Shown in pieces: positions 1 through 64,000 of a DNA stretch of 64,000 nt; positions within the stretch are counted from its first letter, which is position 1; the number at the start of each line of letters is the position of its first letter. Made by a program: the position numbers and the translations under genes. The stretch lies in NCBI GenBank assembly GCA_021850325.1, contig JAJZMF010000003.1, positions 1 through 64,000 on the forward strand, read 5' to 3'. Under the pieces are notes generated by a model that saw only the letters and a list, made by a program, of their open reading frames with translations, did not search any database and was not told where the DNA came from. The stretch comes from Actinomycetes bacterium. Lineage in GTDB: Bacteria > Actinomycetota > Acidimicrobiia > Acidimicrobiales > Palsa-688.

Positions 1-5
1 CGGTC

Positions 6-932
6 TCAGGCCAGGGCGGCCTCTGGCTGGCGGGCCAGGGCGGCCAGCGAGCCCGCCTCGGGGGAGAGCCGGCGCCGGTAGTCGTCGTGGGCAGCCACGG
101 CTGCGTAGTAGGAGCAGCGGCGCTTGGCGGCCCGGCTGTGCTCGGTGGGCCCCACCAGGTCCGGGTCGAGCTGGGTGTTGATGGCGTCCTTCAGCAGCAG
201 GAGCGCCTCGGCCCGCATCTGGGAGATACGGGAGTCGGTCACACCGAGCTCCTCCGCCAGCACCTGCATGGGCAGCTCCTCGAAGAAGTAGCCGATGATG
301 ACCCGGCGCAGGCGCTCGGGCAGGTGGTCGACGGCAGCGACCAGGTAGGCCCGCTTCTCGTTGTCCAGGACGTCGTCGTCGGGGCTCGAGGAGCCGGCGA
401 GCAGGACGTCCTCAGCGCTGCCGTCGATGGGCAGGGCATCGAAGTTGAGCACGACCGCCCTGTACACGTCTCCGTTGATGGCTTCAACGTCCTCCCGGGT
501 GGCGCCCATGGCGGCCGCCACCTCCTGGGCCGTGGGCTGACGGCCCAGCTTGGCGGTGAGGGTGTCAGTGGTCTGGGAGACATCGCGGGCCTTGGCCCGC
601 ACCGAGCGGCTGGCCCAGTCGCGTGAGCGCAGCTCGTCCAGCAGGGCGCCCCGGATGCGGGCCGAAGCGAAGCGTTGGAAAGTGATGCCCCTGTCCGGGT
701 CGAAGGACCTGGCAGCCTGGGCCAGGCCAGCCATGCCGGCGCTCACCAGGTCGTCCCGGCACACGTGCCGGGGGATGCGGCCGGCGATCTCCGCCACCAT
801 GTAGTTGACCAGGGGGAGGTGCGAACGGACCAGCTGCTCCTCTGCGAGCACTTGCCCATTACGCGGAGTGGTCGTCGGCTGGGCGGCACGCTGGGAGCCC
901 GGGCCACTACTTTCGGCGCGCAACAAAGGCAT
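6..932 (-). CDS. fliA: RNA polymerase sigma-28 factor (FliA/WhiG family)
   Basis: Sigma factor of the flagellar/WhiG class that directs RNA polymerase to late flagellar promoters. The 308-residue product has sigma region 2 at about residues 35-105 (LVNYMVAEIAGRIPRH, then the DLVSAGMAGL and FQRFASARIRGALLDELR motifs) and region 4 at about 200-255 (RISQMRAEALLLL at its end). A tail of roughly 50 residues after region 4 (SRAAKRRCSYYAAV onward) is longer than usual. It lies next to flagellar hook genes and diverges from a LuxR-type regulator. Two sigma-28-like promoters elsewhere in the window are plausible targets. The ATG at 932 has only a weak ribosome binding site, so the first residues are uncertain. 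Confidence 0.88.
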   Translation of the reverse strand: MPLLRAESSGPGSQRAAQPTTTPRNGQVLAEEQLVRSHLPLVNYMVAEIAGRIPRHVCRDDLVSAGMAGLAQAARSFDPDRGITFQRFASARIRGALLDELRSRDWASRSVRAKARDVSQTTDTLTAKLGRQPTAQEVAAAMGATREDVEAINGDVYRAVVLNFDALPIDGSAEDVLLAGSSSPDDDVLDNEKRAYLVAAVDHLPERLRRVIIGYFFEELPMQVLAEELGVTDSRISQMRAEALLLLKDAINTQLDPDLVGPTEHSRAAKRRCSYYAAVAAHDDYRRRLSPEAGSLAALARQPEAALA

Positions 933-1036
933 GGGAAGTACTTCGGCTCAACGACAGGAGGCCCTGCATACGCCGTCCGGGTGATTTGTGGAGCGCCGTC
1001 CATCGGCCGGACAGGTGGTATCCGCCTAGTAAAGAA

Positions 1037-1046
1037 TAACTAGTTA
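1037..1046. promoter_or_regulatory. AT-rich palindrome between fliA and the LuxR-type gene
   Basis: TAACTAGTTA is a perfect 10-base palindrome in a short AT-rich island (1028-1047) of the otherwise GC-rich 236-base divergent intergenic region. It could be an operator or promoter element for either gene. No clear -35/-10 pair was identified. Confidence 0.35.
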
Positions 1047-1168
1047 GTCGGCCCCGGTCGCCGCCGAGAGTGACCGTCCTGGCCGAGGTGCCTGCCTCAC
1101 CGAGGGTTGTCGGTGCACTACCTTGCGCGCGTAAGCTTCCGGGTGAGCGTCGCCAAGCAGGGAGGCAC

Positions 1169-1927
1169 ATGCCGGGGACGTCGTTGCAAACCGCAGCAGT
1201 GGGAGGCGGGCGAGGGGCCACCGCTCGGGAGGCCGCGTCCGAGGCCTGGACGGACGGGCGGGTGGCCGGCGGCCCGGACGCCCACACAGTTGTCGTTGTG
1301 GACGCCATGCCGCTGTTCCGGGCCGGTGCGGCGGCTGCCCTCCGCGCGGCGGGGACGGTGGTGACCGGCGAGGCCGTCGACCTGGCCGAGGGAGTCGCCA
1401 TGGCCCGGGCCAGGAGGGCCAACGTGCTCCTGGTGGCCGACGCCGATGTGGCTGAGGTCCGTGAAGCGGTGGGCGCCCTACCGGGCTGCGCTGTGGTGGC
1501 CCTGCTCACGGCGCCCACCAGGCACCAGCTCATGGAGATGCTGGGCGCCGGGGTGGCAGGACTGGCCATGCGCTCGCTCACCGCCGAGGAGCTGGTCGGA
1601 ACGGTCCGAGCCGCAGCCGGCGCCGGTGAGCGGGCCGGGAGCGGCGCCGGTTCCCAGCCGGTCTTCGTGCCCCTGCCGGTGGCCCAGCGTACGCCCGACC
1701 TGGCCTCGGCGGACGGGCCCGGCCCGGGGGCAGACGTGCTCACGCCCAAGGAGCTGGAGGTCCTCTCCCAGCTGGCGTCGGGAGCGTCCTACAAGCGCAT
1801 CGCCGAGGTCCTGTACGTGACCCCGGCCACGGTCAAGACCCATCTGGGCCACATCTACGCAAAGCTCGGCGCCCGGGGCCGGCACGAGGCGATCTCGCAA
1901 GCCTTCGCCCAGGGCCTGCTGCGCTGA
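1169..1927 (+). CDS. LuxR/NarL-type response regulator with degenerate receiver
   Basis: DNA-binding regulator. Counting from the start chosen here, a receiver-like domain spans about residues 35-150 and a LuxR helix-turn-helix about 185-250 (LTPKELEVLSQLASG, then VTPATVKTHLGHIYAKLGA), which is well conserved. The receiver looks non-canonical: the paired acidic residues are VVDAMP rather than VDDHP, the phospho-acceptor region reads LLVADADVAE, and the conserved lysine position is LAMRSLT. An in-frame GTG exists at 1070, but ATG 1169 follows GGGAGG at ideal distance and is preferred (252 residues). A terminator hairpin follows. Its position between fliA and flgN suggests a flagellar regulator, which is inference. 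Confidence 0.8.
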   Translation: MPGTSLQTAAVGGGRGATAREAASEAWTDGRVAGGPDAHTVVVVDAMPLFRAGAAAALRAAGTVVTGEAVDLAEGVAMARARRANVLLVADADVAEVREAVGALPGCAVVALLTAPTRHQLMEMLGAGVAGLAMRSLTAEELVGTVRAAAGAGERAGSGAGSQPVFVPLPVAQRTPDLASADGPGPGADVLTPKELEVLSQLASGASYKRIAEVLYVTPATVKTHLGHIYAKLGARGRHEAISQAFAQGLLR

Positions 1928-1928
1928 G

Positions 1929-1972
1929 CTCCGCTCCAGGGTGGGGCGAAGCGGAGATGACGGCCATTTTGT
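1929..1972 (+). terminator. Intrinsic terminator after the response regulator
   Basis: CTCCGCT (1929-1935) and AGCGGAG (1950-1956) form a perfect 7-bp stem directly after the stop codon. A T-rich stretch (CCATTTTGTT) follows 10 bases later. It separates the regulator from the flgN promoter. Confidence 0.6.
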
Positions 1973-1975
1973 TCC

Positions 1976-2002
1976 TAAGGTCCGGTGCGGGGGCGCCGAT
2001 CA
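1976..2002 (+). promoter_or_regulatory. Sigma-28-type promoter for the flgN-flgK-flgL block
   Basis: TAAG (1976-1979), a 15-base spacer, then GCCGATCA (1995-2002). This matches the sigma-28 consensus TAAA-N15-GCCGATAA at 10 of 12 positions with exact spacing. It sits immediately before the hook-associated genes and close to fliA. Transcription would begin near 2009, where an in-frame GTG of flgN lies. Confidence 0.65.
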
Positions 2003-2008
2003 GGCTAC

Positions 2009-2527
2009 GTGGCCCTTGGAGAGCACAACGACCAGGCCTTGAACGAGGTGTCGACCGTCCTGTGGCGCGAGCGGCAGTTGCTCGAGCTGCTGGTGTTCAA
2101 GCTCGAGGAGGAGCAGCTGCTGCTCGGTGCGGGCAAGGCACGCTGGGTGAACCACGCCTCGCGGGAGGTCGAGATCGTGCTCGACCAGTTGAAAGCGGCC
2201 GAGCTGGTGCGCTCTGTCAAGGTGGAGGCGGCGGCCCAGGAGCTCGGGCTCGACAGCTACCCGGGCCTCAAGTCGCTGGCCCAGGCGTCGCCCGAGCCGT
2301 GGTCCTCCATCTTCGGCCGCCACCGCCAGGCCTTCCTGGAGCTCACAGGTGAGGTGCAGGAGCTGTCCGAACAGAACCGTCACCTGCTGGCCAAGGGCCG
2401 GGACGCGGCCCGGGAGGCCCTGAACTGGCTGGGCGGCAACGCCGCACCGCCGCCCACAGCCTACACGGCCACCGGCAGCGTCACCTCGGCGCCCGCCGGC
2501 CACCTGCTGGTCAACGAGGCGATCTGA
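2009..2527 (+). CDS. flgN: FlgN-like flagellar export chaperone
   Basis: Putative cytoplasmic chaperone that delivers the hook-associated proteins FlgK and FlgL to the flagellar export apparatus. The protein is mostly helical, with heptad-like stretches (RERQLLELLVFKLEEEQLLL; VQELSEQNRHLLAKGRDAA) typical of FlgN, and a low-complexity tail. It lies 13 bases before flgK, the usual FlgN position. An in-frame GTG at 1985 would start inside the predicted promoter, so GTG 2009 is preferred; it would give a nearly leaderless mRNA and a 172-residue product. Family assignment rests on composition and context, since FlgN sequences diverge strongly. Confidence 0.72.
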   Translation: MALGEHNDQALNEVSTVLWRERQLLELLVFKLEEEQLLLGAGKARWVNHASREVEIVLDQLKAAELVRSVKVEAAAQELGLDSYPGLKSLAQASPEPWSSIFGRHRQAFLELTGEVQELSEQNRHLLAKGRDAAREALNWLGGNAAPPPTAYTATGSVTSAPAGHLLVNEAI

Positions 2528-2540
2528 GAGCGGGGGGCCG

Positions 2541-4013
2541 ATGAGCAGCTTCTCCGCCCTCGGACTGGGCTTGTCGGGCCTGGAGGCCCAGCAGGTCGGC
2601 CTGGACACGGTGGGCCAGAACGTGGCCAACGCCAACACGCCGGGGTACTCGGCCGAGCGGGTCAACCTGTCGGCCGTGGGCGTGCTCCAGCACCTGGGGC
2701 TGGACCAGAGCCCCAACGCCCAGCCCGGGTCCGGCGTGCAGGTGGTCAGCATCACCCAGCTCTCCAACGCCTACCTGCAGCAGCGCAGCTACACCGAGCA
2801 GGGTAGCCAGGGCTTGCTGTCGGCCCAGCAGGCCGGCCTCCAGGCGGTCCAGCAGAACTTCCAGGAGCCCTCGACCAACGGGCTCTCGGGGGTGCTCACG
2901 CAGTTCTGGCAGTCGTGGTCCACGCTGGCCAACAACCCTGCCGACGTGCCCACGCGGGCGACATTGGTCCAGCAGGCGAGCAACCTGACCAGCCAGCTGA
3001 ACCAGGTCTCCGGTTCTCTCGCCCAGCTCAGCCAGCAGACGGTGCAGAACGTCTCGCTGACCCTCAAGCAGGTCAACCAGGACGCCAAGCAGATAGCAGC
3101 GCTCAACCAGCAGATCGTGGGGCAGGCGGCGGGGGGCAAGACGGTCAACGCCCTCGTCGACCAGCGCAACCAATTGGTCTCGCAATTGTCCAACCAGTTG
3201 GGCGTGAACGTCGGCTACAACTCGAACGGGACCATCAACGTCACCTCGGGCGGGGAGAACCTGGTGTCGGGGATCAGCTACCAGCAGCTGTCGGTGACCA
3301 ACAGCGGCCCTCCCTACTCGTTGGTCTGGAGCCAGGACCAGAGCACCTATCAGCCCGCCAGCGGCCAACTGGGGGGGATGCTCGACGTGGTCAACAGCTA
3401 CGTGCCCTCGTACAGCAACCAGCTGGACCAGGTGGCCCAGAGCCTCATGGGCTCGGTCAACAACCTCATGGCCACCGGCTACGACCTCCACAACAACCAC
3501 GGCGTCCCCTTCTTCCTGGGCAGCGGGGCCTCCAACATCCAGGTGAACCCGGCCATCGCCTCGGACCCGACGCTGATCGCAGCCGCCGCCAGCCCCACCC
3601 CGGCCGGCTCGACGGCGACCAACCAGGACGGCACCATCGCTGCCGACGTGGGTGAGCTCCCCAACTCCCAGACGGCGGCCCTCGCCGTACCGGCGGGTGG
3701 CTGGGGGGCCGGGGCGTCGGCGTCCGCCTGGAGCGCCAGCGGCGCCACGACGACCACGGGCCCGGAGGCCGACTCGGCTTACAACCAACTGGTGACCAAT
3801 GTCGGCCAGGCCAACGCCAGTGTCAACACCAGCTACGCCAACCAGCAGGCGGTGACCACCAACGTGAACTCCGCCCTGCAGTCGGCCACCGGCGTCGACA
3901 TCAACCAGGAGCTCACGAACATGGTCATGTACCAGAACGCCTTCGATTCGGCAGCCAAGTTCATCAGCACCGTGAACACCACGCTGCAGACGCTCATAAC
4001 GATGGTGGGGTAA
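2541..4013 (+). CDS. flgK: Flagellar hook-associated protein 1 (FlgK)
   Basis: Forms the first hook-filament junction ring of the flagellum and is exported by the flagellar type III apparatus. The N-terminus carries the rod/hook/FlgK signature (GLSGLEAQQVGLDTVGQNVA followed by NANTPGYSAERV). The C-terminus has the matching D0 helix (GVDINQELTNMVMYQNAFD through STVNTTLQTLITMVG). The middle is Gln/Asn/Ser-rich with the DQRNQLVSQLSNQLGV region typical of FlgK. At 490 residues it is of normal length. GGGGGG precedes the ATG. It is cotranscribed with flgN upstream and flgL 4 bases downstream. Confidence 0.95.
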   Translation: MSSFSALGLGLSGLEAQQVGLDTVGQNVANANTPGYSAERVNLSAVGVLQHLGLDQSPNAQPGSGVQVVSITQLSNAYLQQRSYTEQGSQGLLSAQQAGLQAVQQNFQEPSTNGLSGVLTQFWQSWSTLANNPADVPTRATLVQQASNLTSQLNQVSGSLAQLSQQTVQNVSLTLKQVNQDAKQIAALNQQIVGQAAGGKTVNALVDQRNQLVSQLSNQLGVNVGYNSNGTINVTSGGENLVSGISYQQLSVTNSGPPYSLVWSQDQSTYQPASGQLGGMLDVVNSYVPSYSNQLDQVAQSLMGSVNNLMATGYDLHNNHGVPFFLGSGASNIQVNPAIASDPTLIAAAASPTPAGSTATNQDGTIAADVGELPNSQTAALAVPAGGWGAGASASAWSASGATTTTGPEADSAYNQLVTNVGQANASVNTSYANQQAVTTNVNSALQSATGVDINQELTNMVMYQNAFDSAAKFISTVNTTLQTLITMVG

Positions 4014-4017
4014 GCCG

Positions 4018-4965
4018 ATGTCCGACGTGTCGCGCGTGACCCAGCAGTCGGCGACCATGCTGATGATCGCCAACCTGCAGGGTTCGCTGTCCAACCTGAC
4101 CCAGCTCCAGCAGCAGGCGGCCACGGGCAAGTCCATCAACCAGCCGTCGGACAACCCCACCGGCACCTCGCAGGTACTGTCCCTCAACGCCCAGCTCGGG
4201 CGCTTCCAGCAGTACTCCAGCAACATCACCGACGGCCAGTCCTGGCTGAACACTGCCGACAGCGCGCTGGGCTCGGTCATCAAGGAGCTGAACCAGGTCC
4301 AGACCGACGTGCTCTCGGGTGCCAACGCCACGGCCCAGGACCCGACCAGCCGGCAGGCCCTCTCCCAGCAGGTGCTGGCCATAAAGACCCAGCTGCTGAG
4401 CCTGTCCGCCACCCAGTACAACAACCGGCCCGTGTTCTCGGGCACCTACGGCACCGACCCCTACCCCCAGGGTGGTGCCAGCGGGGTGAGCGACCCCACC
4501 AGCCCCTCCTACAACCCGGCCACGGCTTATGCCTACGCGGGCAGTACGACGCCGGTGACCCGTATGGTCGCCCCGGGGCAGAAGGCGGCGGTGAGCATCA
4601 CGGGCGACCAGGTGTTCGGTTCCGGCTCCAGCAGCGTGTTCGCCCTCCTCGACACCATCTCCAAGGACCTGACGAGCGGCAACACCGCCGCCCTCTCGGG
4701 TACGGACCTGGCCGGCCTGCAGTCCGCCCTCGGCACCGCCACCCAGGCCCAGGGCACCGTGGGCGCCCTGGGGGCGGGGCTGAACACCGGCCAGACCCAG
4801 GTCGGCAACATGGTCACCTCCCTGCAGGACCAGGTGGCCAACATCTCCAATGCCAACGAGGCCCAGGTGCTCAGCGAGCTGAACCTGGCCGAGATCTCCT
4901 ATCAGGCGGCGCTGGGCACCACGGCCAAGGTCGTCCAACCTTCCCTCGCCCAGTTCCTCGCATAA
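4018..4965 (+). CDS. flgL: Flagellar hook-associated protein 3 (FlgL)
   Basis: Second junction protein between hook and filament. The 315-residue product has the flagellin-like N-terminal helix (LQGSLSNLTQLQQQAATGK, then INQPSDNPTGTSQVL) and C-terminal helix (ISNANEAQVLSELNLAEISY, then QAALGTTAKVVQPSLAQFLA). These form the coiled-coil D0/D1 core of FlgL. NNRPVFSGTYG in the centre matches the FlgL 'FSG' segment. The gene starts 4 bases after flgK and is followed by fliW after 17 bases, giving a standard hook-junction operon. Confidence 0.93.
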   Translation: MSDVSRVTQQSATMLMIANLQGSLSNLTQLQQQAATGKSINQPSDNPTGTSQVLSLNAQLGRFQQYSSNITDGQSWLNTADSALGSVIKELNQVQTDVLSGANATAQDPTSRQALSQQVLAIKTQLLSLSATQYNNRPVFSGTYGTDPYPQGGASGVSDPTSPSYNPATAYAYAGSTTPVTRMVAPGQKAAVSITGDQVFGSGSSSVFALLDTISKDLTSGNTAALSGTDLAGLQSALGTATQAQGTVGALGAGLNTGQTQVGNMVTSLQDQVANISNANEAQVLSELNLAEISYQAALGTTAKVVQPSLAQFLA

Positions 4966-4982
4966 ACGACCGTGAGCCTCCC

Positions 4983-5411
4983 ATGACCACCATGAGCATT
5001 TCCACCAGACCGAGCATGGCGACCAGCGCCCTGCACTTCGCTGCCGGGGTGCCGGGCTTCCCCGCCGCCCGCACCTTCTCGGTGCGGACCTGGGGCGAGG
5101 AGCCCAGCCCCTTCTACGTGATCGACTGCGCCGAGGTCCTCGGGCTGCGTTTTGTCGTCGTTGCACCCGCCGTCTTCTTCGCCTGGTACCAACCGCGCTT
5201 CGGGCCCGACGTCTACCAGGCGGTGGACGCTTCGGGCCCCGAGGAGCTGGGGGTCCTGGTCATCCTCACCCTGGGGGCCAAGCCGGAGGAGGCGACTGCC
5301 AACCTCCTCGGCCCGCTGGTGGTCAACCTGGTCACGGGGCAGGCTGTGCAGGCCGTGCTCTCGGGTTCGGGCTACGGCGCCCAGACCCCACTGGTGGGCG
5401 ACCAGCGCTGA
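4983..5411 (+). CDS. fliW: Flagellar assembly factor FliW
   Basis: In Bacillus, FliW binds either flagellin or CsrA and so couples flagellin translation to assembly. The 142-residue product has the family features: F-AAGVPGFPAARTF near the N-terminus, a central ASGPEELGVLVILTLG segment, and the conserved C-terminal ATANLLGPLVVNLVTGQAVQ. It sits between flgL and csrA, the classic arrangement. A second ATG lies four codons downstream of the chosen start, which is followed by a short unconserved leader of about 15 residues. Confidence 0.93.
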   Translation: MTTMSISTRPSMATSALHFAAGVPGFPAARTFSVRTWGEEPSPFYVIDCAEVLGLRFVVVAPAVFFAWYQPRFGPDVYQAVDASGPEELGVLVILTLGAKPEEATANLLGPLVVNLVTGQAVQAVLSGSGYGAQTPLVGDQR

Positions 5412-5504
5412 CCACCGGGCCTGCCCCCGTCGACCGCCGGTAGGCGGCACGGGGTGACAGGCCCCCGTCCCCGGCCCATCGGTCCCGGCGCCCTCACCAG
5501 CCAC

Positions 5505-5510
5505 TAGGCT
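5505..5510 (+). promoter_or_regulatory. Putative -10 box for csrA
   Basis: TAGGCT lies 28 bases before the csrA GTG in the 127-base gap after fliW. The same TANNNT-type box occurs before several other genes in this window. No clear -35 is visible. It would let csrA be transcribed independently of the flagellar operon. Confidence 0.35.
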
Positions 5511-5538
5511 GCCCGCATCGCCCAGGGAAGGAGCGAGG

Positions 5539-5832
5539 GTGCTGGTACTAACGAGGCATGTCCACCAGAGCATCGTGATCGGTCACGACGTGGTGGTAAC
5601 CGTGCTCGAGGTCCGCGGGGACCAGGTCCGCCTGGGCATAAGCGCTCCCAAAGACGTGCAGGTCCACCGGGAGGAGGTCTTCGCCGCTCTGACTGCTGCC
5701 AACCGCCAGGCCGCAACGTCGGCGGTGGAGCTGAAGGCCCTGAGCGAGCTGGCCGATGGCCCCCGCGAAGCTCAGCCCGGGCCGCAGGCCGAGGAGCCGC
5801 GACCGGGTCGCCCGGGTGGGACCGCTCCCTAG
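5539..5832 (+). CDS. csrA: Carbon storage/translational regulator CsrA
   Basis: Small RNA-binding dimer that represses translation by covering GGA-containing ribosome binding sites; in FliW-containing bacteria its key target is flagellin mRNA. The N-terminal 55 residues match CsrA closely ([33 protein letters not shown]). After the usual helix the protein continues for about 35 extra residues rich in Pro/Gly/Glu, making it 97 rather than about 65-75 residues long. The GTG start follows AAGGAG, which could itself be a CsrA site and allow autoregulation (inference). Confidence 0.93.
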
Positions 5833-6063
5833 CCCGCACGCTGCGTGGCCCCTGGGCTGCTCCGCGTTGACGGGGACGCGTTCACGGTCTTCAGGCCCGG
5901 TACGGACGGCGCTTGGGCCCGGTAACATCGGGTGGGAAGTCGGTGACAACGAGTGCAGAGGTCGACCTCGGGGCCGGTAGCATGGCGCCCTGTTGTCTCG
6001 ACGGTCCATGAACGGGTTGGGGGAGCGTCGGTTGGCGCCCTTCGAATGAGGACGACGGACTAA

Positions 6064-6999
6064 GTGCCAAACAATCACGCCGCTCAGCCGGAGGAAGACC
6101 TTGTCCGCCTCTACCTGAACGACATCGGTAAGCACTCCCTGCTCACCAAGGACGACGAGGCCCGGTTGGCTCAGGCCATCGAGGCGGGACGTGCTGCCAG
6201 GGCCGAGCTGGTCTCGGGCAAGGTCCTCACAGCTCCTCGCAAACGCGAACTGCGACGCGCCCAGAGGGAGGGGGACGAGGCGGCGGAGACCTTCGTCAAG
6301 GCCAACCTGAGGCTCGTGGTGTCCATCGCCAAGAAGTACCAGGCGGCCGAGCTGCCCCTGCTCGACCTGGTGCAGGAGGGCAACCTCGGCCTCATGCACG
6401 CCGTGGAGAAGTTCGACTGGCGCAAGGGCTTCAAGTTCTCCACCTACGCCACCTGGTGGATACGCCAGGCCATCACCCGGGGGATAGCGAACACCGGCCG
6501 TACCGTGCGGCTCCCCGTGCACGCCGGTGACCTCCTCACAAGGGTGACCAAGGCCAGGGGACGCCTCGAGGGCCAACTGGGCCGGCGCCCCACCTCTGCC
6601 GAGCTGGCCCACGACCTCGAGCTCGAGGAAGAGAAGGTCATCGAGATCCTCCGGCACGCGGCCGAGCCGCTGTCGCTGTCCGAGCCACTGCGTGAGGACG
6701 GTGACGCCGAACTGGGTGACGTCGTGGAGGACCGCTCGGCCATCTCGCCCTTCGAGGCGGCGGCAGCGTCGCTGCTCTCGGGCGAGGTGGGCAAGATGCT
6801 GGTCGCCCTGGACGAGCGGGAGCGGGAGATCCTGAGACTGCGCTTCGGGCTGGACCGGGGTGAGCCCCGCACCCTGGACGAGGTGGGGGAGCACTTCAAC
6901 CTGACCCGGGAGCGCATCCGCCAGATCGAGGCCCGGGCCATGTCCAAGCTGCGCCACCCCTCGACCGACCGGGGGGCGCGGGAGCTGCTCACCACCTAG
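6064..6999 (+). CDS. Group 2 RpoD-type sigma factor (SigA/HrdB-like)
   Basis: Sigma-70 family protein of 311 residues that recognises housekeeping-like promoters. Region 1.2 is at residues 10-45 (DLVRLYLNDIGKHSLLT), region 2 at about 75-145 (LPLLDLVQEGNLGLMHAVEK; FSTYATWWIRQAITRGIA), region 3 at about 150-225 and region 4 at about 240-300 (LRLRFGLDRGEPRTLDEVG; LTRERIRQIEARAMSKLR). It lacks the long acidic N-terminus of the primary sigma factor, so it is probably an alternative group 2 member. The GTG start follows GAGGACG. It stands alone and converges on the lipoprotein gene at 7059. Confidence 0.92.
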   Translation: MPNNHAAQPEEDLVRLYLNDIGKHSLLTKDDEARLAQAIEAGRAARAELVSGKVLTAPRKRELRRAQREGDEAAETFVKANLRLVVSIAKKYQAAELPLLDLVQEGNLGLMHAVEKFDWRKGFKFSTYATWWIRQAITRGIANTGRTVRLPVHAGDLLTRVTKARGRLEGQLGRRPTSAELAHDLELEEEKVIEILRHAAEPLSLSEPLREDGDAELGDVVEDRSAISPFEAAAASLLSGEVGKMLVALDEREREILRLRFGLDRGEPRTLDEVGEHFNLTRERIRQIEARAMSKLRHPSTDRGARELLTT

Positions 7000-7058
7000 G
7001 GCGCTCGCCCGGAGAGGCGCCTCGGGCTTCCCGCCAGGCCCCTGCCTGCGCAGAGGGC

Positions 7059-7529
7059 TCAGGTCATGGAGCTGAAGCGGATCGGCAGCCTGGGCAGCAC
7101 GAAGCTGAAGAGCAGCTTGCGCTGGGTGGTCACGAGCACGATCGCCGCCTTGCCGGACACGCCGTTCGGCGCCCCTGCGACCTGCCCGGAAGGGAAGTCG
7201 CCCGTGAAGGCGAAGGCGCACACCTGGAGGTTGGCCGCCGGGGGTTGGAAGTGGGCACCGGGGTCGGTGGGGAAGCGATGGCCCACCAGGCGGGCCATCA
7301 TCCGGGGGGGCACCAGCTTGACCCCGCTGAAGTGGTAGCTGTCCTTGGGCGCGTTGAGGGCCGCGGTCGCCAGGGGCAGGTTCTCGTAGCAATCGGCCAG
7401 GCCGACGGGGGGTGTGGGCCTGGTGCAGGCGGCAAGGCCGAGGCCGGCCACCACGAACGAGGTGAGAAGAGCCGAGGCCCGTGCCCGGCGCCGGGCAGCG
7501 GCCTGGGCGGGCGCCAGGTCAGGTCTCAT
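7059..7529 (-). CDS. Small lipoprotein coupled to the relaxase/YbhN unit
   Basis: 156-residue predicted lipoprotein of unknown function. It has a basic N-region, a hydrophobic stretch and a lipobox ending LGLAAC, giving a mature protein of about 120 residues anchored outside the membrane. The ATG at 7529 follows GGAGGGAAC and overlaps the stop codon of the preceding gene as ATGA, so translation is coupled. The mature part has a possible disulfide pair (ADCYENL and QVCAFAF). No known domain was recognised. Its place as third gene behind a relaxase makes a role in the same surface or DNA-transfer machinery possible, but this is inference. Confidence 0.8.
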   Translation of the reverse strand: MRPDLAPAQAAARRRARASALLTSFVVAGLGLAACTRPTPPVGLADCYENLPLATAALNAPKDSYHFSGVKLVPPRMMARLVGHRFPTDPGAHFQPPAANLQVCAFAFTGDFPSGQVAGAPNGVSGKAAIVLVTTQRKLLFSFVLPRLPIRFSSMT

Positions 7530-8779
7530 GTTCCCTCCAGCTCCTCCGACAAGCTCGCCTCCGGTTGGTAGCCCGAGCCCGCTCCCACCGCCCGCGACGG
7601 GCGGGGCCGCCCGGAACGACCCGTCATGAACGTCTGCGGGGTGGGGGCTTCCACAAGGGCCACGGTCCCCAGTGGCCCCGGCCCGTCCATCCCGGCCGCC
7701 ACGAGGTCCGCCACCGCGCCGCCGGGGGTGGCGGGGGCCCCCTCGTAGGTCGCCGGCGCAGGTGCCCTGCGCCCGGCCCGGGCCGAGCGGGCCAGGGCCA
7801 GGTAGGAGGCCCCGCCCACCGGTAGGGGCACCCAGAAGCTCACCACCCGGTAGAGCAGGACGGCGGCCACCGTGGCGGCGCGCCCCCCGCCGAAGGCCAC
7901 CAGGGCCACGGTGAGGCTGCCCTCGACCACGCCCAGGCCCCCAGGTGTGATGGGCAGGTTCACCGCCAACTGCCCACCGCAGTAGGCGAGGAGGAGGCCC
8001 TGCCAGGGAACGGGGGCACCCACTGCGATGAAGGCGAACATCAGGCAGGCGCCGTCGGTGAGCCAACTGGCCGTCCCGTAGGCCAGCGCCAGGCCCCAGC
8101 GCCTCCTGGTCGGCGCCACCGACTGCATCCGGCCGACCAGGCGGGCCAGGGGCCCGCTGAGCTGGCCGTCCCGGCCCAGCCGGCCCTCGGCACCGACCAC
8201 GCCGGCCAGGGTCAACCGGTAGATCTGGCTGCGCCTGTTCCACGCCAGAGCCCCCAGCACGGCCACCAGCCAGACGCCCACGATGGCCCCCACGAGGTCG
8301 AGAGCGCTACCCGTGGAGGCGGCCATGGACAGGCCGAGGCCGGCCAGCGCGCTGAGCGTGCCCAGCGAGACGGCGGCCGTTGCCACCACGACCCATCCGG
8401 CCAGGACGTCGTCTGCCCCGAACATGGCGAACTGGCGGAACTGGTACAGGCCGGCAAAGGCGGTGCCCGCCGGAAGAGCGGACTGGATCGTGGTGCCGGC
8501 CAGGGTCACCAGCGTCACCCTCCGCAGGGGCGGCGACACATCTCCTGCTCGCAGGAGGGACCTTTGCAGGGCGGCCATGAAGGCGTAGGAGGCGACCTCG
8601 GCGGCCGCCGCCAGGGCCAGCCAGGGCCAGCGGAGCTGGCCCAGGAAGGCCGTGGCCCCCGACAGCTCGCTGGTCTTGCCTGCGATGAACCAGGCGGCCA
8701 GGGCGACGAGCACCAGGCCGACGAGGAAGCGCACGGGCCGCCAGTACCGCAGGAGGTCCTGCTTGGACAGCCGGGTCAC
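7526..8779 (-). CDS. YbhN/lysylphosphatidylglycerol synthase-type membrane protein (UPF0104)
   Basis: Integral membrane protein of 417 residues with about seven or eight hydrophobic segments. The family signatures are SALPAGTAFAGLYQFRQF in the first half and LPITPGGLGVVEGSLTVALV near residue 305, the hallmark of the flippase-like LPG synthase transmembrane domain. Such proteins are linked to lipid modification or transport; the catalytic LPG synthase domain is absent here. The GTG at 8779 overlaps the relaxase stop as GTGA, and its own stop overlaps the lipoprotein start as ATGA. A Pro/Gly-rich cytoplasmic tail of about 80 residues is unusual. Confidence 0.85.
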   Translation of the reverse strand: MTRLSKQDLLRYWRPVRFLVGLVLVALAAWFIAGKTSELSGATAFLGQLRWPWLALAAAAEVASYAFMAALQRSLLRAGDVSPPLRRVTLVTLAGTTIQSALPAGTAFAGLYQFRQFAMFGADDVLAGWVVVATAAVSLGTLSALAGLGLSMAASTGSALDLVGAIVGVWLVAVLGALAWNRRSQIYRLTLAGVVGAEGRLGRDGQLSGPLARLVGRMQSVAPTRRRWGLALAYGTASWLTDGACLMFAFIAVGAPVPWQGLLLAYCGGQLAVNLPITPGGLGVVEGSLTVALVAFGGGRAATVAAVLLYRVVSFWVPLPVGGASYLALARSARAGRRAPAPATYEGAPATPGGAVADLVAAGMDGPGPLGTVALVEAPTPQTFMTGRSGRPRPSRAVGAGSGYQPEASLSEELEGT

Positions 8780-11208
8780 CAGGGCATCATCGCGCCGTGA
8801 CGGCTTGTTGCCTGTGCGGGCCCCGGCTCGCGGCCCGGGTGAGGCAGGGCCGGCCCGGAGCGCGGCGCGTGGGCGCCGGCCATGCGCTCGAAGGCGCACT
8901 CGGCCACGGTAGCCGCCCAGCGGCGTCGGGCCGCGGCGCCCAGGGGCCGTGGCCCGGCTCGTTGCAGCATGCTCTCGTCCGGCCAGCCGACGGCCAGTTG
9001 GCGGGCGGCGGCCCGGTCCCGGGCGTGCCAGCCCGCCGGCCCGAGCGCAGGAGCGCCCGGCCCGGCGACGGTCACCACGGCCGAGGTGACCTGGGCCGAG
9101 CGTGCCCCCAGGTGCTCGGGTGCCCCCAGCACGACGAGGGGTTCCGAGGGGCCGAGGTGGCGCAGGTAGGGCACGGTGGTGGCATGGCCGTGCCCGAGCC
9201 GGTCGGCCTCGCCCGGGCCCAGCCTGTGCAGCACGGCCCCTGAGGGCAGTTCCCAGCGCACGGCCAACCAGCTGCTGCCCAGCTCGACCACCCGTCCCCT
9301 GGTGGCAGCGGGGACCGGCCCCACCCGGCGGAGGGCCAGCACCGGGCTCCCGGGCCGGTAGACCCGGTCGCCGAGGGCGAGGCCGGGCCCGGGGAGGTCC
9401 CGCGCGGCCATCTCATTGAGGGCGGCTGCCTCGTCGGCACCGTACGCGACCACGAGCGCCCGGCCTGTCCCGTCTGCGCCATGCCCCACCCCGGCCTGTG
9501 CTGCGTAGGCCATGGCCTGCCACCCGGTGGCAGCTCCTCTGACTGCCAGCCCCTCGACCTCGTGGACCGGGTGGCCTCCGGTGCTCCCCGGCCACTGGTG
9601 AGGCCCGGGCCCGGTGGCAGACCGCTCGGCCAGCTCCTCGAGGCCGAGCGAGCACGGCCGGCCCCGGCCTGCGGCAGTGCCCCCCAACACCAGTACGAGC
9701 TTGGTCGAGCTCCGCCCGGCTGCCCGGGCCAGACGGGCCAGGCCGGCCGGCCCGACCCGGTCGGCGGCGTCCACCACCAGGACCCGTGAGCCGGCCGCGG
9801 TGCCGGGACGGCCCGGGCCCGGGGCGAGCAGGGGCCCCTGTCTGGTGCCGAGGCCCGTCAGCGCCTGCCAGCGCCGCAACGCCAGAGCGGATGGGGTGGC
9901 CACCGTCACCTCGGCCCCGGCCGCTTGCCAGACGGCACGAGCGGCGTCGATGCACGCGGCCTGGGCCAGCCATGGACCGGGGGCGACGACCGAGATGGCA
10001 TGGCCGGAGCAGGCCAGTTGGAGGGCGGCGCTCCAGGCGGGCCCCGAGCAGCCGAGGTAGCCGAGCTCCAGCTCAGCGATCTCCGGGCTGACCTCTGCCA
10101 GGTGGGCGAACTGGCCCCGGGTGGCCAGCTCGACCAGCTCGGTGTCGTAGCGGCCCGCCAAAGGGGTGCTGAGGGGCGCGGCCCCGCCACCCCCCGGGCG
10201 TTGCCAGGCCAGCGCGGCGGCGTCCACCCAGCGGGCCGCCTCCCCCAGGTCCAGGCCGTCGGGGCAGGTCTCCGCCAGGGCGGCCCAGACATCGGGCCGG
10301 CCGAAGGCCGATGACCGGTCGGCCAGCCTGGCCACCACGGCCCCCTCGGCGGGGGGTGGCCCGGGCAGGCAGGGGAGCCGGGCCGCCACCGCCAGGAGGG
10401 TGGCCCCCCCGTCCACGACCGGGGCCGGCCGGCCAGGGCCCGAGGCGGCGCCCCGGGTGCCGGCCTGGGCCGTCCGGAGCGCACCAGCCCCGGGCGTACC
10501 GGACCTCGTTGCCGCGGCGCGCACTGCCAGGGACCGGCCGGAGAGGGCAGCGCGGGCGGGGCCGGCGACGCCGGCCAGCTCGGCCAGGCCCCCGGGCAGG
10601 ACCTCCCACGCCAGGGCCAGCCCGGCGCTGCGCACGCCGGAACGCAGCGCCAGTTGGAACGCGGCCCCGGCCGCCTCCCGCCAGCGCCACAGGTGGTTGC
10701 CCGCCAGGCAGCCCCAGCGGTCGTCCGGCTGCAGCCCCAGGTTGACCAGCACGGCATGGGTGTGCAGGTGGGGGTGGCCGTCAGCGTTGGTGCGGTGCTC
10801 GAAGGCCGCCACCACGAAACGGGCCGGCACGTCGGCGCCGCGGACGCGCACCACGGCGGCCTCGGCCTCGAGCAGGCCCAGTGCTCCCGACACGGCCTGG
10901 CGGTAGGCGCCCAGCAGCCGGCCCGGTGCGTCTGCACCCCCGGCCACGAGCAGGGAGACGGACTTGGGGGCGGCGAACACGAGGTCCCAGCCCTGGCGCT
11001 TGCGCAGACCGGGGCGGCCGGTGAGCGGGAGCCCGGTCGAGGGCCGGCAGCCGGTCAGTAGGGCGGCCAGGTCCCTGCGCCCTGCCGGTGTGCCAGGCCC
11101 GTCGTGGAGGCCCAACGGGCCTACGGCGCCACCCTCCCAGCTCCAGTGCACCGCCGACCGCTGCCAGTAGCCCACTTGCCGGGCTGACGCACTTCCGATC
11201 ACCAGCAC
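8776..11208 (-). CDS. MobF/TrwC-family conjugative relaxase with degenerate helicase domain
   Basis: Relaxases nick conjugative DNA at oriT and carry it into the recipient. Residues 1-230 show the MobF hallmarks: a candidate nucleophile Tyr14 (GYWQ), GWDLVFAAPKSVSLL at 73-87 and the metal-binding histidines HPHLHTH at 145-151. The rest should be an AAA/RecD-type helicase, but where a Walker A is expected the sequence reads GCSGPAWSAAL, and the Walker B position reads VLVVDAADRVG. ATPase activity is therefore doubtful. At 810 residues it is shorter than TrwC/TraI-type relaxases. The GTG start has no clear ribosome binding site. Divergent secretion genes begin 122 bases away. Confidence 0.85.
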   Translation of the reverse strand: MLVIGSASARQVGYWQRSAVHWSWEGGAVGPLGLHDGPGTPAGRRDLAALLTGCRPSTGLPLTGRPGLRKRQGWDLVFAAPKSVSLLVAGGADAPGRLLGAYRQAVSGALGLLEAEAAVVRVRGADVPARFVVAAFEHRTNADGHPHLHTHAVLVNLGLQPDDRWGCLAGNHLWRWREAAGAAFQLALRSGVRSAGLALAWEVLPGGLAELAGVAGPARAALSGRSLAVRAAATRSGTPGAGALRTAQAGTRGAASGPGRPAPVVDGGATLLAVAARLPCLPGPPPAEGAVVARLADRSSAFGRPDVWAALAETCPDGLDLGEAARWVDAAALAWQRPGGGGAAPLSTPLAGRYDTELVELATRGQFAHLAEVSPEIAELELGYLGCSGPAWSAALQLACSGHAISVVAPGPWLAQAACIDAARAVWQAAGAEVTVATPSALALRRWQALTGLGTRQGPLLAPGPGRPGTAAGSRVLVVDAADRVGPAGLARLARAAGRSSTKLVLVLGGTAAGRGRPCSLGLEELAERSATGPGPHQWPGSTGGHPVHEVEGLAVRGAATGWQAMAYAAQAGVGHGADGTGRALVVAYGADEAAALNEMAARDLPGPGLALGDRVYRPGSPVLALRRVGPVPAATRGRVVELGSSWLAVRWELPSGAVLHRLGPGEADRLGHGHATTVPYLRHLGPSEPLVVLGAPEHLGARSAQVTSAVVTVAGPGAPALGPAGWHARDRAAARQLAVGWPDESMLQRAGPRPLGAAARRRWAATVAECAFERMAGAHAPRSGPALPHPGREPGPAQATSRHGAMMPW

Positions 11209-11210
11209 AC

Positions 11211-11241
11211 TTGAAACACTATCAGAGCTATGGAATACTAT
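11211..11241 (+). promoter_or_regulatory. Candidate promoter for the secretion operon
   Basis: TTGAAA (11211-11216) and TACTAT (11236-11241) lie in a short AT-rich island between the divergent relaxase and pilin-like genes. The 19-base spacer is longer than ideal. It would leave a leader of about 80 bases before the first gene. Confidence 0.4.
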
Positions 11242-11330
11242 GAAATGTCCCTGGCGCTCGTGCCCAGCGGTCCTCGGCCTCCCCTGGCCCTCACCTGACC
11301 GGCCCAGCGGCCCCCGAGCAAGGAGCGTCC

Positions 11331-11681
11331 ATGTACCCGAGCGTGCTGACCCTCAGCCAACCTGTCGAGCGAGCAGTGGCCCGTCTGGCCAGTGGCTCCT
11401 CGACCGGGATCAACATCAACCCGGCCCAGGGAGGCAACCTGCCCGGGGACCAGGTGCTGACCAACCTGGCCAGCGGGGTCGGGCACTGGGCCCTGCTGGC
11501 GTCGATCGTGGGGGTGATCGTCGGCGGGGTCATGTGGGCGTTCGGCCACTTCTCGCACAACTACCAACAGTCCTACAGCGGCCGGCGCGGCGTGGTCGTC
11601 TCGGGGCTGGCGGCTCTGCTCATCGGGGCGTCCCAGCAGATCGTCGGCTTCTTCTTCACCCAGGGCACCCAGGTCCATTGA
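11331..11681 (+). CDS. Small two-helix membrane protein (DUF6112/VirB2-TrbC-like)
   Basis: 116-residue protein with two hydrophobic segments, at about residues 50-72 (HWALLASIVGVIVGGVMWAF) and 85-108 (GVVVSGLAALLIGASQQIVG). This size and topology match the pilin-like first gene of actinobacterial SCO6880-type secretion loci. It would act as a membrane or pilus subunit. The ATG follows AAGGAG. Its stop codon overlaps the TTG start of the next gene as TTGA, so the two are translationally coupled. Assignment rests on size, topology and neighbours, since no diagnostic motif was recognised. Confidence 0.7.
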   Translation: MYPSVLTLSQPVERAVARLASGSSTGININPAQGGNLPGDQVLTNLASGVGHWALLASIVGVIVGGVMWAFGHFSHNYQQSYSGRRGVVVSGLAALLIGASQQIVGFFFTQGTQVH

Positions 11682-12910
11682 ACGTCCACGCACTGACGCG
11701 CACCGGGAGCCCGCCCGTCCCCCGCCGGGCGGTCTCCCGGTTGCTGACCGGCACCGGGGCCGCTGTGGCCGGTGGCCCTCCGCTGCTCCCGCACCCGACC
11801 GGCAGGGTGGGGGGCGCCGCAGGCCTGTTCGGCCTGGGCTGGTCGGCTCTGGCCAAGGCCATCACGAACGCGTTCTTCTCCACCCTCTTCGGCCTGGAGG
11901 CGGCACTGGTCCGTTCCCTGGTGAGCGAGGTGATGTCGACAGCCGTGCCGGCGACGACCGCTCTCTCCCTGGCCCCCGGCTCCTGGTTCGCCTCGGCTGC
12001 CGGCACCCTGGCGCCGGTGGCCGAGGTGCTGGTCGCGCCCTTGCTCTTTGCGGCCACCATAGGCGCCGTCCTCCGTCGTGACGTCCACCGGCTGGCCCGG
12101 GCGTGGGGCGTGGCCCTGCCTGCCTCATTGCTCGGTGCTGCCGCCCTGGTCCAGCTGTGCCGGGTCGGGCTGCAGGTGACGGACGCCATGACCGGGCTGA
12201 TCGAAGCGTCGGTCTACCCGGGCCTGGGCCACCTGTTCGCCCGGGTGGTTGGCCTCAGTTTCGGCGGTGCGGCCGGCTTCGCCGGGGCCCAGCTCGTGCA
12301 GGTGGTCTTCGGCCTGCTGCTCGTGGCGGGAGGCATGGCCCTGTGGCTGGAGATGGTCCTGCGCTCGGCTGCCATCGAGCTGGCTGTCTTCTTCATGCCC
12401 CTCGCCCTGGCCGGGCTGGTCTGGCCGGCCACGGCCCACTGGGCCCGGCGCCTGGTCGAGGTCCTGGTGGCCCTCCTTTTGGCCAAGCCCGTGGTGATGG
12501 CGGCCCTCTGCCTGGGGGCCAGAGCCCTGGCCGGTAGCCAGGTCGGAGTGGAGAGCGTCGTTACCGGCAGCGCCGTGCTGCTCATGGCGGCGTTCGCTCC
12601 GTTCATGCTCCTCCGGCTGGTGCCGGTGGTGGAGGTGACGGCCATCGCCCACCTCCAGGGCGCGGCCCGCCAGCCCTTCCATGCCGCCTCCCGGACGGCG
12701 CAGCGGGTGGCCTCCATGGCTGCAGCGGGGATGGGCGGCTCCAGCCAGATGGGCGGGCCACCTGGTGGGGGTGGTGCTGCGCACTCGGTGGCCACGGGGC
12801 CCTCGGCCGGTGCCGAGCAGCTGCTGGCCCGGGTGAGCGGCTCGGAAGGGCCCGGCCCGGCCGGCCCCCGGCCCGGCACCAGCGCGGGCATCGGGGCGAG
12901 CCTTGGCTGA
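11678..12910 (+). CDS. Polytopic TrbL/VirB6-like (SCO6881-type) secretion protein
   Basis: 410-residue integral membrane protein with roughly six hydrophobic helices between residues 40 and 330. A soluble Gly/Ser/Pro-rich tail (MGGSSQMGGPPGGGG) follows. This is the topology of the channel-forming TrbL/VirB6 component of type IV secretion systems and of SCO6881-like proteins. The TTG start at 11678 overlaps the upstream stop. The same frame is open further upstream to 11240, but that part lies over the pilin-like gene and reads as Arg/Pro-rich shadow. Its end overlaps the next gene by 8 bases. Confidence 0.75.
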   Translation: MNVHALTRTGSPPVPRRAVSRLLTGTGAAVAGGPPLLPHPTGRVGGAAGLFGLGWSALAKAITNAFFSTLFGLEAALVRSLVSEVMSTAVPATTALSLAPGSWFASAAGTLAPVAEVLVAPLLFAATIGAVLRRDVHRLARAWGVALPASLLGAAALVQLCRVGLQVTDAMTGLIEASVYPGLGHLFARVVGLSFGGAAGFAGAQLVQVVFGLLLVAGGMALWLEMVLRSAAIELAVFFMPLALAGLVWPATAHWARRLVEVLVALLLAKPVVMAALCLGARALAGSQVGVESVVTGSAVLLMAAFAPFMLLRLVPVVEVTAIAHLQGAARQPFHAASRTAQRVASMAAAGMGGSSQMGGPPGGGGAAHSVATGPSAGAEQLLARVSGSEGPGPAGPRPGTSAGIGASLG

Positions 12911-14354
12911 GAACGGTTACCGGTTTGAGCCCCTGCACCGCAAGGGCCCGCTCCTGGGGCTCGGTTGGCCTCAGCTCGCGGTCCTGGCCCTGTGCGCGCT
13001 GTCGGCTGTCTCGTTCCTGAGAGCCTGGCCGAGCGCCGTGGGCGTGGTGGCCGCCCTGGCCGTGCTCGCCCTGGGGGGGATGGCGTGCGGGTCCCGGGCC
13101 GGCCGGCCCCTGCTCGGCTGGGGGCTGGTGGTGGCACGCTACTGCGCCCGGTCACGGGACGCCCGGGGCGGCCCGCCGGCATCCACGGCCATGGTGCAGG
13201 GGGAGGGGGCAGAGCGTCGCGTGGTGCTCGTCCACCGCCGTGCCCCCCGGCCCCTGGAGGGCCTGGCCTCCGACGTGGAGGTGGTCGAGGTCGGGGGCGA
13301 CGCTCAGGGCGGCCCCCTGGGCGCCGTCTGGGACCGGGGGCAGGGCACGCTCGCCGCGGTCCTGTCCACGACCGGCCCCGGCTTCAGCCTCGAGGACCGG
13401 GTGGACCAGGAGCGCCGGCTGGCGGCCTGGGCCGGCGTGCTCGAGTCGGTGGGCGGCAGCGGCAGCGGCCTCGCCCGGCTGCAGTGGTGCCAGAGGGCGC
13501 GCCAGGACGACGGCGGGGATCTCCTACGTCGCGTGCTCGAAGGAGGCCGACCCGGCGCAGCGGGTTGCCCCGGGCCGCCGCTCCTGGACCAGCTGCGCCA
13601 GGACCAGCGGCGCCTGCTGGAGCTCGTGGCCCGGGACGCCTGGCGGCACGAGTCGCTGCTCGTCGTGGCGGTGCCCTGTCCCGGCAGGCGCCCCGCTCTG
13701 GTCGAGCGGGCGGGACGGGCGCTGCGCACCCAGGTGGGCGGCCTGCGGTCCCAGCTCCTGGCCACCGGCCTGTACTGCGACGGGCCGCTCGGTGCAGCCA
13801 CAATGGCCGCCGCCCTGCGTTCGGGCCTGGGCAGCGGAGCCGTCGGGCCGCCGGGCCGCCTCGCTGTGCGCGAGGCCTGGTCGGCGGTGGCGGTGGGGGA
13901 GCTGTGGCACCGTACCTTCTGGGTTGGTGAGTGGCCACTGAGCCATGTGGCGCCGGACTTCCTGAGCCCCCTGCTCAGTGCCCCCGGGGCGCGGTCCTTC
14001 TCGGTGGTCATGAGGCCGTTGCCGGCCGAGCGGGCAGCCCGTGATGCCGAGTCCTCCCGGACCTCTCAACTGGCCGACGCCCAGCTGAGGGCTCAGGGCG
14101 GGTTCCTGGAGACGGCGCGCCAGCGGCGGCGAGCCGAGGCGGTCGAGGGGCGCGAAGCCGACCTCGCCGATGGCCGGGTGGCGTTCGAGTTCGCCGGGTA
14201 CGTGTCGCTGTCGGCCCAAGGTGAGGCCGCCCTGGAGGAGGCATCAGCCGAGCTGGTGGGCTCGGCGGCACGCGCCGGCCTCCGCCTGTACCCCCTCTAC
14301 GGCCAACAGGCTGCGGCCCTCACCTGGACGTTGCCCCTCGGACGGGGCCTGTGA
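12903..14354 (+). CDS. SCO6880-like type IV secretion protein
   Basis: 483-residue protein with two adjacent N-terminal transmembrane helices (about residues 20-65: LGWPQLAVLALCALSAVSFL and VGVVAALAVLALGGMACG), followed by a large cytoplasmic domain. This matches the SCO6880/PrgI-type family of actinobacterial conjugation loci, whose soluble part resembles the VirB4 N-terminal domain and lacks ATP-binding motifs, as here. The gene uses TTG at 12903, within the end of the preceding gene and after GGGGCGAG. A 9-bp GC hairpin follows its stop. It probably works with the VirB4-like ATPase encoded at 16766. Confidence 0.75.
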   Translation: MAENGYRFEPLHRKGPLLGLGWPQLAVLALCALSAVSFLRAWPSAVGVVAALAVLALGGMACGSRAGRPLLGWGLVVARYCARSRDARGGPPASTAMVQGEGAERRVVLVHRRAPRPLEGLASDVEVVEVGGDAQGGPLGAVWDRGQGTLAAVLSTTGPGFSLEDRVDQERRLAAWAGVLESVGGSGSGLARLQWCQRARQDDGGDLLRRVLEGGRPGAAGCPGPPLLDQLRQDQRRLLELVARDAWRHESLLVVAVPCPGRRPALVERAGRALRTQVGGLRSQLLATGLYCDGPLGAATMAAALRSGLGSGAVGPPGRLAVREAWSAVAVGELWHRTFWVGEWPLSHVAPDFLSPLLSAPGARSFSVVMRPLPAERAARDAESSRTSQLADAQLRAQGGFLETARQRRRAEAVEGREADLADGRVAFEFAGYVSLSAQGEAALEEASAELVGSAARAGLRLYPLYGQQAAALTWTLPLGRGL

Positions 14355-14371
14355 GCGGTCCCGGCCGGCGG

Positions 14372-14403
14372 CCCCGCGCCTACGGGCGGGCGAAGGCGCG
14401 GGG
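14372..14403 (+). terminator. GC-rich hairpin after the SCO6880-like gene
   Basis: CCCCGCGCC (14372-14380) pairs perfectly with GGCGCGGGG (14395-14403), with a 14-base loop and no following T-run. It may end or attenuate the first secretion transcript. The 160-base gap continues with an AT-rich island (14411-14452) that probably holds the promoter of the next gene, and a small CCCGC/GCGGG hairpin at 14456-14470. Confidence 0.45.
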
Positions 14404-14514
14404 GAAGGGCGCTCACAGAAATGTTTCAGGTTGTTCACACTTCGATCACAAGCGCCCCGCCCTCAGCGGGAAAGCTCAAGACAAGAAGTGCAACCCACGC
14501 AGGGAGGAGAGGAA

Positions 14515-16683
14515 ATGACCCGACACCGGCCGAAGCACGACCGGCGCCTGCCGCTGCGGCTCAGTGCGGCCTTGTGCGGTGCCGCGGGATTGGCTGCGTT
14601 CCTGGTGCCCGCGGTGACTGTCGCCCCGGTGCCGGCCGCGGCTGTGCTGGCTGCGGCTGTGCCGGCTGCCCGTACCGCCGGCCTGAGCGGTACCAACTGC
14701 ACGGCCCAGGTGGTGGGCGACGCCCTGGCCCGGACGGGCTGGCAGGCCAGCAGCAACACGTCGTCCAGTTCCGCCGATGCACCCTGGCACGCGCTGGACG
14801 GCTCGCTCTCCACGCGTTTCAGCAGCGACCACACCCAGGCGGCCGGCATGTTCCTGCAGCTGGACCTGGGTGCGGCGCAGACCTTCGACGAGCTGTCTCT
14901 CGCCGTCCCCGGTTCGCCCACGGACTACGCCCGGGGCTTCGAGGTCCAGGTGTCCAACAACGCCAGCTCGTGGGCCACCGTTGCCTCCTGCACGGGCGTG
15001 GGCGTCCAGCAGGTGGTGAGCTTCCCGGCCCAGACCGACCGGTACGTGCGCGTCGTGGTGACGGCGGCCGACGCCAGTTACTGGTGGTCGGTGGACGAGC
15101 TCAACCTGTACGGGCCGGTCAACTGCGGGGCCTCGGCCAGCGGTTCTGCCTTGGACCGGTCGCACTGGGCTGCGACGGCCAATGTGCCCTACAACAGTTC
15201 CTATGCCCCCGCCCTGGCCCTGGACGGCAACCTGGCCACCCGCTTCAGTACCGGGGCCGTCCAGCAGGCCGGGCAGTACCTCCAGGTGGACACGGGCTCG
15301 GCTCACATCTTCGACGAGGTTGCCCTGTTGGCACCGGGCTCTCCCACCGACTACGCCCCGGGCTACAGCGTCCAGATCTCCAACGATGCCCGGTCATGGA
15401 CCACGGTGGCGAGCTGCACGGGCACCTCGGCAGTGGAGGTCACCTCGTTCCCACCGCAGTACGCACGCTACGTGCGGGTCATGGTCACCCAGCCGGACGC
15501 CAAGTACTGGTGGTCGGTGGACGAGCTGTACCTCTACAGCAACGTGGCACAGCCCACCTCCACGACCACGACCTCGACGTCCACCACGACCACGACCACC
15601 GTGCCGTCCTCCACCACCCAGCTTTACTCCTCGGCCGACCCGGTGGCCGCGGGTGCCCAGGTGACCTACACGGCCCGGGTGACGCCCAACCCGGGTGGCG
15701 GGTACGTGAACTTCCTGAGCGGAGGCAACTCGTTGCCCGGCTGTGCCCAGGTGGCGTTGAACACGTCCAACGGGCTGGCCACCTGCACGACGAGCTACGA
15801 CGCGGCAGGCCGCTACAGCGTCCAGGCCGTCTACTCGGGCCGGGCCTCGGTGGCGGGCAGCCCTGCCTACCGGCCCTCGGCCTCGGGCGTCTATGCCGAG
15901 GTGGTCAACCTGCCCCCGCCCGGTTACCTGCTGCTCAGCCGTGACGGGCAGGTCTTCGCCTCCGGGGCCGCGCAGGCTCTGGGCGGGATGACCGTCAACC
16001 AGTCCTCCGGGCCGGCGGTGAGCATCGCCGCCACCCCCTCGGGGCGTGGCTACTGGTTGGTGAGCGCCAACGGCACCGTGGCCGCCTTCGGGGACGCCAG
16101 GTTCTACGGCGACCTGCCCGCCCTGGGCAAGCACGTCCACGACATCGTGGCCATCGCGGCCACCAGTGACGGCAAGGGTTACTACCTGGTGGGCGCCGAC
16201 GGCGGGTTCTTCACCTTCGGCGACGCCACCTTCCACGGTTCGCTACCGGGCATCCATGTCCACGTCCACGATGTGGTGGGCATGGTGGCGAGCCCCGGCG
16301 GTGCCGGCTACCTGCTGGTGGGCGCCGACGGCGGTGTGTTCAACTTCGGGCGGGCGCGCTTCTACGGCTCGCTCCCGGGCATCCACCGTCACGTCCACGA
16401 CGTGAGGGCCATCCTGCCGTCCTCGACGGGCACGGGCTACGTGCTCGTGGGGGCGGACGGCGGGGCGTTCGTGTTCGGTACCGGGGTGAGGTTCCTCGGG
16501 TCGCTGCCCGGTGAGGGCGTCCGGGTGGACAACGTGGTCGGTATCGCCCTCACCCCGGACAACGGCGGTTACTGGATGGCCGGTGCTGACGGGCGGGTGT
16601 ACGGCTTCGGCGATGCACAGGCGGGCGCCGTGCCCAACGGCGTGACCTCCAACCTGCCTGTGGCAGCCATCGCAGGTACCTGA
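14515..16683 (+). CDS. Secreted discoidin-domain and six-repeat propeller-like protein
   Basis: 722-residue exported protein. A signal peptide (hydrophobic residues 15-50) is followed by two F5/8 type C (discoidin) domains at about 60-205 and 205-345, each ending in YWWSVDEL-LY. Then come a Thr-rich linker (about 350-365), an Ig-like domain (about 365-465) and six repeats of about 43 residues starting with GY. Discoidin domains usually bind carbohydrate or lipid, so it is probably a cell-surface adhesin. There is no LPXTG or C-terminal membrane anchor, so attachment is unclear. GGGAGGAGAGG precedes the ATG. It interrupts the secretion genes and is flanked by hairpins on both sides. Confidence 0.85.
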   Translation: MTRHRPKHDRRLPLRLSAALCGAAGLAAFLVPAVTVAPVPAAAVLAAAVPAARTAGLSGTNCTAQVVGDALARTGWQASSNTSSSSADAPWHALDGSLSTRFSSDHTQAAGMFLQLDLGAAQTFDELSLAVPGSPTDYARGFEVQVSNNASSWATVASCTGVGVQQVVSFPAQTDRYVRVVVTAADASYWWSVDELNLYGPVNCGASASGSALDRSHWAATANVPYNSSYAPALALDGNLATRFSTGAVQQAGQYLQVDTGSAHIFDEVALLAPGSPTDYAPGYSVQISNDARSWTTVASCTGTSAVEVTSFPPQYARYVRVMVTQPDAKYWWSVDELYLYSNVAQPTSTTTTSTSTTTTTTVPSSTTQLYSSADPVAAGAQVTYTARVTPNPGGGYVNFLSGGNSLPGCAQVALNTSNGLATCTTSYDAAGRYSVQAVYSGRASVAGSPAYRPSASGVYAEVVNLPPPGYLLLSRDGQVFASGAAQALGGMTVNQSSGPAVSIAATPSGRGYWLVSANGTVAAFGDARFYGDLPALGKHVHDIVAIAATSDGKGYYLVGADGGFFTFGDATFHGSLPGIHVHVHDVVGMVASPGGAGYLLVGADGGVFNFGRARFYGSLPGIHRHVHDVRAILPSSTGTGYVLVGADGGAFVFGTGVRFLGSLPGEGVRVDNVVGIALTPDNGGYWMAGADGRVYGFGDAQAGAVPNGVTSNLPVAAIAGT
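15922..16683 (+). repeat. Six in-frame protein repeats of about 43 residues
   Basis: Each unit begins GY-L, contains ADGG-F-FG and usually F-GSLPG, and ends with a short hydrophobic strand (DVVGMVAS type). Units 2-5 are the most alike; units 1 and 6 are divergent end repeats. Six such units could close a six-bladed beta-propeller. DNA identity between units is moderate, implying an old duplication. Confidence 0.75.
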
Positions 16684-16704
16684 GCCCCGGGGCGGCCAGG
16701 AGCG

Positions 16705-16748
16705 GGCCCCCGCCCCCGCCCGCCGCCCCGCCCGGGCGGGTGGGGGCC
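16705..16748 (+). terminator. GC-rich hairpin before the VirB4-like gene
   Basis: GGCCCCC (16705-16711) pairs with GGGGGCC (16742-16748), and further inner pairing of CGCCCG with CGGGCG is possible. It starts 22 bases after the discoidin protein stop and ends just before the AAAGGAG of the next gene. It may be a terminator or a structured leader; there is no T-run. Confidence 0.4.
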
Positions 16749-16765
16749 TACCAAAGGAGAGATGC

Positions 16766-18118
16766 ATGCCTCGCCTCTACGGCCTCCCACCCGCCCACCG
16801 GGGCACCAGCGCCCAGCTGGGCGCCCTCTACCCCTTTGTCGTGCCCGCCCCACTGCCTTCTGGCTCGTGCTACCTCGGCCAGGAGGCATCGGGCGGGCTC
16901 TTCTGCTTCGACCCCTGGGACTGTTACGGAGCGGGGACGCTCACCAACCCCAACATGGTGGTGCTGGGCCAGATCGGCCGTGGCAAGTCAGCCTTCGTCA
17001 AGAGCTTCCTGTGGCGCCAGTACCTCCAGGGCCGTCAGTGCTGGGCGTTGGACCCCAAGGGGGAGTACGGGGCACTGGCCGGGGCGGTGGGGGCGGTGCC
17101 GCTCCGGCTGGGCCCGGGCCTGGGCCTCAGGCTCAACCCGCTCGACCTGGGCTCCCACGCCCAGGACCAGGGCCACAGGGGAGGCGGCCAGGTCCCCGGC
17201 ACCGGCGCGGGCGGGGTGCGCAGCGCCCACCAGCGCCGTTCCGAGCTGCTCGGAGCGCTGTTGGCCAGCTCCCTCGGGCGTCAGCTCCTGCCCGCCGAAC
17301 GGGCGGCAGTCGACGTGGCGCTGGCGGCGACCGAGGCTCTGGGAGCGGTGCCCACCCTGGGCCAGGTCGCGCACGAGCTCATGTCGCCCGGGCCCGGCGC
17401 GGCCCGGGACCTGGGCACCGACGTCGAAGGGCTGAGGACGGACGGACGCCAGGTCGCCCTGGAGCTGCGCCGCCTGGTCCATGGGGACCTGGCCGGCATG
17501 TTCGACGGCCCGAGCTCGCCCGGTGCCGGCCTCGGCCAGGGCATGGTCGTGCTCGACCTGTCGGCGCTGTACTCCTCACCCGCCCTGGGCCTGCTGATGG
17601 TGTGCGCCCTGGGGTGGTTGCAGAGCGCAATGGGCGGGGCGGGTCAGGACGGCACCAGGAGGGTGGTGGTGGCGGACGAGGCCTGGGCGGTCCTGTCCCA
17701 CCTCCCCAGTGCCCGCTGGCTCCAGGCCACCTTCAAGCTGGCCCGCTCCTACGGCGTGGCCAACGTGGCCGTCGTGCACCGGGCGTCGGACCTCCAGGCG
17801 GTGGGGGCGGAGGGTTCCGAGCAGCAGCGCCTGGCCCAGGGCCTGCTTGCCGACGCCGAGACCAGGGTCGTCTTCGGCCAGGCCCCCGGGGAGGCGGCCC
17901 AGGCGGCAGCGCTGCTCGGGCTCTCCCACACCGAGCAGCTCCTCGTCGGCCGGCTCCCCCGCGGCGCGGCCCTCTGGCTGGTGGGTGAGCGCCGCTACCT
18001 GGTCCGCCACATGCTCTCGGAGAGGGAGCGGCTACTGGTCGACACCGACGGGGCGATGCGTGCCCGAGCCGGTGGGCCCGGCCGGGCCGAGGAAGGGACG
18101 GCGGGAGCTCGAGGGTGA
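16766..18118 (+). CDS. VirB4/TraC-like secretion ATPase
   Basis: 450-residue P-loop ATPase. Walker A is GQIGRGKS at residues 68-75. WALDPKGEYGALA follows at about 92, a hallmark of VirB4/TraG/HerA-type ATPases, and Walker B is RRVVVADEAWAVL at about 296-308. It corresponds to the ATPase half of VirB4; the SCO6880-like protein would supply the N-terminal half. It would power substrate export or pilus assembly at the cytoplasmic membrane. AAAGGAG precedes the ATG. No separate VirD4-type coupling protein is present, so this ATPase might also engage the relaxase-DNA complex (inference). Confidence 0.85.
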   Translation: MPRLYGLPPAHRGTSAQLGALYPFVVPAPLPSGSCYLGQEASGGLFCFDPWDCYGAGTLTNPNMVVLGQIGRGKSAFVKSFLWRQYLQGRQCWALDPKGEYGALAGAVGAVPLRLGPGLGLRLNPLDLGSHAQDQGHRGGGQVPGTGAGGVRSAHQRRSELLGALLASSLGRQLLPAERAAVDVALAATEALGAVPTLGQVAHELMSPGPGAARDLGTDVEGLRTDGRQVALELRRLVHGDLAGMFDGPSSPGAGLGQGMVVLDLSALYSSPALGLLMVCALGWLQSAMGGAGQDGTRRVVVADEAWAVLSHLPSARWLQATFKLARSYGVANVAVVHRASDLQAVGAEGSEQQRLAQGLLADAETRVVFGQAPGEAAQAAALLGLSHTEQLLVGRLPRGAALWLVGERRYLVRHMLSERERLLVDTDGAMRARAGGPGRAEEGTAGARG

Positions 18119-18215
18119 CCGAAGGGGACCGTTGGTGGCGGTGAGGCCCCGAGCGTGGCGGGCGGCGCGCTCCGGGGCAGTCCGGGACAGGCACCTGCGC
18201 CAGGGTCACTAACTT

Positions 18216-18227
18216 GGGCACGTGCCC
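18216..18227. promoter_or_regulatory. 12-base palindrome upstream of murT
   Basis: GGGCACGTGCCC is a perfect palindrome 70 bases before the murT ATG. It is immediately followed by the near-palindrome CCCCGACCGGGG. It lies in the 179-base gap after the VirB4-like gene and could be an operator or part of a terminator. No clear -10 box was found in the gap. Confidence 0.4.
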
Positions 18228-18297
18228 CGACCGGGGTGCCTGAGCGAGCCACCCGGGGACGGGTGGCGGTCGAGCGGAGGCCGAGCTGTCACAACCT

Positions 18298-19668
18298 ATG
18301 GCTGTGGCCGGGGCGCAGGGCGCTCGGCCGGGCGGAGCGCGGCTGCCGGCGCGGGCGCGCCTGGCCGTGACGGCCGGCAACGGGCTGGCCCACCTGTCGC
18401 GTCTGGTGGGCCTGGGCTCGGGCTCGGTCGTGGGCGGCCACCTGGTGCTCGCCGTGGACCCCTCTGCCCTGTCGCACCTGGCCCGGGGGCGGCGGGTCAT
18501 GGTGGTCTCGGGCACCAACGGCAAGACGACCACGACCCGGTTGCTGGCGGGAGCGCTGGAGGCAGCGGGCGGGACCGAGGTGGTCACCAACCTGCAGGGT
18601 GCCAACCTGTCGACCGGTGTGGCTGCAGCTCTGGCCGCCGGCCGGCCCGACCTGCCCGCCGTGCTCGAGGTGGACGAGATGTGGTTGGACCGGCTGGTAG
18701 GCGACCTGCGGCCCGAGGTGGTCGTGCTGCTCAACCTCAGCCGCGACCAGCTCGACCGCAACAACGAGGTGCGCCATGTGGCGCAGCGTTGGCGCCAGGC
18801 CTGCCAGGCGCTGGCGCCGGGCGCGGTCGTGGTGGCCAATGCCGACGACCCGTTGGTGGCCTGGGCGGCCATGGGCGCCGGCCGGGTGGTGTGGGTGGGG
18901 GCCGGCCTGGGCTGGCGCAACGATGCCGCCGGGTGCCCCGCCTGCGGGGCCTCCGTGGCATTCGGCGAGGACGGTCACTGGGCGTGCGGCGGTTGCGGGC
19001 TGTCCCGTCCGTTGCCCGAGGTGCGGGTCGAGGGCGAGGGCCGGGGGGTGGCGGCCGGCGTCGTCGTCCGGGGCCCGGACGGGGCCGACAGCCGGCACCC
19101 CCTGGAGCTGGAGCTGCCTGGGCGCTGCAACCGGGCGAACGCGGCCGTCGCCCTGGCCGCGCTGGTGGCATGTGGGTACGACCCGGGCCCGGCCCTGGGG
19201 GCCATGGCCCGGGTGCGGGAGGTGGCGGGCCGTTACGCCCGGGTGGAGCACGCAGGGGTCACGGCCCGGCTGCTGTTGGCCAAGAACCCAGCCGGCTGGG
19301 CCGAGGTGTTCGACATGCTGGCGCCCGCCCCCGGCCCGGTCGTGGTGGCGGTCAACGCCCGGACGGCAGACGGCCACGACCCTTCGTGGTTATGGGACGT
19401 CGAGTTCGAGCGGCTGGCGGGCCGCCCCGTGGTCGCCTCCGGCGAGCGCTACCTGGACCTGTCCGTCCGTCTCCACTACGCCGGGGTCGGCCACCAGGGT
19501 GTGGAGGGCCTCTCGGCCGCCCTCAGCGCGGCCGGGGGGCAGGTGGTGGACGTGGTGGCGAACTACACCGCCTTCCACCAGCTCCTGGCCGAGCTGCGCC
19601 GGGCCGGGGAGGCGGGCGCGCCGGGAGCAGGCGGTCTGGGAGCGGGCGGGCCGGGAGCGGGCCGGTGA
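18298..19668 (+). CDS. murT: Lipid II isoglutaminyl synthase subunit MurT
   Basis: Mur-ligase-like subunit that, with GatD, amidates the alpha-carboxyl of D-glutamate in the peptidoglycan stem peptide of lipid II. The 456-residue protein has the P-loop SGTNGKTTTTRLL near residue 75, VDEMWLDRLVGDL, LLNLSRDQLDR and NADDPLV. It also has the MurT-specific zinc ribbon (CPAC and CGGC around residues 218-240) and the C-terminal DUF1727 region with NARTADGHDPSWLWDVEFE. Its stop overlaps the gatD start as GTGA. The tail after residue 440 is low-complexity. Confidence 0.93.
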   Translation: MAVAGAQGARPGGARLPARARLAVTAGNGLAHLSRLVGLGSGSVVGGHLVLAVDPSALSHLARGRRVMVVSGTNGKTTTTRLLAGALEAAGGTEVVTNLQGANLSTGVAAALAAGRPDLPAVLEVDEMWLDRLVGDLRPEVVVLLNLSRDQLDRNNEVRHVAQRWRQACQALAPGAVVVANADDPLVAWAAMGAGRVVWVGAGLGWRNDAAGCPACGASVAFGEDGHWACGGCGLSRPLPEVRVEGEGRGVAAGVVVRGPDGADSRHPLELELPGRCNRANAAVALAALVACGYDPGPALGAMARVREVAGRYARVEHAGVTARLLLAKNPAGWAEVFDMLAPAPGPVVVAVNARTADGHDPSWLWDVEFERLAGRPVVASGERYLDLSVRLHYAGVGHQGVEGLSAALSAAGGQVVDVVANYTAFHQLLAELRRAGEAGAPGAGGLGAGGPGAGR

Positions 19669-20465
19669 CCGTCTCGTGCGTCTCGGTCGCCCTGGTGTAC
19701 CCCGAGCTGCTCGGCACCTATGGCGACGGCGGCAACGCCACCGTGCTGGCCCAGCGCCTGCGCTGGCGGGGCCACCCGGCGGAGGTCGTCGTGGTCGGGC
19801 CAGGCGGCCCCTTGCCGGCCACCTGTGACATCTATGTCGTCGGCGGGGGCGAGGACCTGCCTCAGAGCCTGGCGGCGCGGAGGCTGCTGGAGGCGGCCCC
19901 CCTCCACCGGGCGGTGGACGCCGGGGCGGTGGTGCTCGCCGTGTGCGCCGGGCTCCAGGTGCTGGGCGAGAGCTTCGTGGGCCCCGACGGCAAGCCCAGT
20001 ACAGGCCTCGGCCTGCTCGGTTGCGTGACCACCAGGGGCCGGGGGCGCAGGGCCGTGGGCGAGCTGGTCGTGGAGCCGTCGGCTCGCTGGAGCGCCCAGG
20101 GCCTCACGACCTGCAGCGGCTTCGAGAACCACGGCGGGGTGACCGAGCTGCTGCCCGGCACAGAGCCGGTGGGCACGGTGCGCGTCGGGCTGGGCAACAA
20201 GGACGGCTCCGTCGAGGGGGCCGTGAAGGGCCGGGTCTGGGGCACCTACATGCACGGCCCGGTGCTCGCCCGCAACCCGGCGCTGGCTGACCTGCTGCTG
20301 TCCTGGGTGGTGGGCGAACTGGCCCCCCTCGACGACACCCTCCCCCTGGCCCTGAGGCAGGAGCGCCTGCGCAACGGGCCGGCCGAGCGCTACCCCGGAC
20401 GGGGACGCGCCCGGGCCGGCCTCGACCTGTTGGCCCGGGTGGCGGGCCGGGGGTGGGGCCGGTGA
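19665..20465 (+). CDS. gatD: Lipid II isoglutaminyl synthase glutaminase subunit GatD
   Basis: Class I glutamine amidotransferase subunit (266 residues) that supplies ammonia to MurT. Visible features are VYPELLGTYGDGGN at the N-terminus, YVVGGGEDLPQ, the nucleophile elbow VLAVCAGLQVLGESF with the catalytic cysteine, the TTCSGFENHGG segment and YMHGPVLARNP with the catalytic histidine. The GTG start overlaps the murT stop, and its own stop overlaps the next GTG, so three genes are translationally chained. The same frame is open far upstream, but that part is a shadow of murT. Confidence 0.93.
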   Translation: MTVSCVSVALVYPELLGTYGDGGNATVLAQRLRWRGHPAEVVVVGPGGPLPATCDIYVVGGGEDLPQSLAARRLLEAAPLHRAVDAGAVVLAVCAGLQVLGESFVGPDGKPSTGLGLLGCVTTRGRGRRAVGELVVEPSARWSAQGLTTCSGFENHGGVTELLPGTEPVGTVRVGLGNKDGSVEGAVKGRVWGTYMHGPVLARNPALADLLLSWVVGELAPLDDTLPLALRQERLRNGPAERYPGRGRARAGLDLLARVAGRGWGR

Positions 20466-21814
20466 GCACGGCCCTGCTGACCGACCGCTACGAGCTCACC
20501 ATGGTGGACGCGGCCCTGCGCAGCGGGCAGGCCGACGTGCCCGCCGTGTTCGAGGTCTTCACCCGCCGGTTGCCGGACCGGCGGCCCTGGGGTGTGTTCG
20601 CCGGGCTGGGCCGGCTCGTGGACGCCCTGGAGGACTTCTGCTTCGGGCCCGGGGAGCTGAGCTGGCTCGAGGAGAGCGGCGTTGTCTCCCGGAGGGCCCT
20701 GGAGTGGCTCTCGGCCTACCGCTTCAGCGGGCGCATCGACGCCTACCGGGAGGGCGAGCTGTTCACCGCAGGCTCCCCGGTGCTGACCGTCGAGGCCACC
20801 TTCGCCGAGGCCGTACTGCTGGAGACACTGGTGCTGAGCGTGCTCAACTTCGACTCCGCCGTGGCCAGCGCGGCGAGCCTCATCACCTGGGCGGCCGGCG
20901 ACCGCCCGGTCATCGAGATGGGCAGCCGCCGGGTCGACCCCTCGGCCGCCGTGGCCGCTGCCCGGGCCGCCTACATCGGAGGTTTCGCCAGCACCTCGAA
21001 CCTGGAGGCGGGACGGCGCTACGGGTTGCCCACCGCGGGCACGGCTTCGCACGCCTTCGTGCTCGCCTACCCGAGCGAGCAGCAAGCGTTCACCGCCCAG
21101 GTGGAGGCGCTCGGGCCCGGGACGACGTTGCTGGTGGACACCTACGACATCGAGGGGGGCATCAGGGCTGCCGTGCGGGCCGCCGGCCCGGGCCTGGGTG
21201 CGGTCCGCATCGACTCCGGCGACCTCGGGCGGGAGGCGGTAAGGGCGCGGGCGCTGCTCGACGAGCTGGGCGCCGGTGCGACGAGGCTCGTCGTGACCGG
21301 TGACCTGGACGCCCACACCATCGCCGCCCTGGGGGCGGCCCCTGTGGACGTCTACGGCGTGGGCGCCAACGTGGTGACGGGGATGGGCGTGCCCACGGCC
21401 GGTTTTGTGTACAAGCTGGTGGCGGTGGGCGACCCCTGGCGGGCAGTGGCCAAGCGCTCGGCGGGCAAGGTCTCCCACGGAGGCCGCAAGTGGGCGTACA
21501 GGGCCCTGCTGCCCGAGGGCGTGGTGGTGCCCGAGCCGGGGCTCCCGGCCCAGGAGGGCCCTGTCTGGGCGGACGTGGTCAGCACCTCGCCCACCGCGCC
21601 GCCCGGCCCGTCCAGGGCCCTGCAGGTGGAGGTGGTGCTGGGCGGGAGGGCAGTGCACCGGCCTCCCCTCCCGGAGGTGCGCTCCTACCACCGGCAGGTG
21701 CGTGCCCAGGTGGGTGCCGAGCCGCTGGTGCTCCACCGCCGGGGTGCACCCGGCCCCGGCGAGGCCCGAGTCTCAGGGGTTTCTCAGGGTCAGGAGCCAC
21801 CCCCGCGGTTGTAG
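20462..21814 (+). CDS. pncB: Nicotinate phosphoribosyltransferase
   Basis: Makes nicotinate mononucleotide from nicotinate and PRPP in NAD salvage. The 450-residue protein starts TALLTDRYELTMVDAALRSG, the family hallmark, followed by FEVFTRRLPDRRPWGVFAG, GSRRVDPSAAVAAARAAYIG and GTASHAFVLAYPSE. VDTYDIEGG and IDSGDLG supply the phosphoribosyl-binding region, and KLVAVGDPWRAVAKRSAGK is near the C-terminus. GTG 20462 overlaps the gatD stop (GTGA). Coupling to murT-gatD is noteworthy because the pathways are unrelated. Confidence 0.93.
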   Translation: MSTALLTDRYELTMVDAALRSGQADVPAVFEVFTRRLPDRRPWGVFAGLGRLVDALEDFCFGPGELSWLEESGVVSRRALEWLSAYRFSGRIDAYREGELFTAGSPVLTVEATFAEAVLLETLVLSVLNFDSAVASAASLITWAAGDRPVIEMGSRRVDPSAAVAAARAAYIGGFASTSNLEAGRRYGLPTAGTASHAFVLAYPSEQQAFTAQVEALGPGTTLLVDTYDIEGGIRAAVRAAGPGLGAVRIDSGDLGREAVRARALLDELGAGATRLVVTGDLDAHTIAALGAAPVDVYGVGANVVTGMGVPTAGFVYKLVAVGDPWRAVAKRSAGKVSHGGRKWAYRALLPEGVVVPEPGLPAQEGPVWADVVSTSPTAPPGPSRALQVEVVLGGRAVHRPPLPEVRSYHRQVRAQVGAEPLVLHRRGAPGPGEARVSGVSQGQEPPPRL

Positions 21815-21817
21815 CCT
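21812..21817 (+). promoter_or_regulatory. -10 box for a leaderless start at 21824
   Basis: TAGCCT is followed by six bases and then GTG 21824, the spacing expected for a leaderless mRNA. The first three bases of the box are the pncB stop codon TAG. No convincing -35 is visible. Confidence 0.5.
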
Positions 21818-21823
21818 GAGGGC

Positions 21824-22939
21824 GTGAGGTACTTGCGCAGTAAGCGGGGCCCGTACGCTGTCCCCGCGGTGGTGGTCCTGGCGATCGCAGCGGGCACGGT
21901 GGCCCCCTCGGTGACGGGTGCGTCATCCCCGCCCAGCCTCCCGTCTGTCACACCTGCGCAGCTGGTCAGTGAGGTCCTGAGCGCCAAGGCGCCCCAGCTC
22001 AGCGGGTCCTTGGACTGGACGGCCAACCTCGGCCTGCCCGACCTCGGTGCCCTGCAGGGCGCGGTGGGCGGCGGGGCCCCCAACGCGTTCAACCCGCTCA
22101 CCCTGCTGAACGGCACCTATCAGGTCGATGTGTGGCTGGCGGGCAACCAGGCCGAGCACATTTCGCTCAGCCCGGCTCCGGGCCAAGAGGTGGACCTCGT
22201 CCGCAACGGTGACCAGGCCTGGTTCTGGGACAGCTCGACGATGAAGGTGACGCACCTGACCGGCCTGTCCGGTGGCCAGGCTGCGCCCTCCCAGCCGACG
22301 ACGGTGCCCATGACGCCACAACAGCTGGCCGACCGCCTGTTGTCGCACCTGGGCCAGTCGACCTCCGTGGTCGTGCCCTCCACGGTCTACGTGGGCGGCC
22401 AGGCCACCTACGAGCTGCTGCTGACCCCGAAGTCCGCGCCGGGTACCACCATCGACCACATCGAGGTCGACGTGGCTGCCGATGCTCCCCTCCAGGGCGT
22501 GCCGCTCCAGGTCGCGGTGTACGCCAAGGGCCAGGCGGCGCCGGCCCTCGAACTGGGCTTCACCCGGGTGCAGCCCGGTGCCCCTCCGGCCGGTGAGCTG
22601 ACCTTCAGCGTCCCGCCCGGGGCGACCGAGGTCAACCACAGCGTCAGCCTCACCCGGCCCGCCACCCCGGCGCAGAGCAGCACCGGCACCGGGTCCGGCC
22701 CGTCCACGCTCGGGTCGGGCTGGGAGGCGGTACGTACCGGCACGGCACCGGTACTGGCCAGCCCCCAGTACCAGACGCAGCTTTCGGCTGTGACCACTGT
22801 GGTCCAGGTGGGCAGCCAACAGGGCAGGCTGTTCACCAGTGAGCTGCTCAACGTGCTCATCCTGCCCGGCGGGCACTACTACGCGGGCTTCGTGACCCCC
22901 CAGGCGCTCGAGGCCGCCGCCACGGCTGCCGGGGCTTGA
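21824..22939 (+). CDS. Exported LolA-like (lipoprotein-carrier fold) protein
   Basis: 371-residue secreted or membrane-tethered protein. Residues 8-32 form a signal or anchor helix (GPYAVPAVVVLAIAAGTVAPS). The mature part has the LolA/LppX-like pattern: SLDWTANLGLPDL, TLLNGTYQVDVWLAG, VDLVRNGDQAWFWDSSTMK, then VVPSTVYVGGQATYELLL and HIEVDVAADAPLQGVPLQV. Homologues in actinobacteria are annotated as outer-membrane-lipoprotein-sorting-like or DUF2092 proteins and may bind lipids; the function here is not known. It lies before an ABC exporter and is followed directly by a hairpin. Confidence 0.7.
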   Translation: MRYLRSKRGPYAVPAVVVLAIAAGTVAPSVTGASSPPSLPSVTPAQLVSEVLSAKAPQLSGSLDWTANLGLPDLGALQGAVGGGAPNAFNPLTLLNGTYQVDVWLAGNQAEHISLSPAPGQEVDLVRNGDQAWFWDSSTMKVTHLTGLSGGQAAPSQPTTVPMTPQQLADRLLSHLGQSTSVVVPSTVYVGGQATYELLLTPKSAPGTTIDHIEVDVAADAPLQGVPLQVAVYAKGQAAPALELGFTRVQPGAPPAGELTFSVPPGATEVNHSVSLTRPATPAQSSTGTGSGPSTLGSGWEAVRTGTAPVLASPQYQTQLSAVTTVVQVGSQQGRLFTSELLNVLILPGGHYYAGFVTPQALEAAATAAGA

Positions 22940-22987
22940 GCGCCCCGGCCCTCCTGGTCCGGGCACCGGTCATGGGCCCCGGGGCGC
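22940..22987 (+). terminator. Inverted repeat after the LolA-like gene
   Basis: GCGCCCCGG (22940-22948) starts right after the stop codon and pairs perfectly with CCGGGGCGC (22979-22987) across a 30-base loop. It may be a terminator without a T-run. Confidence 0.4.
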
Positions 22988-23038
22988 ACCCGGCCGTGCA
23001 CACTGGGCCCGTTCGCTGGGCGTCCGCCTGAGCCCACG

Positions 23039-23980
23039 ATGAGCGGGCCATCAGATCTGGCCGTGGAGACCCACGGCCTCACCAAGGTCTTCTCCGGCCG
23101 CCCGGCCGTGGACGGCATCGAGCTCTCGGTGCCGGTGGGCAGCACCTACGGCTTCCTGGGACCGAACGGCTCGGGCAAGACGACGACCATCCGGATGCTG
23201 CTCGGGCTGCTCTCGCCCACGGCAGGGAGCTGGAGGCTGCTGGGGCGGGAGATGCCGGGAGCGGCCATGTCCACCCTGCCCGAGGTGGGGGCGCTGGTCG
23301 AGGGGCCGGCCTTCTACCCCTGGATGACGGGCCGGGAGAACCTGGAGCGCTTCGACTCCATGGGACCGGGCCGGCCGTCCCGGAGCCGAAGGGCCCGCAT
23401 CGACGACGCCCTGGCCCGGGTGGGGCTGACCGCGGCAGCGGGCAAGAAGTACAAGGCCTACTCGCTCGGTATGCGCCAACGGCTGGGCCTGGCTTCCGCC
23501 CTCCTGGTGCCCCGCCGGCTCCTGGTGCTGGACGAGCCGACCAACGGCATGGACCCCCAGGGGACGCGGGAGATCCGCAACCTGGTGCGCGAGCTGGCCA
23601 CCGGGGGTACGACGGTGTTCCTCTCCTCGCACCTGCTCTCCGAGGTGGAGCAGGTGTGCAGCCACGTGGGCGTCATGCACCGGGGCAAGCTCCTGGCCCA
23701 ACAGAGCCTCTCCGATCTCCTGGCCAGTGCCGCCCCCCGCCTGAGGGCCGAGGTCGACCAGCCCGAGGAGGCGGCGCAGGTGCTCTCGGGCCTGGGCCTG
23801 GACGACGTCCTGGTCGCCGGTCGCCAGGTCTCGGGAGGGCTGGCCGGGGTGCCCCCCGAGCTGTGCTGCCGGGCCCTGGTGGAGGCGGGCATAGGGGTCC
23901 GCATGCTCGTCCCCGAGCAGGTCTCTCTGGAGGACGCCTTCGTGGCCCTGACCGGGGAGGGCTTCGATGTGGCTGGTTGA
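23039..23980 (+). CDS. ABC-2 type transporter, ATP-binding protein
   Basis: 313-residue ATPase of the BcrA/NatA/DrrA class. It has Walker A GPNGSGKTTT at about residues 42-51, a Q-loop region near GALVEGPAFYPWMTG, signature YSLGMRQRLGLASALL at about 140, Walker B LLVLDEPTNGMDPQG at about 160, and the H-loop VFLSSHLLSEVEQVC. It energises the permease whose start lies 14 bases before this gene's stop. Likely an exporter of a lipid, drug or peptide; the substrate is unknown. The ATG at 23039 has no clear ribosome binding site. Confidence 0.92.
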   Translation: MSGPSDLAVETHGLTKVFSGRPAVDGIELSVPVGSTYGFLGPNGSGKTTTIRMLLGLLSPTAGSWRLLGREMPGAAMSTLPEVGALVEGPAFYPWMTGRENLERFDSMGPGRPSRSRRARIDDALARVGLTAAAGKKYKAYSLGMRQRLGLASALLVPRRLLVLDEPTNGMDPQGTREIRNLVRELATGGTTVFLSSHLLSEVEQVCSHVGVMHRGKLLAQQSLSDLLASAAPRLRAEVDQPEEAAQVLSGLGLDDVLVAGRQVSGGLAGVPPELCCRALVEAGIGVRMLVPEQVSLEDAFVALTGEGFDVAG

Positions 23981-24767
23981 GGCCCGTACGGTGTTCAGCC
24001 GGGCCAGGGTGCGCGCCCTGCTCGTGGTGCTGGTCGCGGTGCCCGTCTTCCTGGCCTTCGCCGTCTACCTGGCGGGAGGGCCTCACAACGGCCAGGGGCC
24101 GACCTTCCTCGACCGGGCCTCCCACAACGGGGTGTTCACGGCGCTGGCCGGCCTGGTGGTGACGATGCCTTTCTTCATCCCGCTCTCCATCGCCGTGATG
24201 GCGGGGGACGCCGTGGCCGGGGAGGCGAGCATGGGCACCCTGCGTTACCTGCTCATCCGCCCGGCCGGCCGGGCGCGCCTGCTGGCGGCCAAGGGCGCGG
24301 TGCTGGCACTGTTCTGCATGGTCGCCGCCCTGGTGGTGGTCATGGCCGGCCTGCTGGCGGGCGTGGTGCTCTTCCCCCACGGGCCCGTGGTGACGCTGTC
24401 GGGCACGACCATCCCCTTCCTGGACGGGGTGGGCCGCAGCTTGCTCGCCTCACTGGTGGTGGGGGCGTCCATGTTCGGGCTGGGTGCCATGGGCCTGTTC
24501 GTCTCCACCCTCACCGACGTGCCCATCGCAGCCATGGCCGTGACCATCGGGCTCGTCATCGTCTCGGGGATCCTGGACGGGGTGTCCCAGGTGGCGTTCC
24601 TGCACCCCTGGCTGTTCACCAACTACTGGACGTCCTTCACCGACCTGGTGCGCGACCCCATGCACTGGGGCCTGGTGTGGAAGGACCTACTGCTCCAGTT
24701 GGGCTACGTGGCCGTGTTCGGCGCCGCCGCCTGGGCACGCATGGTCACCCGGGACGTCCAGGCTTGA
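23967..24767 (+). CDS. ABC-2 type transporter, permease
   Basis: 266-residue membrane protein with about six hydrophobic segments, including ALLVVLVAVPVFLAFAVYL, LAGLVVTMPFFIPLSIAVM and IAAMAVTIGLVIVSGILDG. DAVAGEASMGTLRYLLIRP is the characteristic ABC-2 motif between helices 2 and 3. It overlaps the ATPase gene by 14 bases and forms a two-gene exporter operon. The stop codon TGA (24765-24767) is embedded in the first copy of a 17-base tandem repeat. Confidence 0.88.
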   Translation: MWLVEARTVFSRARVRALLVVLVAVPVFLAFAVYLAGGPHNGQGPTFLDRASHNGVFTALAGLVVTMPFFIPLSIAVMAGDAVAGEASMGTLRYLLIRPAGRARLLAAKGAVLALFCMVAALVVVMAGLLAGVVLFPHGPVVTLSGTTIPFLDGVGRSLLASLVVGASMFGLGAMGLFVSTLTDVPIAAMAVTIGLVIVSGILDGVSQVAFLHPWLFTNYWTSFTDLVRDPMHWGLVWKDLLLQLGYVAVFGAAAWARMVTRDVQA

Positions 24768-24831
24768 CAGGGTTGTGGGCCTGACAGGGTTGTGGGCCTG
24801 ACAGGGTTCTGGGCTTGACAGGGTTGTGGGC
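24764..24831. repeat. Four tandem copies of a 17-base repeat between convergent genes
   Basis: The unit YTGACAGGGTTSTGGGC is repeated head-to-tail four times without spacers (24764-24780, 24781-24797, 24798-24814, 24815-24831). There are differences only at the first base and one G/C position. The array fills the space between the permease stop and the stop of the convergent kinase gene. It is less GC-rich than the surroundings. Confidence 0.9.
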
Positions 24832-24837
24832 CTGCGC

Positions 24838-25866
24838 TCAGGAGCGCTCCCACAGCTTCACGCCGCCGAGGATGCCGGCTGTGTTGTCGGCCAGGGTGAT
24901 GTCCTCGGGCAGCTCCAGGGTCACCCGGCGGGAGTTGCCGCCCCCTATGTAGCAGTGGTCGAAGAAGACCAGGCCCCGTAGCACCTCGAGCGCCCCCTCG
25001 AGCCGCTGGTTCCACTTCTTGTTGCCCACCTTCTTGCGGGCCGCGTCCCCGAGCAGGTCGTTGTAGGCCTGGCCCTTGTGGCCCAGCGGGTGGTGCGCCA
25101 GCTCCAGGTGGGGGGCCAGCCGCCCCTGCCAGAACATCGCCGTGCCCACGCCCGTGCCCAGGGTGACCACCAGCTCCAGCCCGGAGCCCCGGACCAGGGC
25201 CGCCCCCTGCACGTCGGCGTCATTGGCCACCCGGCACGGCCGGCCGAGGGCCTGGCCGAGCGCCGCTTGCAGGTCGAAGCGGCCCCAGGCACTGAGCAGT
25301 TCGGCCGAGGGCTCGCCCCCGGGGCCGTCGGGCGAGACGTAGTGAGGGGCCGAGACCACGACACCGGAGCGCACCATCCCGGGGAACCCGGCCGAGGCCC
25401 GCTGGTAGGCAGGGAGGTCCCGGGCGAGCTCGACGAGCGTCTCGACCAACCGCTTGGGAGGGAGGGGGTAGGGCGTGGGGACCCGCACGGGGTCGTGGAG
25501 CAGCTCTCCGCGCTGGGAGAGGACCGAGGCCTTGAGCCCGGTGCCACCTATGTCGAAGCAGAGGGTGTGCGGCTGGTCCCGGACGGTACCGGCCTGGTCG
25601 GCGCGTACCGCCGTGGCCTCCCCCGGGCCGGGCAGGGCGTCGTAGTCGTGCACGGCTGCTCTGGGGGCCAGGGTGGCGATGGTGCGCAGTTCGGCCTCGG
25701 TGGCCCGGGCGGGCACGGCGGGCCGGGGGCCGTCCGGCGCACCGTTGCCGGGGTGCCCGTCCCCGGGACCGCCGGAGCGGACGGCGCCGCTCGGCCCTGC
25801 CCCCCTGCCCGGCCTCGCTGCCCTGCCCGACCTGGTCGACCTGCCCGACTTGGCACCCTTGGACAT
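24838..25866 (-). CDS. ppgK: Polyphosphate glucokinase-like ROK kinase
   Basis: Phosphorylates glucose using polyphosphate and/or ATP. The 342-residue protein has the ROK phosphate-1 motif CFDIGGTGLKASVL at about residue 120, SAGFPGMV, NDADVQGAALV, VTLGTGVGTAMF and the PPGK-type segment NKKWNQRLEGALEVL. The CxCGxxGC zinc motif of other ROK kinases is absent, as in PPGK. An N-terminal extension of about 115 residues is Arg/Gly/Pro-rich in its first half. ATG 25866 is supported by TAGGGT seven bases upstream (leaderless). It diverges from the epimerase gene. Confidence 0.8.
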   Translation of the reverse strand: MSKGAKSGRSTRSGRAARPGRGAGPSGAVRSGGPGDGHPGNGAPDGPRPAVPARATEAELRTIATLAPRAAVHDYDALPGPGEATAVRADQAGTVRDQPHTLCFDIGGTGLKASVLSQRGELLHDPVRVPTPYPLPPKRLVETLVELARDLPAYQRASAGFPGMVRSGVVVSAPHYVSPDGPGGEPSAELLSAWGRFDLQAALGQALGRPCRVANDADVQGAALVRGSGLELVVTLGTGVGTAMFWQGRLAPHLELAHHPLGHKGQAYNDLLGDAARKKVGNKKWNQRLEGALEVLRGLVFFDHCYIGGGNSRRVTLELPEDITLADNTAGILGGVKLWERS

Positions 25867-25873
25867 GGCCGCG

Positions 25874-25879
25874 ACCCTA
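25874..25879 (-). promoter_or_regulatory. -10 box for the leaderless ppgK-like gene
   Basis: TAGGGT read on the minus strand ends seven bases before ATG 25866. This fits a leaderless transcript and supports that start. Confidence 0.45.
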
Positions 25880-25941
25880 CACGGGCCGGTGGGCGGGATG
25901 CTCGGCGTCCGAGCGGGCGGGAGCCGTTGCCCGGGACGGGA

Positions 25942-25947
25942 TAGGTT
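25942..25947 (+). promoter_or_regulatory. -10 box for the leaderless epimerase gene
   Basis: TAGGTT ends six bases before ATG 25954. No ribosome binding site is visible, consistent with leaderless translation. Confidence 0.5.
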
Positions 25948-25953
25948 GGTGCG

Positions 25954-26955
25954 ATGCCCACGGACGCCGAGCACACAGCCCCGCCGGCTGCTCTCGAGGA
26001 GCTGGCGGGGACCAAGGTCGTTGTCACTGGAGGGTCCGGCTTCATAGGAGGCCACGTCGTGGCCGCCCTGTGCCGTCTGGGGGCCCGGGTCGTCTCGGTG
26101 GACCGGCGCCCGGCTCCGGCCTTCAGGTGCCACCCCGACGGCCAGCACGGCGTGGAGGTCGTGCACGGGGACCTGCGGGAACCGGAGGTGGTGGCTGCTG
26201 CCGTCGGGCCGGGCACGTCAGCGGTGGTGCACCTGGCGGCCCAGACCCAGGTCCTGCGCTCGGTCGAGGACCCCCAGGGCACCTTCGAGAACAACGTGCT
26301 CGTGACCCACTACCTGCTCGAACGTTGCCGGGAGATGGGTGTCGGCGCCTTCGTCCTGGCGTCCACCAATGCCGTGGTGGGCAGCGGTGCCTCGGGTACC
26401 CTGCGCGAGGGCGTGCCCCTGGGGCCGCTCACCCCCTACGGGGCCACCAAGGCCGCGGACGAGATGCTGCTCTCGTGCTACAGCTCGGTCTACGGCGTGC
26501 GGGGGGTGGCTCTGCGGTTCACCAACGTGTACGGCCCGGGCATGTCGGAGAAGGACAGCATCGTGCCCCGGCTCATGCGTACGGCGGCCAGCGGGGGCAC
26601 GTTCGAGGTCTACGGCGACGGCCTCCAGGTGAGGGACTACGTCAACGTGGCAGACGTGGCGGCCGCGGTCCTCCTCGGGCTGGCCCAGCCCGGCCTCCGG
26701 GGCCCGCTGGTCATCGGCTCGGGCCGCTCGGTCTCGGTCATGGACGTGGTGGCGGTCGTCGAACAGTCGATGGGGGCGAAGCTGAACGTGCACCACGGCC
26801 CGGCCAAGGCAGGCGAGATGCCGGCCGTCGTCGTGGACAACTCGCTGGCCCGCAGCTGGGGCTGGGTGCCGGCTGTCAGCCTGGAGCAGGGCGTTGCCCA
26901 GGTCGTCGAGGAATGGGGGTACAAGGATGGCGCTGGCCGAGCTCAGCCCGCTTGA
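25954..26955 (+). CDS. NAD-dependent nucleotide-sugar epimerase/dehydratase
   Basis: Extended short-chain dehydrogenase (333 residues) acting on a nucleotide sugar, of the UDP-glucose 4-epimerase-like type. The Rossmann motif is VVTGGSGFIGGHV at about residues 20-32. VHLAAQTQVLRSVEDP follows. The catalytic triad is in VLASTNAVVG and TPYGATKAADEMLL (YxxxK), and LRFTNVYGPGMSEKDS binds the sugar nucleotide. It overlaps the start of a family 2 glycosyltransferase by 29 bases, so it probably supplies an envelope or glycan pathway. The exact substrate cannot be told from sequence. Confidence 0.9.
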   Translation: MPTDAEHTAPPAALEELAGTKVVVTGGSGFIGGHVVAALCRLGARVVSVDRRPAPAFRCHPDGQHGVEVVHGDLREPEVVAAAVGPGTSAVVHLAAQTQVLRSVEDPQGTFENNVLVTHYLLERCREMGVGAFVLASTNAVVGSGASGTLREGVPLGPLTPYGATKAADEMLLSCYSSVYGVRGVALRFTNVYGPGMSEKDSIVPRLMRTAASGGTFEVYGDGLQVRDYVNVADVAAAVLLGLAQPGLRGPLVIGSGRSVSVMDVVAVVEQSMGAKLNVHHGPAKAGEMPAVVVDNSLARSWGWVPAVSLEQGVAQVVEEWGYKDGAGRAQPA

Positions 26956-27718
26956 CCTGCGGCTGGCCGACGAGTTCGACCGCGCCTATGCCGATCGTCC
27001 CTTTGCCCCGCTCGCCATCGTCATAGCCGCCTACAACGAGGAGCACAGCGTCGGGCATGTAGTAACAGCCCTGCCCGCCGAGGTGTGCGGTCTGGCCACC
27101 CAGGTGATAGTGGTCAACGACGGCTCCTCGGACGCCACGGCGGACGCGGCCGGCCGGGCGGGTGCCCTGGTCTGCGATGCCGGGGTCAACCGGGGCCAGG
27201 GAGCGGCGCTCCGCCTCGGCTACCACCTGGCCCGTCAGCGGGGGGCCAAGTACATCATGACCACCGACGCCGACGGCCAGTACCTGCCCGAGGACATGGA
27301 GCGCGTGATGGCCCCGCTGGTCTCGGGGGAGGCCGACTTCGTCTCCGGCAGCCGTCGGCTCGGTTCCACCACGAGCAAGGACGCCGTCCGCAACCTCGGG
27401 GTCGTGGTCTTCGCCGCCCTGATCAGCCTCCTGGTACGCCAGCGGGTGACCGACCCGTCGTGCGGGCTGCGGGCCATGAAGGCCGAGGTCACCGGGAACG
27501 TGGTGCTGGACCAGCCCCAGTACCAGGCCTCGGAGCTGCTGATCAGCACGGCCATGGGCGGCTACAAGCTCAAGGAGGTGCCGATCGCCATGAAGGCCAG
27601 GCGCTCGGGCAAGACCAAGAAGGGCGGGAACCTGCTCTACGGTTGGCGGTTCGGCTCCGTGGTGGTCGGCACCTGGGCCCGCGAGCGGCGCCGCTCGACG
27701 AACACGAAGCGGTCGTAG
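26927..27718 (+). CDS. Family 2 glycosyltransferase (dolichyl/polyprenyl-phosphate sugar synthase-like)
   Basis: Cytoplasmic GT-A transferase of 263 residues. It shows AIVIAAYNEEHSVG at the N-terminus, VIVVNDGSSDATAD, NRGQGAALRLGYHLARQ, the metal-binding TTDADGQYLPED, DFVSGSRRLGS and the C-terminal GNLLYGWRFGSVVV. Such enzymes often load a sugar onto polyprenyl phosphate for a GT-C enzyme. One is encoded at 28371, and a GtrA-like protein is encoded on the opposite strand. ATG 26927 is preferred over 26894. Its 3' end overlaps the convergent GtrA gene by 82 bases. Confidence 0.9.
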   Translation: MALAELSPLDLRLADEFDRAYADRPFAPLAIVIAAYNEEHSVGHVVTALPAEVCGLATQVIVVNDGSSDATADAAGRAGALVCDAGVNRGQGAALRLGYHLARQRGAKYIMTTDADGQYLPEDMERVMAPLVSGEADFVSGSRRLGSTTSKDAVRNLGVVVFAALISLLVRQRVTDPSCGLRAMKAEVTGNVVLDQPQYQASELLISTAMGGYKLKEVPIAMKARRSGKTKKGGNLLYGWRFGSVVVGTWARERRRSTNTKRS

Positions 27719-28275
27719 GCCAAGTACTTGAGGCCCGAGAGCAGGACCACGGAGAGCACGTAGCTGCCCGTCACCAGGACGGCCTTGACGGCGTGCAGGG
27801 CGCTCAGGTCCTGGGCCTCCAGGGCGGTGCCCTTGGTGATGGCGGAGGACACCCCGAGGCTCACCAGGGAGACGACCACGTAGAGGATGGTCTCCCTGGT
27901 TATGCCCTCCCGTCCCCGCTTCTCCCAGGCCCAGCGCCGGTTGAGGACCCAGTTGGGCACGGCTCCGGCGAAGAAGGCGATGAAGGTGGCGCTGATGGCG
28001 CCCTCGCCGAACCATCCGATGCAGACGTAGAACGTCACGGTGCTCGCCACGAAGGCGACGATGGAGCCGGCGCTGTACCGCCAGATCTTCAGCAGCCGGT
28101 CGGTACGGAAGCGGCCCAACCAGTGGCCCTCCACCAGCCAGTGCAGGGGGTGGAGCCCGCCCGTGCGGGAGCGCGGCGCGCCCGGCCCGCCGGACAGGGC
28201 GCCCGGTCGACTGCCGAGACCCTCGCTAGGATCGTCCAGCGTGCTGACCCGTTCGTACTTCAACGGCTCAAGCAT
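27637..28275 (-). CDS. GtrA-like membrane protein
   Basis: GtrA-family proteins are four-helix membrane proteins thought to help translocate polyprenyl-linked sugars. Here the helices run from IWRYSAGSIVAFVASTVTFY through GAISATFIAFFAGAVPNWVLN and ILYVVVSLVSLGVSSAI to VLVTGSYVLSVVLLSGLKYL. The family signature NWVLNRRWAWEKRGR is present and it ends with AYDRFVFVERR. ATG 28275 gives 212 residues; a TTG at 28326 would add 17. The N-terminal 70 residues are soluble and unusual. The last 27 codons overlap the convergent glycosyltransferase gene. Confidence 0.85.
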   Translation of the reverse strand: MLEPLKYERVSTLDDPSEGLGSRPGALSGGPGAPRSRTGGLHPLHWLVEGHWLGRFRTDRLLKIWRYSAGSIVAFVASTVTFYVCIGWFGEGAISATFIAFFAGAVPNWVLNRRWAWEKRGREGITRETILYVVVSLVSLGVSSAITKGTALEAQDLSALHAVKAVLVTGSYVLSVVLLSGLKYLAYDRFVFVERRRSRAQVPTTTEPNRQP

Positions 28276-28331
28276 ATTTGCCCCGACGTCACCAGTTGAG
28301 CGAGGACGCGCCGACGCAGCGTTCAAGTACG
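28254..28331. repeat. Inverted repeat in the GtrA / GT-C divergent region
   Basis: The 12-base word CGTTSAAGTACG occurs inverted: on the minus strand at 28254-28265 and on the plus strand at 28320-28331, with one mismatch and 54 bases between. It flanks the divergent starts and may mark regulator binding, although one copy lies in coding sequence. Confidence 0.4.
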
Positions 28332-28370
28332 GTGCTTGTGAGCTGATGGGCCCCAGGCTAGTGGAAGCGC

Positions 28371-30536
28371 TTGGCTGACACGGTCCGCCAGGCCCCCATC
28401 GGGACCAATGTCACGAGGGGCAGCGGACAGGTGGCGCCAGGGGCCGGGGGTGCCCGGCGCCCGGGCCGGCTAAGGCCTGCCCGCCACCAGGCCGCCGGGG
28501 CCGGGCCGTCAGCGGCCTGGTGGTGGCTGGGCTGGGCCCTCCCGCTAGCCCTCCAGTTGGTGCACTCGGCCGTCGTGGCCCCCCACTACCACGTGGGCTC
28601 CTTCGACGACGACGCCAACTACCTGATGGCGGCGCACGTGCTGGCCTCGGGCGGGGGCCTGGGCGCCACCTTGCCCAGTGGCGCCACCATGGTGGGCAAC
28701 TACCTGCCCGGTTACCCGCTGCTCCTGGTCCCCCTGGTATGGGCCTGGGGGAGCAGCCTGGTGGCCCCCCGCCTGGCGTCGCTGGCGTGTGTGGCCCTCC
28801 TGTACCCCCTGGCCTGGGTGTGGATGGGAAGGCACCGGTTGCGCCCGCAGGTGCGGGCCGGGGCCCTGGTCCTGCTGGCGCTCAACGAGGTCCTGGCGAC
28901 CTACTCGACCATGGTCATGGCCGAGGCGCCCTTCCTGGTCGTGCTGCTGCTGGGGCTGATGGCGGTGGACTGGTGGGAGGAGCGCCCAGGCTGGCAGCCG
29001 GCGCTGGCGAGCACCGTCGCCCTCGGCTTCCTCGTCTGGCTGAAGGAGGCCGGGGTGGGGCTGGCCGTGGGCCTGGTGCTCTACTGGGCCTGGAGGCGGC
29101 GCTGGCGGTCGGCGGCGGCGACTTCGGTGGGCACGGCCCTGCTGCTCGCCCCCGGCCTGGTGGCCCGCTGGCTGCAGGGTGGGTCGGTCCTGGGCAACCG
29201 GTACACGAGCGAGATCGCCCCCCCGGGCGACGGCGGTTTCCTGCAGCACCTCCCGGCCGAGGTGTGGGGCAACGTGGAGTCCTACCTGGAGTACGTCCTG
29301 CGCTCGTCGGTGCTGCCGGCCGGTAACCCGCTCGCCAGCGGGGGACCGGTGCACTGGGTCGTGGTCGTGCTCGGGGTATCGGTGCCCGTGTTCGGCTTGG
29401 TGGGCGCGCTGGCCTGGTACAGGCACTCTTCCCGGGCGGTGACCTGGATGGTGGTGGCCTACTTCGCCGAGACGCTCGCCTATCCCTACAACAACCAGCG
29501 GCGGGTTGTCCTCGTGCTGCCCGTGGTCACCGTCTGGTACGTGCTCGGCGCCATATCGGCCTGGCGCTGGGCCTGGCGGCTGACGTCGCGTGCCTGGGGC
29601 CGCTCCGCGGGCCGGGTGCTGGTGGCGGCGGGGGTGGGCCTGGCGCTCACGGCCCTGGTGGCGCCGAGCGCCGAGGGGTTCTCGGCCAACTACCTCTTCG
29701 GCGCCCGCCTGCAGAGCTCGCGTTTCGTGGGCAACCCGGCGATATCTCTCCTGGCCTCGCTGGGCACGCCCCGTTCGGTGGTGGAGACCGACTACCTCGG
29801 GAGCGTGGCCTACTTCACCGGCCACCGAACCGCCTGGTCTGCGTTCACCCTCACGGCCACCATCGGCCCTGCGGCTGCGGACGCCCGTTGCAGCCTGCCC
29901 GGTGTCGAGCACGCCCTACAGGCGGACGGTGCCGACTACCTGCTGCTGGGCGACCTGAACTTCCCCGGCGTGCTGGACAGCCCCTGTCTGCTGAGCCTGG
30001 TCTCCTCCCCGGGGCCGGCCCGGGCCGTGGGCGCAGTGCGGCTGCTGTCGGCCCCGGCGGGCAACATGTCGGTGTTCGAGCTGTGCGGCCCGGGCAGTCC
30101 CCAGCCGGGCCTCGCCGACCGCACTGCCGCCCTGGCCCCGCTCGCTGCCGGGCCCGGGCAGCCGGCGCCCAGCGCCGTGGCGCTGGCCCCCAACGGGACG
30201 GGCGACCATGGCCAGCTGGGTTACCAGGTGTCCCCGGTGGCCGGCCGTGCCCGGTTCACCTGGTCGTTCGCCCACCCCGTGCAGTTGAGCCAGCTGAGCC
30301 TGGGCCTGGCTACCGCCTCCGGGCCCGTGGCCGGTACCGAGGTGCAGGTGGAGGTGGCTCCCGGCCGCTGGCAGGTGGCCGCGGCCACGGCGGGGGCGGT
30401 GGGCAGCGGGCGCTCCACGCCCTACCTGCTGGCCAACCTGTCGCCTCCCGTGACGGCCACGGCGGCGCGCGTCATCGTGGAGGCCCCGGGCCCGGTCAGA
30501 GTGGCCATGTTCAACGCCATCGGCCCCCGGGGGTAG
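28371..30536 (+). CDS. GT-C type membrane glycosyltransferase
   Basis: 721-residue polytopic protein of the mannosyltransferase/ArnT/GT39-like class that transfers sugar from a lipid carrier on the outer face of the membrane. The GT-C acidic loop motif is SFDDDANYLMAAHVL at about residue 75. It is followed by about 10-12 hydrophobic helices up to residue 440 and an extracellular C-terminal part. The last 120 residues look like a beta-sandwich (FTWSFAHPVQLSQLSLGLAT). TTG 28371 is the apparent start, after GTGGAAGCG. It probably works with the GT2, epimerase and GtrA proteins encoded next door; the acceptor is unknown. Confidence 0.82.
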   Translation: MADTVRQAPIGTNVTRGSGQVAPGAGGARRPGRLRPARHQAAGAGPSAAWWWLGWALPLALQLVHSAVVAPHYHVGSFDDDANYLMAAHVLASGGGLGATLPSGATMVGNYLPGYPLLLVPLVWAWGSSLVAPRLASLACVALLYPLAWVWMGRHRLRPQVRAGALVLLALNEVLATYSTMVMAEAPFLVVLLLGLMAVDWWEERPGWQPALASTVALGFLVWLKEAGVGLAVGLVLYWAWRRRWRSAAATSVGTALLLAPGLVARWLQGGSVLGNRYTSEIAPPGDGGFLQHLPAEVWGNVESYLEYVLRSSVLPAGNPLASGGPVHWVVVVLGVSVPVFGLVGALAWYRHSSRAVTWMVVAYFAETLAYPYNNQRRVVLVLPVVTVWYVLGAISAWRWAWRLTSRAWGRSAGRVLVAAGVGLALTALVAPSAEGFSANYLFGARLQSSRFVGNPAISLLASLGTPRSVVETDYLGSVAYFTGHRTAWSAFTLTATIGPAAADARCSLPGVEHALQADGADYLLLGDLNFPGVLDSPCLLSLVSSPGPARAVGAVRLLSAPAGNMSVFELCGPGSPQPGLADRTAALAPLAAGPGQPAPSAVALAPNGTGDHGQLGYQVSPVAGRARFTWSFAHPVQLSQLSLGLATASGPVAGTEVQVEVAPGRWQVAAATAGAVGSGRSTPYLLANLSPPVTATAARVIVEAPGPVRVAMFNAIGPRG

Positions 30537-30546
30537 CCGTAACCGG

Positions 30547-30581
30547 GTGCCCTGCCGTGCGCCCTGCCGTGCGCCCTGCCG
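30547..30581. repeat. Three near-identical 12-base repeats between convergent genes
   Basis: GTGCCCTGCC then GTGCGCCCTGCC twice, head-to-tail, in the 49-base gap between convergent stops. This is short and GC-rich, so slippage is a simple explanation. Confidence 0.6.
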
Positions 30582-30585
30582 GCCC

Positions 30586-31611
30586 TCAGCTCCCCGGCCT
30601 GACCACGACCTTGACCGCCTGTGGGTCGCGGTGGCCGACGTCCAGCGCCTCTTCCACCTGGGCCAACCCGTAGTAGCCGCTCACCAGGCTGTCCAGGTCA
30701 ACCTGGCCCGAGGCCGCCAGGGTGATGGCTGTGGGGTAGGTGTTGGCGTAGCGGAACGTCCCCACGAGCTCGATCTCCCGCATCTGCAGGTAGGAGAGGG
30801 GCACCGGCACCTCGGCGTGGGCGGACATGCCCACCACCACCGCCCGGCCCCCCTCCCGGACGGCCCGGAGGCCGGCGTGCAGCGCTGCCGTTGCGCCCGA
30901 GCACTCGACGAGGACGTCGAACCCCCGGCCGGCCAGTTCGGCCGCTCCCCGGCCGGCGTCGACCACCTCGGTGGCGCCCATACGGGTGGCCAGGGGCAGG
31001 CGGGCGGCCTGGGCGTCGGTCACCACGACCTCCGATGCCCCGGCCGAGCGGGCCACTGCAGCGGCCAGTAGCCCGATGGGCCCGGCACCGGTGACCAGCA
31101 CGCGCTGGCCGATGGCCAGCCGGGCCTTCCATGCCGCGTACACTCCCACAGCCAGCGGTTCGACCAGGGCGGCTGCGTCGTCGGAGAGGGAACCGGGCAC
31201 GGGGTGGCAGAAGTCGGCATCGTGCACGACGTAGCGGGCGAAGGTGCCGTCCACGGGCGGGGTGCCGAAGAACCTGACGTCCGGGCAGAGGTTGTACTCG
31301 CCCCTGCGGCACGCCCGGCAGCGCCCGCAGGGCACCCCGGGCTCCATGGCCACCCTCTGGCCAGGTGAGAGCCGGGTCACGCCGGGGCCCACGCTGACCA
31401 CGACGCCCGAGGCCTCGTGGCCGAGGACCAGTGGCCCCTGGACGGTGAGCTCGCCGATCCGGCCCTCCGTGTACCAGTGGACGTCCGACCCGCAGACGCC
31501 CACCGAGGCCACCTCGACCAGGGCCTGGCCCGGCCCGGGACTGGGTACCTCTCTGTCTTGGAGCTCGATCCTGCCGGGCTCAACCATCACGGCCACCGGT
31601 GCTGTCGCCAT
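30586..31611 (-). CDS. Zinc-dependent sorbitol/threonine-type dehydrogenase
   Basis: Medium-chain alcohol dehydrogenase (341 residues) that oxidises a polyol or secondary alcohol with NAD(P). The catalytic zinc ligands are in GVCGSDVHWY (Cys about 41) and VLGHEASGVV. The structural zinc site is PCGRCRACRRGEYNLC, with four cysteines. The nucleotide-binding motif is VTGAGPIGLLAAAVAR at about residue 172. It is closest in pattern to L-iditol/sorbitol dehydrogenases. ATG 31611 is preceded at seven bases by TACGGT, fitting a leaderless mRNA. It is divergent from the DUF2510 gene with only 18 bases between. Confidence 0.9.
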   Translation of the reverse strand: MATAPVAVMVEPGRIELQDREVPSPGPGQALVEVASVGVCGSDVHWYTEGRIGELTVQGPLVLGHEASGVVVSVGPGVTRLSPGQRVAMEPGVPCGRCRACRRGEYNLCPDVRFFGTPPVDGTFARYVVHDADFCHPVPGSLSDDAAALVEPLAVGVYAAWKARLAIGQRVLVTGAGPIGLLAAAVARSAGASEVVVTDAQAARLPLATRMGATEVVDAGRGAAELAGRGFDVLVECSGATAALHAGLRAVREGGRAVVVGMSAHAEVPVPLSYLQMREIELVGTFRYANTYPTAITLAASGQVDLDSLVSGYYGLAQVEEALDVGHRDPQAVKVVVRPGS

Positions 31612-31617
31612 AGCGCC

Positions 31618-31624
31618 TACCGTA
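31618..31624. promoter_or_regulatory. Overlapping back-to-back -10 boxes
   Basis: TACCGT (31618-31623, plus strand) and TACGGT (31624-31619, minus strand) overlap by five bases within the near-palindrome CTACCGTAG. They lie six and seven bases from GTG 31630 and ATG 31611 respectively. This gives two divergent leaderless genes from one 18-base intergenic region. Confidence 0.5.
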
Positions 31625-31629
31625 GTGCC

Positions 31630-33318
31630 GTGGCCAGGCGTCAGGAGCCGGGGTGGTACCCCGACCCGGCGCTGCCCGGCCGGTGGCGGTGGTGGGACGG
31701 CAGGGCCTGGACCGACCACGTGGTGGCGGCCGAGCGTGGCCCCCGGGGAGCGGCCCCTCGCGCCGTCGCCGGTGAGGCCCGCCCGGAGACGGGGGAAGGG
31801 GCCGCCCACCCGGAAGAGGCGCACCCCACCCCGCCCGGTGGCCAGCCGGCGTTGGGGCCGCAGGGCCGGGCGGGACAGGTGCGGGCGGCACGCCGGGCCC
31901 GGCTGCCCGGTAGCCGTGCCGTGTTCGCACGACGGTGGGCAGCGGTGGTCGGAGCGGTCCTGGTCCTGGTGCTGGTCATGCTGGTGGCCACCAGGGGCGG
32001 TGGGCCCACCCTGTACTGGCAGGGACGGCCGATCAGCGGGGCGGGCCAGGTCCTGGCCGAAGGGGCGAAGGACCTCCAGGCCATGGCGGCGGACAACGAG
32101 GGGGTGCTGGCCGGCTCGAGCAGGTGCTACTTCAGCCTGCCGGCCCGAGGCTCCCACGACGTGGCCCCGTACCTGCGGTGCGGGCCGTTGCTGCTGCCCT
32201 GGTCGTCCCCGGGGCGCTCCTGGGCGACCCTACCGCTGCAGGCCCGTCCCGGGCCGGGACGAGATGTCGGTGTGGTCCTGCGCAGGGCAGCGCTGCCCAC
32301 CACCACCGTCGCTCTGTCCCCGGGAGAGGTCCTGGCCCGTCCCGACGGGGCCGGCGTGCCCAAGGGGGACGGCGGCCTGAGCGTGCCCTTGGTCCCCCGG
32401 CAGCCCGCCTGGTGGACCGGTGTGCTGCGCCAGCCGCCCGATGGGCTCAGACCGGCGCCGCCCGGGGCCCTACTGGGCGCCTGGGGCCAGTCTTACCGCC
32501 TGGTGGCCTCCGGTCAGGTCGACCGCCTCCCCGCCGACCTGGTCCCCGGAGCGCTCCGTGCGGCTAGTGTGCCGGCGGGCAGCGCCTTCTCCGTGCCCGG
32601 GCGCGGCCCGGCGGGCCGCCCCCCGGCCCACCTGCTGCTACCGCCCTCGGGCCAGGTCTTCGTCGTGGCCCAGTTGGCGGTGGGCCCGGGCGAGTCGAGC
32701 GGCGCCGTGGGACGGGCGGGCACGGGCGGTGCCCCCGCCGACCGACCGGTACTGGCGGTGCAGAGCGGAGGTCACCGGGCACCGGTGCGGGCACCGGCAG
32801 GCCCGACCGCACCGGGGGCCAGCCCGGTCACCATGAGCTTCGTGGCCGCGGTTCCGGTGGGCTCCCGGCCCCTCCTGTCGGTGACCGACAAGGGGCTCAC
32901 CGAGTCGGTCTCGCTGGTCGACGGGCAGCTCTACGGGGTGCCCGGGGCGCTCACACGGACGGGCACCGACGACCCGCTCAACGCCTCCGGGCGTCTCGGG
33001 GGGACCACCGTCCACCTGCGGGACGCGTCCCTGGTCTGGTTCGCAGGCGGTGACGGTGGCACCACCCCTCCCACCTATGACCAGGCCTACCTCCAGGTGC
33101 TCGCCACGACCACACCCGCCGCCGCCTCGCTGGGCCTGTCGGCATCCTCGTTCAGCCTGCGCCTCCCGAGCGGCCAGTCCCTGGCCGCCCAGAGCCTGCC
33201 TGTGTACAACCGCACGGACGTGGTGGTCGGGTTCGTGGTGCCTGCGTCGTTCAGTACCGGCACTGTCGTGGTCGGCCGCCCGGGCCACGGCTTCGAGGTG
33301 CCGGTGCACTTCGACTGA
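31630..33318 (+). CDS. DUF2510 protein with one membrane helix and large exported domain
   Basis: 562-residue protein of unknown function. Residues 5-30 form a DUF2510 motif (EPGWYPDPALPGRWRWWDG, then RAWTDHV), common near the cytoplasmic N-terminus of actinobacterial membrane proteins. A basic/proline linker follows, then a single transmembrane helix near residues 103-122 (VVGAVLVLVLVMLVATR). The remaining 430 residues would be extracytoplasmic, beta-rich and without a recognised domain. The start is taken as GTG 31630 because DUF2510 begins just after it and a -10-like box sits six bases upstream. The longer upstream frame lies over the dehydrogenase gene. Confidence 0.75.
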   Translation: MARRQEPGWYPDPALPGRWRWWDGRAWTDHVVAAERGPRGAAPRAVAGEARPETGEGAAHPEEAHPTPPGGQPALGPQGRAGQVRAARRARLPGSRAVFARRWAAVVGAVLVLVLVMLVATRGGGPTLYWQGRPISGAGQVLAEGAKDLQAMAADNEGVLAGSSRCYFSLPARGSHDVAPYLRCGPLLLPWSSPGRSWATLPLQARPGPGRDVGVVLRRAALPTTTVALSPGEVLARPDGAGVPKGDGGLSVPLVPRQPAWWTGVLRQPPDGLRPAPPGALLGAWGQSYRLVASGQVDRLPADLVPGALRAASVPAGSAFSVPGRGPAGRPPAHLLLPPSGQVFVVAQLAVGPGESSGAVGRAGTGGAPADRPVLAVQSGGHRAPVRAPAGPTAPGASPVTMSFVAAVPVGSRPLLSVTDKGLTESVSLVDGQLYGVPGALTRTGTDDPLNASGRLGGTTVHLRDASLVWFAGGDGGTTPPTYDQAYLQVLATTTPAAASLGLSASSFSLRLPSGQSLAAQSLPVYNRTDVVVGFVVPASFSTGTVVVGRPGHGFEVPVHFD

Positions 33319-33427
33319 ACCCGCACCGGAGGGCCGACGGCGCACGCCGACGGGGGCCCCACAGTGAGCTGCGCCGGTGCCCCGTCGGGGGTGGGAAATG
33401 CCACATCAGGCCTCGAGCAGGGCCCTC

Positions 33428-33433
33428 TAGGCT
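33428..33433 (+). promoter_or_regulatory. -10 box for the leaderless serA gene
   Basis: TAGGCT ends six bases before ATG 33440, with no ribosome binding site between. The 121-base gap before it has no other feature I can support. Confidence 0.5.
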
Positions 33434-33439
33434 GGCCAT

Positions 33440-34663
33440 ATGACCCTCGAGCGGCGGCTGCCCCAAGAGACCCGTGCCCTGTTGCTGGAGAACATCCACC
33501 CCGATGCCACGGCCCTTCTGTCCAAGGCCGGCTACCAGGTGGAGACGGAGGACCGGGCACTGGGCGAGGACGAGCTGATCGAGCGCCTCGCCGAGGTGGA
33601 CGTGGTCGGCATCCGCAGCCGGACCAACGTGACGGCCCGCGCCTTTGCTGCTGCGCCCCACCTGCTGGCCGTAGGCGCCTTCTGCATCGGCACCAACCAG
33701 ATCGACCTGGCCTCGGCGAGCCAGCACGGAGTGGCCGTGTTCAACGCCCCGTTCTCCAACACCCGCAGCGTGGTGGAACTGGTGATCGCGGAGATCATCT
33801 CCATGTCCCGGGGCCTGACCGACAAGACGCGCCAGATGCACGAGGGCGTGTGGGACAAGTCGGCCGACGGCAGCCACGAGGTACGGGGCAGGCGCCTGGG
33901 CATCGTGGGCTACGGCAACATAGGCTCGCAGTTGTCCGTGCTGGCCGAGGCCCTCGGCATGTCCGTGTGGTTCTACGACACCGAGGACAAGCTGGCCCTG
34001 GGCAACGCCAAGCGGTGCTCCTCGCTGGAGGAGCTGCTCGAGGGCGTGGACATCGTGACCCTCCACGTCGACGGGCGTCCCTCCAACCGGGGCCTGTTCG
34101 GGGAGGCTGAGCTGGCCCGGATGCGCAAGGGCAGCTTCTTCCTCAACCTTTCCCGAGGTTTCGTCGTGGACCACGCGGCCCTGCGCGCCCACCTGGAGAG
34201 CGGCCACCTGGCCGGTGCGGCCATCGACGTGTTCCCCAGCGAGCCCAAGGGCAAGGGCGACCCCTTCGTGTCCGAGCTGAGGGGCTTGCCCAACGTGGTC
34301 CTCACCCCTCACGTCGGTGGGAGCACGGAGGAGGCGCAGCAGGACATCGGGCGGTTCGTGGCGGGCAAGCTGCACGACTACCTGTCCCTCGGCTCGACCT
34401 CGATGTCGGTCAACCTGCCCAACCTGGTCCTGCCCCCGAACGCGGGCGAGCACCGGGTCACCCACGTGCATGCCAACGTCCCCGGGGTGATGGCTGCGGT
34501 GAACAGCCTCTTCGCCTCCCACGGCATGAACATCGAGGGCCAGTACCTGGGCACGCGGGGCGATGTCGGCTACGCCATAACCGATACGCCGAGCGACTTC
34601 TCGGACGAGGTCGTCGACGCCCTGGCCGCCATGCAGGCCACCATCCGCCTGCGCGTCCTCTAG
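33440..34663 (+). CDS. serA: D-3-phosphoglycerate dehydrogenase
   Basis: First enzyme of serine biosynthesis, oxidising 3-phosphoglycerate with NAD. The 407-residue length matches the E. coli-type SerA with one C-terminal ACT domain. The substrate-binding domain has VGIRSRTNVT and AVGAFCIGTNQIDL. The NAD domain has LGIVGYGNIGSQLSVLAEAL, KGSFFLNLSRGFVVD and PHVGGSTEEAQQDIG with the catalytic histidine. The ACT domain spans about 335-407 (NVPGVMAAVNSLFASHGMNI), where serine feedback inhibition would act. The gene stands alone and appears leaderless. Confidence 0.95.
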   Translation: MTLERRLPQETRALLLENIHPDATALLSKAGYQVETEDRALGEDELIERLAEVDVVGIRSRTNVTARAFAAAPHLLAVGAFCIGTNQIDLASASQHGVAVFNAPFSNTRSVVELVIAEIISMSRGLTDKTRQMHEGVWDKSADGSHEVRGRRLGIVGYGNIGSQLSVLAEALGMSVWFYDTEDKLALGNAKRCSSLEELLEGVDIVTLHVDGRPSNRGLFGEAELARMRKGSFFLNLSRGFVVDHAALRAHLESGHLAGAAIDVFPSEPKGKGDPFVSELRGLPNVVLTPHVGGSTEEAQQDIGRFVAGKLHDYLSLGSTSMSVNLPNLVLPPNAGEHRVTHVHANVPGVMAAVNSLFASHGMNIEGQYLGTRGDVGYAITDTPSDFSDEVVDALAAMQATIRLRVL

Positions 34664-34710
34664 GGCGGCCGCCCCGCCATCCGCGGCCCGGCCGGCCGCC
34701 GACCGTAGGC

Positions 34711-34738
34711 TAAAGCAGGGGCTCAGGTGTGCCGATAA
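34711..34738 (+). promoter_or_regulatory. Sigma-28-type promoter for the diguanylate cyclase gene
   Basis: TAAA (34711-34714) and GCCGATAA (34731-34738) are both perfect matches to the sigma-28 consensus. The spacer is 16 rather than 15 bases. The start codon of the cyclase is eight bases after the -10 box, so the mRNA would be nearly leaderless. Confidence 0.7.
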
Positions 34739-34745
34739 GCGGGTT

Positions 34746-35957
34746 ATGGAGAACTCCATGCATGTAGTCCGGTTGTGGGCGGCCCGGTCCGCCCGGGCCG
34801 TGCTGCGAGCCTGCCTGGTGGTGGCCGCCGTGTCGCTCAGGCTGGCCCTGGCTGCCACTGCCGCCCTCATCGGCTACCTGGAGACCTGGGCGCAGCGGGT
34901 GCAGGCCGCCCGGGCGGCATCGTCGCTCGCCGCAGCCCGCGATGCCCATGCAGCTGAGCGGTGGAAGGCTGCGTTCGAGGCGGCCCCCCTGGGGATGGCC
35001 CGGGTGAGCCCGGAGGGCCGGCTGGTGGCGGCCAACCCGGCTCTCTGCGCCCTGCTGGGCGAGCCTGGACGTGCCGTTGTGGGCCGGCGCCTGTCGGCCT
35101 TCGTGTACCCCGACGACCTGGCGGGCCTGAGCCGGGCGGTCGGCGGTGAGGGTCGGGGGCCGGGCAGGGCCGAGGTCCGCCTGGTCTGCTCCGGGGGGAG
35201 GCTGGCCTGGTGCGAGCTGGCCACCTCGGTGGTGCGCGACAAGGCCGGGCACCCCGAGTACGTGCTGGTCTCGGTGGTAGACATCACCCGGCACATGCGT
35301 TCCCAGGCCGCTCTACGGGACCTGGCGACCCGGGACCCGCTCTCGGGCCTGGCCAACCGTCGCTGGTTCGAGCTCCAGTTGGCCCAGCACCTGCGGTTGT
35401 GCGCCGAGGAGGGGCCGCGCGGCGCGCTGTTGGTCATGGACCTGGACAACTTCAAGTCGGTCAACGACACGCTCGGGCACCAGGCGGGGGACCGCCTGGT
35501 GATCGAAGTGGCGGTCACGCTGCGGCGGCACCTGCGGGACCAGGACGTGGTCGCCCGTCTGGGTGGCGACGAGTTCGCTGTGGTGCTGAGGGAAGGTGAC
35601 CGCTGGGCCGCCGAGGCGGTGGCCCGCAAGCTGGTGCTGGCCGTCCGGGACGAGGTGCAGGTGGCCCAGGGGTCACCCAGGGTGACGGTCTCGGTCGGGG
35701 TGGCACCGTTCGAGCTGTTCCCGCCCGACGAAGCGGGGGAGCACCTGACCAGCCGGGAGGTGGTGCGGGCCGCAGACGCCGCCCTCTACGCGGTCAAGGG
35801 CTCGGGCCGCAACGGGTACTCGGTGGCCGGCAGCGGGGAGGCACCCCGTCATGCCCGCCACCGGCCGGACCTGGTCGCGGACCTGTCCTCCGCCCAAGGG
35901 ACGCCACAGCCGGCACCGGGGCGCTCCCGGCCGACCTCTGCAGCCGGGCTGCGCTGA
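34746..35957 (+). CDS. Membrane-anchored PAS-GGDEF diguanylate cyclase
   Basis: Makes cyclic di-GMP from GTP. The 403-residue protein has a hydrophobic N-terminal helix (about residues 18-42), a PAS domain at about 75-190 (FEAAPLGMARVSPEGRLVAA; VSVVDITRHM) and a GGDEF domain at about 200-360. The active site RLGGDEFAVVL is intact. RDQD lies five residues before GGDEF, matching the RxxD inhibitory I-site, so product inhibition is likely. LATRDPLSGLANRRWFE and LDNFKSVNDTLGHQAGD are typical. ATG 34746 or ATG 34758 (after GGAGA) could start it. The sigma-28-type promoter links it to motility. Confidence 0.93.
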   Translation: MENSMHVVRLWAARSARAVLRACLVVAAVSLRLALAATAALIGYLETWAQRVQAARAASSLAAARDAHAAERWKAAFEAAPLGMARVSPEGRLVAANPALCALLGEPGRAVVGRRLSAFVYPDDLAGLSRAVGGEGRGPGRAEVRLVCSGGRLAWCELATSVVRDKAGHPEYVLVSVVDITRHMRSQAALRDLATRDPLSGLANRRWFELQLAQHLRLCAEEGPRGALLVMDLDNFKSVNDTLGHQAGDRLVIEVAVTLRRHLRDQDVVARLGGDEFAVVLREGDRWAAEAVARKLVLAVRDEVQVAQGSPRVTVSVGVAPFELFPPDEAGEHLTSREVVRAADAALYAVKGSGRNGYSVAGSGEAPRHARHRPDLVADLSSAQGTPQPAPGRSRPTSAAGLR

Positions 35958-35966
35958 GGGCGCCTC

Positions 35967-36374
35967 TCAGTCCTGGGGGGTGATGGGCAGCCGCCCTCGT
36001 TGCCCGGGCCGGCCCGGGTTGCGGCCGAGCAGGAGGGCCGCCAGCTCGGCAGCGGTGCCGACGGCGTTGGGCACGCTCACCACGACCCGGTCCCAGGCGC
36101 CGCCCTCGATGTCGAGCACCACCGCCGGTCGCCCGGCCCGCACGGCAGCGAACTCCCGACGCCGCCCCCTGCGGGCCGTGCCCACTGCGAACGAACCCGG
36201 CCAGCACAGGCCCGGGAAACGCAGCAGGGCGATGTCCCGCATGGGCTCCTCCTCGACGTGCACCATGCGAAGGGCGGACAGGGGCACCCTCAGTTGCCGG
36301 CGGCCGGCGAGCAGGGCCTCGGCGAGGTCCAGTCGGATGACGACGTCGGTCAGTTCGGCTCTGAGGTCGGCCAT
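35967..36374 (-). CDS. Conserved actinobacterial protein of unknown function
   Basis: 135-residue soluble protein. The pattern LLAGRRQLRVPLSALRMV, then VEEEPMRDIALLRFPGLCWP, GSFAVGTARRG and FAAVRAGRPAVVLDIEG resembles a family of small actinobacterial proteins with a PH-like beta-rich fold. The function is not known. Its end lies 9 bases from the convergent diguanylate cyclase stop. ATG 36374 follows GGAGCG. A -10-like TAGGTT sits at 36406-36411 on the minus strand. Confidence 0.75.
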   Translation of the reverse strand: MADLRAELTDVVIRLDLAEALLAGRRQLRVPLSALRMVHVEEEPMRDIALLRFPGLCWPGSFAVGTARRGRRREFAAVRAGRPAVVLDIEGGAWDRVVVSVPNAVGTAAELAALLLGRNPGRPGQRGRLPITPQD

Positions 36375-36405
36375 CTTCGCGCTCCGTCCGGTCTCACCCG
36401 GGCCC

Positions 36406-36590
36406 AACCTAGCGCCGGCCCGGCCGGGGACGGCCCGGCCTGCCCTGCCCGGCGCCCACCGGCCGCCGGTGCGCTGGCACGGGGTGGGCGGCGGGGCTGA
36501 ACGCGACCTGAGGTGGACCTGAGAACCTGCGCCTGCAGCCCTGGCCAGCACCTTTCCCGCTGCATTGGGCCGGTTCGGGGCGATTAGGCT
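36406..36590. promoter_or_regulatory. Divergent promoter region with two -10-like boxes
   Basis: TAGGTT (36411-36406, minus) precedes the hypothetical gene at 36374. TAGGCT (36585-36590, plus) precedes the DUF929 gene, which has its own GGGAAAGG ribosome binding site. The rest of the 265-base gap is GC-rich with no other supported feature. Confidence 0.4.
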
Positions 36591-36639
36591 GGGCCTGTCC
36601 CCGATCCCGGTCCACGACCCTTAGCGGGAAAGGTCCACA

Positions 36640-37770
36640 GTGGCAGGTAGCAAGCAGAGCGCGGGCAGGCCGGCGGGCAAGGTCCCGCCCCGTCCCGGCA
36701 CCCGGTCGAGCGCGGCGGCACCAGGTCGCCCGGGTACCAGGGCCGGTGGTACAGGCCGCCCGGCACCCCGGGCATCGGCCCGCCAGACCATGCAGCAGCG
36801 CAGGCAGCGCAGCATCTACATGGCCGGAGGTTCGGCGCTGGCGGTGGTCCTGGTCGTGGCGGTGATCGTGGCCGTGAGCCTGACCGGCAACGGCAAGGGC
36901 AAGAGCAACGTGGGCCTCAAGCACTCGACCGACTCCTTCGCCCTCACCTCCGCCATCACCAACGCAGTGACAGGCGTGCCCGTGAGCAGGATGGTGGCTG
37001 CGGCCGAGGCGTGCTACCGCTCGTCGGCCTGCATCGACAACCCGACGACCGGTGTCGCCCCGCCCCAGAAGCTGGCCGCAGGCAGCCAGGCCCTCACCTC
37101 GGGCGGACGGCCGGAGATCCTGTACATCGGCGCCGAGTACTGCCCCTTCTGTGCCGGCGAGCGCTGGCCGATGACCATGGCGCTGTCCAAGTTCGGCACC
37201 TTCGACGGCCTGCGCGGGGTCACCTCCTCGGCGACCGACGTCAACCCGAGCACGCCGACCTTCTCGTACTACGGCTCGAGCTACCACAGCAAGTACCTGA
37301 GCTTCGTGCCGGTGGAGGAGGAGACCAACACCCAGGGCCCGCTGCAGAACCCCACCAGCGCCCAACAGGCCATCGTGACCAAGTACGACGCCCCGCCCTA
37401 TGTCCCGGCCTCGCAGTACAGCCCGGGGGCCGGGCCCATACCTTTCGTGTACCTGGCGGGCAAGTACATCGTCACGGGCATCGAGTACGACGCCAGTGCC
37501 CTCTCCGAGATGCAGATGGACGGGGCCGCCACCTACATGACCGGGGGCGGCAACCCGACGTCCCAGCACGCCCTGGCTGCGGCCGGGTTCCTGGTGGGCG
37601 ACATCTGCGCCCTGACCCACGGCCAGCCGGCCGGCGTGTGCTCCCAGGTCCCGGCCAACCTGAAGGGCATCACCACCTCGTCGCCGGTCTCGGCCGGGTC
37701 GAGCTCGGCCGGGGCCACCACGCCCACCACATCCAAGGGCCCGACCGGCACGGCCAAGAAGAAGGGGTGA
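36640..37770 (+). CDS. DUF929 membrane-anchored thioredoxin-fold protein
   Basis: 376-residue protein with a basic low-complexity cytoplasmic N-terminus and one transmembrane helix at about residues 62-84 (GGSALAVVLVVAVIVAVSLTG). An extracytoplasmic DUF929 domain follows, with thioredoxin-like active site EYCPFCAGERWPM (CxxC at about residues 168-171). The cis-proline region is probably GPIPFVYLAGKYIV. It would catalyse thiol-disulfide exchange on exported proteins. The VKOR-family gene 3 bases downstream likely reoxidises it, so the two form a DsbA/DsbB-like pair. The C-terminal 40 residues are Ser/Thr-rich. Confidence 0.88.
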   Translation: MAGSKQSAGRPAGKVPPRPGTRSSAAAPGRPGTRAGGTGRPAPRASARQTMQQRRQRSIYMAGGSALAVVLVVAVIVAVSLTGNGKGKSNVGLKHSTDSFALTSAITNAVTGVPVSRMVAAAEACYRSSACIDNPTTGVAPPQKLAAGSQALTSGGRPEILYIGAEYCPFCAGERWPMTMALSKFGTFDGLRGVTSSATDVNPSTPTFSYYGSSYHSKYLSFVPVEEETNTQGPLQNPTSAQQAIVTKYDAPPYVPASQYSPGAGPIPFVYLAGKYIVTGIEYDASALSEMQMDGAATYMTGGGNPTSQHALAAAGFLVGDICALTHGQPAGVCSQVPANLKGITTSSPVSAGSSSAGATTPTTSKGPTGTAKKKG

Positions 37771-37773
37771 GCG

Positions 37774-38367
37774 GTGGCCCGGGTGACCTCCGCCACCTCG
37801 GCCCGTAACCTGCCCCCGGCGGGGAGGTTACGGACCGCCCACGGCGGCCCGGGTGACGAGGGCCCCGAGAGCGAGGCCTCCGGGGCACCGCCGGTAGGCG
37901 GTGCCCCGGCCGTGGCGGCCTGGGTGCCCTGGACGACGCTGGTGCTTTCGGCCCTGGCTGTCGTGGACGCTGCCTGGTTGACCTACGCCCACTACACCTC
38001 CGCCAGCGTGCTCTTCTGCCCCAACAACGGTTTCGTCAACTGTGGCCTGGTCACCAGCAGCTCGTACTCACACCCGTTCGGGGTGCCGGTGGCCGACGCC
38101 GGCCTGGTGTGGGCCATCGGCATGTTGGTGCTGTGCAGCCCCTGGGGCTGGCGCCAGGCGTCGGCGTGGTTCGGGCGCCTGAGGTTGGCGGGCGTCGGCC
38201 TGGGCGTGCTCTCCGTGCTCTACCTGTTGTGGGCGGAGCTGATCAAGCTCCACCACCTGTGCGAGTACTGCACGGTCATGCACGTACTGACCCTGGCGCT
38301 GTTCGGGGTCGTGGTGTTCGCGACGGCGCTGGCCGGCCCGGCCCAGGGCCCGTCGGCAGCCTCCTAG
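37774..38367 (+). CDS. VKOR-family disulfide oxidoreductase
   Basis: Bacterial vitamin K epoxide reductase homologue (197 residues), functionally equivalent to DsbB: it passes electrons from a periplasmic-side thioredoxin to quinone. It has four or five hydrophobic helices. The loop cysteines are in LFCPNNGFVNCGLV and the active-site CxxC is HHLCEYCTVMHVL near the C-terminus. SSYSHPFGVPVADAGLVW is the conserved family stretch. The GTG start is 3 bases after the DUF929 stop, which indicates one operon. The N-terminal 45 residues are low-complexity. Confidence 0.9.
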   Translation: MARVTSATSARNLPPAGRLRTAHGGPGDEGPESEASGAPPVGGAPAVAAWVPWTTLVLSALAVVDAAWLTYAHYTSASVLFCPNNGFVNCGLVTSSSYSHPFGVPVADAGLVWAIGMLVLCSPWGWRQASAWFGRLRLAGVGLGVLSVLYLLWAELIKLHHLCEYCTVMHVLTLALFGVVVFATALAGPAQGPSAAS

Positions 38368-38402
38368 GCCTGCACACCGGGGCCTGGCTGCGCCGGCCGA
38401 GC

Positions 38403-38424
38403 GGGCCGGCCGTGCGGCCGGCCC
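38403..38424. terminator. Bidirectional hairpin between convergent genes
   Basis: GGGCCGGCCG (38403-38412) and CGGCCGGCCC (38415-38424) form a perfect 10-bp stem with a 2-base centre, midway between the VKOR and GH13 stops. There is no T-run, but position and symmetry fit a shared terminator. Confidence 0.5.
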
Positions 38425-38449
38425 GGCCCAGGGCTGGCACGGACGGGCC

Positions 38450-40054
38450 TCAGGCCTGCTCGAGGGCCACCACCAGGGCCTGCCAGGGCTGGAGGGCCAC
38501 CTCGTCGCCGGCCAGGCTCTCCTCTGTGCGGGCGTGGGTGGAGACGAGCACCCGGGCGCCCGCCAGGCCGGGGACCACCACCGTGCAGGGCTGGTCCGAG
38601 ATGTTGGCGACCGTCGCCGTGCTCCCTACCCGGTAGGCCCAGGCCCGGTCGTCCAGGGCCAGGCGGGTGAGAGAGGCGGCGTCGCCGAGCCTGCGCTCCT
38701 GGCGCAGGTGGCCCAGGCGGCGCCAGAAGTTCAGCACCGACCCGGGGTCGGCCTGCGCGCTCTGCACGTTGCGGTCCCGGTAGGGGCCGAGCGGCAGCCA
38801 GGGCTTGGCGCCCGGGGGGCAGAACCCGGCGTTGGGCTCCTGCGACCAGGGCATGGGGGTGCGGCACCGGTCGCGCCCGGGTTCTTCGGGCCGGGCGATG
38901 CTCATCAGGTCGCGGCGCTCGGCCGGAGGTACGTCGACGTCCGCCATCCCGAGCTCGTCGCCGTAGTAGAGCACCAGGGAGCCGGGGAGGGTGGCCAGCA
39001 CCGACAGTGCGGCTCTGGTGGCACGGTCGTCGTCGCGGCACCAGCGGGTGGGGAAGCGGCCGATGTCGTGGTTGGAGGCCGTCCAGACCGGCACCGCCCC
39101 GGGCCGGAGGGCCTGCAGGGTGCCCTCGACGACCTCGGCCAGTTCCCGGGCCGCCAGGTTGCACAGGGCGAAGGGGAAGTTGAAGCCCAGGTGGAGCTCG
39201 GGCTGCTCTGCGGTCCCGTAGTAGGCGGCGAAACGGCCGTAGTCGAACTCCCAGGTCTCACCCAGGAGCACCCTCTCGGGCTGGTACGCGTCGGCCAGCC
39301 GGCGCCAGTGCACGTAGAGGTCGTGCACCTCGGGGCGACGGGAGCTGTACTCCGGGCGCAGCGGACGGCGCCGGACCACGGGGTGGTCGTCAGGCCCGGG
39401 AGAGGGGTCGTCCCGGAGCAGGGCGTCCTTGTAGAGGCCGTGGGCGACGTCGATGCGGAAGCCGGCCACGCCCCGGTCGAACCAGAACTGCAGGACGCGT
39501 TCGAACTGGGCGTGGACGCCCTTGTCCCACCAGTTGAGGTCGGGTTGGGTGGGCAGGAAGTTGTGCAGGTAGTACTCGCCGCTGGCCTCGTCCAGGGACC
39601 AGGCGGGAGCACCGGTGGCGTCGAGCCAGTTGTTGGGGGGCGACCCGTCCGGCTTGGGGGGTGCCCACACGTAGTAGTCGCGGTGACGGCTGTCGACGCC
39701 CGACAGGGCGTCCACGAACCAGGGATGGGCGTCCGAGGTGTGGTTGGGCACCAGGTCGAGCATCACCGCGATGGAACGGGCGCCCGCCTCCTCGATGAGC
39801 CGGTCCATGTCGGACAGGGCCCCGAGCTCGGGGTGGACGTCGAAGTAGTCAGAGACGTCGTAGCCGTAGTCGGTGTTGGGCGAGGGCATGGTCGGCGACA
39901 GCCAGATGGCGTCCACGCCCAGCCACTGCAGGTAGTCCAGGCCGTCGATGAGCCCCACCAGGTCCCCGACGCCGTCCCCGTTGGAGTCGCGCCAGCTACG
40001 GACGTAGATCTGGTAGATGGTGGCGTGACGCCACCAGGGGTGCTTTGGTGCCAT
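38450..40054 (-). CDS. GH13 alpha-glucosidase (oligo-1,6-glucosidase/trehalase-like)
   Basis: Glycoside hydrolase family 13 enzyme (534 residues) that cleaves alpha-glucosidic bonds of oligosaccharides in the cytoplasm. All four GH13 regions are visible: DLVPNHTS, GFRIDVAHGL with the nucleophile Asp, LLGETWEFDYG with the acid/base Glu, and ASNHDIGRFPTRW. The start IYQIYVRSWRDSNGDGVGDL, then VGLIDGLDYLQWLGVDAIWL, is typical of the oligo-1,6-glucosidase subfamily. The C-terminal beta domain begins at about 455. No signal peptide is present. A 13-base palindrome abuts the ATG on its 5' side. Confidence 0.93.
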   Translation of the reverse strand: MAPKHPWWRHATIYQIYVRSWRDSNGDGVGDLVGLIDGLDYLQWLGVDAIWLSPTMPSPNTDYGYDVSDYFDVHPELGALSDMDRLIEEAGARSIAVMLDLVPNHTSDAHPWFVDALSGVDSRHRDYYVWAPPKPDGSPPNNWLDATGAPAWSLDEASGEYYLHNFLPTQPDLNWWDKGVHAQFERVLQFWFDRGVAGFRIDVAHGLYKDALLRDDPSPGPDDHPVVRRRPLRPEYSSRRPEVHDLYVHWRRLADAYQPERVLLGETWEFDYGRFAAYYGTAEQPELHLGFNFPFALCNLAARELAEVVEGTLQALRPGAVPVWTASNHDIGRFPTRWCRDDDRATRAALSVLATLPGSLVLYYGDELGMADVDVPPAERRDLMSIARPEEPGRDRCRTPMPWSQEPNAGFCPPGAKPWLPLGPYRDRNVQSAQADPGSVLNFWRRLGHLRQERRLGDAASLTRLALDDRAWAYRVGSTATVANISDQPCTVVVPGLAGARVLVSTHARTEESLAGDEVALQPWQALVVALEQA

Positions 40055-40067
40055 GCAGACAGTCTGC
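40055..40067. promoter_or_regulatory. 13-base palindrome next to the GH13 start codon
   Basis: GCAGACAGTCTGC is a perfect inverted repeat with a central A. It touches the ATG of the alpha-glucosidase on its 5' side. A repressor bound here would block initiation; carbohydrate genes are often controlled this way. There is no direct evidence of binding. Confidence 0.35.
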
Positions 40068-40138
40068 CCTCCCTGCCGGCACCGCGAGCAGCGCTCCCGC
40101 TCGGGCCCCGCCGGGGTGCGGGCCCAGGAGCGCCGGGT

Positions 40139-40462
40139 TCAGGGGCTGTCCCTGGTGGCCGTCCCGTCCCCCGAGGCGGTGGCCAGGTAGTGGCGCAGCT
40201 CGCTCGGGTACTCGGGGAAGTAGCGGCTGACCACGTCCAGGCCGAAGCGGGGGAGCACCGAGCTGACGGGCTCCCGGTCGAGCAGGAACATGAACGAGGC
40301 CCTCACCAGCTCCTCCGGTGGGACGTCGTCGGCGCCCAGTTCCGCTTGCAGCCCCTCGGGCACGCTCACGACGTGGCTGGACTCGTACCGGGGGGACCGC
40401 ACCTTCACCGTGAACGAACCGTCCGCCTGCCGGGACACCAGTACGGTCGGCGTGGGTTGCAC
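40139..40462 (-). CDS. Small conserved hypothetical protein
   Basis: 107-residue soluble protein without a recognised domain. An N-terminal beta-hairpin region (VLVSRQADGSFTVKVRSPRY) leads to an acidic helical part with VPPEELVRASFMFLLDREP and FGLDVVSRYFPEY. Such proteins occur in many actinobacteria without assigned function. GTG 40462 is six bases from TACGGT at 40474-40469 on the minus strand, fitting a leaderless start. It is divergent from the YjbQ gene with a 41-base gap. Confidence 0.65.
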   Translation of the reverse strand: MQPTPTVLVSRQADGSFTVKVRSPRYESSHVVSVPEGLQAELGADDVPPEELVRASFMFLLDREPVSSVLPRFGLDVVSRYFPEYPSELRHYLATASGDGTATRDSP

Positions 40463-40468
40463 CGCACC

Positions 40469-40474
40469 ACCGTA
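40469..40474 (-). promoter_or_regulatory. -10 box for the small hypothetical gene
   Basis: TACGGT on the minus strand ends six bases before GTG 40462. This is the same arrangement as in the other leaderless genes here. Confidence 0.4.
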
Positions 40475-40503
40475 CCGGCGGGCCGGGCCGCTAAGAAGGG
40501 GCC

Positions 40504-40905
40504 GTGGAGACCAAAGAGCTTCATCTGGACACCTCGGGCGAGCAGGTGGTCGACATAACGGCCGAGGTCGAGCGCTTCTGCATGGGGCAGGGAGACGGGC
40601 TGTGCTCGGTTTTCGTACCCCACGCCACGGCAGGCCTGGCCATCATGGAGACGGGCTCCGGCTCCGAGGAGGACCTCATGGGCGCCCTGGCCGCCCTGCT
40701 GCCCCGCGACGACCGTTACCGGCACCGGCACGGCTCGTTGGGCCACGGCGCCGACCACGTGCTGCCTGCTTTTGTAAGCCCGTCTCTCGTGGTGCCGGTG
40801 CACGCAGGCCACCTGGCGCTCGGGACCTGGCAGAGCATCGTGTTCGTGGACACCAACGCCGACAACCCGCACCGCAGGGCGCTGCTCAGCTTCCTGGCCG
40901 GCTAG
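40504..40905 (+). CDS. yjbQ: YjbQ/UPF0047 family protein
   Basis: 133-residue member of the UPF0047 family. Family features are VPHATAGLAIMETGSG, the His-rich loop RYRHRHGSLGHGADHV and VPVHAGHLALGTWQSIVFVD near the C-terminus; the histidines line a putative active site. E. coli YjbQ shows weak thiamine-phosphate-synthase activity in vitro, but the physiological role is unsettled. The GTG start follows AAGAAGGGG. The gene is monocistronic and precedes the nucleoside cluster. Confidence 0.88.
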   Translation: METKELHLDTSGEQVVDITAEVERFCMGQGDGLCSVFVPHATAGLAIMETGSGSEEDLMGALAALLPRDDRYRHRHGSLGHGADHVLPAFVSPSLVVPVHAGHLALGTWQSIVFVDTNADNPHRRALLSFLAG

Positions 40906-41008
40906 AGGCCCCGGACGGGGCGGCCGGGCCGCGGCCCGGCTCCGTGCCCGTGCCCGGGCCTGTCCCGCCCGGCCGCGACAGGTGACCGGACGGCCGCCCC
41001 CGGGGTGC

Positions 41009-41037
41009 TTGACGCGCCCCGAGAGCCTCGTTACCAT
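41009..41037 (+). promoter_or_regulatory. Sigma-70-type promoter of the lacI-type gene
   Basis: TTGACG (41009-41014), a 17-base spacer and TACCAT (41032-41037) form a good housekeeping promoter. The leader of about 40 bases contains GGAGGGGGG before ATG 41085. It may drive the regulator and the downstream transporter genes together, since the gap to the binding-protein gene is only 28 bases. Confidence 0.65.
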
Positions 41038-41084
41038 CACACATCTACACCAGTTGACAATGGCGCTGGGAGGGGGGAGCCGAG

Positions 41085-42353
41085 ATGGTCACACGGGACG
41101 ACGTAGCCAACCGTGCCGGCATCTCCCCTGCCGTGGTCAGCTACGTGGTCAACGGCGGCCCCCGTCGGGTCGCCCCTGGCACGCGCTCCAAGGTCCTGCG
41201 GGCCATCGAGGACCTGGGCTACCGGCCCAACGGCCTGGCCCGGGCCCTGCGGGTGCAGAAGACCTTCACCATCGGGCTCATAGTCCCCGACAACACCAAC
41301 CCCTTCTTCGCCCAACTGGCCCGGGCGGTGGAGGAGACGGCCTTCGCCCGTGGCTATGTCCTCCTATTGGGCAACTCCGGCCAGGACGACAAGCGCCAGG
41401 CGGCCTACGTACGGACCTTCCTGGAGCGCAAGGTGGACGGGTTGGTCCTCATAGCCGATTCCGACACGGGCCGGTCGCCGCTGCCCGAGGTGACGGCGTC
41501 CGAACTGAAAGGCGCCGGGGTGCCCCTGGTGCTGCTGGACCGTAGCCCGAGCGACCTGTGGGCCCCCTCGGTGACCGTCGACAACGAGGGAGGTGCCTAC
41601 ATCGCCACGCGCCACCTCATAGAGCACGGCCACCGCGAGGTGGCGTGCCTCGCCGGGCCGGACGACCTGCACACGGCACGGCGCCGGACCCGGGGCTGGC
41701 GCCGTGCCCTGCGCGAGGCGGGCATCACGCCCCGTCCGGACCTGGTCGCGAGGAGCCGGTTCCGTCGCGACGAGGGTTACCGGGCTGTGGGCAGGTTGTT
41801 GAGCGGGCGCCCCCGGCCCACGGCCCTCTTTGCCGAGAGCGACGCCCAGGCCATCGGGGTGCTGCGCTGGGCACAGGAGAACGGTGTGCGCGTGCCCGAG
41901 GACCTTGCACTGGTGTCCTTCGACGGCATCGAGGAGGCGGCCTACACGACGCCGCCCCTCACCACCGTGGCCCAGCCGATCGAGGAGCTGGGCCGGCGCA
42001 GCGTCGAGCTGCTCGTCGGCCCGGGGGCAGCCGGCACCCCGGCGCCCGGCTACCGTCCGGAGGCCCTGGCGGTCGAGCTGGTGCGCCGCCGGACCTGCGG
42101 CTGCAACGGGGGGGACGACAAGGGCCCGATGGCGGCGGGGCTGCCGGGCGCGGAGCCGGCGCGCCGGGGACGCCGGCCACGACTGGACCGCCCATCCGGC
42201 GGGTGCGATGCTGGCACATCGCCGGCCCGAGCAAGCGATGTGCCGCCCGAGGCGGGCCGCCCACGGAGCGCCCGGGACAACGAGCCTGCGGCCGGCGAGA
42301 GGCCGCCCGCTGGCCGGCCTGCAGGCAGGCCGCGAAGACCGAACGGCAATTAG
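41085..42353 (+). CDS. LacI-family transcriptional regulator of the nucleoside cluster
   Basis: Repressor-like protein. The N-terminal LacI helix-turn-helix and hinge are at residues 1-60 (TRDDVANRAGISPAVVSYVV; YRPNGLARALR). A periplasmic-binding-protein-like sensor domain spans about 62-340 (IGLIVPDNTNPFFAQLARAV; GLVLIADSD; LVSFDGIEEAAYTTPPLTTV). It probably senses a nucleoside or sugar, since the next genes are nucleoside import and breakdown. The last 80 residues (after RRRTCGCNG) are Arg/Pro/Gly-rich and atypical, giving 422 rather than about 340 residues. The DNA encoding that tail contains a strong inverted repeat. Confidence 0.9.
   Translation: MVTRDDVANRAGISPAVVSYVVNGGPRRVAPGTRSKVLRAIEDLGYRPNGLARALRVQKTFTIGLIVPDNTNPFFAQLARAVEETAFARGYVLLLGNSGQDDKRQAAYVRTFLERKVDGLVLIADSDTGRSPLPEVTASELKGAGVPLVLLDRSPSDLWAPSVTVDNEGGAYIATRHLIEHGHREVACLAGPDDLHTARRRTRGWRRALREAGITPRPDLVARSRFRRDEGYRAVGRLLSGRPRPTALFAESDAQAIGVLRWAQENGVRVPEDLALVSFDGIEEAAYTTPPLTTVAQPIEELGRRSVELLVGPGAAGTPAPGYRPEALAVELVRRRTCGCNGGDDKGPMAAGLPGAEPARRGRRPRLDRPSGGCDAGTSPARASDVPPEAGRPRSARDNEPAAGERPPAGRPAGRPRRPNGN
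42213..42244. promoter_or_regulatory. Perfect 10-bp inverted repeat in the lacI-type 3' end
   Basis: GGCACATCGC (42213-42222) and GCGATGTGCC (42235-42244) are separated by 12 bases, and a further GCGATG half-site lies just before. It is 138 bases upstream of the binding-protein gene and could be an operator, or a hairpin that tunes read-through. Confidence 0.45.
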
Positions 42354-42381
42354 CAACATGACCAGAAAGAGAGGGAACCTG

Positions 42382-43446
42382 ATGGCTGATCAGCCCAGGA
42401 AGAAAAGATTGGTGCGTGCCGGTGCGGCGCTGGGCGCCGTGGCCGGCATGGTAGGGGCACTGGGTGTCCCGGCGGCGTCTGCCGCCCCCCATGCCAGCTC
42501 GGCGTTCAAGGTGGCCTACATGGTGCCCGGGAACCTGGGTGACCTGGGCTTCTTCGACAGCGGCCAAAAGGGCATCACCTGGGCGCACCAGCGCCTGGGA
42601 GCCGTTGTGAAGACCGTGCAGGGCACCACCGACACCTCGCAGTGGACGCCCGACCTGAAGGCCGTGAGCGGCCAGGGCTACAACGTGGTGGTCACCGGCT
42701 CCAGCCAGGTGGCCCAGGACCTGCAGGCGGTGGCCAAGCAGTTCCCCCAGCAGCACTACATCATGTTCGATGACAACGTGCCTGCGCCCAACGTGGCCAG
42801 CATCGTCTACCTGCAGAACGACGGCGCCTTCCTGGCCGGCGTCCTCAGCGCCCTGGTCACCACCCAGTCCAAGCACTTCCCCCTGGCCAAGGGCTCCGAC
42901 ACCGTCGGCATCGTCGGCGGCATGAACATCCCCGTCATCAGGGACTTCGTCGTCGGCTTCGTCAAGGGTGCCCACGCCGTGAACCCCAAGATCAAGGTTC
43001 TCACCAGCTATGTGGGCAGCTTCACCGACCCCCAGACCGGCTACAACCAGGCGGTCGAGATGTACAACCAGGGTGCTGATGTGATCTTCGCCGCCGCCGG
43101 TGGCTCGGGCCTGGGCGTGCTCAAGGCTTCCGCCAAGGTCGGCCGGTACTCGATCGGTGTCGACTCCAACCAGAACGGGTTGTACCCGAAGAACATCCTT
43201 GCCAGTGACCTGAAGAACGTCGACGTCTCGGTCTTCGACCTGTTGAAGATGGCCAAGGCGGGCACCCTCAAGTACAACAAGCAGTACGTGTTCGGGCTGT
43301 CCAACAACGGCGTCCAGTTGCTGCTCAACAACAGCCTGGTCCCCAAGTTCATCTCGGTGGACCTGGCCCGCTACGCCTCCCAGGTGGCAAGCGGCAAGAT
43401 CGCCGTGCCGTGCGTGCAGCCCTACTGCCTCTCGGCGACCAAGTAA
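42382..43446 (+). CDS. BMP/PnrA-family nucleoside-binding protein of an ABC importer
   Basis: Exported substrate-binding protein of the basic-membrane-protein family, typically binding purine or pyrimidine nucleosides. The 354-residue precursor has a signal peptide (residues 7-35, ending ASAAPH) without a lipobox cysteine, which is unusual in a monoderm. Mature features are VAYMVPGNLGDLGFFDSGQK, VTGSSQVAQDLQAVAKQFP, FLAGVLSALVTT, GIVGGMNIPVIRDFVVGF, AAAGGSGLGVL and GVDSNQNGLYP. A C-terminal CVQPYC may form a disulfide. ATG 42382 follows AGAGAGGG; an ATG at 42358 is less well placed. Confidence 0.92.
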   Translation: MADQPRKKRLVRAGAALGAVAGMVGALGVPAASAAPHASSAFKVAYMVPGNLGDLGFFDSGQKGITWAHQRLGAVVKTVQGTTDTSQWTPDLKAVSGQGYNVVVTGSSQVAQDLQAVAKQFPQQHYIMFDDNVPAPNVASIVYLQNDGAFLAGVLSALVTTQSKHFPLAKGSDTVGIVGGMNIPVIRDFVVGFVKGAHAVNPKIKVLTSYVGSFTDPQTGYNQAVEMYNQGADVIFAAAGGSGLGVLKASAKVGRYSIGVDSNQNGLYPKNILASDLKNVDVSVFDLLKMAKAGTLKYNKQYVFGLSNNGVQLLLNNSLVPKFISVDLARYASQVASGKIAVPCVQPYCLSATK

Positions 43447-43463
43447 CCAGCGCAAAGTCTGCG

Positions 43464-43480
43464 CTTCATCGTTCATGAAG
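43464..43480 (+). terminator. Hairpin between binding-protein and ABC genes
   Basis: CTTCAT and ATGAAG form a 6-bp stem with a 5-base loop, 17 bases after the binding-protein stop. Such hairpins often stabilise or attenuate so that the binding protein is made in excess. It is weak for a true terminator. Confidence 0.35.
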
Positions 43481-43507
43481 GGCTGAGCTCGGGGGCCGCG
43501 CAACGAA

Positions 43508-46387
43508 ATGACTGAACGCGTCGCATCTGTGAACGGGGCCCCACCGGCCCTCAGGACCGTCGGCATAACGAAGCGGTTCGGCCCTACCGTCGCCAATGCA
43601 GGCGTGGACCTCTCCATCGACAGAGGAGAGGTCCACGCCCTGGTGGGCGAGAACGGTGCGGGCAAGACGACCCTCATGAGCATCTGTTTCGGGCTGCTGG
43701 CGCCGGACAGCGGCACCATCGAGATCGACGGCAGGCCGGTGACCATCACCAGCCCGATGGTGGCCCGGCGCTACGGCATGGGCATGGTGCACCAGCACTT
43801 CAAGCTGGTGCCCAGTCTGACGGTTGTCGACAACATCTTCCTCGGGGACGAGGTGACGGTCGGCCCCGGTGCGCTCAACAGGCGGCAGATGGCCGCCAGG
43901 GTAAAGGCTGTTTCGGAACGCTACGGCCTCGACGTACCGCTCAACGCCAAGGTGGGCGACCTGCCGGTCGGCGTGCGCCAGCGCGTCGAGATCCTGAAGG
44001 CGCTCACATTCGATGCCCGGATAATCATCCTGGACGAGCCGACGGGCGTGCTGCGGCCGCAGGAAGCGGAGCAGCTATTCGTGATCCTGCGCTCCTTCGC
44101 CGCCGAGGGCAAGGCGGTCGTCTTCATAAGCCACAAGCTCGGCGAGGTGAGGGAGGTGGCGGACCGCTTCACCGTGCTGCGCGACGGGAGGGCCGTCACC
44201 ACCGGTGACACGGCCAGCGCCTCCGAGGCGGAGATCGCACGCCTCATGGTGGGCCGCGAGGTCAGCCTGTCGCGGGTGGAGCCGCCCGAGGTGCCGACCG
44301 GTGCGCCCACGGCCCTGTCCGTCGAGGGAGTGGTAGCGCTGGGGGACCGTGGCCAACCGGCCGTGAACGGGGTCAGCCTCCAGCTGAAAGCAGGGGAGAT
44401 CTGCGGGGTCGCCGGTGTGGAGGGCAACGGCCAGACCGAGCTCATAGAGGTGCTGGCCGGCACCAGGGGGATGGCCTCGGGGCGGGTCGTGCTGGCCGGT
44501 ACGGACGTGTCCGAACTGGGCGCGGCCGAGCGGCGGTCGCGCGGGCTGTCCCACATCCCCGAGGACAGGCTGGCGGTGGGGATCGCCCCCCACCTGAGCA
44601 TCCAGGACAACGTGGCGGCAGGGTTCCTGAAGAGCGCCCTGTTCTCCCGGGGCCTGGTGAAGCGGGCGCTCGCCGCCAACTTCGCCCGGGTGCTGATCAA
44701 GGACTTCGCCGTGCGCGCCTCCGGCCCGTCGGCGGCCATAGGCCAGCTCTCGGGCGGCAACATCCAGAAGGTGATCGTGGCCCGGGAGCTGGAGGCACGT
44801 CCCAAAGTGCTCCTGGCCGCCCAGCCCACCCGTGGCCTCGACATCGGTGCCACCGAGTTCGTGCACAGCCGTTTGCGGGCCGCCCGCCACGCCGGGGCCG
44901 GGGTCCTGCTGGTCTCGGCCGACCTGGCCGAACTGCTCAGCCTGTCCGACCGTGTCGTGGTGATGTACCGGGGCCGGGTGGTGGGGGAGTTCCCACCCGA
45001 GGAGGCCCGGGTGGACGACATCGGCATGGCCATGGCCGGGGTGGGCACGGGGCCGGACGGAGCCGAGGCGGTGCAGGCCGCCGCCGACGGTGCCGGCGGA
45101 GCACCCGCCGCCGCCGTGGCCGGCCAGGACCGGGGAGGGACCTGGGAGCAGGAGCGGTGGCGGATCCCGCTCGAGGTGACAACAGGACGCGGCCAGGACG
45201 GCGGCCCTCCCGGGCCTCCGGCCGCCCCGTCCGAGAGCCTCGGCCAGCGGTTGCAGGACGCCCTGCGCCGGGCACGTTCCGGCATGGCACAGCCCACACT
45301 GGCGGTCGTCCTGGCCCTGTTGGTGGGCATGGTGATCATCGCCTCCATCGGGCAGAACCCGTTCTCTGCCTACAACTACTTCCTGCTCAGCAGCTTCAAC
45401 GGGGTCAACAACTTCGGCACCATGGTCGTCCAGCTGACACCACTGCTACTGGTGGCGGCATCGGTGATCCTCTCGTTCCGGGCCGGTATCTTCAACGTCG
45501 GAGCGGAGGGCCAGCTCTACGTCGGAGGTTTCGTGGGCGTGCTGGTGTCGACCACGCTGACCTCGTTGCCCGGGCCCCTGCTCATATTCCTCTCGATGCT
45601 GGCAGGGGCGGTGGCGGGGGCCATCTGGGCCGCTCTGCCCGCGGTGCTCCTGACTGTGTGGGACGTGAACATCGTGGTCACCACGCTGATGTTCAACTAC
45701 ATCGCGCAGTACCTGACGACCTACCTGGTGACAGGGCCGTTCCTCGACCCCCTGGCCGGCGCGGCCGAGACCAAGCTCGTCGCCCCACAGGCCCACCTGC
45801 CCACGATCCTGGGCAGTTCGGGGGCCACCATCGGGGTGCTGATCGGGTTGGCCATGCTCGCCGTGGTGGCGTTCGTGCTCAAGGCCACCCGCTGGGGACT
45901 GCAGCTGAGGCTCCTCGGCGACAGCCCACGGTTTGCCCGCTACATCGGGCTCGGGGTCAGGCGGCGGACGATCGAGGTCATGGCGGTCTCGGGCGCCATC
46001 GCCGGGATGGCCGGGGTGGTGTCCAACCTCAGCGTCAACTTCAGGTTCTTCCAGGGCTTCGACGGTTCCATTGGTTACGGCTGGCTCGGCTTGACGGTGG
46101 CGCTGCTGGGCCGGCTCAGCCCACTGGGGTCCGTGGTGGCGGGCGTGGTCTACGCCGCCCTCGAGGCCGGGGCCGGGATCATGCAGGTGCACACCCAGGT
46201 ACCGCTGTCCCTGATCGACATCATCGAGGGCGTCGTCGTCGTGTTCATGACGGCGGCCGGCCTGCTGGCGCTGTTCCAGCGCCGGCGAGGCGCCCGGGTG
46301 GGCCGCCTGGACCAGGCGGAACAGACGGTGGCAACGGAGGGTGCGGGACCGGCCGCCCTCACGACACAGATAGGCGCTGGAGGCTGA
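43508..46387 (+). CDS. Fused nucleoside ABC importer: two ATPase domains plus permease
   Basis: 959-residue fusion. NBD1 (about 15-255) has Walker [10 protein letters not shown], signature [15 protein letters not shown] and Walker [13 protein letters not shown]2 (about 270-520) has the degenerate P-loop GVEGNGQTE, signature [15 protein letters not shown] and [12 protein letters not shown], normal for the NupA/RbsA type. A linker of about 70 Ala/Gly/Pro-rich residues follows. From about 595 a NupB-like permease has about nine helices ([51 protein letters not shown]). These parts are usually separate genes. It would pair with the permease encoded 1 base downstream to import nucleosides. Confidence 0.93.
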
Positions 46388-46388
46388 C

Positions 46389-47339
46389 ATGAGCGCACTT
46401 GGCCAGATCTTCAACGGCTCCCTGTGGTCGTTCGTGGTGCTCGACACCAGCACGATCCTGCTGGCCGGCCTGGGGGGGGCGTTCACCCAGCAGGCGAACA
46501 TCCTGAACGTTGCCCTGGACGGGATGATGCTGATCGGTGCCTTCGCCGGGATAGCGGTCGGCGCCGCCACCCAGAGCATCGCCCTGGCCGTGCTGGCCGC
46601 CATGGGGGCGGGCCTGGTGCTCTCGCTGCTGTTCGGGTGGGCCAGCCTGTGGCTGGGGGCGGACTTCATCGTCGCCGGCGTGGGCATCGGCCTGCTCACC
46701 TCCGGGCTGTCGATCTTCCTGCTGGAGCGCCTCTACCACAACGAGGGCAGCTTCACGCCCTTCAAGTTCCCGAACCTGCCCGCCATCCACCTGGGGCCGT
46801 TCGTGCACATACCCGTGCTGGGGCCGGCGCTGGAGGGCCAGAGCATCCTGGTCGCTGTCGCCATCCTGCTCGTGCCGACCTGCCACTGGGTGCTCTACCA
46901 CACCAGCTTCGGCACGCACGTGCGGGCCGTGGGGGAGGACGAGGCGGCGGTGGTGGCGGCGGGCCTCCGGCCCAGGCGGATCAAGATGGGCGCGGTGCTC
47001 ATCTCCGGGGTGCTGTGCGGCCTGGCCGGAGCCGAGCTGGCCATGGGCACCCTGGACCAGTTCGTGAGCGGCATGACCGCAGGCCGCGGCTTCATCGCCC
47101 TGGCCGCCATCTTCGTGGGCCGGGCGACACCGGTGGGCACCTTCATCGGTTCCCTGGTGTTCGGCCTGGCCAGCGCGCTGGCCAACCAGCTCCAGCAGGT
47201 GCTCAACCTGCCGAGCAACCTCCTGTTCATGGTCCCCTACGTCGCCACCGTCGTGGTGCTGCTCGGCCGGCCCGTGCTCAGCGCCTACCGGTTGCGGCGC
47301 ACTGCCCGTCAGGTGCCAGAGGCCCTGGCCCAGACATGA
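46389..47339 (+). CDS. Nucleoside ABC importer permease (NupC/YufQ-like)
   Basis: 316-residue membrane protein with about eight helices, the second permease of a BMP-type importer. GGAFTQQANILNVALDGMML is the hallmark of this permease branch. WVLYHTSFGTHVRAVGEDEA carries the coupling-helix EAA-like loop, and LAAIFVGRATPVGTFIGSLV lies near the C-terminus. The ATG is one base after the fused ABC gene, and the stop overlaps the kinase start as ATGA, so the unit is translationally coupled into catabolic genes. Confidence 0.93.
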   Translation: MSALGQIFNGSLWSFVVLDTSTILLAGLGGAFTQQANILNVALDGMMLIGAFAGIAVGAATQSIALAVLAAMGAGLVLSLLFGWASLWLGADFIVAGVGIGLLTSGLSIFLLERLYHNEGSFTPFKFPNLPAIHLGPFVHIPVLGPALEGQSILVAVAILLVPTCHWVLYHTSFGTHVRAVGEDEAAVVAAGLRPRRIKMGAVLISGVLCGLAGAELAMGTLDQFVSGMTAGRGFIALAAIFVGRATPVGTFIGSLVFGLASALANQLQQVLNLPSNLLFMVPYVATVVVLLGRPVLSAYRLRRTARQVPEALAQT

Positions 47340-48178
47340 GCGGCGCAGCGCGCTTGGTCTGTGCGCTGGGCGACCTCCTGTTGGACGTGGTGGTCACGGG
47401 CGACGGCCCGGTGACCACTGCCGCCGACACCTACTCCTCGATCAGTGCCGGCCCGGGAGGGCAGGCGGCCAATGTGGCCAGTTGGGTGGTGGCGCTGGGG
47501 GGCGAGGCACGCCTGGTGGCCAAGCGGGCCGAGGACCCCGTGGGCGAGATGCTGGCCAGAGGGCTCATGCAGGCCGGGGTGGACGTGGTGGGCCCGGTGG
47601 GGCCCGGGGGCAGGACCGGTGTGGTGGTCTCCCTGTCCGGCTTCGACAACGAGCGCAGCATGCTCACGGACCGCGGGGTGGCGCCCCTGCTGGACGAGCG
47701 CGAGCTGGACCGGGCCTGGTTCGGCACCGGCTGCTGGCTGCACCTGCCTCTCTACTCCCTGGTGGACGCACCCATCCGGGCCGCTGCGCTAAGGGCTAGG
47801 CGGTGGAGCACCGGGGCGAGCCTGGACCTCTCGTCGCTGACGGTCATAAATGCCCTGGGCCCACAACAGGTGAGCCGCCTGGTCGCCGAGGTGGCCCCCG
47901 ACATCGTCTTTGCCAATGAGGCCGAGTCGGCCCTGGTGCCCCTGGAGGGGGTGCCTACGGTGGTGGTCAAACTGGGGAGCCGGGGTGTGCTGGTCAACGG
48001 GGAGATCTACGGTGCCGAGACCGTGGCGGCACTGGACACGACGGGGGCCGGCGATGCTTTTGCCGCCGGCTTCCTACTGGGGGGAGCCGAGCTCGGCCTG
48101 GCGGCCGCTGCTCGCGCTGTGGCACAGAGGGGGGCCCAACCCCCGGCACGGCTGTCGGCGGTGCGCGGGGCCATCTGA
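47336..48178 (+). CDS. PfkB-family kinase, probable pseudouridine kinase
   Basis: Ribokinase/PfkB-fold kinase of 280 residues. The N-terminus has CALGDLLLDVVV and the substrate region GPGGQAANVASWVVALGG. The C-terminal signature DTTGAGDAFAAGFLLGG carries the catalytic aspartate and anion hole. The family includes ribokinase, fructokinase, inosine kinase and pseudouridine kinase. The immediately following PsuG gene argues for pseudouridine kinase, which forms pseudouridine 5'-phosphate (inference from context). ATG 47336 overlaps the permease stop. Confidence 0.85.
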   Translation: MSGAARLVCALGDLLLDVVVTGDGPVTTAADTYSSISAGPGGQAANVASWVVALGGEARLVAKRAEDPVGEMLARGLMQAGVDVVGPVGPGGRTGVVVSLSGFDNERSMLTDRGVAPLLDERELDRAWFGTGCWLHLPLYSLVDAPIRAAALRARRWSTGASLDLSSLTVINALGPQQVSRLVAEVAPDIVFANEAESALVPLEGVPTVVVKLGSRGVLVNGEIYGAETVAALDTTGAGDAFAAGFLLGGAELGLAAAARAVAQRGAQPPARLSAVRGAI

Positions 48179-48188
48179 GGAGGTACTG

Positions 48189-49097
48189 ATGACCCTGGGT
48201 TTCATAGACATCTCGGACGAGGTCAGCCAGGCGCTGGCCGAGGGCGCCGGGGTGGTCGCGCTGGAGACCACCCTGGTGGCGCACGGCTTCCCGGGCCAGG
48301 AGGGCCTGGACGTCGCCCTGGAGTCCGAACGCCAGGTCCGCAGCACCGGGGCCGTGCCGGCCACGGTGGGCGTGGTGGACGGGCGGGCTGTGGTCGGCCT
48401 GTCCCCGGGGCAGCTCGAACAGTTCACAGGTAGGTCGACCATGGCCAAACTGGGCCCGCGCGACATCGCCAGTTGCCTGGCCTCGGGAGAGATGGGGGCG
48501 ACCACCGTCGGGGGTACCCTCGCGGTGTGCGCTGCCGTCGGCATCAGCTTCATGGGCACCGGGGGCATCGGTGGGGTGCACCGGGGCTTCGCAGAGACGC
48601 TTGACATCTCGGCCGACCTGGGCCAGATCGCCCGTACCCGGGCCATGGTGGTCTCCTCGGGGGCCAAATCGTTGCTCGACGTGGCTGCGACGGCCGAACT
48701 GCTGGAGACCCTGGGCGTCCCCGTCCTGGGCTGGAGGACGCGCAGCCTGCCTCGCTTCTACACCTCCAAGGGAGGGCCTGCGGTCTCCGCCACCGTCGAC
48801 AGTGCCGAGCAGGCTGCCCGCACGGCGCAGCTGCACTGGGAGCTCGCCGGTCCGGCCGGCCTGGTGCTCGGGCAGGCCCCGCCGCGCGACCTGGACATCG
48901 AGCCGCTGATGGAGGAGGCGGTGGCGGCGGTCACCGCATCCGGGGTGAAGGGCCAGGCGGTGACGCCCGCTGTGCTGTCCTACCTGCACGAGGCCAGCGC
49001 CGGTGAGACCGTCTCGCTGAACAAGGAGCTCATCGCGGCCAACGCCCGCTTGGCGGGCGAAGTCGCTGTCGCCTACGCCAAGTTGCACGCCGACTGA
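48189..49097 (+). CDS. psuG: Pseudouridine-5'-phosphate glycosidase
   Basis: Cleaves the C-C glycosidic bond of pseudouridine 5'-phosphate to uracil and ribose 5-phosphate. The 302-residue product shows ALETTLVAHGFPGQEGLDVA, GAVPATVGVVDGRAVVGL, KLGPRDIASCLASGEMGATT, FMGTGGIGGVHRGF, SSGAKSLLDVAATAELLETL, PRFYTSKGG and the C-terminal GQAVTPAVLSYLHEASAGET. All are typical of the PsuG/IndA family. GAGGAGG precedes ATG 48189. With the kinase upstream it completes pseudouridine breakdown, and uracil phosphoribosyltransferase at 54521 could salvage the base. Confidence 0.94.
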   Translation: MTLGFIDISDEVSQALAEGAGVVALETTLVAHGFPGQEGLDVALESERQVRSTGAVPATVGVVDGRAVVGLSPGQLEQFTGRSTMAKLGPRDIASCLASGEMGATTVGGTLAVCAAVGISFMGTGGIGGVHRGFAETLDISADLGQIARTRAMVVSSGAKSLLDVAATAELLETLGVPVLGWRTRSLPRFYTSKGGPAVSATVDSAEQAARTAQLHWELAGPAGLVLGQAPPRDLDIEPLMEEAVAAVTASGVKGQAVTPAVLSYLHEASAGETVSLNKELIAANARLAGEVAVAYAKLHAD

Positions 49098-49108
49098 CAG
49101 GAGGGACA

Positions 49109-50053
49109 ATGCCCCGCAAGATAATCCTCGACTGCGACCCCGGCCACGACGACGCTCTGGCGATCGTCCTGGCCCAGGGGTCCCCAGAGATCGACCTGGT
49201 GGGGATCACCACCGTGGCCGGCAACCAGACGCTCGACAAGACGACGCTCAACGCCCGGCGGGTGTGCACGGTGGCAGGGATAACCGACGTGCCCATCTGC
49301 GCCGGCTGCCCGGCGCCACTGGTGCGTCCACTGGTGACAGCGGCGCACATCCACGGCGAATCGGGCCTGGACGGCCCGCAGTGGGGCGAGCCCCAGGTGC
49401 CCGTCTCGGACGAGCACGCAGTCGACTTCATAATCCGGACCGTCATGGAGTCCGACGGCGACATCACGCTCGTCCCCGTGGGCCCGCTCACCAACATCGC
49501 GTTGGCGATGCGCAAAGAACCGCGGATCGTGGCCAAGGTCCGAGAGGTCGTCCTCATGGGCGGCTCGACGGCGCGGGGCAACCACACCCCGGCGGCGGAG
49601 TTCAACATCATCGTCGACCCTGAAGCGGCGGCTGCCGTGTTCAGCGCCCCCTGGCCGGTGACGATGGTCGGGCTGAACCTCACCCACCAGGCGGGGGCCG
49701 GTCCCGAAGTGGTGGAGCGGGTGAGGGCACTGGGTACCCCGCTCGCGGGCACGGTGGTGGAGCTGTTGCACTTCTTTGCCAGCACCTACAAGGCGGCCGA
49801 GGGACGGCCCCATCCCCCCGTCCACGACCCCTGCGCCGTGGCCAGGGTGGCCAGGCCCGAACTGGTCGAGGTGGTGGACGCCTTCGTCGTGGTGGAGACC
49901 AAGGGGGAATGGACGTCCGGGATGACGGTGACGGACCTGACTGGCCGGCTCGGCAAGGCCCCCAACGCCAAGGTGGCCACGGTGCTGCACCGCGAGGAGT
50001 TCTGGGACGAGATGGTCGACGCCATCGCCGCGCTGGGCCAGCCCGGCCGGTGA
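49109..50053 (+). CDS. Inosine-uridine-type nucleoside hydrolase (first paralogue)
   Basis: Hydrolyses N-glycosidic bonds of ribonucleosides, giving base and ribose. The 314-residue product has the calcium-binding motif LDCDPGHDDALAI, then GITTVAGNQTLDKTT, VPVGPLTNIALAM, LMGGSTARGNHTPAAEFNI and VDPEAAAAV. HPPVHDPCAVA near residue 235 holds the His-Asp pair typical of pyrimidine or non-specific hydrolases. CAGG-AGGG precedes the ATG. Its stop overlaps the second hydrolase as GTGA. Confidence 0.93.
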   Translation: MPRKIILDCDPGHDDALAIVLAQGSPEIDLVGITTVAGNQTLDKTTLNARRVCTVAGITDVPICAGCPAPLVRPLVTAAHIHGESGLDGPQWGEPQVPVSDEHAVDFIIRTVMESDGDITLVPVGPLTNIALAMRKEPRIVAKVREVVLMGGSTARGNHTPAAEFNIIVDPEAAAAVFSAPWPVTMVGLNLTHQAGAGPEVVERVRALGTPLAGTVVELLHFFASTYKAAEGRPHPPVHDPCAVARVARPELVEVVDAFVVVETKGEWTSGMTVTDLTGRLGKAPNAKVATVLHREEFWDEMVDAIAALGQPGR

Positions 50054-50985
50054 CCCGTCACCTGGTCGTCGACACCGACACGGCCTCGGACGACGCGGTG
50101 GCGCTGCTCATGGCCGTGGCGAGCCCGGACGTCGTGCTGGACGCCGTCACCGTCGTCGCAGGCAACGTCACTCTCGACAAGGCGGTGAGGAACGCTCTCT
50201 TCACCCTGGACTTCTGTGGTGCCGGCCACGTTCCTGTGCACGCCGGGCTGGAGAGGCCCCTCGTCCGTCCACTGAGCACGGCGAGCGACGTGCACGGGGA
50301 GGACGGCATGGGGGACACGGGGCTGGTGCGTGCCGTGGGCCGGGCAGCCACCGAGCACGCGGTCGACGCCCTGGTGCGCCTCGCCAACGAGGCGCCGGGC
50401 GAGCGGGAGCTGGTGACGCTCGGCCCGCTGACCAACGTGGCAGCGGCCCTTCTGCGGGACAGGCAGCTGCTCACCAAGTACCGACGCACCGTCATGATGG
50501 CCGGCTCTCCCGACTGCGTCGGCAACGTGACGGCCACGGCCGAGTTCAACGTGTGGGCGGACCCCGAGGCGGCCAGCATCGTCCTGGAGGCACCGGGGGA
50601 GCGCGTGCTCGTGGGCTGGAACATAAGCCGGCTGCAGGCCGTCATGGGGCCGGCCGAACACCAGCGCCTGAGCAGCCTGGCCACCCCCCGGGCCAGGTTC
50701 GTGCAGGAAGTCAACGTCAAGGTGGCCGAGTACTGCGCCCGGGTGACGGGCCTGGACGGCTACGACCTGCCCGACCCGGTGGCCATGGCGGTCGCCCTAC
50801 GGCCGGCACTGGTGACCGAGAGCGAGAGGGTGCCTGTCCGGGTGGCGCTCGGTGAGGAGCTGAGAGGGCAGCTGGTGCTCGACCATCGCCGGGGCGCCGG
50901 CGGTCCGGGCGACGTCGAGGTGGTGTGGAGGGTGGACGAAGAGGCCTGGAAAGAGCTGCTCTTCGCAGCCTGCGCGGCAAAGTGA
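50050..50985 (+). CDS. Nucleoside hydrolase (second paralogue, altered active site)
   Basis: 311-residue nucleoside hydrolase homologue. The metal site VVDTDTASDDAVAL is intact, with TVVAGNVTLDKAVRN, TLGPLTNVAAALL and TATAEFNVWADPEAA. It differs from its neighbours where they have MGG (MMAGSPDCVGN here). The His-Asp pair is replaced by LPDPVAMAV: the metal-binding Asp remains but the catalytic His is missing. Purine-specific hydrolases also lack this His, so a different specificity is likely (inference). The gene is chained by GTGA overlaps at both ends. Confidence 0.88.
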   Translation: MTRHLVVDTDTASDDAVALLMAVASPDVVLDAVTVVAGNVTLDKAVRNALFTLDFCGAGHVPVHAGLERPLVRPLSTASDVHGEDGMGDTGLVRAVGRAATEHAVDALVRLANEAPGERELVTLGPLTNVAAALLRDRQLLTKYRRTVMMAGSPDCVGNVTATAEFNVWADPEAASIVLEAPGERVLVGWNISRLQAVMGPAEHQRLSSLATPRARFVQEVNVKVAEYCARVTGLDGYDLPDPVAMAVALRPALVTESERVPVRVALGEELRGQLVLDHRRGAGGPGDVEVVWRVDEEAWKELLFAACAAK

Positions 50986-52160
50986 AGGGCACGGCAGGCC
51001 CGATCGCCCCGGTGGCCCTCAGCGCCACCGAGGTCATCGAACTGGTGCCCAAGGCCGAACTGCACGTTCACCTGCCCGGGTGCGTGAGGCCGGGCACTCT
51101 CGAGGAGCTGAGCCGACGGCACGGCGTCGGCCTGCCGCTGCCCGCTCACGAGCTCTACGGGAGGGTCAACTCGGCGCCTGCGCCCGACGAGGTGGACCGG
51201 GGGCCGTGGTTCCCCCTGTTGCGGGTCTACGAGCTCATATGCCGGTGCCTGCGCACGGCGGACGACTTCGCCCGGGTCGCCTACGAGGCCCTGGTGGACG
51301 CCCACCGCTCCAGCAACGTCGTGCACCAGGAGCTCTCCTTCAGCCCCACCGTGCACATGGCGGACGGGGTGCGCTACCGGGACATGGTGGACGGGCTGGT
51401 GGCCGGGCTGGAGGCGGCGCGCCGGGACCACGGCCTGAGCGGTGTGCTCATCGCGGCCGTCAACCGCGAGGACTCGCCGGCCGTGGCGCTGGACATGGTC
51501 GAGACGGTGGTCGCCCACCGGGTGGACGAGGTGGTCGGGATAGGGCTGGACTTCGACGAGCGCAAGGGCGCTCCGGAGCTCTTCGCCGAGGCGTTCGCGC
51601 TGGCGGGCCGTCACGGCCTGCACCGCACGGCCCACGCAGGCGAGCACGTACCCGGCCCCGCCGGAGCGGCGAACGTGAGGACCTGCGTCGAGCTGCTGGG
51701 CTGCGAGCGGGTGGACCACGGCTACTACGTGCTGGAGGGCCCGGAGGTCGTGCCCTGGGCCCGCGACAGGGGACTTGCCTTCGACGTGGCCTTCACCACC
51801 TCCAGGCGGGCACTGCGGCCCTGGAGGCTGGCGTCGGTGCGGGAGATGCTGCGCCAGGGCCTACGGGTCAACGTGAGCTCGGACGACCCTGCCCTCTTCC
51901 CGACCACCCTGGGCCGGGAGCTGGCCCTGGCCCGTGACGAGCTCGGCCTGGGGGCGGAGGAGATCTTCGCCCTGGTGACCAATGCCGTGGAGGCGTCGTT
52001 CCTGGGGCCCGACCAGAAGAAGTCCCTGCTGGCCCGGGCCGAACTGGTGGCCCGGGGCGACGGGAGCCCTCCGGGGCCGGGCGCCGGCAGGCCGGTCCCG
52101 GGAGAAGGCCCTGATGGCCCGACCGCGCCGGGCGGTGCCGGGTCAGGGCCACCACCTTGA
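50982..52160 (+). CDS. Adenosine deaminase-like enzyme
   Basis: Metal-dependent deaminase of the adenosine/AMP deaminase family (392 residues). It shows KAELHVHLPGCVRPGTLEEL with the first zinc ligands, FDERKGAPELFAEAFALA, TAHAGEHVPG with the catalytic Glu, CERVDHGYYVLE and VSSDDPALFPTTL with the last metal ligand. The usual CPTSN segment reads AFTTSRRAL, so the substrate may not be plain adenosine. GTG 50982 overlaps the previous stop. The last 40 residues are Gly/Pro-rich. Context supports a nucleoside or base substrate. Confidence 0.88.
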   Translation: MKGTAGPIAPVALSATEVIELVPKAELHVHLPGCVRPGTLEELSRRHGVGLPLPAHELYGRVNSAPAPDEVDRGPWFPLLRVYELICRCLRTADDFARVAYEALVDAHRSSNVVHQELSFSPTVHMADGVRYRDMVDGLVAGLEAARRDHGLSGVLIAAVNREDSPAVALDMVETVVAHRVDEVVGIGLDFDERKGAPELFAEAFALAGRHGLHRTAHAGEHVPGPAGAANVRTCVELLGCERVDHGYYVLEGPEVVPWARDRGLAFDVAFTTSRRALRPWRLASVREMLRQGLRVNVSSDDPALFPTTLGRELALARDELGLGAEEIFALVTNAVEASFLGPDQKKSLLARAELVARGDGSPPGPGAGRPVPGEGPDGPTAPGGAGSGPPP

Positions 52161-52188
52161 CCCGGCGCAAGGAAGGACAACAGGTCCC

Positions 52189-53169
52189 ATGGTGAAAAAA
52201 GTGATCCTGGACGTGGACACCGGCAGCGACGACGCGGTGGCGATAATGTTCGCCGCCCTGCACCCCGGAACGGAGCTGCTGGGCGTGACGACGGTCAACG
52301 GCAACGTCCCGCTGGTGAACACCACCGACAACTCGCTGCGGGTGCTGGACCACATAGGGGCGGGCGAGGTCGGGGTGCACGCCGGGTTGTCGCGCCCACT
52401 GGTGCGCCACGACTTCCCCGCCCCCAAGCGGTTCGTCCGCGACTCGGACCGCGACATGCACGGTACCGAGCTGCCGTTGCCCGCCCCCACCTCGCGGGCC
52501 CACCCGCTGGGAGCGGTGGAGTACATCGTCCAGACGGCCAGGGCGCTGCCCGGCGAGGTGACCCTGGTCCCAGTGGGGCCGCTGAGCAACATCGCGGCCG
52601 CTCTGGCGGTCGCTCCAGACCTGGTCGAGCTGGTGCCCGAGGTGGTGGTCATGGGCGGGGCGCACCAGTTCGGCAACGAGACCCCGGCGGCGGAGTTCAA
52701 CATCTGGGCGGACCCCGAGGCGGCCGACATGGTGCTCTCGGCCGGCTTCGCCAAGCTGACCCTGGTACCCCTGGACGCCACCCACCAGGCGCTGGTGTCA
52801 CTGGCGGATGTGGAGCGCCTCGCCGGGTTGGGGACGCCGGCCGGCGAGGCGGCGGCGAAGCTGGTCCAGAGACGGATCAGCGCCTATGCCGCCGCCGGAG
52901 CAACGGGCCGCGACGACGCGGCACCTGTCCACGACGCCCTGTGCACGGCCTACCTGGTCCGTCCCGAGGTCATAAGCACCAGGCCGGTGCACGTGACGGT
53001 GGAGACCAGGGGGGACCGGACGGTCGGCCGCACGGTCATGGACCTGCGCTCGGGGACGACTGCCGTGCCCAACTGTGACGTGGCCTTCGGGGCCGACGCC
53101 GCCCTGTTCAACCAGCTCCTCCTGGAGACCTTCGCCCACCGCAGGGGGCAGGCGGGCTCCGAGCCCTAG
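52189..53169 (+). CDS. Inosine-uridine-type nucleoside hydrolase (third paralogue)
   Basis: 326-residue nucleoside hydrolase. The metal site is ILDVDTGSDDAVAIM, followed by GVTTVNGNVPLVNTTDNSLR, LVPVGPLSNIAAALA, VMGGAHQFGNETPAAEFNI and WADPEAADMVL. DDAAPVHDALCTAYL has the His-Asp pair, as in the first paralogue. GGAAGGAC lies ahead of ATG 52189, 28 bases after the deaminase gene. Three distinct hydrolases in one cluster suggest coverage of several nucleosides. Confidence 0.93.
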   Translation: MVKKVILDVDTGSDDAVAIMFAALHPGTELLGVTTVNGNVPLVNTTDNSLRVLDHIGAGEVGVHAGLSRPLVRHDFPAPKRFVRDSDRDMHGTELPLPAPTSRAHPLGAVEYIVQTARALPGEVTLVPVGPLSNIAAALAVAPDLVELVPEVVVMGGAHQFGNETPAAEFNIWADPEAADMVLSAGFAKLTLVPLDATHQALVSLADVERLAGLGTPAGEAAAKLVQRRISAYAAAGATGRDDAAPVHDALCTAYLVRPEVISTRPVHVTVETRGDRTVGRTVMDLRSGTTAVPNCDVAFGADAALFNQLLLETFAHRRGQAGSEP

Positions 53170-53257
53170 GGCCGGGAGCTACTGCGCCGTCCGTGGCGCA
53201 CGACGCCAGGGCCGCTCGGGCCGGGGACCACGGTGGCGACCGCCGGTGCCCGGCCCC

Positions 53258-53297
53258 TACCATGCAGCCGTCAGATGTAGCAGCTCGTACCAAGGAG
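53258..53297 (+). promoter_or_regulatory. Promoter box and ribosome binding site of the amidohydrolase gene
   Basis: TACCAT (53258-53263) resembles the -10 of the lacI-type gene. AAGGAG (53292-53297) is a strong ribosome binding site seven bases before CTG 53305. An in-frame TAG at 53278-53280 excludes starts further upstream. Confidence 0.45.
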
Positions 53298-53304
53298 CAC
53301 GGCC

Positions 53305-54498
53305 CTGCGTATCGAAGGCATCTCGGTGTGGGACGGCCGGCGCCACCTGGGGCCGTGCACCGTCGAGTGGGACGGTGCGGTGCTCACCGCCCTCACCCCG
53401 GTGGCGGAGGACCGTCACCCCGGGCTGTGCGTCGTCCCCGGCCTGGTCGACACCCACGTGCACCTGGTGGGCCACGCCGGCCCCGGCCAGGCCGACTTCG
53501 CCACGTGGCCGCTGACCACCACTGCGTCCGAACAGGTGCTGCACGGGTTGGCCCATGCCTACCAGGCAGTGCGCCAGGGCGTGACCACCATGCGCGACAT
53601 GGCGGCCGGCGAGGCCCAGATCGCCCTGCGCCGGGCTTTTGACCAGGGGTTGCTGGACGGCCCCCGCCTGGTCGTGCACTGCGTGGTGGGCATGACCGGT
53701 GGCCACGTCGACCTGTTCACCCCCCCGGCCGTGGGGGCACGCCCGCCCACGGCGGACGGCGAGGACGAGTGCCGGCGCCTCGTGCGCACCTGGGCCCGGG
53801 CCGGCACCGACGGCATCAAGATCACGACCAGCGGCGGGGTGCTCTCCATGGGCGACCGCAGCGAATGGCGCAACTACACCAGGGCCGAAGTCCGGGCCAT
53901 CGTGGACGAGGCGCACGCCCTGGGCCTGCCGGTGGCGGCGCACGCCCACACCGAGGCCGGTGTGCAGGTTGCCCTGGAGGAGGGGGTGGACTCCATCGAG
54001 CACGGGACGCTGATGACCGAGGAGCAGGCCAGACGGGCCGCGGCGCAGGGCACCACGGTCGCCCCCACCCTGCTCATCAACGAGGTCATCGCCAACGGCG
54101 CCGTCCCCGTGCCCGATGAGGCCAGGGCCAAGGCGGCCCGGCTCGTCGCCCTGCGGGACGAAAGGCTGCGCCGGGCGGTCGAGGTGGGTGCCGAGTTCGT
54201 GCTCGGCACGGACGCCAACGGCCACCATGTGGCCTTCGGGGACCAGATGGCCGAGGTGCGCCGGATGGACGAGGTGCTCCACCTGGGGCCGGAGCGCGCC
54301 CTGCGGGCCGCCACGTCGCGGGCCGCCGCCGTGGTCGGGCTGGGCGACGTGGTGGGCACCCTGGCCCCCGCCTTCGGGGCCGACCTGCTGGTCATGCGGG
54401 GCCGCCCTTGGGAGGACATCGCCCACCTGGCCACGGACCGGCTGGTGGCCGTGGTCTCCCGGGGCCGCTTGGCGGCCGGGGAGCTGCCGCAGCCCTGA
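53305..54498 (+). CDS. Metal-dependent amidohydrolase (imidazolonepropionase/prolidase-like)
   Basis: Amidohydrolase-superfamily enzyme. Zinc ligands are in GLVDTHVHLVGHAG, the carboxylated Lys is in GTDGIKITTSGG, further His ligands are in VAAHAHTEAGV and DSIEHGTLM, and the Asp ligand is in VLGTDANG. The C-terminal GTLAPAFGADLLVMRGRP completes the composite domain. It is closest to the COG1228 group of cyclic amide hydrolases and Xaa-Pro peptidases; a role in base breakdown is only inferred from position. The first beta strand LRIEGISVWDG needs a start before GTG 53326; CTG 53305 fits the ribosome binding site. Confidence 0.83.
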   Translation: MRIEGISVWDGRRHLGPCTVEWDGAVLTALTPVAEDRHPGLCVVPGLVDTHVHLVGHAGPGQADFATWPLTTTASEQVLHGLAHAYQAVRQGVTTMRDMAAGEAQIALRRAFDQGLLDGPRLVVHCVVGMTGGHVDLFTPPAVGARPPTADGEDECRRLVRTWARAGTDGIKITTSGGVLSMGDRSEWRNYTRAEVRAIVDEAHALGLPVAAHAHTEAGVQVALEEGVDSIEHGTLMTEEQARRAAAQGTTVAPTLLINEVIANGAVPVPDEARAKAARLVALRDERLRRAVEVGAEFVLGTDANGHHVAFGDQMAEVRRMDEVLHLGPERALRAATSRAAAVVGLGDVVGTLAPAFGADLLVMRGRPWEDIAHLATDRLVAVVSRGRLAAGELPQP

Positions 54499-54520
54499 GC
54501 GCCCCGGCCGGCAGCCCGGT

Positions 54521-55174
54521 TCAGAGCGTGCCGAAGAGCCGGTCCCCGAAGTCGCCCAGGCCGGGCACGATGTAGGCGTGGCTGTCGAGGCCCTCGTCCA
54601 CCGAGGCCGTCACCACCCGCACCGAGGGGTGCTGTTCGTGGAGCTTGGCGATGCCCTCGGGCGCCGACACCACCGATAGCAGGGTTATGTCGTCCGCCCC
54701 CGCCTGTTCGAGGGACCGGCAGGCGGCGGACGCCGAGGCGCCGGTCGCCAGCATGGGGTCCAGCAGGAGCACGGCCCGGTCCTCCAGGGGAGGGAGCTTG
54801 GAGTAGTAGAGCGAGGGCTCGAAGGTGGCGTGGTCCCTCTCCAGGCCCACGTAGCCCACCGTGACCTCGGGGAAGAGCTCGGTCACGGCTTCCAGCATCC
54901 CCAGTCCTGCCCGCAGCACGGGGACGGCCACCAGGGGCTTGGCCAGGTGCACGCCGCGGGTGACGGTGAGGGGGGTGCGCACCTCGGTCTGCGCGGTGGG
55001 CACCGACCGGGTGGCCTCCATGCACAGCAGCAGGGCCAGCCGCTTGGCCAGCAGCCGGAACAGCGGCGGCGGCGTCGAGGCGTCGCGCAGCGAGGTGAGC
55101 AGCGATGCGGCCAGGGGATGGTCGAGGACCTGCGTGGTCCCGGTGGGACGTACGGCCGGGGACCGGGTGTTCAC
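54521..55174 (-). CDS. upp: Uracil phosphoribosyltransferase
   Basis: Converts uracil and PRPP to UMP. The 217-residue product, near the usual 209, has VPVLRAGLGMLEAVTELFPE, the PRPP-binding loop LLLDPMLATGASASAACRSL, LLSVVSAPEGIAKLHEQHP and the C-terminal uracil-binding YIVPGLGDFGDRLFGTL. It converges on the amidohydrolase gene and would recapture uracil released by PsuG or the nucleoside hydrolases. GTG 55174 is preferred; the frame remains open upstream but is unlike Upp. A TAGATT -10-like box lies about 100 bases upstream in the 203-base gap. Confidence 0.94.
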   Translation of the reverse strand: MNTRSPAVRPTGTTQVLDHPLAASLLTSLRDASTPPPLFRLLAKRLALLLCMEATRSVPTAQTEVRTPLTVTRGVHLAKPLVAVPVLRAGLGMLEAVTELFPEVTVGYVGLERDHATFEPSLYYSKLPPLEDRAVLLLDPMLATGASASAACRSLEQAGADDITLLSVVSAPEGIAKLHEQHPSVRVVTASVDEGLDSHAYIVPGLGDFGDRLFGTL

Positions 55175-55377
55175 GGCCGCGCCGCCTTTGCGCTCAAGCG
55201 GGGCGCCGGCTGAGCGCGCCGGGCGTGGGGCGGGCATGCCAGGTGTGTCGTCTCGGCGCTCATCGGGCACAAATCTAGGCCTGCCCGGGCCCCCTCGGCC
55301 CGTCCGATGGGAGGGCACCCTCGAGGGTCGGCGTCCCGGCCCGGGAGCGGAAGGCGGGCCCGCCCGGGGACGGCCGC

Positions 55378-55695
55378 TCAGTGCCGGCGCCGGGCATGCA
55401 CCACGGAAGCGGCGAGCAGGACCACGACCAGGGACGGGAACGCCCCGATGGCGACGGCGTTGAGCGACGCCGCCCTCTCCAGCAGCCAGAGGACGCCGAT
55501 GAGGGCAAGGACGCCGAGGAAGAACTCGGGCGTGTCGCTCACCAGGAAGTCCCACCAGAAGGCCCCGAAGGCCCGGGTTGCCCGCCAGGCCAGGTTGGGC
55601 CGGGCACGTGGGTCGCGGGCGACGGAGACCTCCCGTGCGGTCGTGGTGCCCGGCCCCTGCGAGCTGAGCTCTGTGGTACCGGACGGCTCAGGCAC
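55378..55695 (-). CDS. Small membrane protein of unknown function
   Basis: 105-residue protein. A soluble N-terminal 40 residues precede two hydrophobic segments, FFLGVLALIGVLWLLERAAS and AIGAFPSLVVVLLAASVVHA. No family was recognised. GTG 55695 overlaps the end of the COG4280-type gene by 8 bases, so it is the second gene of that operon. It may be a partner subunit of the upstream membrane protein (inference). Confidence 0.65.
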   Translation of the reverse strand: MPEPSGTTELSSQGPGTTTAREVSVARDPRARPNLAWRATRAFGAFWWDFLVSDTPEFFLGVLALIGVLWLLERAASLNAVAIGAFPSLVVVLLAASVVHARRRH

Positions 55696-56458
55696 CTACC
55701 GGCTCCCCGGTGACCGAAGTGCGGGCGCCGGGCCGGGCCAACTGCACCATGCCCCAGGTCAGGACGGCGTAGATGCCCACGAGCGCGGGTATGGCCAGGT
55801 CCGCCCCGGGCCAGTGCACGCCCATCCCCTCACCGGTCCAGAAGGTGCCGAAGGACACCAGCATCAGGCCGACGACGGTCTTCATGGCGTTCTCGGGCAC
55901 GTTCGTGAGGTGCCTGGCCACCACCAGGCCCACCATGGCGACGACCAGCACGGCCGCCCCGGCGGCGGCGCTGGCCAGGCCCAGTTGGTGGTCCCCGCCG
56001 CCCAGGCCGAGCACGATGATCGCGACCTCCAGGCCCTCGAGGAAGGTCCCTTTGAAGGCCACCACGAAGCCCTGGGAGTCCCGCCCGCCCCGGCTGGCGG
56101 CACCGCCGGCACCCGAGAGGGCGTCGACCTGCTTACGGTAGATGACCTCCTCGTCGTGCTTGGCCTTCAGGCCGACGGCCCGCAGCACGGCCTTGCGGAG
56201 CCACTGGAGGCCGAACACGAGCAGCATGGCTCCCACCACCGCCCTCAGTACGTCGATGGGCACCAGGTAGACGAGGGCCGGGCCGAGGGCGCCGATGATC
56301 ACCACCAGGATCCCCAGGGCGACGGCGGTGCCCTCCAGGGCGGAGCGCCAGCCCCGCGAGACGCCGGCGGCCACGATGATGGTGAGCGCCTCCACGGCCT
56401 CCACCAGGCTGCCGAGGAAGACGGCCACCATGAGGGTCACTGCGCTCGAGGTGTGCAT
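55688..56458 (-). CDS. COG4280-type membrane protein with two ExxE motifs
   Basis: 256-residue polytopic protein with about seven helices. Two symmetric motifs stand out: SLVEAVEALTIIVAAG in the first helix and GTFLEGLEVAIIVLGLGGG in the second half. They resemble the paired REGLE motifs of FTR1 iron permeases, though without the Arg. The family is a predicted membrane protein of unknown function. ATG 56458 follows GGGAG. Its location beside a ferric-type ABC importer on the same strand makes metal transport a reasonable hypothesis. Confidence 0.75.
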   Translation of the reverse strand: MHTSSAVTLMVAVFLGSLVEAVEALTIIVAAGVSRGWRSALEGTAVALGILVVIIGALGPALVYLVPIDVLRAVVGAMLLVFGLQWLRKAVLRAVGLKAKHDEEVIYRKQVDALSGAGGAASRGGRDSQGFVVAFKGTFLEGLEVAIIVLGLGGGDHQLGLASAAAGAAVLVVAMVGLVVARHLTNVPENAMKTVVGLMLVSFGTFWTGEGMGVHWPGADLAIPALVGIYAVLTWGMVQLARPGARTSVTGEPVGA

Positions 56459-56510
56459 TGCGGGCTCCCAACTGTTGTTCTTCGGACATTCTGCCAGCAG
56501 CAAAGGCGTA

Positions 56511-56527
56511 ACCCGTCCCGGACGGGT
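56511..56527 (-). terminator. Inverted repeat after the ferric-type ABC operon
   Basis: ACCCGTCC, one base, GGACGGGT form a perfect 8-base dyad 23 bases after the ATPase stop, read on the minus strand. A moderately T-rich TTACGCCTTTG follows. It is probably a terminator; an operator for the downstream COG4280 operon is the alternative. Confidence 0.5.
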
Positions 56528-56549
56528 ACTGCGACGGACGTCTCCCGCT

Positions 56550-57738
<1,189 letters not shown>

Positions 57739-57746
<8 letters not shown>

Positions 57747-59550
57747 TTCTGCGGGCTCCTCCTATGTGCTGCCAGCCCTTGGGGGCCAGGAGACGGAAAG
57801 CTCCCAGTACCACGCCGATCACCACGAACACGGCGAGGACCGCTATGACGATCATGGCTGTACCGATGTCGTAGTGGTAGTTGCCCAGGTAGTTGTTGAT
57901 GGCGACCGACACGGGCTCCTCCCCGGGAGGGTAGAGAAGCTGGGATATCGGCAGTTCGAAAAAGGTCTTGGCGAAGGTGAGCAGCCAGGCGAAGACCAGC
58001 ACCTTGGACACCAGGGGTACGTAGGCCGAGCGCCAGGCACTGAGGGCGCGTGCCCCGTGCACGCGTGCCGCTTCGAGCAGCGAGCCATGGACCTGTGCCA
58101 CCGGCCCCATCATGAGCCGGGACTGGGTGGGTAGCGAGGTGGCCAGGTAGCCCATCACCAGCAGGGGCAGGGTCTCGTAGAGGTCGAGGCCGAAGCGGGA
58201 GGCGATGGGGAGGTTGAAGGCGAATATGTAGCCGGCACCGAGGACGATGCCGGGCAGTGCGATCGACCCCAGGAGGAAGAGGTCGCCGACCCTGGTGAGA
58301 CGCCCGGGCCGCCGGGCGGCCAGGAGGCGGGCGACGGCCAGGCCGAGTACGGCGGTCACGGTCGCCGTTATGGCTGCCATCTCCGTTGACAGCATGACCG
58401 GTGACAGCAGCGTGGTGGCGCCCTCCATGGTGGCATGACCGATCTGCTGGGAGCCGCTGAAGACCTCACGGTAGGCGTACAGGGAGATGGACTGGGGGGC
58501 CACGGGCGAGCCCAGGTTGCGCACGAAGCTGCCGACGATGGCCCCCAGGGTGGGCGCGCCGAGCGCCAGGAGGAAGTACAGGCCGATCACCGATGTGAGC
58601 GCCCACCTGGCGCGCGCCCGCAGGCGCAGCCGGGTGGCGGAGCGGGTGCGGCCGTTGAGGATGGCGTAGGACCGGCCCCTGGTCACCCGGGCCTGGAGGG
58701 CGAGCGGCACGGCGGCCGACAGCAGCAGCATCCACGAAAGCACCGACGCCACGCCGAACTGCGCCGGCATGCTGTCTATGGCCTGGTAGATCCGGTAGGT
58801 GGCCATGGGGAAGTTCGACTGGAAGGCCAGGGTGGACGACACCCCGAAGTCGCTCATGGTCTCGGCGAAGACGATGGCGATGGTGGCCAGGACGGCAGGC
58901 GCGAGCATGGGCACCACGACACGCAGGGTGGCCAGGCGCCCTCCGCCGTGCACGCGTGCCGCTTCCTCGAACTGGCTGCCCAGGCCGGCCAGGGCCGGGG
59001 CGATGGCCAGGTAGGCAAAGGGGGCGTTGGTGAGCGAAAGGACGTAGACCACGCCTGCCGGGCCGAAGAAGAGGTGATAGGCCCAGAGCGACGGGACACC
59101 CATCTGGTAGAGCACCCCATGGGGCTCGAGGAGGAACTGCCAGCCCTCGGCCATGAGGTAGGTGGGCACGAGCAGCAGGCCCCACATGAGGGCCGGCCAG
59201 AGGCGCCGGCCGGCCACGTTGGTACGTGCCACCACCCAGGCCAGGCCACCTCCCACCACGAGGTCGATGGCGCACACGGCCACGCTGACCCAGAGGGAGT
59301 TGAACAGTCCCCGGAAGACGCTCCCGCTGAAGGCCTGCGTGAGGTTCGAGAACGTGAACCAGGCAGTGCCCTGGCCGAAGAGCCGGGGCATGAAGCCGAG
59401 CAGGAGGAACGCCCCTACCGGGACCAGGACCAGGAAGCCCAGCACGGCCCAGACGACGGTGGGCCCTCCTGAACGACGGAGCAGGCCGGCGAGCGAGGCC
59501 GTACGTCCGGGCGTTCTGCGTACCACGGCGGGCACAGGGACTGATGTCAT
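57739..59550 (-). CDS. Ferric-type ABC importer, fused double permease (FbpB-like)
   Basis: 603-residue permease made of two homologous six-helix halves, the FbpB arrangement. Each half has its EAA loop: LGSQFEEAARVHGGGRLATL in the first and VHGSLLEAARVHGARALSAW in the second. The first half begins with a single helix (VVWAVLGFLVLVPVGAFLLL) and a large outer loop. It is coupled to the ATPase by an 8-base overlap. It forms one transporter with the binding protein encoded 148 bases upstream. Confidence 0.93.
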
Positions 59551-59628
59551 CGGTGGGCTGGCTCCGGTGTCGGGATCGGTGCAAGGGCCGGGGTCGGTCG
59601 GCTCCCCGGCTCGCAGGGGGGCTTACAG

Positions 59629-59665
59629 GCCGAAAGGCCAGCCCCCGCGGAGCTGGCCTTCCGGC
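59629..59665 (-). terminator. Strong hairpin between binding-protein and permease genes
   Basis: GCCGAAAGGCCAGC (59629-59642) pairs with GCTGGCCTTCCGGC (59652-59665), 13 of 14 positions, with a 9-base loop. It lies 33 bases after the binding-protein stop. In such operons this type of hairpin stabilises the binding-protein mRNA or limits read-through. Confidence 0.65.
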
Positions 59666-59698
59666 TCGTGGCAGCAGGCACGTGGCCTGCGGGCGCGC

Positions 59699-60781
59699 TC
59701 AGAGGATGGTGTTGGTGAACCAGGTGTTGACAGTGTTCTCGCGCGACCCCCACAGGTAGGGGTCGATGGTCTGGGCCGGGACCTTGGACAACGGCGGCAG
59801 GGCCTTGAGGGGGCTGACGCCCTTGATGACGGGCCAGTAGAGCGAGTCACCCGTAGGGTCGCCCGACTGCATGACCTTTTGCCCGGCGGCGGACAGCACA
59901 AAGGAGGCGAACTTCTCGGCCTCGACCTGCTCGGCCTTGGGGGCCTTGGCGTCGATGCCGATGGCGGAGGGCAGGCTGGTCACCGGGTTGATGAACTCGA
60001 CCTTGATGCCGGGGACCTTGAGGCTGGCACCGATGCCGGCCGAGCTCTGGATGAGGGCGACCTTGATGAGGCCGGCCTCCAGGGCGGACAGGGTGTCGCC
60101 ATTTGTCAGGTAGACGTGCATGCCGTTGTTGTTGAGGCCCTGGTAGTAGGCCTCACCCTGGCTGACGCCGCCCAGGTACTGCATCATCCCGGCCACGAAG
60201 GGGTAGGTGGGGCCGGACACGGCGGGGTCGTTCATGCCCACCTGGCCGTTCCACTGGGAGCCGAGGAGCTGCTTCCAGGTGGTCGGGGGGTGCTTGACGG
60301 TCTTGGTGTCGTAGACCAGGGTGCCGGCCATGGTCAGGCCGGTCGGGACGTAGCTCTTGTCCTTGGGGACCTGGGCGGCACCGAGCGAGTTCCAGCTGAC
60401 CGAGGGCTCGAAGCCGCGCAGGAGCATGTGCTGCTGGTCGAGCGAGGCGAAGGCGGTGGCGCCGTCGACCCACAGCAGGCCCCATTTGGGGTTGTTCTTC
60501 TCGGCCTGGATCTTCTCCAGGAGAGGCCCGGTGCTGTCGTCGTCCAGGGTGACCGGGATGCCCGTGGCCTGGGTGAAGGCCTTGACCTCGGCCGAGTCGT
60601 ACCCCTGGGCGGAATAGACGACCAGGGTCGGCTGGGAGCTGGTGGACGGCGCAGCGGCTGCCGTTGCAGCCGTGGCGCCCACGGAGGCGACGGCCAGGGC
60701 GGCAGCGGCCAGGGCGGTCGCGGCGGTCCGCCGGGGGCGACCGCCGGGTACGGCTTCGGGGTTGCACTTCGTGGCTTGCAT
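59699..60781 (-). CDS. Ferric-type ABC importer, extracellular binding protein
   Basis: 360-residue exported binding protein of the iron(III)/2-aminoethylphosphonate class. The signal peptide (residues 18-45, Ala-rich, ending TAAAAPS) has no lipobox cysteine; the only cysteine (TKCNPE) lies before the hydrophobic stretch. The mature protein starts TLVVYSAQGYDSAEVKAF, typical of FbpA-like proteins. It continues with AGTLVYDTKTVKHPPTTWKQ, GQVGMNDPAVSGPTYPFVAG and INPVTSLPSAIGI. The metal ligands cannot be assigned with confidence. First gene of the three-gene leftward importer operon. Confidence 0.9.
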   Translation of the reverse strand: MQATKCNPEAVPGGRPRRTAATALAAAALAVASVGATAATAAAAPSTSSQPTLVVYSAQGYDSAEVKAFTQATGIPVTLDDDSTGPLLEKIQAEKNNPKWGLLWVDGATAFASLDQQHMLLRGFEPSVSWNSLGAAQVPKDKSYVPTGLTMAGTLVYDTKTVKHPPTTWKQLLGSQWNGQVGMNDPAVSGPTYPFVAGMMQYLGGVSQGEAYYQGLNNNGMHVYLTNGDTLSALEAGLIKVALIQSSAGIGASLKVPGIKVEFINPVTSLPSAIGIDAKAPKAEQVEAEKFASFVLSAAGQKVMQSGDPTGDSLYWPVIKGVSPLKALPPLSKVPAQTIDPYLWGSRENTVNTWFTNTIL

Positions 60782-60974
60782 GGGGGCGAAGTTAAGGCCC
60801 GGTCTTGAACGAGCGGTTACCGGAAGGCTGCGCCCCGGTGGCGGAGCGATTAATTCGGCCCTACGCCGGCGGACGGGGAGCTCGCCGGTGCTCCCTGCGG
60901 GCACCGGGCGACCGAGGGTGGTGCAGGAGGGCCCGTCCCGCCGGGGGCTAGTGGAGCCGGGAGCCGTAGGCCGT

Positions 60975-60980
60975 TAGCTT
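60975..60980 (+). promoter_or_regulatory. -10 box for the leaderless FGGY kinase gene
   Basis: TAGCTT ends eight bases before ATG 60989, with no ribosome binding site between. Confidence 0.4.
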
Positions 60981-60988
60981 GGGCCGTC

Positions 60989-62551
60989 ATGGCCACACGC
61001 GTCCTGGCAGTAGACCTCGGGTCGTCGTCGGTGCGGGCCCTGGTCTTCGAGGCCGGGCGGGACGGCACGGTGGGGCCGGTGCCGGGGGCGCTGGCCCGTC
61101 GTGCCCGCCAGCTGAGCACCGGCCAGGTGGGCCAGGCCACCTTCGACGCCGACGACTACGTGGGCGCCCTTGTGGCGTGCCTGGACGAGCTGCACCAGGG
61201 GGGCTGGCTGGACGGGGTGACCGAGGTGGCCACCGACTCGCAGTGGCACTCGGCCCTGGCCGTGGGCGTCGACGGCTGCCCTGTTTCGGAGGTGGTCTCC
61301 TGGGCCGACACCAGGCCCCGGTGGTCGCCTTCGGCCCGGGCCGCTCCGGTGCCGGACGACGAAGCGGGCGAGGCCCTGCGCCAGCGCACGGGGTGCGCCC
61401 TCGCCCCGACCTACTGGACCTGGAGGGTGCCGTGGCTGCGCCAGGGCTGCGGGAGCACACCGGCCCGCTACCTGGGCCTGTCGGAGTACGTGGGCCAGGC
61501 CCTGCTCGCCGACCCTTCCATGTCCGTGGCCATGGCTTCGGGCACCGGCCTGTTGGCCACGGCCGAGCTGGACTGGGACGGCGAGGCGCTGGCACTGGCC
61601 GGCCTCGGCCCGGGCGAGCTGCCCGAGCTGGCACCGCCCGGGTGGTACGGCCGCCTTGCAGCCGGGTGGGCCCGACGCTGGCCCGCCCTGGCCGACGCCC
61701 GCTGGCACCCGGTCGTGGGTGACGGGGCGGCGGCCAACCTGGGGGTGGGCTGTGACGGACCGGGCCGGGTGGCCATGACCATCGGGACGTCGGCGGCAGT
61801 GCGGGCGGTGAGGAAGGCACCCGACCGCACGACGCTGCCCGCCGGCCTGTGGCGCTACTGCGTGGACCGGGAGAGGGTGGTGGTGGGCGCTGCCTACAGC
61901 AGCGGCGGGCAGCTCTACGCCTGGGCCCTGTCGTTGTGGGAGGGCATGGGCAGGCAGGCCCGGCCCGGGCGCGGCGGCCCGGGCGGGGCCGAAGGCGCCG
62001 GCAGCGAGCCGGACTACGACATCGCCGAGCCGGCCCCGGCCGGGAGCAGAGGGGTGCTGGTCATGCCCTGGCACGCCGGTACCCGGCCACCCGAGCCGGC
62101 CGTGCCCGGTGGCCGTGGCATGGTGCTCGGCCTGGGCCTCGGCCACGACGGCTCGGACATCGTGTCGGCTGCCGTGGAAGCCGTCTGCTTCCAACTGGCG
62201 GGCGGCCTCGAGGACCTCGAGCGGGCGGGAGACGGGACCGGCGGGCCCCTGCAGGTGGTGGCCAACGGTGGGGCCGTGGACCGCTCACCCTGGTGGAGGC
62301 GCCGGCTGGCGAGCGTACTGGGCCGTACCGTGCAGTGCCCCACGGTGCCCGAGACGACGGCCCGGGGGGCGGCCGTCCTCGCTCTCGGGAACGGGGCGGG
62401 CCCGGGTGGCCCTGCCGGGGGGGGTGCCGGGCAGGTGGACGTGGTGGAGCCGGTGGAGGCCGAGGTGGCCCGTCTGGCAGAGCTGCGCGGGGACTGGCGC
62501 CGTTGGTACGAGGCCCTGCGGCCGCTGGCGGGAGGGCCGGGTGCGCTCTGA
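60989..62551 (+). CDS. FGGY-family carbohydrate kinase (gluconokinase/xylulokinase-like)
   Basis: 520-residue sugar kinase of the FGGY family. The N-terminal phosphate-binding motif is VLAVDLGSSSVRALVF. EVATDSQWHSALAVG and VVSWADTRP are in the substrate domain, with TGLLATAELDWDGEAL further on. The second domain has AMTIGTSAAVRAV, GAAYSSGGQLYAWAL and LQVVANGGAVDRSPWWRRRL with the adenosine motif. The pattern is closest to gluconokinases, but the sugar cannot be fixed from sequence. It is a single gene, divergent from the ferric-type importer. Confidence 0.88.
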   Translation: MATRVLAVDLGSSSVRALVFEAGRDGTVGPVPGALARRARQLSTGQVGQATFDADDYVGALVACLDELHQGGWLDGVTEVATDSQWHSALAVGVDGCPVSEVVSWADTRPRWSPSARAAPVPDDEAGEALRQRTGCALAPTYWTWRVPWLRQGCGSTPARYLGLSEYVGQALLADPSMSVAMASGTGLLATAELDWDGEALALAGLGPGELPELAPPGWYGRLAAGWARRWPALADARWHPVVGDGAAANLGVGCDGPGRVAMTIGTSAAVRAVRKAPDRTTLPAGLWRYCVDRERVVVGAAYSSGGQLYAWALSLWEGMGRQARPGRGGPGGAEGAGSEPDYDIAEPAPAGSRGVLVMPWHAGTRPPEPAVPGGRGMVLGLGLGHDGSDIVSAAVEAVCFQLAGGLEDLERAGDGTGGPLQVVANGGAVDRSPWWRRRLASVLGRTVQCPTVPETTARGAAVLALGNGAGPGGPAGGGAGQVDVVEPVEAEVARLAELRGDWRRWYEALRPLAGGPGAL

Positions 62552-62629
62552 GCCGGACCGGGAGGGGTGCCCGGTCATCCCTCGGCCGGGGCGGGCAGTA
62601 GGGCAAGGACAGCGAGGAGAAGAGATCCC

Positions 62630-64000
62630 ATGACCGGTCGGGCGCGCAGGGGCGAGGGGCATGGCCCCGGGCGCAGTGGGGTGCGGCACCGGGCGCCGGT
62701 GGCGGGTGCTGCCGCCCTGGCCCTGGCGCTCACCGGGTGCGGCGGGGCAGCGAGCAGTGCCCGCGGTGGCGCCGTGAGCAGGGCCGGGGCCGGGGGGGTG
62801 GCCACCAGGGCGGCGCACGGCCCCGGCGCCAAGCCGGAGCGCCCCCGGGCGGCAGGCCCGGCCACCTTCCCGGGGCCGGACGGCGTGGAGGCCCGTTGGG
62901 TGATCGCCGAGAACCGCCGCCCGGGCACCACGCAGTGGCACCTCTCGGGGACGGCAGGGCCGTCCATAAACGGGTTCGCCGACATGGTGGCGGCACATGC
63001 CGGTCAGACCGTGACCATGTACGTGACGACGACGGCGGCGCACTACCACGTCAGTGCCTACCGGATGGGCTACTACGGGGGCAAGGGAGGGCGCCTGGTC
63101 TGGCGTTCGGGTGAACTGTCCGGCGTGGCCCAGCCCCCCTGCACGCTGGCCCCGGCCACCCGCATGGTGGCCTGCGACAACTGGTCTCCCTCCTTCAAGG
63201 TCGCCATCGGGCCCCGCTTCGTCCAGGGCGACTACCTCTTCAAACTGGTGGCCGACCCCGGAGGCCAGAGCTGGGTCCCGCTCACCGTATGGGACCCCTC
63301 CAGCAGGTCCACGTACCTGGTGCAGAACAGCGTCCTCACCTGGCAGGGCTGGAACAACTGGGGCGGTTACGACATGTACGGAGGCGCGCCGCCCGGCCAG
63401 ACCCCCCTGTACAGCCAGAGGGCCTACGTCGAGTCGTTCGACCGGCCCTACGCCAACGGCAACGGCGCGGCCGACTTCATCAACCTGGAGCTCCCCTTCG
63501 TGTACTGGGCCGAGGAGCACGGGCTCGACGTGAGCTACTGGACCGACGTCACCTTCGCCCAGCACCCGGGCCTGCTGGCCCGCCACCGGGCGCTGCTCAC
63601 CATGGGCCATGACGAGACCTGGACGCTGGCCGAGCGCGACGGCGTGGTAGCGGCCAGGGCCGAGGGGGTGAACGTCGTCTACTTCGGGGCGTCGCCCGTG
63701 CTGCGCCATGCCCGCCTGGAGCCGAGCCCGCTCGGCCCGGACCGGGAGGAGGTCGACTACCGCGACCCCCAACTGGACCCCATCTACGCCAAGTCCCCGC
63801 TGCTGGCCACGGGCAACACCTGGGCCCAGCCGCCGGACAACCTCCCGCCCAGCCAGGTGGTGGGGGACACCTACGAGGGCTACGGGCTCGACGACCCCAT
63901 GGTGGTGACCGGTGCCGGGGCATGGCCCTTCGCCGGGACGGGCCTGAAGAACGGCGACCAGCTACCGGGCGTGGTCACGGGGGACTACGACTCCTACGAC
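62630..64000 (+). CDS. Lipoprotein with DMFase beta-like/DUF6605-type domain (3' end outside window)
   Basis: Frame open for 457 codons from ATG 62630 (after GAGGAGA) to the right edge, so the gene is truncated by the window only. A signal peptide with lipobox LALTGC is followed by a low-complexity linker and then a large domain. That domain has HLSGTAGPSINGFADMVAAH, YHVSAYRMGYYGGKGGRLVW, YLVQNSVLTWQGWNNWGGYD, LELPFVYWAEEHGLDVSYWT and LLTMGHDETW. This pattern is that of N,N-dimethylformamidase beta-subunit-like (DUF6605) proteins, often found as secreted actinobacterial proteins without known substrate. Dimethylformamide breakdown should not be assumed. Confidence 0.83.
   Translation, partial: MTGRARRGEGHGPGRSGVRHRAPVAGAAALALALTGCGGAASSARGGAVSRAGAGGVATRAAHGPGAKPERPRAAGPATFPGPDGVEARWVIAENRRPGTTQWHLSGTAGPSINGFADMVAAHAGQTVTMYVTTTAAHYHVSAYRMGYYGGKGGRLVWRSGELSGVAQPPCTLAPATRMVACDNWSPSFKVAIGPRFVQGDYLFKLVADPGGQSWVPLTVWDPSSRSTYLVQNSVLTWQGWNNWGGYDMYGGAPPGQTPLYSQRAYVESFDRPYANGNGAADFINLELPFVYWAEEHGLDVSYWTDVTFAQHPGLLARHRALLTMGHDETWTLAERDGVVAARAEGVNVVYFGASPVLRHARLEPSPLGPDREEVDYRDPQLDPIYAKSPLLATGNTWAQPPDNLPPSQVVGDTYEGYGLDDPMVVTGAGAWPFAGTGLKNGDQLPGVVTGDYDSYD

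Follow-up and report, generated by a model that had tools for sequence, protein, structure and literature searches.

A compact locus in the 64,000-nucleotide stretch of DNA analysed here (the window) appears to encode a domesticated, vertically inherited conjugation machine with a MobF relaxase, most likely moving the cell's own DNA between cells; we give this reading a probability of about 0.5. Its domestication is well supported; its function, including DNA as the substrate, the chromosomal origin of that DNA and the direction of transfer, we infer. The window lies within contig C26 of a 3.18-Mb genome (95% complete, 49 contigs). Machines for conjugation belong, almost without exception, to mobile elements, and a literature search whose coverage excluded most subscription journals returned no report of a type IV secretion system (T4SS) in Acidimicrobiia.

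Core genes frame the locus, as the initial annotation had recognized: a sigma-70 factor gene on the left (positions 6064–6999, plus strand; Pfam sigma70 regions), with flagellar genes further left, and murT and gatD on the right (18298–20465, plus strand; GATase_3, 5.7e-30). Gene starts derive from a simple frame-composition caller combined with homology. Between these flanks, the gene for the MobF relaxase (8776–11208, minus strand; Pfam TrwC, 2e-40; NCBIfam MobF, 5.7e-37, above the cut-off) is divergent from a plus-strand operon. Along this strand lie, in order, the genes for a VirB2/TrbC-like (DUF6112-like) pilin of 116 amino acids (11331–11681; profile match at 7e-5, below the cut-off), a VirB6/TrbL-like (SCO6881-like) membrane channel (11678–12910; profile at 3e-8, below the family cut-off, and orthologs), an SCO6880 family protein (12903–14354; NF042935, 5.8e-55), a secreted 722-amino-acid protein with F5/8C and Ig-like Pfam domains and orthologs in the genus (14515–16683), and the C-terminal ATPase of VirB4 (16766–18118; profile matches, and the solved VirB4 structure 4ag5 at 1.4e-24). 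The profile matches thus agree with the earlier description of a MobF relaxase facing a DUF6112-like, TrbL-like, SCO6880-like and VirB4-like series; the four T4SS genes of that series stand, and the F5/8C gene between SCO6880 and VirB4 had gone unmentioned. Within what had been called the relaxase unit, the relaxase holds, and the two leftmost genes encode a small lipoprotein (7059–7529, minus strand; no Pfam family matched) and a flippase-like LPG_synthase_TM (UPF0104) protein (7526–8779, minus strand; PF03706, 3.8e-27). Neither is a T4SS gene, yet both are syntenic with the locus throughout the family, with orthologs at the equivalent position.

These genes supply the core of a conjugative T4SS of the MPF_FATA type, namely a VirB4 ATPase, a VirB6/TrbL channel and a VirB2-like pilin, the last two assigned through weak matches to profiles and through their place in the gene order. 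SCO6880 would correspond to VirB3/PrgI plus the N-terminal part of VirB4. The VirB4 motor motifs are invariant, with Walker A (GxxGxGKS) and DEAWA both kept. The pilin is conserved in 24 aligned loci, and its structure model consists of two helices at low confidence (pLDDT 65). A VirB8/TcpC-like protein (PF12642 profile) was found in 0 of 33 genomes, the Bacillus subtilis control giving the only match; a divergent homologue could escape this profile. The F5/8C protein carries two F5/8C domains, an Ig-like domain, repeats and a signal-like N-terminus of its own; its gene is a genus-specific insertion, with orthologs at that place only within the genus. In another family genome (G004; L024:8936-11218), an acyltransferase/SGNH gene unrelated to the F5/8C gene is inserted between SCO6880 and VirB4, and several sister genera carry a D12-class adenine DNA methyltransferase gene between the sigma factor and the lipoprotein (L033:12251-13300, L037:16740-17810, L040:1605-2678).

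Orthologs of VirB4, at about 50–70% identity, are encoded in 27 of the 32 family genomes. The remaining genomes are G008, G009, G011, G015 and G024; among them, G009 and G024 have the locus VirD4 adjoining murT or gatD, G024 also keeps the sigma–relaxase link, and G008 lacks both VirB4 and gatD. Where contigs are sufficiently long to judge, the order sigma, lipoprotein, flippase and relaxase, followed by pilin, TrbL, SCO6880, VirB4, in some cases VirD4, murT and gatD, is conserved apart from small insertions. As read from the tables, the sigma gene is linked to the left part in about 22 genomes, and gatD to VirB4 or VirD4 in about 22. The sigma gene, 91–97% identical within the family, keeps its linkage with the locus across sister genera, as do murT–gatD; both flanks have different neighbours in the other families inspected. 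The locus had been suggested to lack mobility features, and our comparisons bear this out for those looked for: no tRNA lies at the locus, no convincing att-like repeat pair spans it, and no integrase is among the genes identified in it.

Selection and descent point the same way. Values of dN/dS (NG86) for the locus genes are mostly 0.10–0.43, with 0.07 in one saturated pair, and their dS resembles that of flanking genes (for G001–G002, 0.43–0.50 against 0.48 for murT). T4SS genes and flanking genes have correlated pairwise distances (r 0.77–0.91, permutation p 0.0005); for comparison, gatD and murT correlate at 0.88, and the very slow sigma gene gave just 0.23. No premature stops occur in the orthologs examined; G022 has its VirB4 split in two, which may be an assembly error. 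The VirB4 proteins of the family form a single branch (SH-aLRT 86), separate from ICE-like VirB4 copies (40–46% identical) that are distributed patchily in Acidimicrobiales. Most of the genomes are MAGs, the trees are single-gene and mostly quick, and family codes are anonymous. Because the position is fixed, selection is purifying, distances track those of the flanking genes and premature stops are lacking, domestication of a conjugation machine in the chromosome is, in our judgement, close to certain. Domestication had been one option of the initial annotation, and the comparison of gene order, flanks and dN/dS that it set beforehand gave a fixed position with purifying selection; the patchy, plasmid-like distribution that it had named as contrary evidence was not seen. 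Its other option, a relic, is not supported in view of purifying selection and uninterrupted reading frames.

Turning to the relaxase, Y14, H138 and a PHxHxH motif at 146–151 are invariant in 18 aligned locus relaxases; GWD and PKS residues do not vary either, and the region of the relaxase His triad (H147/H149/H151) is kept, as expected of a TrwC-type HUH domain. By target length, the AlphaFold model (pLDDT 77) aligns to the TrwC relaxase with a TM-score of 0.71, and a fold search retrieved TraI at 7e-19 and, with weaker scores, RecD2/Pif1 helicases. The nickase domain is under stronger constraint than the rest of the relaxase in four of five pairs. At the position of the second catalytic tyrosine of TrwC, the locus relaxases do not carry tyrosine; other MobF relaxases from family genomes have both YY pairs. 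The Walker A motif GxxGxGKS/T occurs in 0 of 19 locus relaxases, three of which are truncated by contig ends, and is kept in all three of the other MobF relaxases used as a control. Judging from its sequence, the helicase domain has lost its ATP motif and is nonetheless maintained, since the remainder of the relaxase outside the nickase domain shows a dN/dS of 0.26–0.43. With a dead helicase and no second tyrosine, classical MobF transfer and termination would be impossible unaided.

No VirD4 is encoded at the locus in genera g1, g3, g9 and g16, which make up the window's sub-clade. In most sister genera, VirD4 (PF02534, E about 1e-43 to 1e-47) lies directly after VirB4 or about 4 kb on; this protein belongs to the DNA-transfer family and keeps the VirD4 motor motifs. 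The earlier statement that a coupling protein is missing therefore stands for the locus and the sub-clade and fails for most sister-genus loci and for the genome, which encodes two VirD4-type ATPases away from the locus, neither orthologous to the locus VirD4. The one that we call group B (G000:C38:3618-4847; L060:3486-5537) has GKT and LLDE motifs, lies next to genes of trp biosynthesis in the seven genomes retrieved (also L061-L064, L070, L076) and is confined to the window's sub-clade, that is, to exactly the genera without VirD4 at the T4SS locus. The other, group A (G000:C42:2111-3343; L065:1907-3547), is an orphan widespread in the family, with neither relaxase nor T4SS genes in its neighbourhoods (L065, L066-L069, L073, L077). 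In the tree, neither group A nor group B clusters with VirD4 of the locus. Group B as a relocated copy of the original locus VirD4 is not supported, as it forms a separate branch. Given the VirD4 of sister-genus loci and the other VirD4-type ATPases of the sub-clade, the implied idea of a machine that works without a coupling protein is not supported.

Within the divergent intergenic region lies an AT-rich element (11209–11248, strand not assigned) in which TGAAA-type repeats recur at intervals of about 10 bp. In 19 of 63 loci, the stretch before the pilin gene has exact TGAAA pairs spaced at 10 bp; the rate in control windows is 0.4%, and no pairs at other spacings from 5 to 18 were found upstream of the pilin in the 63 loci. 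An 18-mer of the window's repeat copy occurs once in the genome at up to three mismatches. By its sequence and position, this element is a candidate operator or promoter, possibly also an oriT, and may be bound by a response regulator or similar protein. Its reading as a relaxase-specific oriT is weakened, because the repeats before the pilin are common to loci with and without a relaxase (many of L100-L179). In G025, a short tandem repeat with a unit like GGGATCCGCCCGTCCATT lies between the relaxase and pilin genes (L078:1284-1498).

Related machines extend beyond the family. Named VirB4 matches come from MAGs labelled Acidimicrobiales, Acidimicrobiaceae or Actinomycetes and from the strain Acidiferrimicrobium sp. 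IK, which leads us to place the window in Acidimicrobiales. Among 80 named loci, 38 outside the window's family have a pilin–TrbL–SCO6880–VirB4–VirD4 block adjoining a histidine kinase gene, in most cases with genes for a response regulator and seryl-tRNA synthetase (serS) coming next; the kinase/regulator pair beside these relaxase-less loci shows no more than a resemblance to SenX3/RegX3. Relaxase matches occur in 10 of the 80, all in the window's family; fixed loci more commonly have no relaxase. Since the machine is retained without a relaxase in related lineages, relaxase-dependent DNA export is not its sole use. In Salsipaludibacter albus (L149), a related T4SS outside the fixed sites is accompanied by ParA-like, transglycosylase and type ISP restriction genes and is possibly a mobile relative.

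Across the order, in 396 genomes with a completeness of 85% or more, the VirB4 class, delimited by our own choice of at least 47% identity or at least 305 bits, is present in 73 genomes, comprising 18 family codes and three exceptions, and ComEC in 233. ComEC is absent in 70 of the 73; G093, G103 and G334 alone have both. In G093, one VirB4 copy adjoins a MobF relaxase, and no fixed flanks were found in the stretches read from these three genomes. In the window's family, ComEC (PF03772) was detected in 0 of 32 genomes, and it is absent in many other families of the order; genomes with neither ComEC nor the T4SS also exist. Treated as independent contrasts on the sigma-gene tree, ComEC and the T4SS gave at most two well-supported cases and no significance; the pattern of exclusion is suggestive and confounded by descent.

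In component families and gene order, the locus matches the actinobacterial MPF_FATA-type modules of plasmids and ICEs (SCO6880, SCO6881, VirB4, VirD4 and MobF). It differs from them in occupying one chromosomal site across the family without mobility genes, in the dead helicase of its relaxase and in the loss of VirD4 from the locus in the window's sub-clade. The best plasmid match to VirB4, in Iamia, is 46% identical; plasmid matches to the relaxase are likewise more distant, and no plasmid record matches 80% of VirB4 or of the relaxase in one place. Helicobacter pylori ComB and the Neisseria gonococcal genetic island are chromosomal T4SSs for DNA uptake or release; both are diderm systems with outer-membrane parts, and the gonococcal island is not fixed in its family. 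The locus shares their chromosomal location and differs in being of monoderm type and family-fixed. The archaeal Ced/Ted systems, which are chromosomal and domesticated, import DNA with a VirB2–VirB6–VirB4 core and no relaxase (PMC9905601). Such a chromosomal, vertically inherited core is likewise found here, a likeness of gene set; unlike Ced/Ted, the locus keeps a relaxase, and its lineage keeps VirD4-type ATPases. In Patescibacteria, chromosomal T4SSs mostly without a relaxase are thought to serve epibiotic roles other than conjugation, comEC homologues are present, and VirD4 is often distant from virB4 (PMC12102498). The locus resembles these in being vertically kept, chromosomal and of monoderm type with VirD4-type genes away from virB4; it differs in its relaxase and its lineage.

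We propose that the locus encodes a minimal monoderm T4SS with a VirB2-like pilin, a VirB6-like channel, an SCO6880 and VirB4 motor and its own MobF relaxase. The single tyrosine of the relaxase would nick a chromosomal site, and the relaxase would pilot the strand. A VirD4-type ATPase would dock the relaxase; the one serving the machine would be encoded behind VirB4 in sister genera and, we infer, would come from elsewhere in the genome in the window's sub-clade. VirB4 and SCO6880 would power assembly and transfer via the TrbL channel and pilus, and a host helicase would be needed to unwind the strand, because the relaxase helicase lacks its ATP motif. This DNA-exchange reading is favoured because the catalytic tyrosine and histidines are invariant in 18–19 relaxases, the TrwC/TraI fold is recovered, the VirB4 and VirD4 motifs are kept, sister-genus loci include VirD4 and the families concerned lack ComEC.

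Among the alternatives, a machine for DNA import or scavenging, analogous to archaeal Ced or H. pylori ComB, could have replaced ComEC, with the relaxase an accessory of one family. Such a role would suit the VirB2–VirB6–VirB4 core, which is the Ced/Ted gene set (PMC9905601), the greater frequency of relaxase-less fixed loci and the lack of ComEC in lineages with a fixed T4SS. VirD4 and the relaxase are, however, export-side parts, the catalytic residues of the relaxase are still constrained in the window's family, and few independent contrasts underlie the ComEC pattern; we consider import rather unlikely. Secretion of effectors or surface proteins by a repurposed T4SS, with the relaxase or its dead helicase as a scaffold and the F5/8C protein as a possible surface partner, seems to us about as improbable. 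It has a precedent in the relaxase-less chromosomal T4SSs of Patescibacteria, with roles beyond conjugation (PMC12102498), and a secreted F5/8C protein is indeed encoded inside the locus; against this, that gene does not extend beyond the genus and its product carries a signal-like N-terminus of its own, no cargo gene in common emerged, and the nickase residues are kept.

A recently integrated or decaying ICE, stripped of its mobility genes, would account for the conjugation-derived nature of all the parts, for the absence of VirD4 from the window's locus and for the patchy ICE-like copies in the order. The family-wide fixed site, purifying selection, uninterrupted orthologs and lack of a tRNA or att-like repeats make this very improbable, and we reject an ICE or relic on the grounds of synteny and selection.

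A broader proposal, which we advance tentatively and regard as doubtful, is that in much of Acidimicrobiales ComEC-type transformation has been replaced by a vertically inherited resident conjugation machine, Hfr-like in the one family with a relaxase and Ced-like in others, which have none. If the main reading is true, a core-genome machine that kept its nickase, lost the helicase and exchanged the coupling protein would exhibit the steps of domestication. It would also offer a testable hypothesis for how genes are exchanged in Acidimicrobiales, many of whose families have no ComEC channel.
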